39,678 bases of DNA from an uncultured Armatimonadota bacterium (GTDB lineage Bacteria; Armatimonadota; Fimbriimonadia; Fimbriimonadales; GBS-DC), in contig CAKZQI010000299.1 of assembly GCA_937139515.1 (NCBI GenBank), forward strand, positions 1 through 39,678. The letters run 5' to 3'. The translations under genes were made by a program, and so were the position numbers. The number at the start of each line of letters is the position of its first letter. Position 1 is the stretch's first letter. Below the pieces are notes generated by a model, which was not told where the DNA came from, did not search any database, and saw only the letters and a program-made list of their open reading frames with translations. Shown one piece after another: positions 1 to 39,678 of the stretch.

Positions 1-1
1 C

Positions 2-1972
2 GGTGGCTCTATCTATGTCAACGGCAACCTGCGCCTGAGCGGAGCGGTGCAGATTGGGATTGACCCCAGCTTGGGCGAGCGCATCTATGTGGCAGGTGAG
101 GTGTTCTACCATCCCGATACGCCCACCGACGCCACGATTGTGGTGCGCAACGACAACAATCCTGCGTCGTTCCCGCTCCTGCCGAGCAGCAGCTCGACCT
201 TTACGACCGCCAACGGTATCTATCGCGATGGGCGTCCTGAAACTGCTGTGGATGGCTACCCACGCTCCATTGCGTACTTGGAGCCGCCTCGTATGGACAC
301 CGTGGACCCCGCCACCGAGCGCACGCGCTATGTGTCGGCGACCCGCGACACAGGCATTTGGCGCCAACGCACAGACGGCAGTTGGTACAACACGGGGCAG
401 TACGGCTACGGCAGGGGCATCTACATCAACAACCCTCAGGATATCCAGCGCGAGACGCGGGGCATATTGGGCGGATACACTTTGCGAGGGGATTGGCTCA
501 ATCCGGGACAGTCGCGCTTCTGGAACGGATGGTACTACGAGCCGCCCGGCGCACAGATTGAGCTGGTAGAGGTGTTGGACATGCGGGGTATTCGTGCGCA
601 GGGGTTCCGAATTACGCGCAACCAGAGCGAACCCCGCGATGTGTGGTACAACCCACTCACTGGCAGACCCACCAATATCAAGACGCTCTCGTTCTTCTAT
701 CGCCAGCCGAACGACCCGTCCAACAACACCCTCACCAACGAGTTCGTGGTGAACAACCCCCAGTTCGATGTGCCATTCAACGGGGTCATTTACGCAGAGG
801 GCAATGTGCGCATTCGGGGGCGTATTCCTTCCAATCGCCAAATCACGATTGTGACCAACGGCACCGCTTACATTGATGGGAATATTGTGAAAGGCAACGA
901 GCGCTCGTCGCTGGCGATTATTGCGCGGGATTATGTGTGCGTGAACACGACCCAGTTCTTTGCCCGAAGCACCGATAGCCCACCTGTGGCACAGGGCGAC
1001 CCCTTCAACAACGATGCACCCTACTACTTTGAGGTTCTGCCCAACTTGCCGATGCGGATTCTGTTCAGCTTCGGGGAAGACCCCAGCCAATATCAGGGCA
1101 ACTTCGGGGGCTTGATGCTGTTGGTGCGCCACTCGGCAGGAGGCACTGGCTCGTTTATGAACCTGCTGGTGAACCCTTCTTATTCTGACCAGCCGTTCTA
1201 CACTTTCAACCTGCCGGGCTTCCCTGTGTATCTGTACCCGCTGGGGGCGAGCAGTCTACAGGTGTATCCCAACTACGAGAAGGTGGTGTTTCCGCTCATA
1301 CCAGCGCCTGCAGGCTCTAACTATCTGATAGACCCCACCTCGGGCATCACGAACCTGCTCCAGTTCCAGCTTCAGCCGTTCACCAATCCGAATGACGGCT
1401 TCCAGTTCCCGACCGACAACTCACCTTATCGTCTGAGCGCGGTGGCAATTCAACCGCTTGACATCAAGATTCAGGCGGCGCTGTTCGCTCAGGAGGGGAG
1501 CTTCTTCGTGATACCGGGCTACTGGTTCAACAACAACCCCCAAGATTTGCCGGGGCGAGCGCAGCGCCCAGCCGGTGTGGCATCCCCAGAGTTTCCGTAT
1601 TATGGTCAGCCGTTGGACATTCGGATTACGATAGAAGGTTCGATAGCCGAGAACTTCACTGCTTCCTTGGGCGACCAGACGGAGTGGCTTCGCAAGTGGG
1701 GCTGGATTCCCGTGCAGTATGGCAGTTCGGGGCGCACCATCCCGATTCAGCATCAGCGCTATTTCCACGATGGCAACAACCAATTTGCTGTGAACTTGCT
1801 GATGCGCTACGACCCCGTGTTCCGCAACCCTGTCGTTGGCGGAACCCCCCTCCGAGTGGCGTATGACGCCACTCAAGACCCTTCGGGACAGCATCCAGGA
1901 CGCATCCTGCCTCCGATACCGAGGCTTCCTGTGTGCCCGAAACCGATTTTTGCAGGCGATATCCGACCGTAA
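2..1972 (+). CDS. Large secreted/surface protein, DUF4900-like, 5' end missing
   Basis: The reading frame is open from the window edge, so the N-terminus is missing; the GTG at 47 is probably internal. The visible part is about 657 residues, rich in Asn, Pro, Gly, Tyr and beta-strand patterns, with almost no Cys. Two short stretches repeat a motif of the type IYVNGNLRLSG (at the start) and VIYAEGNVRIRG (around 786-825), followed by a Gly/Asn-rich turn segment. This alternating 'element name, Gly, strand' pattern resembles DUF4900 proteins encoded near type IV pilus or pseudopilin genes. That assignment is from memory of the family and is tentative. It is the first visible gene of a three-gene operon, with 15 nt to the next start. 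No catalytic motif is recognised. A role in a surface structure or pilus-associated complex is inference. Confidence 0.75.
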   Translation, partial: GGSIYVNGNLRLSGAVQIGIDPSLGERIYVAGEVFYHPDTPTDATIVVRNDNNPASFPLLPSSSSTFTTANGIYRDGRPETAVDGYPRSIAYLEPPRMDTVDPATERTRYVSATRDTGIWRQRTDGSWYNTGQYGYGRGIYINNPQDIQRETRGILGGYTLRGDWLNPGQSRFWNGWYYEPPGAQIELVEVLDMRGIRAQGFRITRNQSEPRDVWYNPLTGRPTNIKTLSFFYRQPNDPSNNTLTNEFVVNNPQFDVPFNGVIYAEGNVRIRGRIPSNRQITIVTNGTAYIDGNIVKGNERSSLAIIARDYVCVNTTQFFARSTDSPPVAQGDPFNNDAPYYFEVLPNLPMRILFSFGEDPSQYQGNFGGLMLLVRHSAGGTGSFMNLLVNPSYSDQPFYTFNLPGFPVYLYPLGASSLQVYPNYEKVVFPLIPAPAGSNYLIDPTSGITNLLQFQLQPFTNPNDGFQFPTDNSPYRLSAVAIQPLDIKIQAALFAQEGSFFVIPGYWFNNNPQDLPGRAQRPAGVASPEFPYYGQPLDIRITIEGSIAENFTASLGDQTEWLRKWGWIPVQYGSSGRTIPIQHQRYFHDGNNQFAVNLLMRYDPVFRNPVVGGTPLRVAYDATQDPSGQHPGRILPPIPRLPVCPKPIFAGDIRP

Positions 1973-1987
1973 GTAGGGTGAGCAACG

Positions 1988-4900
1988 ATGAGAGTAAGAC
2001 AAATCGTTAGCGTGGTGGTTTTGATGCTGGTGTGGAGCGCCCTGTATGCCGATGGGCGCGGCTATGAAGACCGCACCGCCCCGATCAATGTCGGGATTGT
2101 GGTGTTCGGTCCGAATGACAACGCGGTGCGCGACACGCGCGTGTTCTATGCGATGGACCGACGCACCGACATCAAACCCGCTGGGCTGGCGCTACGCAAC
2201 CCAGTGGCACCTGCGAACACCACTCGGATTGACCCTCGCTACTGGCTGGTGGATGTTGCCAGCTTGACCGACAGCCAGCTAGCACGCTTCCACCTGTTGC
2301 TCATCAGCCGAACGGGCTGGAACGGGATGACGGTACAGATCCGCGAGAAGTTGCGCCGTTTCGTCGACTCGGGGGGTACGCTCTGGATTGATGTGCCTGA
2401 AGGCGGGGTTTCTGGTCGGCTTTTCTTCCCAGAGGTACAGTTCCAGTCAGGTGGGGGGGCTATCAACTCCATCAATCTGAACCACCCAATAATGCGGGGT
2501 TATTACACTTTTACGCCCACGGAAGTTGCTCAGTTGGGTTTGCGTGGGCGTTTGGGTGGGTCTGGCTCTTTAGACCTCTCTGCCAACAACCCTCCGCTTC
2601 AATCGTTGGCCTCGTCGGGAGGTTCGGCAGTAATGGCGGTCGCCACTTACGGTTCGGGGCGCATCTTTGTTACTTCAGCGGGAATTGCAGCGGCGATCAA
2701 CGCCCCCATACGAAGCACAGGCGCCCCACCGGCTGTCATAGAGGCGCGCTTGGAGTCGGTGCCCGAGCCTGAACTCAAGTTCGCTTATAATCTTCTACGA
2801 TGGGCTTCCAGCGGCACGGCGCCCAATATCAACCAGCGGGGTGCGAATGCGCTCCCCGACCGCTACGGCGCACCCCTGAGCGTGCGATGGAACGACCGCA
2901 ACACGACCGTCGGCGCTAACGATGGAAGCGCGGTCATCTACGGTGGACTGGTATTCCAAACGGCAGGCGGGCGATTGGTCTGCTATGATGCTGTGCCGAA
3001 CCGTGACTTAGACACCGATGGACGCGCCGATGATGGCATTTCGGACTTGGAGCGCGGGGAACTCTATGACAAGGTTTGGGAAGTCAACCTCGGGGGGTCT
3101 GCCTCGCCCCCTGTGATTATGGAGACGCAGAGGGGGACTTTGGTGTTGGTTGTGGTGGGCACTCAGTTGCGTGCTTATTTTGCACTGCCTCGCGACCCCA
3201 GCACGAATCAAATCCTGCCGACCCAGAACCCGGTCTGGATTGTGAACCCTGCAGGAGGAGCCTTTTCACCTGCAGCGACCCAGACGATTGTGCCCCCACC
3301 TGTCGTGATTGAGAACAACCTGGTGCTGGTGCCTGTGGTGGTATCGGTGGGTTCGGGTACTTCAGCGGGCTTTTATGCAGTTCAGACCGATGGGGAGTCG
3401 GCTCAACAGATTACCTCTACAGGAAATGTATTCCCTCCTGAGTGGTTCCAGCCGCGCGCCAGCACGGGTGGGAGTTGGCTCTTGCCCCCTGTGGCGGGCT
3501 TAGTGCCCAACACAGGCGTCGGTGGCGGAAATGACATCATGGTCTATTTCGGCACTCAGCGTGATATAGGCGGTGGAAATACCTTAGAGGGTGTCCAGTC
3601 GTTCTGGTTGGGAGTGAAGGGTGAAGTGCTGTCTCCCTCACGCAATCCCGATGGTATCTATCAAGGCTTCCTGCGTTCGCGCATCACGGGGCGTATGCGC
3701 TACTACGCGCCCGGAGTAGGCAACCCGCTCCATCCGCGAGTCTACCGCATTAACCAAGTCACAGGGGCGATTGAAGACATCACGGCACAGTGCACCTTCA
3801 ACCCAATTGCGGAACAGGGACGCATTGTTTACTCGGGTGCTGTGGACGGGTTCATCTTCGTAGCGGACTACTATATTGATTGGGCTTACGCCACCAACTT
3901 CAACAATATGTTCCGCTCGTTTGCGAGTTTGCCCGCCTCTGGGGTGGGGTCGTCCGTGCCTCAAAACAGGCTTCGCGGGTACACGCTGGCGCCCAGCGGT
4001 GTGCTGTATATCACTACAGGAACCGACGCCACGGATGCCAATAACGCAAACGGTAACCTGATTGCTTTGCTGGAGCAAGATGCGCCTCAGGGGGGTCAGG
4101 CGCGCAGTGGCTCGGTCGTGCTGTGGCGTTGGCAGTCCCACGGGGGCTATTCGCAGATTGTGCCGGGCGTCACTCAACCTGTGGCGGTGGATGGTGCCGT
4201 CATCTGGAACGAGCCGAACCAGTTTATTGACCAAGCGCTTGGCAGTTTCATCGCATATAATCACCAGTTCAATAGCGCAAACCGCCGAGCGATGAACTTC
4301 GCTTTCCGTCAAGCGCCAGTGTACGCAGACGGGGTCGTCTATGCACTGGCGGAGGGCACGGCGCGCGTTGGTCCAATCAGCTTCCCCTATCTGATGGTGC
4401 TGGCGTTTGATGCCGAACCCGAGCAGTTCGTGATTGACTTGGGGGCACCGATCGCTGCGACGGGCGATGTACGCATCTCCCAACGCGATTATGGGCGCGC
4501 TGGACCGAATCCCACTGCAAACATCATCTCCAACCTGAACTATTCGCCCAACAGTCCGAACCCGAATATCAAGGTGGATTTCGCTACGGGACAGATACGA
4601 CTCACAGGTTTTGCGACCTCCGCAGGGGGCGGCACGGTGTCCTTGCTGGAGAATGTGATTAGCATCTCCCAGCCTGTTCAGATAAGCGTTGGCACTTTCA
4701 ACACCTTTGTAGACCCGGATAGGCAGCTCGGTAACTGGAACAACCTGCGCTGGTACACCGTGCTGTTGGGCGCGACCGCTCAAGGTCCGATGGTGCTGGG
4801 GGGCGACAATCTGTATGTTCCAGTCAAGGTGTTGGTGCCCGACCGCATTCCACCCAGCGAGCGCTTTGGCGTGGTTGCACTTTCGGCAGACCCCTACCGC

Positions 4901-6616
4901 TTCCAGCCCGACCTAGCCAAGCAACGCGCTCAAGCAGGTGTCTTCCCGCGCGTCAGTACCGACCCCAACCGTGACCTGAACTACAGGTCTATCCTGCGAT
5001 GGCCCTTTATTGACGACCTGATTGAAGATTTGGAGTTAGACCCGGACCCCAGCTTGGGTGAGATCCAAGCGTTCATCGTTGAGTTCTTCCGTCGCTTCGG
5101 GCGCACGCTGAACTTGGATGGGGTCGGTCCGCTCGCAGTGGGCGATGGTTTGCTGGTCGCTGGTGCGGGGAGTGGGATGTTCGCCTACGCTCCTCAAACG
5201 ACGATTATCGCTGACGAGGGGCGACTGGTGGAGGTAGATAACGCAGGGCGAGCCGTCTGGTCCACGGAGAACACCCTGCTGGAGTTCTTCACGGGCAACC
5301 TTGTGCCCAGCAAGCAACGCTATGCGCTCACACCGAACGCACGCGTCTATCGCTATCAGGAGAACCAGTTCATCGTGGTAGAGCCAGAGCGCAATCGCTT
5401 GGCGATTCTGGACCGTGCCGGTTCGGAAGTGCGCACGATAACGCGTTTCATCCCCGACCGTGTGCTTCAGACAAATCCTGACGGCTCTGTAGCTGGCATT
5501 ATTGATGTGCGGGACCCGAACGCTTTCCCCAGCAACTTCGTGGCAGGCTCGCCCGAAACCCTGCGCAACCCGACCGATGTGACAATCTGGACGGAGTATG
5601 TACCAGCGAACCGCAACCCGTATTTGGTGCGCCAGCCGTTGGAGTATTGGATACACTACACGATTTCGGATGCGGGCAACAGCCGTGTGGTGGATATTGT
5701 AGACCGATTTGAGGTAGACCCGAGTACCTTCGCAGTTCGGGGTCCGGTACTGCATCCGCAGTTGGGAGCGATGTTGGGCGTGCTGTATTGGACGACGCCG
5801 TCGGAACGGCTGGGACGCCTGTATCGGTATGTGGGCGCACAGCGGTTTGAGTACTGGGACGGCACGCAGACGCGTATCGGCTTCGTGACTTTGGTTCAAA
5901 ATGTGGCGGTGGGTGGCGTCGATGTGCAGACAACTCCAACCGCAGCGCAGAACGACCCTGCCACGCCTTACGCGGGGATGCTCACCATCCAAGTACTGCG
6001 CAACGGGCAGACCGAGACGCTTTACATTCGCAATATGCGCCTGCCCGACGGGCGCGAGGTGCCGATCCTGGCGCCTGTGTCGGTGGACGCTTCACGCCGA
6101 AGCCTCAACGGACGGATTACCCAAGCGGGACTGTACCTGCTGGTGACCACCAGCACAGGGGTCTACGAGCTTCAAGTGCCCCTCACGGGAACCATCGGGG
6201 ACACCTTGAATGTTTCATGGATGTTGACGAACGAAGCCTACAGCAACGGGGTACGACGGCGTGTCAAGGGGCTGCGCTTGGAGACCGTTGGGGGCGACCC
6301 GAACGCTCCGCCCCTTCAGCCTATCCTGTTCAAGCCTACGCAGGCGCGCTACTTGGCAAACGGCAATGTGCTGATTGTGAACAGCTATTCGGGGGCGACG
6401 AACCTGGTGACGGGCAACAACCAACTGGAGCGGTTTGACTTTTCGGGTGAGGTGCTGGAGCTCAACGCTGGCAACTATGACCCTGACTTCGCGGGTCAAC
6501 CGACCGAGCCATTCGGATTTACGAACAACTCTATCGTTTGGAGTACGGTGGACCGTCCCGCCCTCAGCGGTTCGTCTCCCTTACGCAAACCCAGTTCGGC
6601 AGACCGCAGTTTCTAA
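1988..6616 (+). CDS. Giant secreted protein: amidotransferase-like domain plus beta-propeller repeats
   Basis: The protein has 1542 residues. Residues 1-22 form a typical signal peptide (basic MRVR, then a hydrophobic core ending near ALYADG). Residues about 30-240 look like the class I glutamine-amidotransferase-like or DUF4159-like fold used as a non-catalytic module: a strand INVGIVVFGP, LLLISRTGW, then a helix and the segment SGGTLWIDVPEGG, and later NHPIMRG and YGSGRIFVTSAG. No catalytic Cys is seen. From about 310 onward there are blades resembling PQQ/quinoprotein or NHL repeats, for example GGLVFQTAGGRLVCYDA, DGVVYALAEG and GDGLLVAGAGSGMFAYAP. The protein is probably exported and may bind ligands or partners on the surface. 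The ATG start sits 15 nt after the previous stop with only a weak purine-rich ribosome site. The function is unknown. Confidence 0.8.
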   Translation: MRVRQIVSVVVLMLVWSALYADGRGYEDRTAPINVGIVVFGPNDNAVRDTRVFYAMDRRTDIKPAGLALRNPVAPANTTRIDPRYWLVDVASLTDSQLARFHLLLISRTGWNGMTVQIREKLRRFVDSGGTLWIDVPEGGVSGRLFFPEVQFQSGGGAINSINLNHPIMRGYYTFTPTEVAQLGLRGRLGGSGSLDLSANNPPLQSLASSGGSAVMAVATYGSGRIFVTSAGIAAAINAPIRSTGAPPAVIEARLESVPEPELKFAYNLLRWASSGTAPNINQRGANALPDRYGAPLSVRWNDRNTTVGANDGSAVIYGGLVFQTAGGRLVCYDAVPNRDLDTDGRADDGISDLERGELYDKVWEVNLGGSASPPVIMETQRGTLVLVVVGTQLRAYFALPRDPSTNQILPTQNPVWIVNPAGGAFSPAATQTIVPPPVVIENNLVLVPVVVSVGSGTSAGFYAVQTDGESAQQITSTGNVFPPEWFQPRASTGGSWLLPPVAGLVPNTGVGGGNDIMVYFGTQRDIGGGNTLEGVQSFWLGVKGEVLSPSRNPDGIYQGFLRSRITGRMRYYAPGVGNPLHPRVYRINQVTGAIEDITAQCTFNPIAEQGRIVYSGAVDGFIFVADYYIDWAYATNFNNMFRSFASLPASGVGSSVPQNRLRGYTLAPSGVLYITTGTDATDANNANGNLIALLEQDAPQGGQARSGSVVLWRWQSHGGYSQIVPGVTQPVAVDGAVIWNEPNQFIDQALGSFIAYNHQFNSANRRAMNFAFRQAPVYADGVVYALAEGTARVGPISFPYLMVLAFDAEPEQFVIDLGAPIAATGDVRISQRDYGRAGPNPTANIISNLNYSPNSPNPNIKVDFATGQIRLTGFATSAGGGTVSLLENVISISQPVQISVGTFNTFVDPDRQLGNWNNLRWYTVLLGATAQGPMVLGGDNLYVPVKVLVPDRIPPSERFGVVALSADPYRFQPDLAKQRAQAGVFPRVSTDPNRDLNYRSILRWPFIDDLIEDLELDPDPSLGEIQAFIVEFFRRFGRTLNLDGVGPLAVGDGLLVAGAGSGMFAYAPQTTIIADEGRLVEVDNAGRAVWSTENTLLEFFTGNLVPSKQRYALTPNARVYRYQENQFIVVEPERNRLAILDRAGSEVRTITRFIPDRVLQTNPDGSVAGIIDVRDPNAFPSNFVAGSPETLRNPTDVTIWTEYVPANRNPYLVRQPLEYWIHYTISDAGNSRVVDIVDRFEVDPSTFAVRGPVLHPQLGAMLGVLYWTTPSERLGRLYRYVGAQRFEYWDGTQTRIGFVTLVQNVAVGGVDVQTTPTAAQNDPATPYAGMLTIQVLRNGQTETLYIRNMRLPDGREVPILAPVSVDASRRSLNGRITQAGLYLLVTTSTGVYELQVPLTGTIGDTLNVSWMLTNEAYSNGVRRRVKGLRLETVGGDPNAPPLQPILFKPTQARYLANGNVLIVNSYSGATNLVTGNNQLERFDFSGEVLELNAGNYDPDFAGQPTEPFGFTNNSIVWSTVDRPALSGSSPLRKPSSADRSF

Positions 6617-6619
6617 GTA

Positions 6620-6624
6620 GGAGG
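6620..6624 (+). promoter_or_regulatory. Ribosome binding site fixing the start of the 2108-residue protein
   Basis: GGAGG lies 10 nt upstream of ATG 6635. A closer ATG at 6627 is out of frame and is followed after two codons by TGA, so it can only encode a three-residue peptide overlapping the true start. Confidence 0.6.
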
Positions 6625-6634
6625 TCATGAACGG

Positions 6635-9600
6635 ATGATGAGAATCAGATGGTTTGGAGTATCTATGGCGCTGGTGGTGCTGGTATGGCAGGGCTTTGCC
6701 CAGAACAGTTGGCAGACCCATCGCGGTAGCAACCAGCGCACGGGAACCACGACCAACGCGCAAAACAGCGCCGTCAACTTTCTGTTGGCGTGGACTTTCC
6801 CTCCAGCGAATACCGTTCGTGCGCCAATCCTCATAGATAACGATACGCCAGGGGCAACTACGATTGTGGGAGACTGGAAAGTTCCCACAGAAAACGATGC
6901 GGCGCAAGACCCTGTTTTGGACGACCCAAATAGCACGGAACCGTACCGCTACATTGAGTGTGTCCAGCAGGCGTTGCCGGGCAACCCGAACCCTCCCATC
7001 GCACGCTTCACTTGGCGTAGTGGTGACCTCCCTTCAGGCTACTATCGGGTGTTTGTGTATGTGCCTTCACAGCCCACACGGATTAGCGGTGTGCCCAGAG
7101 AGTATGCACGGCGGGCGCGCTATCTGGTGACCGATGGCACCCGCACCAACGCCGAGTTCTTCGTTGATCAAACCACAGGCGGATGGATCCCCCTGAGCAA
7201 TCAACCGTTCTTCCACAACGGCACGACCGAAATCACCGTGACCCTCACGAACCTGACGGTGATAGAAAGCCCTGATTACAACTTGAACCCTCAGCCAATC
7301 GTGGCGGCGGATGCGGTTCGGTTTGTGCCAGATTACGGCATCACGCAAGCCTCGCCTGTGGCGATTAGAAGCCCGTTGGACACGAATAACCACCTCGTCT
7401 ACATCGCCAACGCCAACGGCACGATTACTTGTGTGGAGAATCCTGTGGGCACGGTGAATGCGCGTGTGCGCTGGACCTTCACCGTACCCAACGAGCCTGA
7501 ACAAGGGGCAGGGCAAATTTACGACGATACTGACCCCAACTTCACAGCAGGGCTATTCGCTTTGCAAAATAACCTCCCTGACCAGTATGGAACCTCGTAC
7601 CACGCGCTGATTCCGACTGATATTGCGGGTAATACTCAGCGCGCCTATTGGCGCTTCCAAGTGCCCACGACAGGGGAGTACTATGTGTATGCCTGGTTCC
7701 CCAGCAGCGCCCAGAACGCTCGAAATGCAGAGTACACCATCGAGCACGAGGGGGGCACCTTCCGAATTCGTATTGACCAGCGTCAAGGGGGGCGGTGGGT
7801 TCTGCTTAACCAACAGCCAGTGGAGATGCGTCAGGGCACCTTCTATGAGGTTGCGGTGAACAACTTCTCACCGCTGGATGTGCTGAACGGTTCGCTCCAG
7901 GTGGTGGCGGACGCCATTCGTGTGGTGCCTGCGGAGGGGCTGGGCAACGGTGTGTTCTCCACCCCAGCGGTGGGGCAGGTGCGGGTGCGCGATGGAGGCA
8001 GTACCGTCACACGCTGGGTGGTCGTGTTCGGGGCGCAGAACGGGCGCGTCTATGCGATAGACGCGCTGGGTGATGGGCAGTTCGGGACAAACCAAGGCGA
8101 GACCAAGCTCTACTGGTCGGTCAAACCCGCCTCGTCCACCAGCTTCAGCTACGCCTCCCCGCTCATCTTGGAGAATGAGGACTTGGTGATTATCGGCAAC
8201 CCCGCTGGCTCGGTGTACGCTATCAACACGGCGCACAACCCCAACCAGCCCGACAGCTCCACCAACCCGATTGTTCGTTGGGAGTACAATGTGCCTGGAG
8301 CGGCGTTCGTTTCCACGCCTGCTTACGACACGGCAACGAATACCGTCTATGTCGGAAGTTCGGAGGGAGGCAACCAGTTCGGGCGCCTGTATGCGCTGAA
8401 CCCCACCACGAACGACGATAACCAACGCCTGCGCTGGGCTTATCCGCCTTTAGACCAAAACCCGATAGAACCCATCACAGCGACCCCGGCTGTCGCCTTG
8501 GGGCGAGTCTACATCAATACAGGCGGATTGGGGGGCGGGCGTATTTACGCTATCAAAGCGGATAACGGAAGTTTAGTTTGGGTGCGTCCCAACCTGCTAA
8601 CCAGTTTCCTCAACTTCTTGTACAGTTCGCCGTTGGTCGTGGAAGGCTTAGACTATAAGCGCGATGGCAACCTGCTGAATGTGTTGTATGTAGGCGCTCA
8701 GAGTGGGCGTGTGCTTGCGCTGGACGCTGACACAGGGGCCCTCGTCCACATCACGGAAAACTTGGGAGGCGCGCTCTTTAGTTCCCCTGTCTACACGAAT
8801 GTGGTCGACACGGACGCAGATGGCAACACTTTGGGCGCGCAACCGGCGGTGGTCGTCGCCACCAATGCAGGGCAACTGCTGGCACTGCACGCCGACGACC
8901 TAACTTCAAGCGGGCGCAAAGCGTTTGAAGGGTGGGATTTGTACTCTGACACTGCCTTCTCCTCGCCTGCCGTGTTGGATAACTGGCTCTACTTCAACGA
9001 CGACGCAGGGATTACCTACGCCTACAATGTGCTGGGGTCTGCGTCAGGACCGCCCGGAAGTGGATTAGGTGGAATCATTCGTCAACCTGGCAACCAACAG
9101 ACCCCCGACGGAGGGGACTACTCCAAGATTCGAGTCTCGGTGACCACCAAGAAGGAAGAGGCGGATGCCGTGCTTGCGGGGCAGATGAGACCGGACGAGT
9201 TAGACCCCATCTTCCCTGAGGCTTTGGAGTGGGGTGACACCATCTATGTGGTGGTGTGGAACTTCAAGCAGGGCACGAACAACTTGCCAATTCGCGTCCA
9301 ACTCATCGGACCAGGCGTCACGCGGGTGGAGTTCACGCTCGCACCGCGCCAAACGTCAAGCCCTCCGCAAGCGGACCCGAATTTGGACTATGTAGCAGTA
9401 CAGAGCATTAGCATCCAGTCATCGGGCAACAACTTCTATACGCCGGGCAAGGGCTATGAACTGCAGGTGCGCTACGGCAACGGCGGTTGGACCTCTGACC
9501 TTGCGGCAGAGACCCCCGAAATTGACCGTCCCGGACCGAACAACACCATCGTTGCTGGGGATAGTGGCGATACCGATGAGTTCACTACCGATGCAGGCTG

Positions 9601-12600
9601 GCGCTTCGGAATCGCGAACCCGCTGGCGGTAGAGGGGGTCGGCGCGGTCGGCTCTGGGGGCACTTCGGTAAACCTTCAGAACGGCAACGAGGGCGTCTCG
9701 GTCGGCACGCGCTTCCTCACCAGCTTGGGGATCAGTCCTATCGGTGAAGGCACGCACGGCACCGTTCTGCGGGGCGACTTTATTGTGCGCGACCGACGCA
9801 CCTTCCAGACGCCTTTCCCCGCACCGAGCAACTTGAATGTGCGCGCTTATGTAGATGACCTGCGTTGGCAGGGTGGCGTGTCGGCAGTGATCGGGCTTCT
9901 GCCTTGGGAGCAACCGCCCACCGTGCCTAACCGCAGCCCTGACTATCCTGACATCTCGGCTCGGCGCATTGGTATGCTGGTGGAAGGTGGTACTGACCTC
10001 CAGCGCGCTCCCTACCGTGTGAACCAGGCTGGCAACCCTGTGGTGGTCAATGTGGACATCCCGCGCTATCAACCTGCCAACGAGGTGGGCTTCAGCTCCG
10101 TCTCGCGAGTGTATGTTGATTCGAACAACAATGGGCGTTTTGATGGGCTGGAGAATGTATTGGTGCCGGGGGTCAATCAGGGGCGTGTAGAGGCTTATCG
10201 CGACCTGAACACGCAGGTGCGCGTCCAGCGCGACCCGCGCCTAGTGGTTGAGGAGTCGGTTCTGGACTTCGGCTCCTTGCCCGCTGGTTTCGGTTTCAAC
10301 TGGGGCACTTTGTTTGCCAATGACCCGAACTCGCTATTTCGCCCCGGTGCGCCCGATAGCTTGTTCGCGCCGTTCTGGAAGCCGATCACGGTGCGCAACG
10401 AGGGCAACATCAACCTGTTCCCGATTTATCTGGGCAAGGCGTTCAACAATCCCACTGGAACGGTCTCGCTGTTTGGCGATATTGTGAGCGGGAACGCTGG
10501 GATACCCGCTTGGACGACGGTGGTCAGCACCTTAGACCCGCGCTTCTTCCCTCAGCCGCACCCGCGCTTCCCCACAGGTCAGCCGTATGCCATCCTGCAG
10601 AAGCCTCAGGTGAACGACTTCTCACCGACGGTGTTGGCGACGCCAGCGGTTCCGCCCCGTCGCGACCCGAACGAGCAATATCAGGCTCCTGTGAAGCCGC
10701 AGGTCTCCATCGCCATTCCTCCTTTCCAGCCGATGGGCACCTATGCCCAGCGTGTGGCGCCCTACTGGGATGCAGGGGGTGGCACTCCGGGCATTGTAGG
10801 CGCTGGCGAGCCGTTCGCTGTGCCGACGATGCAGGTGGTGGTGCGAGTGCGCGAGACCCAGCTCACCGGAAGCACCAATCGGGGCGTTCAGGCGATGATA
10901 GACCCCGTGCCTGCACCCAATACCCCGCGCCTGAGCAACCTGATGCCAGCGGCGGTACGCAATCCGCTCAACGGCTCGCTCCACCTGTACTTCAGTAGCA
11001 ACCGCGCAAACCCCAACAATCCGAATGCGCTGTTCCTATTTAAGTCTACGCTTCGGTGGAACCCCGTGCTCCAAGACGGTGTGCGAGCGACCAACGGTTG
11101 GTTCCCCGCCACGCTCACGCAGTGGTGGGAGCCTCTGCAAGGTCCGTACCCGAACGACCTCGACGGCACTTTGTTCCGAATCGCGCTCAACCTTGGACGC
11201 AACTTGACTGCGGAGGAGCAGGCGACCATCACCCACTATCAACCCGTGCTGTATACTACTGGCTCCCAAATGTGGCTGTTCTGGACGGGCGAGGTGCAAA
11301 TCCGCAATCAACCCTATGCCGTTCTGTTCTACGAGCCGCTGGAAGCCAACGGCAACCCGTTCGGCACGCCTCAATCGGTGCCGTTAGACCCTACGGTACG
11401 CCGATCACGCCCCGTGATTGCAGGGATTGATGGAGTGGGGCACTGGCTATTCTATGTGGCGAATGTTGGCGGACGGAGTCGCGTGTTCTACATCGCTTCT
11501 GAGGGCGATAACTTCAACGATTGGCAACGAGAACGGCAACTGGTGGTCTCCGAGCGCGTGCGCGCCATCGAGAGCGTCTCGGCGGTGCTGTACCGCGTGA
11601 GCCTCTCTCCTGGCTCCAATCAGTTCGTGTACCTTGCCGATGTGACCCTGACCTGCACGGCAGGCGACCGCAACGAATCGGAGGTTCTGCTCCAACGCTA
11701 CATCGTGAACCCACGCAACGGTACGCTCCTGCCGTTAGATGACCGCCGAGCCGACCGACTGCTGGGTGCAATCCAAGACCGATTCTTGCCCACCATCACC
11801 GAAGTGGCTCAGAAGGACGCTGGCGCCAATATCTGGCGTGTGCGCCACTTGGATTGGGCACGCCTGGAGCGCATTTGGAACCTCAACCCGAACAACATCG
11901 ACTTGGACATCCAAGTGAACGGCGTGTCGGTCATTCAGAAAGTGAGCTGGGCGCCGACCGAGAACCCGTATCAGGAGCCTACAGAAGACACCGCAACGGG
12001 CGTCCTACAGTACCAGTACATCAACACTCTGCCGAACGATCAGCGTATGCCGATGGGCACGATACGCGTGGACACGCGCAACGGTACCATCCACTTCCTC
12101 AATATGGCGCCCAGCACCCGCGACATCGTGACGGTGACCTATCGCCCACGCGTCTACCGCCTAACCCCAGTAGCGACGGGCGCGGTCGGCACCTATACAC
12201 AGGTTCAGACCGTATTCCAGCGCACGACCAATCCGCGCTTTTCTAACGACCCTGCTCAGTTGGGAGGTTCCCCAGTTCGCAAGGGTGTTGACAACGGTGC
12301 CTGCGACGCCAACGACCGTCCGCCTGTAGACCGCCAGTGGATTCTGTTCCGACGCTCGGGCAGTGCGCCTAACAGTTCGGGCAACTTCTTATTCAAGACT
12401 CTGCGTCCGGGCATCCGCCTGAGCGCGCCAGTCCTGACGATTCGCGGACAACTTCCCATCCAGACGGGTTCCTTCACGCTGGCGGAAGGTGCCAACCATG
12501 TGACCCTCCGTCTCACTCCGAACAATCCCGCTGGGGCGAGCATCGGCTTCTACGAGTACGATGCGCTTCGGGGCAATATCTACTTCACGACGGAGGACTT

Positions 12601-12961
12601 GGGCAAAGAGGTCTTGGTGCGTTACCTCTCCCGCGACCGCAATGGGAATGTGGTTCCGTTTGAGGAGACCGCAATCGTGCGCTGGATTGACGAGGGCAAC
12701 CTGCCTCGTTCATTCACCACTGATGTGGAGTACCTCTCGCCAGTGCCGATCGACTTGCCTACAAACGAGCTGTACCTATGGGCAATGCCGAATCAAGAGT
12801 TCCGCTTCGCCAGCGACGCCAACCAGCGTGCCGCAGGTGGGGCATTTGATGAGGCGCTCCTGCTGTTCTGGAGCAGTACGCGCAACGGTCTGCCCGACAT
12901 CTACGCCGGCGCGATTCAACCACGCTTCTATATCAGCCCGTTCGACCCCGATGGGGACTAA
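6635..12961 (+). CDS. Giant secreted protein with golvesin-like and PQQ-propeller modules
   Basis: The protein has 2108 residues. A signal peptide (residues 1-23) ends near GFAQ. WQTHRGSNQRTGTT follows, the usual opening of PQQ-type propeller proteins. Two golvesin C-terminal-like modules lie at about 65-235 and 290-432. Each ends in a VAADAV/IR(F/V)VP strand and contains a 'GYYRVFVYVPS' or 'GEYYVYAWFPS' strand. They are separated by one propeller blade. The propeller resumes at about 438-800 with repeated VYAI and RLYALN blades. A DSNNNGRFDG loop near 1162 resembles a calcium-binding dockerin or EF-hand loop. Residues about 1430-1690 look like a sialidase-type propeller (LHLYFSSNR, MWLFWTG, HWLFYVANVGG). 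GGAGG at 6620-6624 supports the ATG at 6635; an out-of-frame ATG at 6627 reads only three codons. It is the last gene of the operon. No enzyme active site is evident, so a surface adhesin or matrix role is inference. Confidence 0.82.
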   Translation: MMRIRWFGVSMALVVLVWQGFAQNSWQTHRGSNQRTGTTTNAQNSAVNFLLAWTFPPANTVRAPILIDNDTPGATTIVGDWKVPTENDAAQDPVLDDPNSTEPYRYIECVQQALPGNPNPPIARFTWRSGDLPSGYYRVFVYVPSQPTRISGVPREYARRARYLVTDGTRTNAEFFVDQTTGGWIPLSNQPFFHNGTTEITVTLTNLTVIESPDYNLNPQPIVAADAVRFVPDYGITQASPVAIRSPLDTNNHLVYIANANGTITCVENPVGTVNARVRWTFTVPNEPEQGAGQIYDDTDPNFTAGLFALQNNLPDQYGTSYHALIPTDIAGNTQRAYWRFQVPTTGEYYVYAWFPSSAQNARNAEYTIEHEGGTFRIRIDQRQGGRWVLLNQQPVEMRQGTFYEVAVNNFSPLDVLNGSLQVVADAIRVVPAEGLGNGVFSTPAVGQVRVRDGGSTVTRWVVVFGAQNGRVYAIDALGDGQFGTNQGETKLYWSVKPASSTSFSYASPLILENEDLVIIGNPAGSVYAINTAHNPNQPDSSTNPIVRWEYNVPGAAFVSTPAYDTATNTVYVGSSEGGNQFGRLYALNPTTNDDNQRLRWAYPPLDQNPIEPITATPAVALGRVYINTGGLGGGRIYAIKADNGSLVWVRPNLLTSFLNFLYSSPLVVEGLDYKRDGNLLNVLYVGAQSGRVLALDADTGALVHITENLGGALFSSPVYTNVVDTDADGNTLGAQPAVVVATNAGQLLALHADDLTSSGRKAFEGWDLYSDTAFSSPAVLDNWLYFNDDAGITYAYNVLGSASGPPGSGLGGIIRQPGNQQTPDGGDYSKIRVSVTTKKEEADAVLAGQMRPDELDPIFPEALEWGDTIYVVVWNFKQGTNNLPIRVQLIGPGVTRVEFTLAPRQTSSPPQADPNLDYVAVQSISIQSSGNNFYTPGKGYELQVRYGNGGWTSDLAAETPEIDRPGPNNTIVAGDSGDTDEFTTDAGWRFGIANPLAVEGVGAVGSGGTSVNLQNGNEGVSVGTRFLTSLGISPIGEGTHGTVLRGDFIVRDRRTFQTPFPAPSNLNVRAYVDDLRWQGGVSAVIGLLPWEQPPTVPNRSPDYPDISARRIGMLVEGGTDLQRAPYRVNQAGNPVVVNVDIPRYQPANEVGFSSVSRVYVDSNNNGRFDGLENVLVPGVNQGRVEAYRDLNTQVRVQRDPRLVVEESVLDFGSLPAGFGFNWGTLFANDPNSLFRPGAPDSLFAPFWKPITVRNEGNINLFPIYLGKAFNNPTGTVSLFGDIVSGNAGIPAWTTVVSTLDPRFFPQPHPRFPTGQPYAILQKPQVNDFSPTVLATPAVPPRRDPNEQYQAPVKPQVSIAIPPFQPMGTYAQRVAPYWDAGGGTPGIVGAGEPFAVPTMQVVVRVRETQLTGSTNRGVQAMIDPVPAPNTPRLSNLMPAAVRNPLNGSLHLYFSSNRANPNNPNALFLFKSTLRWNPVLQDGVRATNGWFPATLTQWWEPLQGPYPNDLDGTLFRIALNLGRNLTAEEQATITHYQPVLYTTGSQMWLFWTGEVQIRNQPYAVLFYEPLEANGNPFGTPQSVPLDPTVRRSRPVIAGIDGVGHWLFYVANVGGRSRVFYIASEGDNFNDWQRERQLVVSERVRAIESVSAVLYRVSLSPGSNQFVYLADVTLTCTAGDRNESEVLLQRYIVNPRNGTLLPLDDRRADRLLGAIQDRFLPTITEVAQKDAGANIWRVRHLDWARLERIWNLNPNNIDLDIQVNGVSVIQKVSWAPTENPYQEPTEDTATGVLQYQYINTLPNDQRMPMGTIRVDTRNGTIHFLNMAPSTRDIVTVTYRPRVYRLTPVATGAVGTYTQVQTVFQRTTNPRFSNDPAQLGGSPVRKGVDNGACDANDRPPVDRQWILFRRSGSAPNSSGNFLFKTLRPGIRLSAPVLTIRGQLPIQTGSFTLAEGANHVTLRLTPNNPAGASIGFYEYDALRGNIYFTTEDLGKEVLVRYLSRDRNGNVVPFEETAIVRWIDEGNLPRSFTTDVEYLSPVPIDLPTNELYLWAMPNQEFRFASDANQRAAGGAFDEALLLFWSSTRNGLPDIYAGAIQPRFYISPFDPDGD

Positions 12962-12971
12962 CTTCAAGGTT

Positions 12972-12998
12972 CCCCCCTCTCTCCTAAAAAGAGGGGGG
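12972..12998. terminator. G/C-rich inverted repeat after the giant-protein operon
   Basis: An 8-bp perfect stem pairs CCCCCCTC (12972-12979) with GAGGGGGG (12991-12998) across an 11-nt loop. It begins 11 nt after the stop codon at 12961 and lies between two converging genes, which suits a transcription end. There is no T-run on either side, so it is not a canonical intrinsic terminator. It resembles the small dispersed C-tract/G-tract repeats found between genes in many bacteria. Confidence 0.4.
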
Positions 12999-13124
12999 GC
13001 GAACCTCGCTCCCTTGCCCCTTGTAGGGGTACGCTCGTTGAAAACTTGAACTCACGAATGTATCCTTGTTCCCCTACCAGCAGGAGGGCGAGGATGCCCC
13101 AGCCACGATTTTTCATACCCCGCA
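12999..13124. other. Short intergenic spacer between convergent genes, possible dispersed repeat
   Basis: After the G-tract hairpin this segment contains CCCCTTGTAGGGG (4-bp arms) and two C-rich/G-rich blocks (GTTCCCCTACCAGCAGG). On the minus strand it can be read as a Met-started peptide of about 50 codons ending RGSPPLFLGERGEP, the kind of string produced by common intergenic repeats, not a real gene. No promoter is needed here because the flanking genes converge. Confidence 0.35.
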
Positions 13125-14177
13125 CTATCCCATGACACCGAACCGAAAGACCGTGATGGAGTGATACGGTCGGTCGGGTAGCAGGAGCGCAGAAGGGAAG
13201 TGGGGCTGGTTGGGCGTGTCGGGGAAGTGTTGGGTCTCGGCGCAGAAACCGCCCCAGCGTGGGATGGGCTTGCCCCCGCGCCCGACCAGCGTGCCGTTGA
13301 GTTTGTTGCCTGTGTAGAACTGCATGCCTGGCGCAGTTGTCCACACCTCTAAGGTGCGCCCAGTGGATGGCTCATAAGCGCGCAGGGCAGGGCGCAGAGT
13401 ACCTACCTCACCGCGTATTATGAAGTTATGGTCATAGCCGCCTGCTATCTGTATCTGCTCGTGAGGCGACTCAATCTGCTCCCCGATGCGTCGGGGCGTA
13501 CGGAAATCAAACGGCGTGCCCTCCACAGGGGCAATCTCGCCCGTGGGGATAAGGTCAGGGCGCACGGGAGTGTAGTAGTCCGCCTCAACCTGCACCTCGT
13601 GGTCTAAAATCGTTCCCTCGCCCTTCAGGTTGAAGTAGGTGTGGTTCGTTAGGTTCACGAAGGTTGGCGCGCTCGTCAGCGCCCAATAGGTCAGGGTCAG
13701 CGACGGCTCGAAACCGAGCGTGAAGACCCCATTCGCCATCAGGTCGCCTGGGTAGCCCTCGTCGCCATCGGGGCTGAAGCGAGAGGCGCTGATGTGCGCG
13801 CCCCGCTCGTCGAGCCAATCGGTACAGCGCCAGGGGCGTCGTGCGAAGTTGTGTTGACCGCCGTGCAAATGGTTCGCCCCCTCGTTCGGCGTGAGCGAGT
13901 AGACGCGGTCGCCAAGCCGAAACTGGGCGTTGGCAATCCGATTCGCGTACCTGCCCACCGTGGAGCCGAAGTAGGGATGACGCTCCAAGTAGCGCGCGGG
14001 GTCATCAAAGCCGAGCGTGATTTCGCCGATGCGCCCCTCTCGGTCGGGCGTCTGAACCGAGGTGATGGTGGCGCCGTAGGAGAGCAGGCTAAAACTGACC
14101 TGCTGATTGCGCACGGTATAAAGTGCAATCGTCTCGCTCTCTACTGTTTGGGTTGTGGGTTGAACTGTGACCTGCAT
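13125..14177 (-). CDS. galM: Aldose 1-epimerase (galactose mutarotase)
   Basis: This 350-residue cytosolic enzyme interconverts alpha and beta anomers of galactose, glucose and related sugars. The length is typical of the family. Visible signatures are YGATITSVQTPDR near residues 34-46, GFDDPARYLERHPYFGSTVGRYANRI, NHLHGGQHNF with the conserved substrate-binding His, NLTNHTYFNL with the second His, and the catalytic Glu region CAETQHFPDTPNQPHFPS close to the C-terminus. GYDHNFII is the usual aspartate-containing sugar-binding segment. The ATG lies 3 nt after the stop of the VWA protein, with AGGAG overlapping that gene's end, so translation is probably coupled. No other galactose genes are nearby, so the physiological sugar is not indicated. 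Confidence 0.95.
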   Translation of the reverse strand: MQVTVQPTTQTVESETIALYTVRNQQVSFSLLSYGATITSVQTPDREGRIGEITLGFDDPARYLERHPYFGSTVGRYANRIANAQFRLGDRVYSLTPNEGANHLHGGQHNFARRPWRCTDWLDERGAHISASRFSPDGDEGYPGDLMANGVFTLGFEPSLTLTYWALTSAPTFVNLTNHTYFNLKGEGTILDHEVQVEADYYTPVRPDLIPTGEIAPVEGTPFDFRTPRRIGEQIESPHEQIQIAGGYDHNFIIRGEVGTLRPALRAYEPSTGRTLEVWTTAPGMQFYTGNKLNGTLVGRGGKPIPRWGGFCAETQHFPDTPNQPHFPSALLLPDRPYHSITVFRFGVMG

Positions 14178-14180
14178 CAG

Positions 14181-17024
14181 TTATCTCCTGGTTTTGCGTT
14201 TTAGTTCCAGCAGTCTGCTGGTGGTGTCTTGGGGGGCAGAGGCGGTCGGTGTGGGCGCCGACGGCTGTGAGGCAGTGGGACTGGCGACAGGTTCGCTCTC
14301 CTTCGGTGAGGTAAGCGGTTCGGTGGGGGCGGTGGCGCGGGGAACACGCCCTTTGATTTTCAGCAGTTGCGTGGACAGTGCGGTCTCAGGCGCGGGGCGC
14401 ACACCCCGCCGACGCAGACCGAGCTTCTGCAACGCCGATTGCGCCACTGCAACCCATTCGGCGAGCGGGATGAACACTCGGCGCAGGGTGATGTCCACCA
14501 GCAACAGCGCCAACGCCAGCCACAGGAAGGTTTGCCATAGCTCACGCACCGAGCGTCCTTCCCGCTGAACGGGGCGAAAGGCTTGGTCAGGTGGGGGATT
14601 GAGCCGACCGCCCGTCAGTTCGGCAATCCGCGTCAGCAGGGGCGTGTTTGCACGGCTGTAGCGGTATTCGGTGGGGTAGGGGATAGCGAACCCAGTGGTG
14701 CGCACGCGCGTAGTGCCGTCGGGTTCACGCTCTAAAAGGGTGAGCAGATAGTCGCCCATCTCGCGCACGGGGAAGTTTGCCGAATATTTGCCCGGCGCCA
14801 CCTGCTGAAGTTGGAGGTCTAACTTGCTCCCGCTGGGAGTGCTGACGCGCACTTCGGGCTGGAGGAAATTAATCGGCTCACCTTGAGGGGTGAACGCCTG
14901 CATCTCCACCACCGCCTGACCGCCTTCCATGCGCACGGTGGTCTGGTAGTCTTGCTTTCCGCCTTTGCGAAGGAGGAAGCGGCTGACTTGTGTCCAGAAG
15001 GGAGCGAACTCGCTCCAGCCGACCCAGCGCTGTGCCCAAATGGGCTTGGCGTCGGAGGTGAAGGCGACCGAGGTGCCCAGCCCGTACTGCCACACTGCCA
15101 GCAAGGGGTCGTCTTTGTGGGTGCGCATCAGCGTGCGGGCGAGTGGGCGGTCGCTACTGAGGCAGTACGCCATCAGGGGCGGGGTGGTGTTCCAGTTGAT
15201 GCCTTGCAGGATTTCCTCGCCCTGTGCCACCTTCGGGATGAAGGCGCCCTCTTCAATCGCCGAGCGGGTCATGATGCTCACATCGGCGGTGAACAAGCGT
15301 GGCAGGTCGCGGGCGCGCTCGGTGAGGTAGAACTGCCCACCGCTCACCTGTGCCAACTGCTTGAGGAACGGCACATCCTTGCCTTGCCCCAACGAGACGA
15401 CCGACATCGTGATGCCCTTGGCGCGCATCCGCGAGGCAATCTGAAAACAGCCTTCCTGCTCGTCACAGTCGTCGCCGTCCGCCAGCAGGATTACATGGCG
15501 GGCGCGGGTCGGCTCCTTGTCTAGGGCGGCTTCAGCAAACAGCAGGGAGGGACGGCAGTAGATTCCCCCACCCCCTGCGTAGATACGCGAAATCTGGGCG
15601 ATGGCAGTAGCACGGTTACCAGCAGGTTGGATGGGGCTGAGCCAATCCACCCCCGTGCCGCTGACGATCACGCCGAAGCGGTCGTTCTCCCTAAGCATCT
15701 GGAGCGCGCTAATCGCCGCTTTGCCAGCAATCTGAACCTTCGGAATACCCCCCTCGGGCACTGCCATACTGCCCGAAATGTCTATGATGACCACCACGGT
15801 GGCAGGCGGGAACACCTTGCGTTGGCGCACATCTAGGTCTACAGGAAGCATTTCGGCGATGGGGGTATCGTAGTAGCCTCCAGGCAGGAACGACTTCTCG
15901 CCCCCAATCATCGCAAAGCCGATGCCCGTGTCGCGCACCGCCGATTGGAGGCTCAGCATCATCTGGGGTGAGAGGGCGTCGGCAGGGAAATCGTTGAACA
16001 GGATGGCGTCGTAGGCTTGGAGCGCATCGGTACGGGCAGGGAAGGTGTTCTCGGTGACGCGCACCACCTCCAAGTTGTTCGCCCGCAGGGCACGCAGAAG
16101 GCTCTGGTTCGGGTCGGGTTTGCCCCCCTCTGCCAGAAGCACGCGCGGTTTGCCCTGCACCCTCACAAAGGCGCGCCCGACATTGTTGCGAACATCCTCG
16201 TCGGGGGTCGCCTCAAGGCGCACCTGATACCGATGGAAGCCCTCGCTCTCGGTGCGGATGGGGATGCTGATGCGGTTCTTGCCTGGCGTGAGCGAGACTT
16301 TGACCTGTTTGACAGGCGTGCCATCGCGATCAACAATCAGGGTGCCCTCGGCAGGTTTCTGCGCCTCTACCACCACCTCCAAATTGAACGGCTCGCCGAT
16401 TTTCACCTCGTCGGGTGCAAAGGTCTCCGCAAGCAGGGTCTCGGCGGTCGGCGTGTTGGGTGCCAGTGAGACCACATCAATCTCCACATCCTGAACTTTG
16501 GCAACGGCGCTGGCGTCCAGCGCATCCCCTTGAGTTTCGTTGCCGTCGGTCAACAGCACGATGCGACGGTTCTTGCCGTCGGGGAAGATCGCACTGGCGA
16601 GCCGAATGGCGCTGGCGATGTCAGTGCCCTCTGGATTGGGAGCCGACTCGATGCGCCTGAGCTGGGGCGTGTTGGTTGGCAGGAACTCCACGATGCTATC
16701 ACGCCCGAACACCACCAACCCCGCTTGGTCGTGGGGACCGAGCTTTTGAAACGCCTCCTTGAGGTACTGCTTCGCTCGTTCGCGCCCCGCATCGGAGATG
16801 CTATCGGACAGGTCCACCACGAAAATCGTGCAGACCCCACGGTTGGACTGCACAGCTTGCGGCCCTGCCAGTGCCATCACCAGCAGGATGACCACGAGGG
16901 AGCGCAGGAGCAGAACCAGCGTTTTGCGCGCTCGGCTCATGCCCAGCAGGTGGCGACGGCTCCACCACACCACCCCAATCAGCAGGGGTAGCAACAGCAG
17001 GTACCCCGGCTCCAGAAATCGCAT
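14181..17024 (-). CDS. Membrane protein with two von Willebrand factor A domains and an amidotransferase-like domain
   Basis: The protein has 947 residues. Two membrane segments lie at about 6-22 and 34-54. The first VWA domain follows, with the metal-ion-dependent adhesion site DLSDS at 71-75 and LLTDGNET at about 157-164. A linker leads to an amidotransferase-like Rossmann segment at about 292-395 (PRVLLAEGG, YDAILFNDFPA, FAMIGGEKSF). A second VWA domain from about 405 has DISGS at 415-419 and LLADGDDCD. A C-terminal membrane helix near 805-825 precedes a Pro/Ser/Thr/Ala-rich tail. This architecture matches large BatA-like or 'VWA plus glutamine amidotransferase' proteins; their function is mostly unknown. 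The ATG is 38 nt from the divergent ribBA start. The gene is first in an operon with galM. Confidence 0.88.
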   Translation of the reverse strand: MRFLEPGYLLLLPLLIGVVWWSRRHLLGMSRARKTLVLLLRSLVVILLVMALAGPQAVQSNRGVCTIFVVDLSDSISDAGRERAKQYLKEAFQKLGPHDQAGLVVFGRDSIVEFLPTNTPQLRRIESAPNPEGTDIASAIRLASAIFPDGKNRRIVLLTDGNETQGDALDASAVAKVQDVEIDVVSLAPNTPTAETLLAETFAPDEVKIGEPFNLEVVVEAQKPAEGTLIVDRDGTPVKQVKVSLTPGKNRISIPIRTESEGFHRYQVRLEATPDEDVRNNVGRAFVRVQGKPRVLLAEGGKPDPNQSLLRALRANNLEVVRVTENTFPARTDALQAYDAILFNDFPADALSPQMMLSLQSAVRDTGIGFAMIGGEKSFLPGGYYDTPIAEMLPVDLDVRQRKVFPPATVVVIIDISGSMAVPEGGIPKVQIAGKAAISALQMLRENDRFGVIVSGTGVDWLSPIQPAGNRATAIAQISRIYAGGGGIYCRPSLLFAEAALDKEPTRARHVILLADGDDCDEQEGCFQIASRMRAKGITMSVVSLGQGKDVPFLKQLAQVSGGQFYLTERARDLPRLFTADVSIMTRSAIEEGAFIPKVAQGEEILQGINWNTTPPLMAYCLSSDRPLARTLMRTHKDDPLLAVWQYGLGTSVAFTSDAKPIWAQRWVGWSEFAPFWTQVSRFLLRKGGKQDYQTTVRMEGGQAVVEMQAFTPQGEPINFLQPEVRVSTPSGSKLDLQLQQVAPGKYSANFPVREMGDYLLTLLEREPDGTTRVRTTGFAIPYPTEYRYSRANTPLLTRIAELTGGRLNPPPDQAFRPVQREGRSVRELWQTFLWLALALLLVDITLRRVFIPLAEWVAVAQSALQKLGLRRRGVRPAPETALSTQLLKIKGRVPRATAPTEPLTSPKESEPVASPTASQPSAPTPTASAPQDTTSRLLELKRKTRR

Positions 17025-17050
17025 CGCCTCTGTATTTTACCGATTTTGGG

Positions 17051-17056
17051 TACAAT
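17051..17056 (+). promoter_or_regulatory. Candidate -10 box of ribBA, implying a leaderless transcript
   Basis: TACAAT stands 6 nt before the GTG start of ribBA. Transcription would begin at or next to the start codon. No Shine-Dalgarno sequence is present and no convincing -35 hexamer is seen. The divergent VWA gene has TAAAAT on the other strand at 17033-17038, so the 38-nt gap probably carries two back-to-back promoters. Confidence 0.4.
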
Positions 17057-17062
17057 TCCTGT

Positions 17063-18340
17063 GTGAGTACCGCCTTGAGCAACACGACCGAGCGCGACCC
17101 TGCCTTGTTCGCCACCGTTGAGGAAGCCATAGAGATTATCCGAAACGGCGGGATGCTGATCGTGACGGACGATGAAGACCGCGAGAACGAGGGCGACTTC
17201 CTGATGGCAGCCGAGAAAGTGACGCCCGAAGCGGTCAACTTTATGATTGTGCATGGGCGGGGACTGCTCTGCCTGCCATCTGATGAGGCGCGCTTAGACG
17301 AGCTCCAAATCCCGATGATGACCAAGGCGAACACCGCTCAGTTCGGCACGCCGATGGCAGAGGCGATTGACGCCCGCGAGGGCATCAGCACGGGCATTTC
17401 GGCGTTTGACCGCGCGCTGACCATCAAACTCTTCTGCGACCCGAACGCTAAGCCCGACGATTTCGTGCGTCCGGGGCATGTGTTCCCGCTTCGGGCGGCG
17501 CCTGGGGGTGTGCTTCGCAGGGCAGGGCACACCGAAGCGGCAGTAGACCTTGCCCGACTGGCAGGGCTGTTCCCAGCAGGCGTTATCTGTGAGATTTTGA
17601 ACGAGGACGGCTCGATGGCGCGCATGCCCCAACTGATTGAGATTGCGCGCAAACACGGTCTCAAAATCCTCACGATTGCCGACCTGATTGCCTACCGCCG
17701 TCGGCACGAGAAGTTGGTCAAGCGGGTGGCTCCGCCCGTCCACCTGCCCACGAAGTACGGCGAGTTCATCGTCAACACCTACGAGAGCGAGGTAGACCCC
17801 AACCCCTACCTTGCGCTCACGATGGGCACGATTGACGATGGCGAACCCGTGCTGGTGCGGATGCACTCCAGCTGTATCACGGGCGACCTGTTGGGTTCTC
17901 TGCGCTGTGATTGTGGCTCCCAGTTGGAGCTGGCGTTGCGCCGTATTGCCGAAGAGGGGCGGGGCGTGCTGGTCTACATCCTCCAAGAGGGGCGTGGGAT
18001 TGGCATCGTGAACAAGATGCGCGCCTACCACCTGCAAGAACACGGGCTGGACACCGTGGAGGCGAACCGTGCGCTCGGCTTCAAGCCCGACCTGCGAGAC
18101 TACGGCATCGGCGCCCAAGTGCTGGTTGACCTCGGCGTGCGCAAAATCCGCCTGATGACCAACAACCCCAAAAAGATTGCCGGGCTGGAAGGCTACGGGC
18201 TGGAAATCGTGGAGCATGTGCCCCTCGTCGCCAAGCCGAACCAGCACAACATCCGCTATCTGCGCACCAAAGCCGAAAAGTTGGGGCACCTGCTGGAGTT
18301 GGAAGACGATGACATTATCGGAACTGCACGCGACGATTGA
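17063..18340 (+). CDS. ribBA: Bifunctional 3,4-dihydroxy-2-butanone 4-phosphate synthase / GTP cyclohydrolase II
   Basis: The protein has 425 residues and makes both riboflavin precursors: DHBP from ribulose 5-phosphate and the pyrimidine from GTP. The N-terminal RibB half shows DDEDRENEGD, HGRGLLCLP, GISTGISAFDRALTI and RPGHVFPLRAAPGGVLRRAGHTEA. The C-terminal RibA half from about residue 225 has the zinc motif HSSCITGDLLGSLRCDCG with its three Cys, then ILQEGRGIGIVNKMRAYHLQ and RLMTNNPKKIAGLEGYG. All expected catalytic segments are present and the length is normal. The GTG start gives a sensible N-terminus but has no ribosome site (see the -10 entry). dapD starts inside its last codons. No other riboflavin gene is in the window, and no FMN riboswitch fits in the 38-nt upstream gap. 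Confidence 0.96.
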   Translation: MSTALSNTTERDPALFATVEEAIEIIRNGGMLIVTDDEDRENEGDFLMAAEKVTPEAVNFMIVHGRGLLCLPSDEARLDELQIPMMTKANTAQFGTPMAEAIDAREGISTGISAFDRALTIKLFCDPNAKPDDFVRPGHVFPLRAAPGGVLRRAGHTEAAVDLARLAGLFPAGVICEILNEDGSMARMPQLIEIARKHGLKILTIADLIAYRRRHEKLVKRVAPPVHLPTKYGEFIVNTYESEVDPNPYLALTMGTIDDGEPVLVRMHSSCITGDLLGSLRCDCGSQLELALRRIAEEGRGVLVYILQEGRGIGIVNKMRAYHLQEHGLDTVEANRALGFKPDLRDYGIGAQVLVDLGVRKIRLMTNNPKKIAGLEGYGLEIVEHVPLVAKPNQHNIRYLRTKAEKLGHLLELEDDDIIGTARDD

Positions 18341-19127
18341 AAGCGAGCGCGCTGACGAGGTGGTCGTTCAGGCGTTGATAGAGGGTTTAGAGGCGGGCAC
18401 CATTCGCTCTGCCGAGCCAGACCCCTGTATGCCCACGGGCTGGCGCGTGAACGCTTGGGTCAAGCAAGGCATCCTGATGGGCTTTCGGCTGGGTGTGCTC
18501 CAGCCGATGGAGTGGGGCGGAACCACCTTCTTAGATCGTCATCTGTATCCCCCGCGTCAGTTCGATGTGTCGTCGGGTGTGCGGATTGTGCCGGGGGGCA
18601 CCTCGATTCGGCGTGGAGCGCACTTGGCGTCGGGTGTGGTGGTGATGCCTCCCACCTATGTGAATGTGGGCGCATATGTGGGGCAGAGCACGATGCTCGA
18701 CTCGCATGTGCTGGTCGGTTCGTGTGCCCAAGTGGGGGCGCATGTCCACCTGAGCGCTGGGGTACAGATTGGGGGCGTGCTGGAGCCTGTCGGTGCGCTC
18801 CCTGTGATTATTGAGGATGAGGTGATGGTCGGGGGCTGTTCAGGTGTTTTTGAGGGCACGGTGGTCAAACGGCGTGCGGTGATTGGGGCAGGCGTCATCC
18901 TCACGCGCGCCCTGCCTTTGTACGACCTCGTGAACGAGCGTATCATTCGTGCGGAAGGCGACTTACCGCTGATTGTGCCCGAAGGGGCGGTGGTGGTGGC
19001 GGGCACGCGCCCCGCGTCGGGTTTGTTCGCCCAGTCGCAGGGACTGCAACTCTACGCCCCCGTCATCGTGAAGTATCGCGACGAGCGCACCGACGCCAAC
19101 ACCGCTTTGGAGTCGGTCTTGAGGTAG
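18309..19127 (+). CDS. dapD: 2,3,4,5-tetrahydropyridine-2,6-dicarboxylate N-succinyltransferase
   Basis: This 272-residue enzyme succinylates tetrahydrodipicolinate in the succinylase route to diaminopimelate and lysine. The N-terminal helical part contains GWRVNAWVKQGILMGFRLG, the DapD substrate segment. A left-handed beta-helix of hexapeptide repeats follows (GAHLASGVVVMPPTYVNVGAYVG and so on), then the typical LEPVGALPVIIEDEVMVGG and the late YDLVNERII region. ATG 18309 was chosen over an upstream in-frame ATG at 18177 because it gives the family length and the sequence between them is out-of-frame ribBA. The start overlaps the ribBA 3' end by 32 nt, so translation is probably coupled. Pairing riboflavin with lysine synthesis in one transcript is unusual. 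Confidence 0.93.
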   Translation: MTLSELHATIESERADEVVVQALIEGLEAGTIRSAEPDPCMPTGWRVNAWVKQGILMGFRLGVLQPMEWGGTTFLDRHLYPPRQFDVSSGVRIVPGGTSIRRGAHLASGVVVMPPTYVNVGAYVGQSTMLDSHVLVGSCAQVGAHVHLSAGVQIGGVLEPVGALPVIIEDEVMVGGCSGVFEGTVVKRRAVIGAGVILTRALPLYDLVNERIIRAEGDLPLIVPEGAVVVAGTRPASGLFAQSQGLQLYAPVIVKYRDERTDANTALESVLR

Positions 19128-19139
19128 GGGGCGTTATTG

Positions 19140-19390
19140 TCAAAAGATGTTGATAAGCAATCCCAAAATATCAGAAAACATATCTGAAACTCTATCAGCA
19201 GATACAATAGCTAATAAGCCTACGCCTATGGGATATAAGATATGAAAAAGATAGTAGTGAAATCGATCACTTTTATCTGCGGGTCGGGCACTACTAAGAG
19301 TACCCTGCCACTTGTAGCGATTAATCTCAGGAGATTATAACTCCCTGCTAAAATAAGCAAAATTCCGATAACTACACAGAAAAGCTTCAT
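19140..19390 (-). pseudogene. AT-rich small two-helix membrane protein gene, apparently frameshifted
   Basis: The stretch 19128-19453 has no intact gene and is much more AT-rich than its surroundings. Reading the minus strand from ATG 19388-19390 gives a membrane-type start (MKLFCVVIGILLILAGSYN) that runs to a TAG near 19228. A second frame, open after a TAA near 19342 and ending at TGA 19140-19142, gives RYKWQGTLSSARPADKSD and then HILYPIGVGLLAIV with a hydrophobic tail. Joined by one frameshift around 19320-19342 the halves make a plausible protein of about 83 residues with two or three membrane segments. It could be a decayed gene, a sequencing error or coincidence. No ribosome site is evident and no family is recognised. 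Confidence 0.4.
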
Positions 19391-19453
19391 CACTGAAACT
19401 ATCTCATAAGATTCGCTGTGCCTCTTGCAACTAAATAACCATCCCCAGTCAAA

Positions 19454-19541
19454 CGGAGGGGGAGGGATTCGAACCCCCGTCCCACACGAGGTGGGATGCG
19501 GTTTTCAAGACCGCCGCCTTCAGCCACTCGGCCACCCCTCC
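19454..19541 (-). tRNA. tRNA-Ser (anticodon UGA)
   Basis: On the minus strand the gene begins GGAGGGGTGGCCGAGTGG and ends with CCCCTCC plus discriminator G. The acceptor arms pair perfectly (7 bp). The anticodon loop CTTGAAA carries TGA, reading UCA and other UCN serine codons. The long variable arm (CATCCCACCTCGTGTGGGA) is the type II arm of tRNA-Ser. The T-loop TTCGAAT is flanked by a 5-bp stem with one G-U pair. The 3' CCA is not encoded. It is 88 nt long and lies 10 nt downstream of the LemA-like gene on the same strand. Confidence 0.96.
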
Positions 19542-19551
19542 GCGTGGCACT

Positions 19552-20217
19552 CTATTGTACCCTATTGGGCACACGATTTGGATAGCCCAACAGCGGTCGC
19601 ATCAGGTTCACAGGGAACTGGCGTGCGAGGCGTTCGTAGCGGGCAACTGCCTCGTTGTAGCGCTGGCGTTCCACCGTAATACGGTTTTCGCTTCCCGCTA
19701 TCTCGTCCATCAAGCGCGCGATGAGCCAATCGTTGCGCAGGCTGGGGTCGGTCTGGAGGGTGCTTGCGACGGCACTTGCCGAGGCAGGGTCGTTTTTGAG
19801 CGCATCCAGTAGGGTCTGGAGTTTCGCACGCTGTTGGGCGTTCACCTCGCGCATCAGCGCCTCCAAGCGAGGGACGAGCGATTCGCGCCGTTCCTGTACA
19901 TTCTGGAGTTGGCGGGCGCGCAGTTCCACCTCGCTCCAGGCGCGGTTCAGCACGCTCTGGGTGTAGAGCAGGCTCACAATGAACAACACAATCGCCACAG
20001 ACACTCCAATGAGGGCGTTGCGTTGGCGCTGGGCGCGTTGGGCTTGCTCCTGCTCCACTCGGCGCAGGGCTTCGCGCAGGATAGTCGGCTCAATCCCCAT
20101 CTCCTCGGCGCTCTGCTCCAGCACCTCCTGCGGAATTTGGTTTTCGTATTCCTGCTGGAGGCGTACCGCCTCGCGCACGACCTCGTCGGCTTGTTGAGGG
20201 TCTAACCGTTTCTCCAT
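19552..20217 (-). CDS. LemA-like membrane protein with an N-terminal helical domain
   Basis: The protein has 221 residues. Residues 1-60 are charged and helical, including MGIEPTILREALRRVEQE, which resembles the small SHOCT-like or 'LGI-P-L-AL' cytosolic domain. One membrane helix spans about 68-86. The rest resembles LemA: LNRAWSEVELRARQLQNVQERRESLVPRLE mirrors the LemA 'AWSDID-VQL-RRADLIPNLV' segment. SENRITVERQRYNEAVARYERLARQFPVNL is the hallmark C-terminal LemA signature. The middle is shorter than in classical LemA. The ATG abuts the stop of the TPM-domain gene with no gap, so the two are translationally coupled. LemA and TPM proteins are commonly encoded together. The biochemical function of LemA is not settled. 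Confidence 0.82.
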   Translation of the reverse strand: MEKRLDPQQADEVVREAVRLQQEYENQIPQEVLEQSAEEMGIEPTILREALRRVEQEQAQRAQRQRNALIGVSVAIVLFIVSLLYTQSVLNRAWSEVELRARQLQNVQERRESLVPRLEALMREVNAQQRAKLQTLLDALKNDPASASAVASTLQTDPSLRNDWLIARLMDEIAGSENRITVERQRYNEAVARYERLARQFPVNLMRPLLGYPNRVPNRVQ

Positions 20218-21336
20218 TTACCAGCTCCTGCCTGCACCCGCGCCTCCTGAGCTTCCACCACCGAACCCACCGAAACCTCCACCCGAACTACTGCCACCGA
20301 ACCCGCCGAAACTGCCTCCTGATCCCCAACTTCCACGGCTCCCACCTGTAGGCACAATCACCACGGATGTGCGTTCCAATCGGGGGAGTGTGCGCTCGCG
20401 CCGATTGCGATGGTTGCACGCAGGGTTCACACACTGCTCACTGATGACCTCCAAGCCCCGACGGGTGTAGGTGGGCTGGCGCACAATCCGAGCCGTTTCC
20501 TTGAGGGTTCTCGCCCCACACTGGGGACAGCGCTGATAGCCCGAGAACCAGTTCTCGCGGGGGATGATTTCTAACTCCTCGCACGCATCACAACGCCACA
20601 CATGGTAGTTGATGCTGTTGATTTGTTCTTCTTGTAGTTGGGTAGGGGAGAGGTAGGCATCGTCTTCCGCCTCGCTCAGCAGGCGCATCGGGCGCCGACA
20701 TTCGGGACAGCGCGGAGGGCGATTGAGCGCTGTCAGCGCCAAGATGACCAGTGCGCCCGCTCCCAACCACAACAGTACCTGCACCGTGCGCCCCATTCTG
20801 GAAGACGCCGATTCATCGCCGAAGGCAGGCTCGTAAGCGCCTCCTGCTTGGGCTTGGCGAATGCGCTCGCCGATAGCCTCCACCCCTGCGATAATCCCGC
20901 TCCCGTAGTCTCGGTTGCGGAAGTGGGGGATGACGGCGCGGTCTAAGATTTCGCCCACGACCGAGTCGGGCAGAACCGCTTCCAGCCCGTAGCCGACCTC
21001 TACCTCCACGCGACGGTCGCCGACCGAGACCAGCATCAGCACCCCGTTATCGGCGTTCTGCTTGCCCACACCCCATCGGTTGAACAGTTCGGTGGCGAGT
21101 TCTTTGGGGGTGGCGTCCCTCACGCGTTGCACCGTGACGACAGCGATTTCAGCACCCGTCTCTCGTTCCAGCGTGGTAATCTCTTGGCTGAGCCGTGCCT
21201 CTTGTTCGGGGGAGAGTAGGTCTGCGTAGTCGTTCACCCAGTCGGTGGGTTTTGTGGGGAGGTCACCGAGCTGTGCGACGGCAAGCGCCCATAGCCCGAT
21301 TAGCCCAACGACCCCAATCCCTCTCATCCAGCGCAT
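20218..21336 (-). CDS. TPM-domain (YgcG-type) membrane protein with zinc-ribbon segment and Gly-rich tail
   Basis: The protein has 372 residues. A signal peptide (1-21) precedes a TPM domain at about 30-165 (VNDYADLLSPEQEARL, GAEIAVVTVQ, NGVLMLVSVGDRRVEVEVGYGLE). This places the domain outside the cytoplasmic membrane. A membrane helix lies at about 185-205. The following segment carries four cysteine pairs: CPEC at 210-213, CDAC at 249-252, CPQC at 270-273, and C302/C307. These suggest zinc ribbons, an addition not seen in simple YgcG proteins. The last 40 or so residues are almost only Gly, Ser and Phe, as is usual for this family. TPM proteins in photosynthetic organisms act in photosystem II repair, but the bacterial role is unclear. 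The gene follows rimM by 27 nt. Confidence 0.88.
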   Translation of the reverse strand: MRWMRGIGVVGLIGLWALAVAQLGDLPTKPTDWVNDYADLLSPEQEARLSQEITTLERETGAEIAVVTVQRVRDATPKELATELFNRWGVGKQNADNGVLMLVSVGDRRVEVEVGYGLEAVLPDSVVGEILDRAVIPHFRNRDYGSGIIAGVEAIGERIRQAQAGGAYEPAFGDESASSRMGRTVQVLLWLGAGALVILALTALNRPPRCPECRRPMRLLSEAEDDAYLSPTQLQEEQINSINYHVWRCDACEELEIIPRENWFSGYQRCPQCGARTLKETARIVRQPTYTRRGLEVISEQCVNPACNHRNRRERTLPRLERTSVVIVPTGGSRGSWGSGGSFGGFGGSSSGGGFGGFGGGSSGGAGAGRSW

Positions 21337-21363
21337 CGTACCGCTTATTGTACCGCTTGGGGG

Positions 21364-21948
21364 CTAATCCAGTTCCGGCAATCGCACGATTACTTTTCGG
21401 TTCGCCAAATCAATTTGGAGGATGTACTCGTCCACAGCGGGCAGGACATGCTTGCCGATTTCGTAGAAGTCGTACACACTGCCAGGGATGACGCGCTTGA
21501 GCACACCGACGCGTTGACCCTCTTCGGTAAATGCTTCCAGCCCGATGAGGTCATCGATGTAGTACTCATCTTCACCGAGGGGCATGCGCTCCTCAGGAGG
21601 TATCAACAGCCAAGCGCCGTGCAGGGGTTCGGCGTCGTTGAGGCTATTGATGCCCTTGAGTTTCACGAGCAGAGATTCGCCATGCCAGCGCACGCTTTCT
21701 ATATAGCACTCTTTGGGCTGGGTCGTGCGTGGAGGGAGTTTGCGTTTGGGGCGTTCAAACAGTTCCTCTTCAAGCTCTGGTTCGGGTTTGGGGGGCACCC
21801 AATAGTACAGGCGCGCGCCTGGGTGAAACCGCTCTGGGAAGTCGGTTTCCAGTCGGACTTTGAGTTCACCCTTGATACCAAAGGGGCGCAGGACCACCCC
21901 GACGGTGACCCAGCGCTTTCCCACTTTGGGTTGATAGGGCTTAGGCAT
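21364..21948 (-). CDS. rimM: Ribosome maturation factor RimM
   Basis: The protein has 194 residues. RimM binds S19 and assists assembly of the 30S head. The N-terminal domain shows VTVGVVLRPFGIKGELKVRLETDFPERF, the canonical RimM start. The C-terminal PRC-barrel shows EDEYYIDDLIGLEAFTEEGQRVGVLKRVI and YEIGKHVLPAVDEYILQIDLANRKVIVRLPE. Between them, residues about 52-79 form a Pro/Glu/Lys-rich insertion that lengthens the loop after LYYW. The start codon overlaps the stop of the KH-protein gene by one base (TAATG), a sign of coupling. The usual neighbours trmD and rplS do not follow; TPM and LemA-like genes take their place. Confidence 0.95.
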   Translation of the reverse strand: MPKPYQPKVGKRWVTVGVVLRPFGIKGELKVRLETDFPERFHPGARLYYWVPPKPEPELEEELFERPKRKLPPRTTQPKECYIESVRWHGESLLVKLKGINSLNDAEPLHGAWLLIPPEERMPLGEDEYYIDDLIGLEAFTEEGQRVGVLKRVIPGSVYDFYEIGKHVLPAVDEYILQIDLANRKVIVRLPELD

Positions 21949-22217
21949 TAGTCTTCGTCGTTATACTCGCCGTTTTCCCCTTCATCGGTGATGACGATGA
22001 CCTGCACACGCACGCGGTTCTTGCTCCCCACCGCTTGGGCAACGGTACGCAAGGCGTTCACGATGCGTCCCTGCTTGCCGATAACGCGCCCTCGGTCGCT
22101 CTCTGCCACTTGGATCGTGTACTTGAGCATAGACCCGTTGCGCTCTTCTGTGATGGAAACCGCCTGCTGATCATCCACCAAAGCTCGTATCGATGCCTCC
22201 AAGAACTCCTTGAGCAT
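21948..22217 (-). CDS. khpA: KH-domain RNA-binding protein (KhpA-like)
   Basis: This 89-residue single-KH protein is of the kind encoded between rpsP and rimM in many bacteria. The RNA-binding loop GKQG lies in DRGRVIGKQGRIVNALRTVAQAV. The N-terminal MLKEFLEASIRALVDD is typical of the family. The C-terminal tail is acidic (TDEGENGEYNDED). KhpA binds many RNAs, often as a heterodimer with KhpB, and affects cell-wall growth in Gram-positive species; the role here is inferred from the family. It lies 27 nt after rpsP and overlaps rimM by one base. Confidence 0.93.
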   Translation of the reverse strand: MLKEFLEASIRALVDDQQAVSITEERNGSMLKYTIQVAESDRGRVIGKQGRIVNALRTVAQAVGSKNRVRVQVIVITDEGENGEYNDED

Positions 22218-22244
22218 AGTTATTCCCCTTCCGCTATATGGACT

Positions 22245-22535
22245 TTAGTTTTCGGCATTTGTTTCGGCGGTTGCTGGTTGGGTTTGCCCCGCCTTGTCCA
22301 GAATACCTGCGATTTTGAGGAGTCGCTCCACGCTATCGGTCGGCTGGGCGCCCGTGTTGAGCCAGTAGCGAACCCGTTCCTCGTTGAAGTAGATTTGGGC
22401 AGGGTCGGTGATGGGGTTGTAGTGCCCCACAATCTCCACGAACCGTCCGGAGCGGGGCGATTGGCTGGGTGCCACCACCACTCGGTAAAACGGCTTCTTC
22501 TTTTTCCCTATGCGCGTTAGGCGTATCCTGAGCAT
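22245..22535 (-). CDS. rpsP: 30S ribosomal protein S16
   Basis: This 96-residue protein stabilises the 5' domain of 16S rRNA early in 30S assembly. The sequence begins [24 protein letters not shown] and continues [37 protein letters not shown], all diagnostic of S16. The tail is a short Ala/Thr/Glu-rich extension. GGAGG (22547-22551 on the minus strand) sits 11 nt upstream of the ATG. It follows the acyl-CoA synthetase gene by 38 nt and leads khpA and rimM. The ffh gene, often upstream, is absent. Confidence 0.97.
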
Positions 22536-22573
22536 ATGTGGTTGTGCCTCCTATGCGTCTTGTTGAGCCACTA

Positions 22574-24334
22574 TTATACCCGCTCTTCTTCATAAAGTGC
22601 ATCCAGTTGCTCACGATAGCGCTCAATAATGCGGGCACGACGCATCTTGAGCGTGATGGTCACATCGCCCGCCTCAAAGGTAAATGCTTGAGGGAGCAAG
22701 ATGAACTTGCGCACTTGCTCATAATGGGCGAACTTCGTCAGCGACTCGGAGACCATCTTCTGCATCCATTCCACCACTTGGGGATGGGCAATCAGTTCCT
22801 CACGCGTCTCAAAGGGGATACCGTTCTGCTGTGCCCACGCCTCAAGGTGGAGAAAGTCGGGCACAATCAGCGCGGAGACGAACTTCTTCTTGTCGCCGTA
22901 GACCACCGCCTGCTCGATGTATGGATTGTTGACCAGAGCGGTCTCCACCGCGACGGGGGCGACATTTTTACCGCCTGCCAGCACGATGATGTCTTTTTTG
23001 CGATCGGTGATTTTGAGGTATTTGCCGTCCACAATCTCGCCGACATCGCCCGTGTGGAACCAGCCGTCGGGGTCAATCGCTTGGGCGGTCGCTTCGGGCT
23101 TGCGCCAGTAGCCTTTCATAATGTTAGGACCGCGCGCCAAGATTTCGCCATCCTCGGCGATTTTGACTTCCACACCGGGGAAGGGAATGCCCACCGTGCC
23201 GATTTTGTTGTCTTTGGGGCAGTTGGAGGTGATAATCGGCGAGGTCTCGGTCAAGCCATAGCCTTGAAAGATTTGCAGACCGTGTTCCCAGAAGAACTCG
23301 GCGACTTGGGGGTCTAAGGCGGCGCCACCGCTCACCGCCCAGATGAGCCGTCCACCAAAGGCACGCTGAACCCCCTTCTTACGAGCGTATCCCCCCAACA
23401 GGCGCAGGAACGGTTTGCTCTGGATGGTGGTCAGGATGCGCTCCTTGACCTTCTCGTAGAAGCGGGGCACACCGTTGATGGCGTGGGGGCGCACCTCCTG
23501 CATGTTTTGGGCGAGCGTATCAAAGCTCTCGGCAAACGCCATCGTCACTCCCAGCCCAAATGTCGCTAAGTAGTCGGCGGTACGCGCGTAGATGTGGCTC
23601 AGGGGCAAGAAGTTGAACAGGATATAGTCGCGTCCAGGCGGGGGGAACATCATCATCGCTGAGTACATGTTGGCAAGCAGGTTGCCGTGTGAGAGCATCA
23701 CGCCCTTGCTGTCGCCGGTGGTGCCAGAGGTGTAGATGAGGGTGGCGAGGCTGTCCCAGGTAAGCGTACTACGAGTCTCATCCAGCAGGTTGGGCTTGTC
23801 GCGAAGCAGTTGGCGTCCCTCTGCCTCCAGCGCGCCCAGCTCAGTCCAGCCCGACACAGGCTCAAAACTGATGAACTGTTTTAGATGCGGGAGGTTCGCC
23901 CGGACGGAGTCCACCTTCTGGGCTTGAGTGGTATTGGAGACGAAGATGGCGGTCGCTTCCGAGTCGCTCAGTTGCTCCTCCACCTGTTGAGGCGTGAGCG
24001 GGAAATGGAGCGTGACCGAAATGGCGCCCGCGTGCAGAATCGCCTGGTCTGCCAGCACCCACTCTAAGCGGTTTTCGGACAGAATTGCTACACGGTCGCC
24101 GGGCTGTACTCCGCGTGCGATTAAGCCTGCGCTGATGGCTTCCACACGCTCGCGCACCTGACGCCAAGAAATTGGCTGATAGACCCCCGATTGCTTGACC
24201 AGATAGAGCGTTGAGTTGCCCAAAGTTTCTGCTTGCGAGCAGAACAGTTGGGGAATCGTCTTTGCCGAATGTTCGCACCATGCGCTACTCCACCGTAGCG
24301 AAAGCGGCTCACCCTTGAGATAGTTGTTTGCCAT
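22574..24334 (-). CDS. fadD: Long-chain fatty acid-CoA ligase (AMP-forming)
   Basis: The protein has 586 residues. It activates fatty acids with ATP and CoA via an acyl-adenylate. The P-loop motif YTSGTTGDSKGV is at 201-212. FNFLPLSHIYARTADY, NGVPRFYEKVKERIL and GYGLTETSPII are typical of long-chain (FadD15/FACS) enzymes. WFHTGDVGEI binds the ATP ribose. LKITDRKKDIIVLAGGKNVAP is the hinge and gate region, although the Ala-Gly-Gly-Lys-Asn is usually Ser-Gly-Gly-Lys. The length is normal. The promoter region carries a palindrome between a possible -10 and the ATG. GAGGTGG lies 5 nt upstream of the start. It may be transcribed through into rpsP. The acyl chain-length preference is not readable from the sequence. 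Confidence 0.93.
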   Translation of the reverse strand: MANNYLKGEPLSLRWSSAWCEHSAKTIPQLFCSQAETLGNSTLYLVKQSGVYQPISWRQVRERVEAISAGLIARGVQPGDRVAILSENRLEWVLADQAILHAGAISVTLHFPLTPQQVEEQLSDSEATAIFVSNTTQAQKVDSVRANLPHLKQFISFEPVSGWTELGALEAEGRQLLRDKPNLLDETRSTLTWDSLATLIYTSGTTGDSKGVMLSHGNLLANMYSAMMMFPPPGRDYILFNFLPLSHIYARTADYLATFGLGVTMAFAESFDTLAQNMQEVRPHAINGVPRFYEKVKERILTTIQSKPFLRLLGGYARKKGVQRAFGGRLIWAVSGGAALDPQVAEFFWEHGLQIFQGYGLTETSPIITSNCPKDNKIGTVGIPFPGVEVKIAEDGEILARGPNIMKGYWRKPEATAQAIDPDGWFHTGDVGEIVDGKYLKITDRKKDIIVLAGGKNVAPVAVETALVNNPYIEQAVVYGDKKKFVSALIVPDFLHLEAWAQQNGIPFETREELIAHPQVVEWMQKMVSESLTKFAHYEQVRKFILLPQAFTFEAGDVTITLKMRRARIIERYREQLDALYEEERV

Positions 24335-24346
24335 TATGCCACCTCA

Positions 24347-24360
24347 ACTGACCGTTCAGT
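24347..24360. promoter_or_regulatory. Palindromic candidate operator upstream of the acyl-CoA ligase
   Basis: ACTGACCGTTCAGT has perfect 5-bp arms around CCGT. It lies between the ligase ATG (24334) and upstream -10-like boxes on the minus strand (CATACT overlapping its edge and TAAAAT beyond). The size and position suit a TetR-type repressor, such as those that sense acyl-CoA in several bacteria. It could also be a chance small hairpin. No regulator gene is in the window. Confidence 0.33.
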
Positions 24361-24530
24361 ATGGTCGGAATTTTACCCCATACTTAGAGCGGGCACAGTT
24401 TCACAATCGCTTTGCAGGAACAAAGTCAGCACATAAAAGCAGTTTTCTACGCTGAGGCGGTTTTTCGGGGGTATATCAAGCCATCGCCAGAACCTGCAGG
24501 AACTTCTCCCCAGTCGCAGAACTCTACCCA

Positions 24531-26519
24531 GTGATGGCGTTGCAAGACGAACTGAGTAAAGCACGGCAGACCGCCGAGGAGGTCTCCGCCGAAGAACATC
24601 AGTTCCAGGACGGTTTCACCTTCCGAACCTTCCTGGGACTGCTGTTTGTGGCGTTCGTGATGTTGCCCGGCAGTATCTATATGGGCTTGGTGGCGGGTGT
24701 GGGGTTGGGCGCTGCCGCAGAGTGGGTGACGATTGTGCTCTTTGCGGAGGTGATGCGTCGTTCACTCCAACCGCTCAAACGCCAAGAGATTTATATGCTC
24801 TACTATATCGCCGCGTCGCTGACGGCGATGGGGCTTTTTGGGCTGTCGGGCGGACCGCTCCAGTGGAAGATATGGGACCAGTTCTTTGTGCAGTCGGCTC
24901 CTGCGGCGCCGATAGCGGGCGAAGTGCCCCACTGGGCAGTGCCTGCGCCCGATTCTGAAGCGCTACGCCAGCGCACTTTCTTTAGCCCCGACTGGGCGAT
25001 TCCGCTGTTCCTGCTGTTGGTGATGGAGATTCTAGGGCGTGCTAGCTGGATGAGCATGGGCTACCTGCTGTTCCGCGCCACTTCCGATGTGGAGCGGTTG
25101 CCCTTCCCGCTGGCGCCCGTTGCGGCGGCGGGCGCGCTGGCGCTCGCTGAGGCAGGCAACCGAGAGGAGTCGTGGCGCTGGGGTGTGTTCTCCACAGGCG
25201 CAGTGGTCGGGATGGGCTTCGGGCTGTTCTATGTGGGCATCCCCGTGTTCACGGGCACGCTGTTCGGCAGTGCCTTGCAGATTATCCCCATCCCATTCTT
25301 AGACCTCACGCAGAATGTGGAGGGCGCCCTGCCCACCGCCATCGTCGGGCTATCCATCAACTTGGGCGAAGTGCTGGTGGGGTTCGTGTTGCCCTATCAT
25401 ATCTTGCTGGGCGCGGCGATTAGCTCCGTGCTGACCTACATCGTGGCGAACCCGATACTCTATCGGGCGGGGCTTATCCCAAACTGGCAACCGAACTCGC
25501 CCGCCTTGCAAACGAAGCTCGCTGCGGATATCGACTTCTGGCTGGCAATCATCGTGGGCTTGCAGTTGGCGGTGGCGGTGATAGGGATTGGGATGGTGGT
25601 GCGCACTTTGCGCGAAACCCGCCAAAACAACCGCCTGCGTGAACGAGGCACTTTGCCCCCGCCGGGACGGGGCGACCCACCACTCTGGATACCGATTGCG
25701 GTCTGGCTCGTGTCGGTCGTCTCCTATATCATGCTGTGCCGAATCTTGGTGCCCGACTTCCCGATGTGGATTGTGGTGGGCTTCGGGCTATTTTGGAGCC
25801 CGCTCAACAGTTATGTCTCGGCGCGCATGATTGGTCTCACGGGTCAAGGGGTGTCGGTGCCGTTTTTGAAGGAGGTCGCCATCATCACCAGTCGCTACCC
25901 GAAGGTGGACATCTGGTACGCACCGTTGCCCCTGTACGACCACGGCGGTTCGGCACAGCGTTTCCGCGAGGTGGAGCTCACGGGCACGAAGTTCACCAGC
26001 ATCCTGAAGGCGGAGCTGGTGATGTTGCCCGTGATTTTCATCGCCAGTTTTCTGTTCTGGTCGTTCTTCTGGCGTGCGAGTCCCATCCCGTCGCCGTTGT
26101 TCCCGTTTGCGATGACGATGTGGCCCTACTATGCGCAGATGGAGGCGGTCTGGAAGCAAATAAACCGCCCTGAAAGCGCGGCGCAACAGTGGGTGCTGAG
26201 CGCGTTGAACATCCCGCGCATCATCGCAGGCTTCGTGTCGGGGCTGGGGCTGTTCTGGCTGTTCAATGTGTTCAAGTTGCCGATGCTTTTGTTCTACGGC
26301 TTGGTGGGCGGTGTGGGACAGCTCCCGCACTTCACCCTCCCCAAGCTCTTGGGCGCGTGGTTGGGGCATCGCTACTTCAAGAAGCGATTTGGCGAAGAGA
26401 ACTGGGTGCGCTATGCGCCTGTGTTGCTGGCGGGCTTCTTCTGTGGGATGGGCTTAATCGGGATGCTTTCCATCGCGTTGGCGCTGGTGGCGAAGTCGGT
26501 CTCGGTATTGCCTTTCTAA
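24531..26519 (+). CDS. Polytopic membrane protein, OPT-superfamily-like (DUF6785/DUF6784 type)
   Basis: The protein has 662 residues with a charged N-terminus of about 25 residues and then roughly a dozen hydrophobic segments (for example FRTFLGLLFVAFVMLPGSIY, AIPLFLLLVMEILG, ILLGAAISSVLTYIVANPIL, LIGMLSIALALVAK). The segment VERLPFPLAPVAAAGALALAEAG recalls the OPT oligopeptide/siderophore transporter motif LPFP. The internal pattern resembles the DUF6785 proteins of Armatimonadota and Planctomycetota; this comes from memory and is tentative. The start could be GTG 24531 or ATG 24534, and no strong ribosome site favours either. The end overlaps the converging SAM hydroxide adenosyltransferase gene by 4 nt. 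The substrate is unknown. Confidence 0.75.
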   Translation: MMALQDELSKARQTAEEVSAEEHQFQDGFTFRTFLGLLFVAFVMLPGSIYMGLVAGVGLGAAAEWVTIVLFAEVMRRSLQPLKRQEIYMLYYIAASLTAMGLFGLSGGPLQWKIWDQFFVQSAPAAPIAGEVPHWAVPAPDSEALRQRTFFSPDWAIPLFLLLVMEILGRASWMSMGYLLFRATSDVERLPFPLAPVAAAGALALAEAGNREESWRWGVFSTGAVVGMGFGLFYVGIPVFTGTLFGSALQIIPIPFLDLTQNVEGALPTAIVGLSINLGEVLVGFVLPYHILLGAAISSVLTYIVANPILYRAGLIPNWQPNSPALQTKLAADIDFWLAIIVGLQLAVAVIGIGMVVRTLRETRQNNRLRERGTLPPPGRGDPPLWIPIAVWLVSVVSYIMLCRILVPDFPMWIVVGFGLFWSPLNSYVSARMIGLTGQGVSVPFLKEVAIITSRYPKVDIWYAPLPLYDHGGSAQRFREVELTGTKFTSILKAELVMLPVIFIASFLFWSFFWRASPIPSPLFPFAMTMWPYYAQMEAVWKQINRPESAAQQWVLSALNIPRIIAGFVSGLGLFWLFNVFKLPMLLFYGLVGGVGQLPHFTLPKLLGAWLGHRYFKKRFGEENWVRYAPVLLAGFFCGMGLIGMLSIALALVAKSVSVLPF

Positions 26520-27313
26520 AGAGCGCGAACCCACACCCGACTCGCCTCATTCAGCCTCAAAGTAGTGCGTGCCGAACCGCCGTTGATGGCGACCTCCAAG
26601 TGTCCGCTACTGCCCCAATAGGCGACGGGCGCACCCCACTCCACCTCGCCGAAGGTGCGCTTGAGGGGGATCGTGCGCCCATCGTCCAATTGCACCTGCA
26701 GGGCATCCAGGTTTCCTATCTGTTGGCGTGCCTGCGCCTCGCTCAGGTTCAGTATCAGATTGCCGAAGTGGTCGATGTGCAGAGGGCGGCACTCAAAGCG
26801 TTGTCCATCCCAGTGGGCATCTAAATCGGACAAGGTTATCAGCTGGGCGGGGTCTATGGGTGTGCCGAGCCGTTCAATCGGCACGCCGTTGAGTAGGTGC
26901 GCGCAGGCGGGCGCAAAGATGTCGCGCCCGTGAAAGGTGGCGCTCACCGTCGGCAGGTGGTAGCGCGGGTTGTCCAGCACGACGGCGGTCTGGGGCGGGT
27001 CTAAGCGCAGGGCGAGGCTGAGCAGTCCATTATCGGGCGCGAGGTAAGTATGTCGCTGAGCCTGCACGGCAACCGCACGACGCTCCATGCCCACGCTGGG
27101 GTCGACCACCGCAACCACCAAACTGCCCTCTGGTAGGTAGGGAACCGCCGTTGACAAGAGATAAGCGCCACTGCGCACTTGCTGAGGCGCCACCGAGTGG
27201 CTCAGGTCTAAAAACGCCACGCCCGCACTCATCTGTAGGATGACCGCCTTGAGCTGGGTGACATAGGTGTCTTCCAAGCCGTAGTCGGTCAGCAGGGCGA
27301 CGAGTGCGCTCAT
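26516..27313 (-). CDS. SAM hydroxide adenosyltransferase (DUF62 family)
   Basis: The protein has 265 residues. Members hydrolyse S-adenosyl-L-methionine to adenosine and methionine, using water activated by a conserved Asp/Arg/His set, and are related to fluorinase. Visible motifs are LLTDYGLEDTYVTQLKAVI at the N-terminus, FLDLSHSVAPQQVRSGAYLL, VVDPSVGMERR, YLAPDNGLLS and ATFHGRDIFAPACAHL. The family consensus VVDPGVGT-R reads VVDPSVGMERR here, a small substitution in the SAM-binding loop. The C-terminal beta-barrel domain is present (DHFGNLILNLS). The start overlaps the CBS gene stop as ATGA, so the two are coupled. The length is normal. Confidence 0.92.
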   Translation of the reverse strand: MSALVALLTDYGLEDTYVTQLKAVILQMSAGVAFLDLSHSVAPQQVRSGAYLLSTAVPYLPEGSLVVAVVDPSVGMERRAVAVQAQRHTYLAPDNGLLSLALRLDPPQTAVVLDNPRYHLPTVSATFHGRDIFAPACAHLLNGVPIERLGTPIDPAQLITLSDLDAHWDGQRFECRPLHIDHFGNLILNLSEAQARQQIGNLDALQVQLDDGRTIPLKRTFGEVEWGAPVAYWGSSGHLEVAINGGSARTTLRLNEASRVWVRAL

Positions 27314-27744
27314 TCGGTATCCCCAATCAATGCCTGACAGCAGTCTATGAGCCGTATCGTGCCGATGAAGCGTCCCTCGCCTATCACAGGGAGCGTGTCG
27401 TAGCCGTGCTGTACCATCTGCGCGACCGCCACTTCAATCGGGTCATGTTCGTCCAGCACGGGCACAGGTGAGTATTGGATAGGGGCTTGGGCGAGGGTTC
27501 TGGCAGTAGGGCGAAACCCTTCCAGGCGCAGGGTCTCACCCGTTGTGCGGTGGGTCTCCAGCCACGCCGAGAAGAGCTGGTTGAACACCTGTGTCTCGGT
27601 CAGCACGCCCACCACCGCGCCCCCCTCATCCACCACAGGCAACAGCGTGACCTGGTACAGGTCCAGTTTGTCCACCGCATCTTGCAGGGTGGCGGTGGGG
27701 CGCAGGCTTGGGGCGTGCGTGTTCACGAACTCCAGCACCTTCAT
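27310..27744 (-). CDS. Two-CBS-domain protein
   Basis: The protein has 144 residues consisting essentially of a CBS pair that forms a Bateman module, likely binding adenine nucleotides or SAM. The first CBS motif is LRPTATLQDAVDKLDLYQVTLLPVVDEGGAVVGVLTET. The second is VLDEHDPIEVAVAQMVQHGYDTLPVIGEGRFIGTIRLID. ATG 27744 is preferred to the upstream in-frame start at 27762 because it makes a perfect ATGA overlap with the M20 peptidase stop. Its own stop overlaps the SAM hydroxide adenosyltransferase start in the same way. CBS pairs are known to sense SAM or AMP, so a regulatory link to the neighbouring SAM hydrolase is an attractive inference but unproven. Confidence 0.9.
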   Translation of the reverse strand: MKVLEFVNTHAPSLRPTATLQDAVDKLDLYQVTLLPVVDEGGAVVGVLTETQVFNQLFSAWLETHRTTGETLRLEGFRPTARTLAQAPIQYSPVPVLDEHDPIEVAVAQMVQHGYDTLPVIGEGRFIGTIRLIDCCQALIGDTE

Positions 27745-28880
27745 GGTCGCATCTGCGCGCATTCGCGAATAATCGCCAAAGTGAGGTCAACGCTACGCGC
27801 CAAGTCTTCAATCCGCACGAACTCCTCGTGCGTGTGGATTTTCTGATGGGCAGTGCCGACCACACAGCAGGGCAGTCCGCGTGCGATGAAGATGTTGGCG
27901 TCCGAACCGCCTCCTGTCGGTCGGATAGGCGCATCCATACCCAGCGCACTCAGGGCAGAGCGCACAGCACGCACGGGCGGGGCATCCTCGCTAAGGCGAT
28001 AGCCCTCGTAGTGGCGGTGTAGATGGATTAGGCATTCTGCGCCTGCCCCTTTGGCGGTGCGCTCAAAGAGCTGAGTCATGTGCGCCACTTGCGCATTCAC
28101 CTTTTCGGGGTTCAAACTGCGCGCCTCAGCGGTAATCACCACCTCAGGGCACACCACATTCGTCGCCTGACCCCCGTGGATTGAGCCGATGTTGGCGGTG
28201 GTCTCCTCGTCGATGCGCCCCAGTCGCATGTTCGCAATCGCCTTGCTGGCGACTTGGATAGCGCTGATGCCCTTTTCGGGTTCCACGCCTGCGTGAGCCG
28301 GTCTACCGATGATGCGCACCTCCATCGTGTCGTGGGTGGGCGTCTGGTTGATGACGGTTCCCACGGGCGGTCCTGTGTCGTACACGAAGCCGAAGTCGCT
28401 GTCCACGAGGCTCAAGTCCAGCGCGCGTGCCCCCTGCAGCCCGATTTCCTCGCACACGGTCAGCAGGAGCTGGATTTGCCCGTGCGGGAGGTTGTTCTCC
28501 ACCACGATTCGGATGGCTTCCAAGATGGCGCTCATGCCCGCCTTGTCGTCCGCACCGAGAATGGTGGTGCCATCGGTGCGGATGATGCCGTCTTGGATGA
28601 TAATCTTGATGTTGGGGGTCGGCTCGACAGTGTCAAAGTGGGCGCTGAAGAAGATTTTGGGCGCGCCCGACACATTCGCGGGCAGAGTCGCAATCAGGTT
28701 GTTGGCGTTGCCGTTGACCGCCTTGCTGGCGTTGTCCTCTACCACATCCAGTCCCAGCCCGCGCAAGAACGCCTTCACATAATCCACAATCTCCCGCTCG
28801 TGTCGAGGCGGCGAGTTGAAGTGGCAAAGCGTGGTGAACAGGTCTACTAGACGGTCGTTCTGAATAGCGATTTCAGGCAT
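27741..28880 (-). CDS. M20-family metallopeptidase, peptidase T-like
   Basis: The protein has 379 residues from ATG 28880 (MPEIAIQNDRLV). A longer in-frame start at 28943 is possible but adds an unconserved segment. It is a cytosolic di-zinc exopeptidase. The metal ligands are visible in order: SAHFDTVEP (His and Asp), GADDKAGMSAI (bridging Asp), VCEEIGLQGA (catalytic and ligand Glu), FVYDTGPP (Asp) and AHQKIHTHEEFV (His). The dimerisation (lid) domain includes GRPAHAGVEPEKGISAI. This resembles PepT-like tripeptidases or the M20/M25/M40 'peptidase T-like' group. It is first in an operon with the CBS and SAM hydroxide adenosyltransferase genes. The exact peptide substrate cannot be told. Confidence 0.92.
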   Translation of the reverse strand: MPEIAIQNDRLVDLFTTLCHFNSPPRHEREIVDYVKAFLRGLGLDVVEDNASKAVNGNANNLIATLPANVSGAPKIFFSAHFDTVEPTPNIKIIIQDGIIRTDGTTILGADDKAGMSAILEAIRIVVENNLPHGQIQLLLTVCEEIGLQGARALDLSLVDSDFGFVYDTGPPVGTVINQTPTHDTMEVRIIGRPAHAGVEPEKGISAIQVASKAIANMRLGRIDEETTANIGSIHGGQATNVVCPEVVITAEARSLNPEKVNAQVAHMTQLFERTAKGAGAECLIHLHRHYEGYRLSEDAPPVRAVRSALSALGMDAPIRPTGGGSDANIFIARGLPCCVVGTAHQKIHTHEEFVRIEDLARSVDLTLAIIRECAQMRP

Positions 28881-28923
28881 AGGGTCTATGTTCGTGCAGA
28901 GTAGATGATTTCCTGCAAGGGGC

Positions 28924-29340
28924 GTGCGCATCCTGCTCATCACGCTGGGGACGCTGGCGTTGAATGCTGTCGGTTGGAACGCTGTTAGGGTAGACTATGT
29001 ATACGACGGCTTAGGGCGTCGGGTAGCAACGATAGACGGTGTAGCGAACCGCGTGGTGGAGTACGCCTACTCAGGCGACAGCCTGCTGGCGGAGCGTGTG
29101 AACGGTCAGTGGGTTTCGCACACCTACGGCTTCGGCTTGTTGGAGCGTGGGGATGTGTCCCAACACCGGTCTTGGCGTGGGGACTTGGTGGCGACGGTGA
29201 ACCCTGCCGATTCCGTACAATCTCCTGCGATGACACCGATAACCGATGCGTTTGGTGACTTAGTAAGCGGAACGCCTGAGGTGTACGGTTGGAACGGTGG
29301 TTGGGGCTATCGCAACGAGCCGAACACGGGCGTTTCTTAG
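28924..29340 (+). pseudogene. Truncated RHS/YD-repeat protein remnant
   Basis: The frame encodes about 138 residues. After a short hydrophobic lead ([20 protein letters not shown]) it reads [74 protein letters not shown] and [16 protein letters not shown], then stops. This is the end of an RHS core: YD repeats followed by the 'Y-NE-TGL' closing motif, which should continue into YVRARWY-type sequence and a variable tip. Both the upstream repeats and the downstream tip are missing. The GTG start lies only 43 nt from the divergent peptidase gene. It is most likely a decayed fragment of a polymorphic toxin or wall-associated protein, though a short expressed secreted peptide is not excluded. Confidence 0.7.
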
Positions 29341-29368
29341 GCGCCCCTGAGGTATCCTCAGAATCACT

Positions 29369-30805
29369 ATGAAAACGACCGTTGTGTGGTTCCATAATGA
29401 CCTGCGTTTAGCCGATAACCCGGCTTTGTATTATGCGGTTCAGCGTGGGGCAGTAGTGCCCGTGTTTATCTTCGCTCCAGAGGAGCAAGCCGAGCGTGCG
29501 CCCGGCGAGGCGCGCAAGTGGTGGCTCCATCATTCCCTTCTGTCGCTCCAGCAGAGCCTGCGTGAACGGGGCGCCGAGTTGGTCATCCGACGCACTCCCC
29601 AGAGCCTGCCTGTGCTGGAGCAACTGCTGGTGGAGACGGGCGCCGATGCGCTCTACTGGAACACGCGCTACGAACCCCAACTGTGGACGCGCGACGAAGC
29701 GATTACGCGCGCCCTGCGCAAGCGGGGGATTGAAGTACGCCAGTTCCCCAGCTACCTCCTGCACGACCCCGACGAGGTGCGCACCGACTCAGGGCAGCCC
29801 TACACGGTGTTCACGCCCTTCTGGAAGCGGATGCTGAGCGTGGTGCGTGTGCCCGAACCTCTGCCTGCCCCTGAGCGCATCTGCGTGCCCACCAACTTGC
29901 CTGCGTCAGACCCGCTGGAGCGGTTGGAACTCCTGCCCAAGATAGACTGGGCGGGCGGTTTCCGCGAGACTTGGCGCCCCGGCGAGCCGAACGCCCACGC
30001 GCGCCTGCAGTGGTTCTTGCAAAACGCTGTGGACGATTACTCGGAACAGCGCGACCGTCCCGACTTGGATGCGACTTCGCGCCTGTCGCCCCACCTGCAT
30101 CACGGCGAGATTACTCCGCGCCAGATTTGGCACGCCACTCTGCGCCACAGCCGAGGCAAGTGGACGAAAGGCATCGAGCATTTCCTGCGGGAGGTCGGCT
30201 GGCGCGAATTCGGCTATCACATCCTATACCACCACCCCTACACGCAGTCCCAGCCCCTGCGCTCCGAGTTCAACAGCTTCCCGTGGAGCGATGTGGAGAC
30301 ACCAGCGTTCAAAGCGTGGTGCAAGGGGCGCACGGGTATCCCGATGGTAGACGCAGGCATGCGCCAGCTGTGGCGGATTGGTTGGCTCCACAACCGTGTG
30401 CGCATGATTGTCGCCTCGTGGCTTACCAAGAACCTGCTCATCCACTGGCGGTTGGGCGAGGCGTGGTTCTGGGATACGCTGGTGGATGCCGACCCTGCGA
30501 GCAATGTGCTGGGCTGGCAGTGGACAGCGGGCTGTGGTGCCGATGCGGCGCCCTACTATCGCATCTTCAACCCCGTGATTCAGGGGCGCAAGTTTGACCC
30601 CAACGGCGACTATGTCCGAGAGTGGGTGCCCGAACTGGCGAACCTGCCCACCGAGTATATCCACGCTCCGTGGGAAGCGCCTCAAAGCGTCCTCCAGCAA
30701 GCAGGAGTGGAGCTGGGCAAGACCTATCCCCATCCCCAAGCGAAACTCAACGAGAGCCGAGACCGCGCGCTGGAGATGTTTGAACGGTGGGGCAAGAAGC
30801 GCTAA
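29369..30805 (+). CDS. phrB: Deoxyribodipyrimidine photolyase (class I CPD)
   Basis: This 478-residue flavoenzyme splits UV-induced cyclobutane pyrimidine dimers using light. The N-terminal antenna domain starts VVWFHNDLRLADNPALYYAV. The C-terminal FAD domain shows SRLSPHLHHGEITPRQIW, FLREVGWREFGYHILYHHP, GIPMVDAGMRQLWRIGWLHNRVRMIVASWL and NVLGWQWTAGCGADAAPYYRIFNP, with the expected tryptophans for electron transfer. The length fits class I enzymes. No Shine-Dalgarno is seen. A 6-bp hairpin (CTGAGG/CCTCAG, 29347-29361) and a TATCCT box at 29353-29358 lie just before ATG, so transcription may start very near the start codon. Confidence 0.96.
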   Translation: MKTTVVWFHNDLRLADNPALYYAVQRGAVVPVFIFAPEEQAERAPGEARKWWLHHSLLSLQQSLRERGAELVIRRTPQSLPVLEQLLVETGADALYWNTRYEPQLWTRDEAITRALRKRGIEVRQFPSYLLHDPDEVRTDSGQPYTVFTPFWKRMLSVVRVPEPLPAPERICVPTNLPASDPLERLELLPKIDWAGGFRETWRPGEPNAHARLQWFLQNAVDDYSEQRDRPDLDATSRLSPHLHHGEITPRQIWHATLRHSRGKWTKGIEHFLREVGWREFGYHILYHHPYTQSQPLRSEFNSFPWSDVETPAFKAWCKGRTGIPMVDAGMRQLWRIGWLHNRVRMIVASWLTKNLLIHWRLGEAWFWDTLVDADPASNVLGWQWTAGCGADAAPYYRIFNPVIQGRKFDPNGDYVREWVPELANLPTEYIHAPWEAPQSVLQQAGVELGKTYPHPQAKLNESRDRALEMFERWGKKR

Positions 30806-31153
30806 CACTTGGGATGGTGGACAACTCGGGTAGAGTTGAGCTCTGGCAAGAGGAGTTTTTTGTAAGCGCAATATTCGGAGGGCAGTATGTGCGGGGCGAC
30901 TTTGGGTCGGCAAAAGGGGTATGCTCGGTAGGGTCATCTACCAGCGTAAGCGAGGCGAAACCATCGTCATAGTCGAGATTGAGCATACGCTGGGCAGTGG
31001 GGAAGCGGACTGGTAGCTTTTCGGCAAGCGAGACGCCTGCGATTCCCAGCGAAGGCGCGGGGGAAAATCCCGAATAGTGTAGAGGATTTTGCCGTATTGA
31101 ACACAGAGGTCAGGCAGGCGTGCTTGAGACAGAGGCAGAGCCTCGTCTTCGTT
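30806..31153. other. 348-nt intergenic stretch without a supported gene
   Basis: The space between the photolyase stop and the histidine kinase stop holds only short open frames in both directions, none with a ribosome site or recognisable family. Some peptide strings look faintly protein-like on both strands, which could be a decayed gene. No clear terminator with a T-run was found, although the two genes converge here. Confidence 0.5.
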
Positions 31154-32620
31154 TCAAGCGGAACGCACTAAAACGGTTTCTGTCTCAATTGCCTCCCAGT
31201 GCGCGGGCGTGGGCAGGCGCACAAGGAAGGTCGTGCCCTGCCATGGCTCCGACTCTACGCTGATACTCCCGTGATGTTTCTGAACCGCACGCCAGACCAG
31301 CGTCAGCCCGATGCCAGACCCGCCTTGTTTCGTGGTGATGGCTTGCTGGAACAGCGTAGAACGAACCTCTTCGGGCATACCCGGTCCTGTGTCCCGAATC
31401 ACCAGCACCGTTTCACCGTCCGACTCGTACCAATCAAAAATCACCTTCCGAGTGCCATCCCAGTCTTTCAGAACCTGAATAGCGTTGAGAGTGAGGTTCA
31501 AGTACAACTGCATCAGATAGCGCCGATCAGCATAGACCTGAAGGTTGACGGGGAGACGGCACTCAATCTGCACGGGCGGGTTGAGCAGGTGAGCCCCAGA
31601 AAGCCGCTGAACCTCTTGGACAATCTGAGCGGGCGCCACCCACTCCAGCTGGACCTCGCCTTCCTCTTTGGTCATGGCTAACAGGTCCATCAGGTAGCCG
31701 TGTGCCTTGCGAGTGGTTAGCCCGATGCTTTGGAAATAGTCAGCGGGGTCAAACTCGGGGTCGCGTTGGAGCCGACGAACGCCCACATCTGCCAGCGATT
31801 GCACTGTGTTGAAGTAGTTCTTGAGGTCATGCACGATACCTCGCACAATCTGACCGATTGTGCTGAGCCGTTCCTGTTCAACCATTTGACGGTAGGCTTG
31901 CTGGAGTTGCTCGTTTGACTGTTCAAGGTCGTGGTTCAGTTGGTAGATTTGTGCATTGAGACGAATGGAGAGCGCCAAAGCCAACACAAAGTAGGACAGG
32001 TTCCAAGTCGGCACCAGCGAGAGGAACCCGTAGTACACCGCCATATCCACCAGAATAAGCGGTATCATATATGCCAGTGTTCCGATGAGAATTTTGTCGT
32101 GTAAGTTCTTTTGTCCCCAACGGTGGATGGCACGCACATACACAAACAGAAAGGCAGAGAGATACACCAGTGAAGCCAGTTGACCCAACACAGTGCTTTC
32201 CGCGCGCAGGTAGTAGACACCTATCAAGGGCAGGTAAAGAGCGTCCATCGTGGGCAGCAACACCAAGCCAAATGGAGCCAGAATGAACAGAAGTCCCGTC
32301 AGCCCCAGCAAAAAGCGCCCCAGAGGCTTAATCCCTAAATTCAACAGCTCATTCAAGATACAGACGAACAGCATGCCACAGACCAAAGAGCTAAGAAACT
32401 GTCCTAAGGCAAACAGATAACTGTTAGCAGTGGGAGTGCTGTCGGGACGGTACAGCTGATAATCGGAGAGGCTAAATAGAAGACTACTGACCAGAAAGCC
32501 CACTAAACGCCAGTTTAGCCCCCGCTGGCGGGACAAGAACGCCTGCAGAGTGTGGTGTACAATCAAATACCCGTACAGCCCCACGGCAAGCCACAACAAT
32601 GCCTGTGTCCATCCGCTCAC
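31154..32620 (-). CDS. Membrane-bound sensor histidine kinase
   Basis: The protein has 488 residues. Residues 1-220 contain about seven hydrophobic segments (around 6-25, 38-52, 66-90, 102-122, 145-163, 177-197 and 206-220), a membrane sensor with no obvious extracellular domain. A coiled linker at 222-255 leads to the H box GIVHDLKNYFNTV with the phospho-acceptor His264. The catalytic domain has the N box LYLNLTLNAIQVL (Asn379), the G1 box RDTGPGMP, TTKQGGSGIGLTLVWRAVQKHHG and a final FLVRLP strand. The GTG start is supported by GGGAGG about 8 nt upstream. No response regulator is adjacent, so it is an orphan. The signal is unknown. Confidence 0.92.
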   Translation of the reverse strand: MSGWTQALLWLAVGLYGYLIVHHTLQAFLSRQRGLNWRLVGFLVSSLLFSLSDYQLYRPDSTPTANSYLFALGQFLSSLVCGMLFVCILNELLNLGIKPLGRFLLGLTGLLFILAPFGLVLLPTMDALYLPLIGVYYLRAESTVLGQLASLVYLSAFLFVYVRAIHRWGQKNLHDKILIGTLAYMIPLILVDMAVYYGFLSLVPTWNLSYFVLALALSIRLNAQIYQLNHDLEQSNEQLQQAYRQMVEQERLSTIGQIVRGIVHDLKNYFNTVQSLADVGVRRLQRDPEFDPADYFQSIGLTTRKAHGYLMDLLAMTKEEGEVQLEWVAPAQIVQEVQRLSGAHLLNPPVQIECRLPVNLQVYADRRYLMQLYLNLTLNAIQVLKDWDGTRKVIFDWYESDGETVLVIRDTGPGMPEEVRSTLFQQAITTKQGGSGIGLTLVWRAVQKHHGSISVESEPWQGTTFLVRLPTPAHWEAIETETVLVRSA

Positions 32621-32783
32621 TTTAGCCTCCCATCGTCTGCAAGGGGTTTATTCCATAGAATAGCGCGTTTTTTAGGGGTGTGATGAAGAGACTGTTGAAA
32701 CCGCTGATTTTTAACCAGTGAAAGGAGCATCCAGGCTCCCCCGCGTCTACATCGCAACAGAGGTATGATATAGCGTCCCTAAG
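32621..32783. promoter_or_regulatory. Divergent intergenic region between histidine kinase and CDF exporter
   Basis: This 163-nt space must hold both promoters. Candidates are TATGAT (32764-32769) and TATAGC (32769-32774) ahead of the exporter and AT-rich boxes around 32650-32675 for the kinase. A weak 5-bp hairpin GGAGC/GCTCC lies at 32724-32739. No strong -35 box was found for either gene. Confidence 0.35.
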
Positions 32784-33719
32784 ATGAGCCAAATTTCACC
32801 TGATGAACGCGCGAAGCGTCGTGCCAGCACGATTTCACTGTTTTACAACCTGTTAGCAACGACCATCAAACTGGTGGGCGCGGTGTTGACAGGTTCAGTA
32901 AGCCTGCTTAGCGAGGCGCTCCACTCGGCGACCGATGTGGTGGCGTCGCTGTTTGCCTATATTGGGGTGCGGGTCGGTTCAGTGCCCCCCGACGAGAACC
33001 ATCCCTACGGACACGGCAAGGTGGAAACGCTTGCGGGGTTCGGCGAGTCGGTGCTTCTTATTTTGATAGTATTCTACTTATTGTTTGAGGGGGTGCGTCG
33101 CCTCTTTCAAGGGAGCGAGTTGGCAAGCTTGGAAGTCGGGATGGGCGTGATGCTTTTTTCTACGATTACGAGCTTGATAGTGGGGCTGTATGTTTCTAAA
33201 GTGGGCAAGCGGACGCGCTCGTTGGCGCTCCAGTCAAACGGTCAGCACCTGATGATTGATTTCTGGACGAGCGCAGGGCTGGTGGTGGCGCTGGGAGTGA
33301 TGCGGTTCACGGGGTGGCTATGGATTGACGCGGTTTTGGCAATCGCGATTGCGCTGTGGCTCCTGCGGGGGGCTTACCGTTTGGCCCATCAGGCGTTCCA
33401 CGAGTTGATAGACCACTGTCTGCCCGAATCAGAAATCGCCCAGATTGACACGATATTGCGGGGAATGCCGGGCGTGCTGAGCTATCACCAGTTGCGCACG
33501 CGCCGTTCGGGAGCGATGCGCTATATTGACCTGCATATCGTGGTTCCAAGCGATTGGAACCTCGAAACGGCGCATAAAGTGGCAGACCAGTTGGAGAAGC
33601 AGATAGAGAGCGTGCTTGCGCCTGCGCAGTGCGTCATCCATGTAGACCCCTATGACCCTGAGCGTGCGAATGAGCGCCGAATAGCGATTGCCAGCAGTTG
33701 GGAACGACAAACCCCTTGA
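32784..33719 (+). CDS. Cation diffusion facilitator metal exporter
   Basis: This 311-residue protein is a CDF antiporter that exports divalent metals (Zn, Fe, Mn, Cd or Co) from the cytoplasm. Six membrane segments are visible in the first 215 residues. The transport site appears as SEALHSATD (His47 and Asp51) in helix 2 and SNGQHLMIDFWTS in helix 5. HPYGHGKVE (73-81) is the family signature. The C-terminal cytoplasmic domain from about 215 has the ferredoxin-like fold segment GVLSYHQLRTRRSGAMRYIDLHIVV and ends near HVDPYDPE. The His/Asp pattern in helices 2 and 5 does not settle metal preference. The ATG lacks a ribosome site; TATGAT and TATAGC lie 9-20 nt upstream. Its stop codon lies inside the promoter of the str operon. 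Confidence 0.93.
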   Translation: MSQISPDERAKRRASTISLFYNLLATTIKLVGAVLTGSVSLLSEALHSATDVVASLFAYIGVRVGSVPPDENHPYGHGKVETLAGFGESVLLILIVFYLLFEGVRRLFQGSELASLEVGMGVMLFSTITSLIVGLYVSKVGKRTRSLALQSNGQHLMIDFWTSAGLVVALGVMRFTGWLWIDAVLAIAIALWLLRGAYRLAHQAFHELIDHCLPESEIAQIDTILRGMPGVLSYHQLRTRRSGAMRYIDLHIVVPSDWNLETAHKVADQLEKQIESVLAPAQCVIHVDPYDPERANERRIAIASSWERQTP

Positions 33720-33745
33720 CTTTTTTGTAGTGGATTGGCTATAAT
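33716..33745 (+). promoter_or_regulatory. Strong sigma-70-type promoter of the str/S10 operon
   Basis: TTGACT at 33716-33721 and TATAAT at 33740-33745 are separated by 18 nt. Both boxes are at or near consensus, the best promoter in the window. The -35 box overlaps the stop codon of the CDF exporter. Expected transcription start is about 33752, giving a leader of about 225 nt before rpsL. Confidence 0.88.
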
Positions 33746-33751
33746 ATACTC

Positions 33752-33978
33752 CGCTGGGGCGTAGCCTCTTTTGGGGCTATGCTGGAGGTTCATCTGCACA
33801 ATGAACCGGGCTAACATCACGGAGCGTGGAACCACACGCAGGAAGAGGTTTGCGAGGCGACACCGGTACTGGTGTTGCGAACGCGTCTGAGTGCGCCCTA
33901 CAAGGGCGCGAAACGAAGCCTCTCCCCTGCGCGTGAGAGGCTTCTTTTTACGCTCCAGCAACAAAGGATGGAGGCACT
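33752..33978 (+). ncRNA. Structured rpsL leader RNA (candidate cis-regulator or processed small RNA)
   Basis: The 227-nt stretch encodes no protein but folds by eye into six consecutive hairpins: 33759-33782 (8 bp), 33787-33807 (7 bp, GGTTCAT/ATGAACC), 33824-33839 (5 bp, GCGTG/CACGC), 33857-33878 (8 bp, one G-U), 33893-33909 (7 bp, triloop ACA) and 33916-33943 (9 bp) followed by CTTTTT. The last is a textbook intrinsic terminator placed before the ribosome site of rpsL, so this may be an attenuator. The 5' segment AGCCTCTT (33763-33770) can pair with GAGAGGCT (33935-33942), the right arm of the terminator, giving a possible mutually exclusive fold. A ribosomal protein or another signal might choose between folds. 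Alternatively this is a stand-alone small RNA with its own terminator. No known Rfam family was recognised. Confidence 0.6.
33916..33949 (+). terminator. Intrinsic terminator/attenuator in the rpsL leader
   Basis: AAGCCTCTC (33916-33924) pairs perfectly with GAGAGGCTT (33935-33943) around a 10-nt loop, followed by CTTTTT. It lies 29 nt before the rpsL start and well after the strong promoter. If fully active it would silence the whole ribosomal operon, so regulated read-through is likely. Confidence 0.75.
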
Positions 33979-34395
33979 ATGCCAACGATTAACCAACTGG
34001 TACGGAAGGGTCGTAAACCGAAGGTGAAGAAGACGAAGTCGCCCGCGTTGCAGGCGTGTCCTCAGCGACGGGGCGTCTGTACGATTGTGCGCACGATGAC
34101 GCCGAAGAAGCCGAACTCGGCACTTCGTAAAGTGGCGCGTGTACGCCTCACGAACGGCATCGAAATCACCGCCTACATTCCGGGTATCGGACACAACCTG
34201 CAGGAGCACTCGGTGGTGCTGGTACGCGGGGGGCGTGTGAAGGATTTGCCAGGCGTGCGCTACCACATCGTTCGGGGCACGCTGGACTGTGCAGGCATTG
34301 AGAACCAGCCGACGACCCGTAACCAAGACCGGCGCATGCAGGGTCGCTCCAAGTACGGCTCCAAGCGCCCCAAAGCTGCAAAAGCCAAGAAGTAA
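33979..34395 (+). CDS. rpsL: 30S ribosomal protein S12
   Basis: This 138-residue protein sits at the decoding centre of the small subunit and affects accuracy and streptomycin response. It begins [13 protein letters not shown] and contains [20 protein letters not shown] (with the lysine equivalent to E. coli K42) and [18 protein letters not shown] (with the lysine equivalent to K87 and the aspartate that is often methylthiolated). These are the streptomycin-sensitive residues. A Lys/Ala-rich tail of some ten residues extends the C-terminus. GGAGG at 33970-33974 fixes the start. It is first in the operon rpsL-rpsG-fusA-tuf and is not preceded by rpoC, unlike the usual order. Confidence 0.98.
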
Positions 34396-34408
34396 GAGGT
34401 GAAACGAT

Positions 34409-34882
34409 ATGCCGCGTAAAGGTGCTGTACCGAAGCGAGTGGTGTTGCCTGACCCTGTGTACAACAGCGAGTTGGTCGCACGGTTCATCAACCGCATGAT
34501 GATGGGCGGGAAGAAGGCGGTTGCCGAGCAGGTGTTTTATCAGGCGATGGAGATTATTGAGAAGAAGACGGGTCAGCCCGCCTTAGAGGTGTTCCAGCAG
34601 GCGATAGAGAATGTGGCGCCCCAAGTGGAGGTGCGCCCGCGCCGTGTCGGCGGTCAAACCTATCAGGTGCCGATGGAAGTGCGCCCTGAACGGCGTCGCT
34701 CGTTGGCGTTGCGCTGGATTGTGTCGTCGCTCCAGCGTAAGAAGACGGGGCGTCCGGCTCACGAACGGCTCGCCCAAGAGATTTTGGATGCTTATAATAA
34801 GACGGGGGGCGCCTACAAGAAGCGCGAGGATACCCACCGTATGGCTGAGGCGAACCGCGCCTTTGCCCACTATCGCTGGTAA
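34409..34882 (+). CDS. rpsG: 30S ribosomal protein S7
   Basis: This 157-residue primary binding protein of the 16S rRNA 3' domain lies in the head, near the E site. The sequence starts [31 protein letters not shown] and contains [28 protein letters not shown] and [15 protein letters not shown]-type C-terminal sequence ([21 protein letters not shown]). The length is standard. It begins 13 nt after rpsL, with a GAGGTGA ribosome site, and precedes fusA by 17 nt. Confidence 0.98.
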
Positions 34883-34899
34883 ATAGGAGGCAAATAGAG

Positions 34900-36993
<2,094 letters not shown>

Positions 36994-37013
36994 GATAGAG
37001 GAGGACAATAACA

Positions 37014-38231
<1,218 letters not shown>

Positions 38232-38244
38232 GCCAAACAAAGTG

Positions 38245-38280
38245 AGGTAGGGGGTATGCTATACTCCCTACCTTGATTTT
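38245..38280 (+). terminator. 12-bp hairpin between tuf and rpsJ, with an embedded -10-like box
   Basis: GGTAGGGGGTAT (38246-38257) pairs with ATACTCCCTACC (38261-38272) around the triloop GCT with one G-U pair. TTGATTTT follows, a poor T-tract, so the structure may be a partial terminator or an mRNA processing and stability element. TATACT at 38260-38265 inside it resembles a -10 box, with no clear -35, and could feed a start for the S10 genes. GGAGGAG of rpsJ follows 9 nt after the stem. Confidence 0.5.
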
Positions 38281-38293
38281 GGAGGAGAGGACA

Positions 38294-38602
38294 ATGAAAC
38301 GCGACAAAATCAGGATACGCTTGAGAGCGTACGACCACCGAGTGCTGGACCAGTCGGTCAAGCGAATCGTGGAACAGGTTCAGAACACGGGCGCGCGGGT
38401 GCGCGGTCCAGTGCCGTTGCCGACCGATATCCGACGCTTCTGTGTCATTCGTGGTCCGCATATTGACAAGATTGGGATGGAGCACTTTGAAATCCGCACG
38501 CACAAGCGCCTCATCGATATCCTGGAACCGAACAACCGTACGATAGATGCACTGATGCGATTGGATTTGCCCAGCGGCGTGGATATAGAAATCAAGCTGT
38601 AG
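38294..38602 (+). CDS. rpsJ: 30S ribosomal protein S10
   Basis: This 102-residue protein is part of the 30S head and, as NusE, of antitermination complexes with NusB. The sequence starts [28 protein letters not shown] and contains [24 protein letters not shown] and [35 protein letters not shown] 38294 is chosen over the TTG at 38273 because GGAGGAG (38281-38287) lies 6 nt upstream and the length then matches the family. It leads the S10 group rpsJ-rplC-rplD and is separated from tuf by the hairpin. Confidence 0.97.
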
Positions 38603-38616
38603 GGAGGAAGTAAGTA

Positions 38617-39504
38617 ATGAACGAAGAGAAACAACAACCAGAAGAGACACCTCAGACCGACCAACCCGTTTCAGAAGCGCCCTCTCAGGAGCCAGTGGCG
38701 GAGGCGAGTGCGACGACGCCGAGCGAGGAGACGGTCGCTGAGGTATCTGCCGAGCCTGCCGAGGAGACTTCTGCAGAGTCTGTGGAGGCGAGCGCTGAGG
38801 CAGAGTCTGCAGAGGAAGCGGTGGCATCTGCTGCACCGGCGCCTGCACCTGCTCCGAAAAAGCGGGATCTTCCTCCGCCCCCGAAGCTGAAGGGGCTAAT
38901 CGGGCGTAAACTGGGCATGACCCACATCTTTGATGAGCAGGGACGCATGGTGCCTGTCACGGTGATAGAGCTCGGTCCATGCTATGTGGTTCAGGTGCGC
39001 ACGCCCGAACGCGATGGCTACCACGCAGCGCAGATTGGCTTCGGGAAGATGAAGACCCAGCGCTCCAACAAGCCCTATCGGGGGATTTTCAAGCAGGCAG
39101 AATTAGACCGACCGCTTGCCCACCTGAAGGAGTTTGCGGTGTTGGAGGGCGAAGCCGTCAGTGGACAGGAGGTGCGCGCCGAGCATGTGTTTGAGGCTGG
39201 CGAAACTGTGAAGGTCACCGGCACCTCAAAGGGTAAGGGCTTTGCCGGCGTGGTGAAACGCTATCGGTTCGCAGGCGGTCCGAAGACCCATGGCTCCATG
39301 ACCCACCGACGCCGACTATCCAGCGGTGCGACCGGTCCCCAGCGCGTGTTCAAGGGGATGCGCATGGCGGGACGAATGGGCGGCGATAGAGTGACCACTC
39401 GTGGGCTGACGATTGTGGCGGTTCAACCTGAGACCAATCGCGTGCTCATCAAAGGCGCGGTACCGGGTGGGCGTGGCTCTATCGTGTATGTGCAGAAACA
39501 GTAG
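38617..39504 (+). CDS. rplC: 50S ribosomal protein L3 with a long acidic N-terminal extension
   Basis: The protein has 295 residues against about 205-215 in most bacteria. The canonical body begins at about residue 91 (LKGLIGRKLGMTHIFDEQG) and shows KVTGTSKGKGFAGVVKRY, GPKTHGSMTHRR, SGATGPQRVFKGMRMAGRMG and VLIKGAVPGGRGS, so L3 itself is complete. L3 reaches the peptidyl-transferase centre and starts 50S assembly. Residues 1-80 are Glu/Ala/Ser/Pro-rich with about 20 acidic residues and only one lysine, followed by a KKRD and proline-rich hinge. The extension is probably real: GGGAGG (38602-38607) sits ahead of ATG 38617, and no convincing start occurs near the canonical position. Its role is unknown. 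Confidence 0.96.
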   Translation: MNEEKQQPEETPQTDQPVSEAPSQEPVAEASATTPSEETVAEVSAEPAEETSAESVEASAEAESAEEAVASAAPAPAPAPKKRDLPPPPKLKGLIGRKLGMTHIFDEQGRMVPVTVIELGPCYVVQVRTPERDGYHAAQIGFGKMKTQRSNKPYRGIFKQAELDRPLAHLKEFAVLEGEAVSGQEVRAEHVFEAGETVKVTGTSKGKGFAGVVKRYRFAGGPKTHGSMTHRRRLSSGATGPQRVFKGMRMAGRMGGDRVTTRGLTIVAVQPETNRVLIKGAVPGGRGSIVYVQKQ

Positions 39505-39515
39505 AGGTGAGAACG

Positions 39516-39678
39516 ATGCCGAAAGTAAGACTTTATGACTCGCAAGGGCAATCCAAGGGCGAGCTGGAACTGAATGAGAAGCTGTTCGGCTCGGACAAAG
39601 CCACCACGGTTCACCGAGCGGTCGTCGCGGAGTTGGCGCACCAGCGTCAGGGTACCCATGACACCAAGACGCGTTCCG
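39516..39678 (+). CDS. rplD: 50S ribosomal protein L4, 3' end beyond the window
   Basis: The first 54 residues are visible: MPKVRLYDSQGQSKGEL, NEKLFGSDKATTVHRAVVAE and LAHQRQGTHDTKTRS. These match the start of L4, which lines the peptide exit tunnel and in several bacteria represses the S10 operon. It begins 11 nt after rplC with AGGTGAG as ribosome site. The rest lies outside the window. Confidence 0.93.
   Translation, partial: MPKVRLYDSQGQSKGELELNEKLFGSDKATTVHRAVVAELAHQRQGTHDTKTRS

Follow-up and report, generated by a model that had tools for sequence, protein, structure and literature searches.

The region upstream of rpsL in an uncultured Armatimonadota bacterium of the little-studied order Fimbriimonadales raises the question of how transcription into its str operon is governed. 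Ribosomal protein operons are classically viewed as controlled by their own proteins, which bind the mRNA. Leader-peptide (ribosome-mediated) attenuators control the trp, his and ilv amino acid operons, and resistance genes as well as amino acid genes are known to be attenuated in this way. A preliminary description of the locus, made from the sequence, reported a promoter followed by a structured, terminator-bearing leader and suggested that the leader could respond to S12, S7 or EF-Tu or could be an independent small RNA. The stretch of DNA analysed here, hereafter the window, comprises 39,678 nucleotides and is one entire contig of its genome (G000:C299). We have little doubt that the leader genuinely attenuates the operon in cis and, on the sequence comparisons and folding models given below, consider it probable that attenuation of the str-S10 operon is gated by a ribosome on an arginine-rich upstream open reading frame (uORF). 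This conserved short ORF, which overlaps a strand of the antiterminator, was absent from the preliminary description.

The leader and its homologues

Features of the region are collected in Table 1. The promoter had been described as near-consensus, which was borne out, and it ranks best among the four promoters found between positions 32000 and 39678. Downstream of the -10 box, the window (33740-33756) and most relatives have a GC-rich stretch reminiscent of stringent-control promoters. The leader had been credited with about 225 nt and six hairpins, the last being an intrinsic terminator directly before rpsL; we measured 227 nt and found six local hairpins, P1 to P5 and the terminator, which lies 29 nt upstream of rpsL. 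From its first nucleotide to the terminator end (198 nt), the leader has a folding energy of -88.8 kcal/mol, compared with -71.5 ± 4.2 kcal/mol for dinucleotide shuffles (z -4.1; 0 of 200 as good). Downstream, rpsL is followed by rpsG, fusA, tuf, an S10-like ORF and rplC, and the leader may control this merged str-S10 cluster. The str genes continue straight into the S10-operon genes between 34900 and 39504. The leader had not been recognised beforehand as a known type, and indeed it belongs to no known Rfam family: none of the 4227 families scanned at the gathering score matched it, the sole hit in the window being a tRNA elsewhere, and at relaxed cut-offs its hits were sub-threshold, unrelated and at chance level.

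Table 1. Features of the rpsL leader region, with positions in the window.
Feature	Position	Strand	Remarks
Promoter TTGACT-18-TATAAT	33716-33745	+	11/12 consensus bases; nearly invariant at homologous loci of relatives
5' leader of the rpsL-rpsG-fusA-tuf-(S10) operon	33752-33978	+	227 nt
Hairpin P1	33758-33783	+	GGCGTAGCC..GGCTATGCT
GGAGG, candidate uORF ribosome-binding site	33784-33788	+	12-14 nt before ATG, beyond optimal
Hairpin P2	33787-33807	+	GGTTCAT (33787-33793) with ATGAACC (33801-33807); 98.9% of cells paired
uORF, predicted leader peptide	33801-33890	+	MNRANITERGTTRRKRFARRHRYWCCERV, then stop; 29 aa; arginine-rich
Hairpin P3, putative anti-antiterminator	33824-33839	+	GCGTG (33824-33828) with CACGC (33835-33839)
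Antiterminator, 5' strand	33833-33851	+	CAC-A-CGCAGG-A-AGAGGTTT; inside uORF codons 11-17
Hairpin P4	33857-33878	+	Arginine-rich uORF end; four pairs with two-sided changes
Hairpin P5	33892-33910	+	Directly 3' of the uORF stop; 83% of cells paired
Intrinsic terminator	33915-33949	+	Stem GAAGCCTCTC / GAGAGGCTTC, then TTTTT; 100% of counted cells paired
Antiterminator, 3' strand	33916-33935	+	Terminator left arm and loop
Conserved segment ACGCTCCAGC	33950-33959	+	3' of the terminator
Short hairpin CTCCA..TGGAG	33953-33973	+	Covers the rpsL Shine-Dalgarno GGAGG (33970-33974)
rpsL (ribosomal protein S12)	33979-34395	+	First gene of the putatively controlled operon

Homologous leaders were found in 13 Fimbriimonadales genomes from three genera of one family, as one copy per genome and always before rpsL. 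Eleven genomes of a sister genus carry homologues that are about 70% identical, and the thirteenth homologue (L033), from a third genus of the same family, is more divergent; there the P1 stem is retained though its sequence differs. The cation-efflux transporter gene located upstream in the window is beside no other copy checked. A core covariance model run against 113 genomes of the order returned the 13 copies and no other convincing one, and weak hits in G016 (two examined) were dismissed as second copies of the element, lying inside protein genes. Furthermore, a search of 291 genomes of the phylum with the start-codon-hairpin pattern gave no rpsL-linked copy elsewhere; the hits in other families lie away from rpsL and were rejected as leader copies. 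No similar uORF was found in other families of the Fimbriimonadales. In three genomes of the same family (G004, G013 and G017) rpsL was not found by the Pfam model, probably due to assembly gaps. In a further genome of the family (G002, locus L030) the leader is of another kind; some 85-170 nt upstream of rpsL, much where the uORF lies in the other leaders, it contains the arginine-rich ORF MPRQKMPGRGQGWRRRNASRNRLDKG. It is without a clear Shine-Dalgarno sequence (SD) or antiterminator and was left out of the count.

Terminators in front of rpsL are more widespread. Among the 53 loci of the order outside the 12-genome core set (L030, L033, L037 and L040-L089), 42 have an intrinsic terminator at most 110 nt before rpsL, where 3.4 were expected from shuffles, and attenuation of the rpsL operon thus looks general in the order. 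The leaders in these 42 upstream regions are mostly unlike the window type. Unlike the order-wide terminators, the uORF-bearing leader is, judging by the sequences compared, special to part of one family.

Two exclusive folds

The preliminary description foresaw two exclusive folds, one of them formed by pairing of a 5' segment, AGCCTCTT, with the right arm of the terminator, and recommended a covariance comparison of related leaders. This comparison revealed compensatory changes in both of two mutually exclusive folds. The notion of two exclusive folds therefore stands, but the conserved antiterminator is a different one, in which the strand at 33833-33851 pairs with that at 33916-33935. In the window, AGCCTCTT and the right arm are able to pair (-12.8 kcal/mol, equalled by 15 of 200 shuffles), but this pairing is not conserved: relatives have AGCCATT or AGCCAGTT, mostly no better than shuffles, and we discarded this switch.

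In the terminated fold, consisting of P2-P5 and the terminator, 96.1% of the cells are paired and eight pairs show two-sided changes, a number reached by none of 500 shuffles. P3 has 98.4% of its cells paired and two pairs with two-sided changes. For the antiterminator fold, 91.2% of the cells are paired, three pairs and four cells show two-sided changes (19 and 1 of 500 shuffles, respectively), and the covariation score observed was reached by 1 of 500 shuffles. The antiterminator duplex amounts to -27 to -33 kcal/mol in 12 of the 13 leaders, each value being reached by 0-24 of 500 shuffles; that of L012 is no better than shuffles. When strands were swapped between species, the duplex became weaker for L001, the leader of the window, and for L033, which diverge most among the copies that have a good antiterminator. 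Formation of the terminator excludes the antiterminator, and so does formation of P3, part of the strand being common to both. L012 (G014), the most divergent copy in the main genus, retains the uORF and an identical terminator loop. Its antiterminator has apparently been lost, which would fit a switch in decay or one that has been rewired.

Conservation extends to the segment ACGCTCCAGC, which has three possible pairing partners: the 5' end of the leader, GCTGGGGCGT (10 bp), the SD of the uORF and that of rpsL. The first of these pairings (about 10 bp, -19 to -22 kcal/mol in 11 of 13 leaders, absent in L012 and L033) is without covariation support (75 of 500 shuffles) and was not retained as a supported pairing; the sequence itself is conserved. 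A hairpin over the rpsL SD is predicted in all 13 leaders.

The conserved reading frame

The uORF is open in all 13 leaders and encodes 27-29 amino acids, with ATG and stop at the same place throughout, TGA being swapped for TAA in L012. Its length is only 84, 87 or 90 nt, while the flanking segments change by single bases, and it ends 83-90 nt before rpsL. Internal stops are found in frame 1 in all 13 sequences, in frame 2 in nine, and in frame 0 in none. The substitution score is 501 for frame 0 versus -557 and -1081 for the other frames. A permuted-column null reached the frame-0 score in 2 of 300 cases and, with a codon-based alignment, in 5 of 300; with six lineages only, frame 0 failed to beat frame 1 and the null reached its score in 13 of 300. 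In all members with a good duplex, the 5' strand of the antiterminator is located at ORF offset 25-31.

Outside the main genus the encoded peptide shows little conservation, and the three uORF peptides tested had no match in Pfam and NCBIfam. Each peptide contains 7-13 arginine and lysine residues, mostly late in the ORF, and part of the arginine content is a consequence of hairpin P4. There is no conserved codon run at codons 3-6. The uORF start lies in P2, which sequesters the start codon and part of the uORF SD. Since this SD is distant from the ATG and the start is embedded in a stem, initiation is probably weak or controlled, and translation of the uORF may be weak.

To relate ribosome position to folding, eight leaders were folded at equilibrium, in a non-kinetic treatment, with a fixed 30-nt ribosome footprint placed at each codon. 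With the modelled ribosome on codons 9-17 the terminator formed with a probability of about 0.9 or more in almost all cases, and with the ribosome at codons 4-6 the antiterminator was favoured in most leaders. When no ribosome was modelled, typical leaders of the main genus adopted the antiterminator and those of L011 and L033 the terminator; the leader of the window was mixed at 37 °C (terminator 62, antiterminator 31) and mainly in the antiterminator fold at 60 °C. Hence the basal polarity would differ between species. The common rule in these models is that mid-uORF ribosome occupancy means termination.

Proposed mechanism and alternatives

The location of the antiterminator strand inside a conserved uORF suggests that the sensor is a translating ribosome, and the earlier suggestion that the leader responds to binding of S12, S7 or EF-Tu loses ground accordingly. 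We propose that P2 would hide the uORF start codon and limit ribosome loading. A ribosome over about codons 9-17 would mask the antiterminator strand, so that the terminator would form and transcription would stop before rpsL. If the ribosome were instead held at the first codons, the strand would stay free, the antiterminator would take the left arm of the terminator and RNA polymerase would read through; in most leaders, the outcome with no ribosome would be the same read-through into the operon. P3 would compete with the antiterminator as an anti-antiterminator, and the small downstream hairpin would additionally cover the rpsL ribosome-binding site. The signal would most likely be translational status, namely ribosome availability at the uORF start or the speed of elongation over arginine codons. 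Arginine itself may be the signal, an argument from composition only. We put forward more tentatively, as a possibility worth considering, that the uORF is a dedicated sensor of translational capacity operating with no ribosomal protein repressor, moving ribosomes shutting the str-S10 genes off and scarce or early-stalled ones switching them on.

A different arrangement would be an attenuator whose terminated fold is stabilised by a product of the operon, be it S7, S12 or another one, that binds in the P1/P2 or P3 region, on the pattern of L10(L12)4 and L20 in Bacillus; the uORF would then be incidental. P1 and P2 are indeed conserved stems upstream of the switch, the rpsL attenuators of other phyla are discussed in connection with S7 in the accessible text of PMC2965389, and the accessible part of PMC10931766 describes a B. 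subtilis rplJL leader in which a set of anti-antiterminator, antiterminator and terminator is bound by ribosomal protein. We nevertheless regard this explanation as unlikely, since no Rfam ribosomal protein leader matches, 10-mers common with the 16S locus occur at chance level, and protein binding would not require an in-frame uORF that overlaps the antiterminator and is kept in nearly all members. Mimicry of 16S through such common 10-mers was rejected, 82 of 200 shuffles also having one. The terminator could also be constitutive and partial, passing a fixed fraction of read-through, with an alternative pairing that has no regulatory role. The terminators of the 42 other loci stand before rpsL without recognisable common leaders, hence a terminator alone may suffice; the compensatory changes in both mutually exclusive folds and the position of the antiterminator inside a conserved reading frame speak against this reading, which we consider improbable. 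The other earlier suggestion, an independent small RNA, would have its end at the terminator and leave rpsL to read-through or to another promoter. It would suit the strong promoter and the compact structured transcript of about 198 nt with its terminator end but is very improbable, as the element occurs once per genome and always adjoins rpsL though the upstream gene changes, its conservation extends past the terminator through ACGCTCCAGC to the rpsL ribosome-binding site, and no comparably strong promoter-like site was found before rpsL.

If gating by a translating ribosome is true, it would provide direct feedback from translation to the synthesis of S12, S7, EF-G, EF-Tu and the products of the S10-operon genes. 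It would also offer a testable mechanism for the widespread rpsL leaders that, in the available sections of Naville & Gautheret (PMC2965389), have no common sensor, and within the literature covered such a leader would have no precedent in Armatimonadota. The parts are known singly, as protein-sensor attenuation and leader-peptide attenuation; their combination here would be new. In this literature, which mostly leaves out subscription journals, no str or S10 operon was found to have a uORF-gated attenuator, a negative result that does not establish novelty.

Comparison with known systems

The Pelagibacter rpsL motif (Meyer et al. 2009, PMC2704228) resembles the present leader in being a structured RNA before rpsL in a merged str-S10-spc cluster. 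It differs by a bulged P1 with a three-stem junction, has been reported from Pelagibacter and marine metagenomes alone (PMC2704228) and, according to the portion of PMC2965389 at hand, fails the terminator criteria of that study. In E. coli, S7 controls the same operon as the one considered here, and as far as the accessible part of PMC10931766 goes, the control is translational, is located in the rpsL-rpsG intercistronic region and does not work through attenuation upstream of rpsL. The same part of that source gives B. subtilis rplJL and infC as examples of attenuation by protein sensors. The rplJL leader is like the present one in preceding a ribosomal protein operon and in its anti-antiterminator, antiterminator and terminator; its sensor is L10(L12)4 and, unlike in the present leader, no uORF is described for it in that part of PMC10931766.

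Attenuators in rpsL leaders were described in Listeria, Xanthomonas, Pseudomonas and Rickettsia (Naville & Gautheret 2010, PMC2965389), and the accessible text of that paper cites rpsL attenuator predictions by Merino & Yanofsky, reports no globally conserved feature among rpsL attenuators and also presents hisS leader peptides. The layout before rpsL, which had been called unrecognised, is thus not without counterparts in other phyla, but the rpsL attenuators in this text are without the present design. They share with our leader a terminator directly before rpsL, an alternative antiterminator and a lineage-specific sequence. No leader ORF is described for them in the sections of PMC2965389 available, where S7 is discussed, whereas here the antiterminator strand lies in a start-sequestered uORF.

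The leader is similar to leader-peptide attenuators in its 5' short ORF overlapping a strand of the switch, in its exclusive antiterminator and terminator and in the proposed control by ribosome position. Unlike in the trp, his and ilv attenuators, the early stall position lacks a series of identical control codons, the operon controlled would be one of ribosomal proteins and elongation factors, and a start-codon hairpin would limit loading of the uORF.
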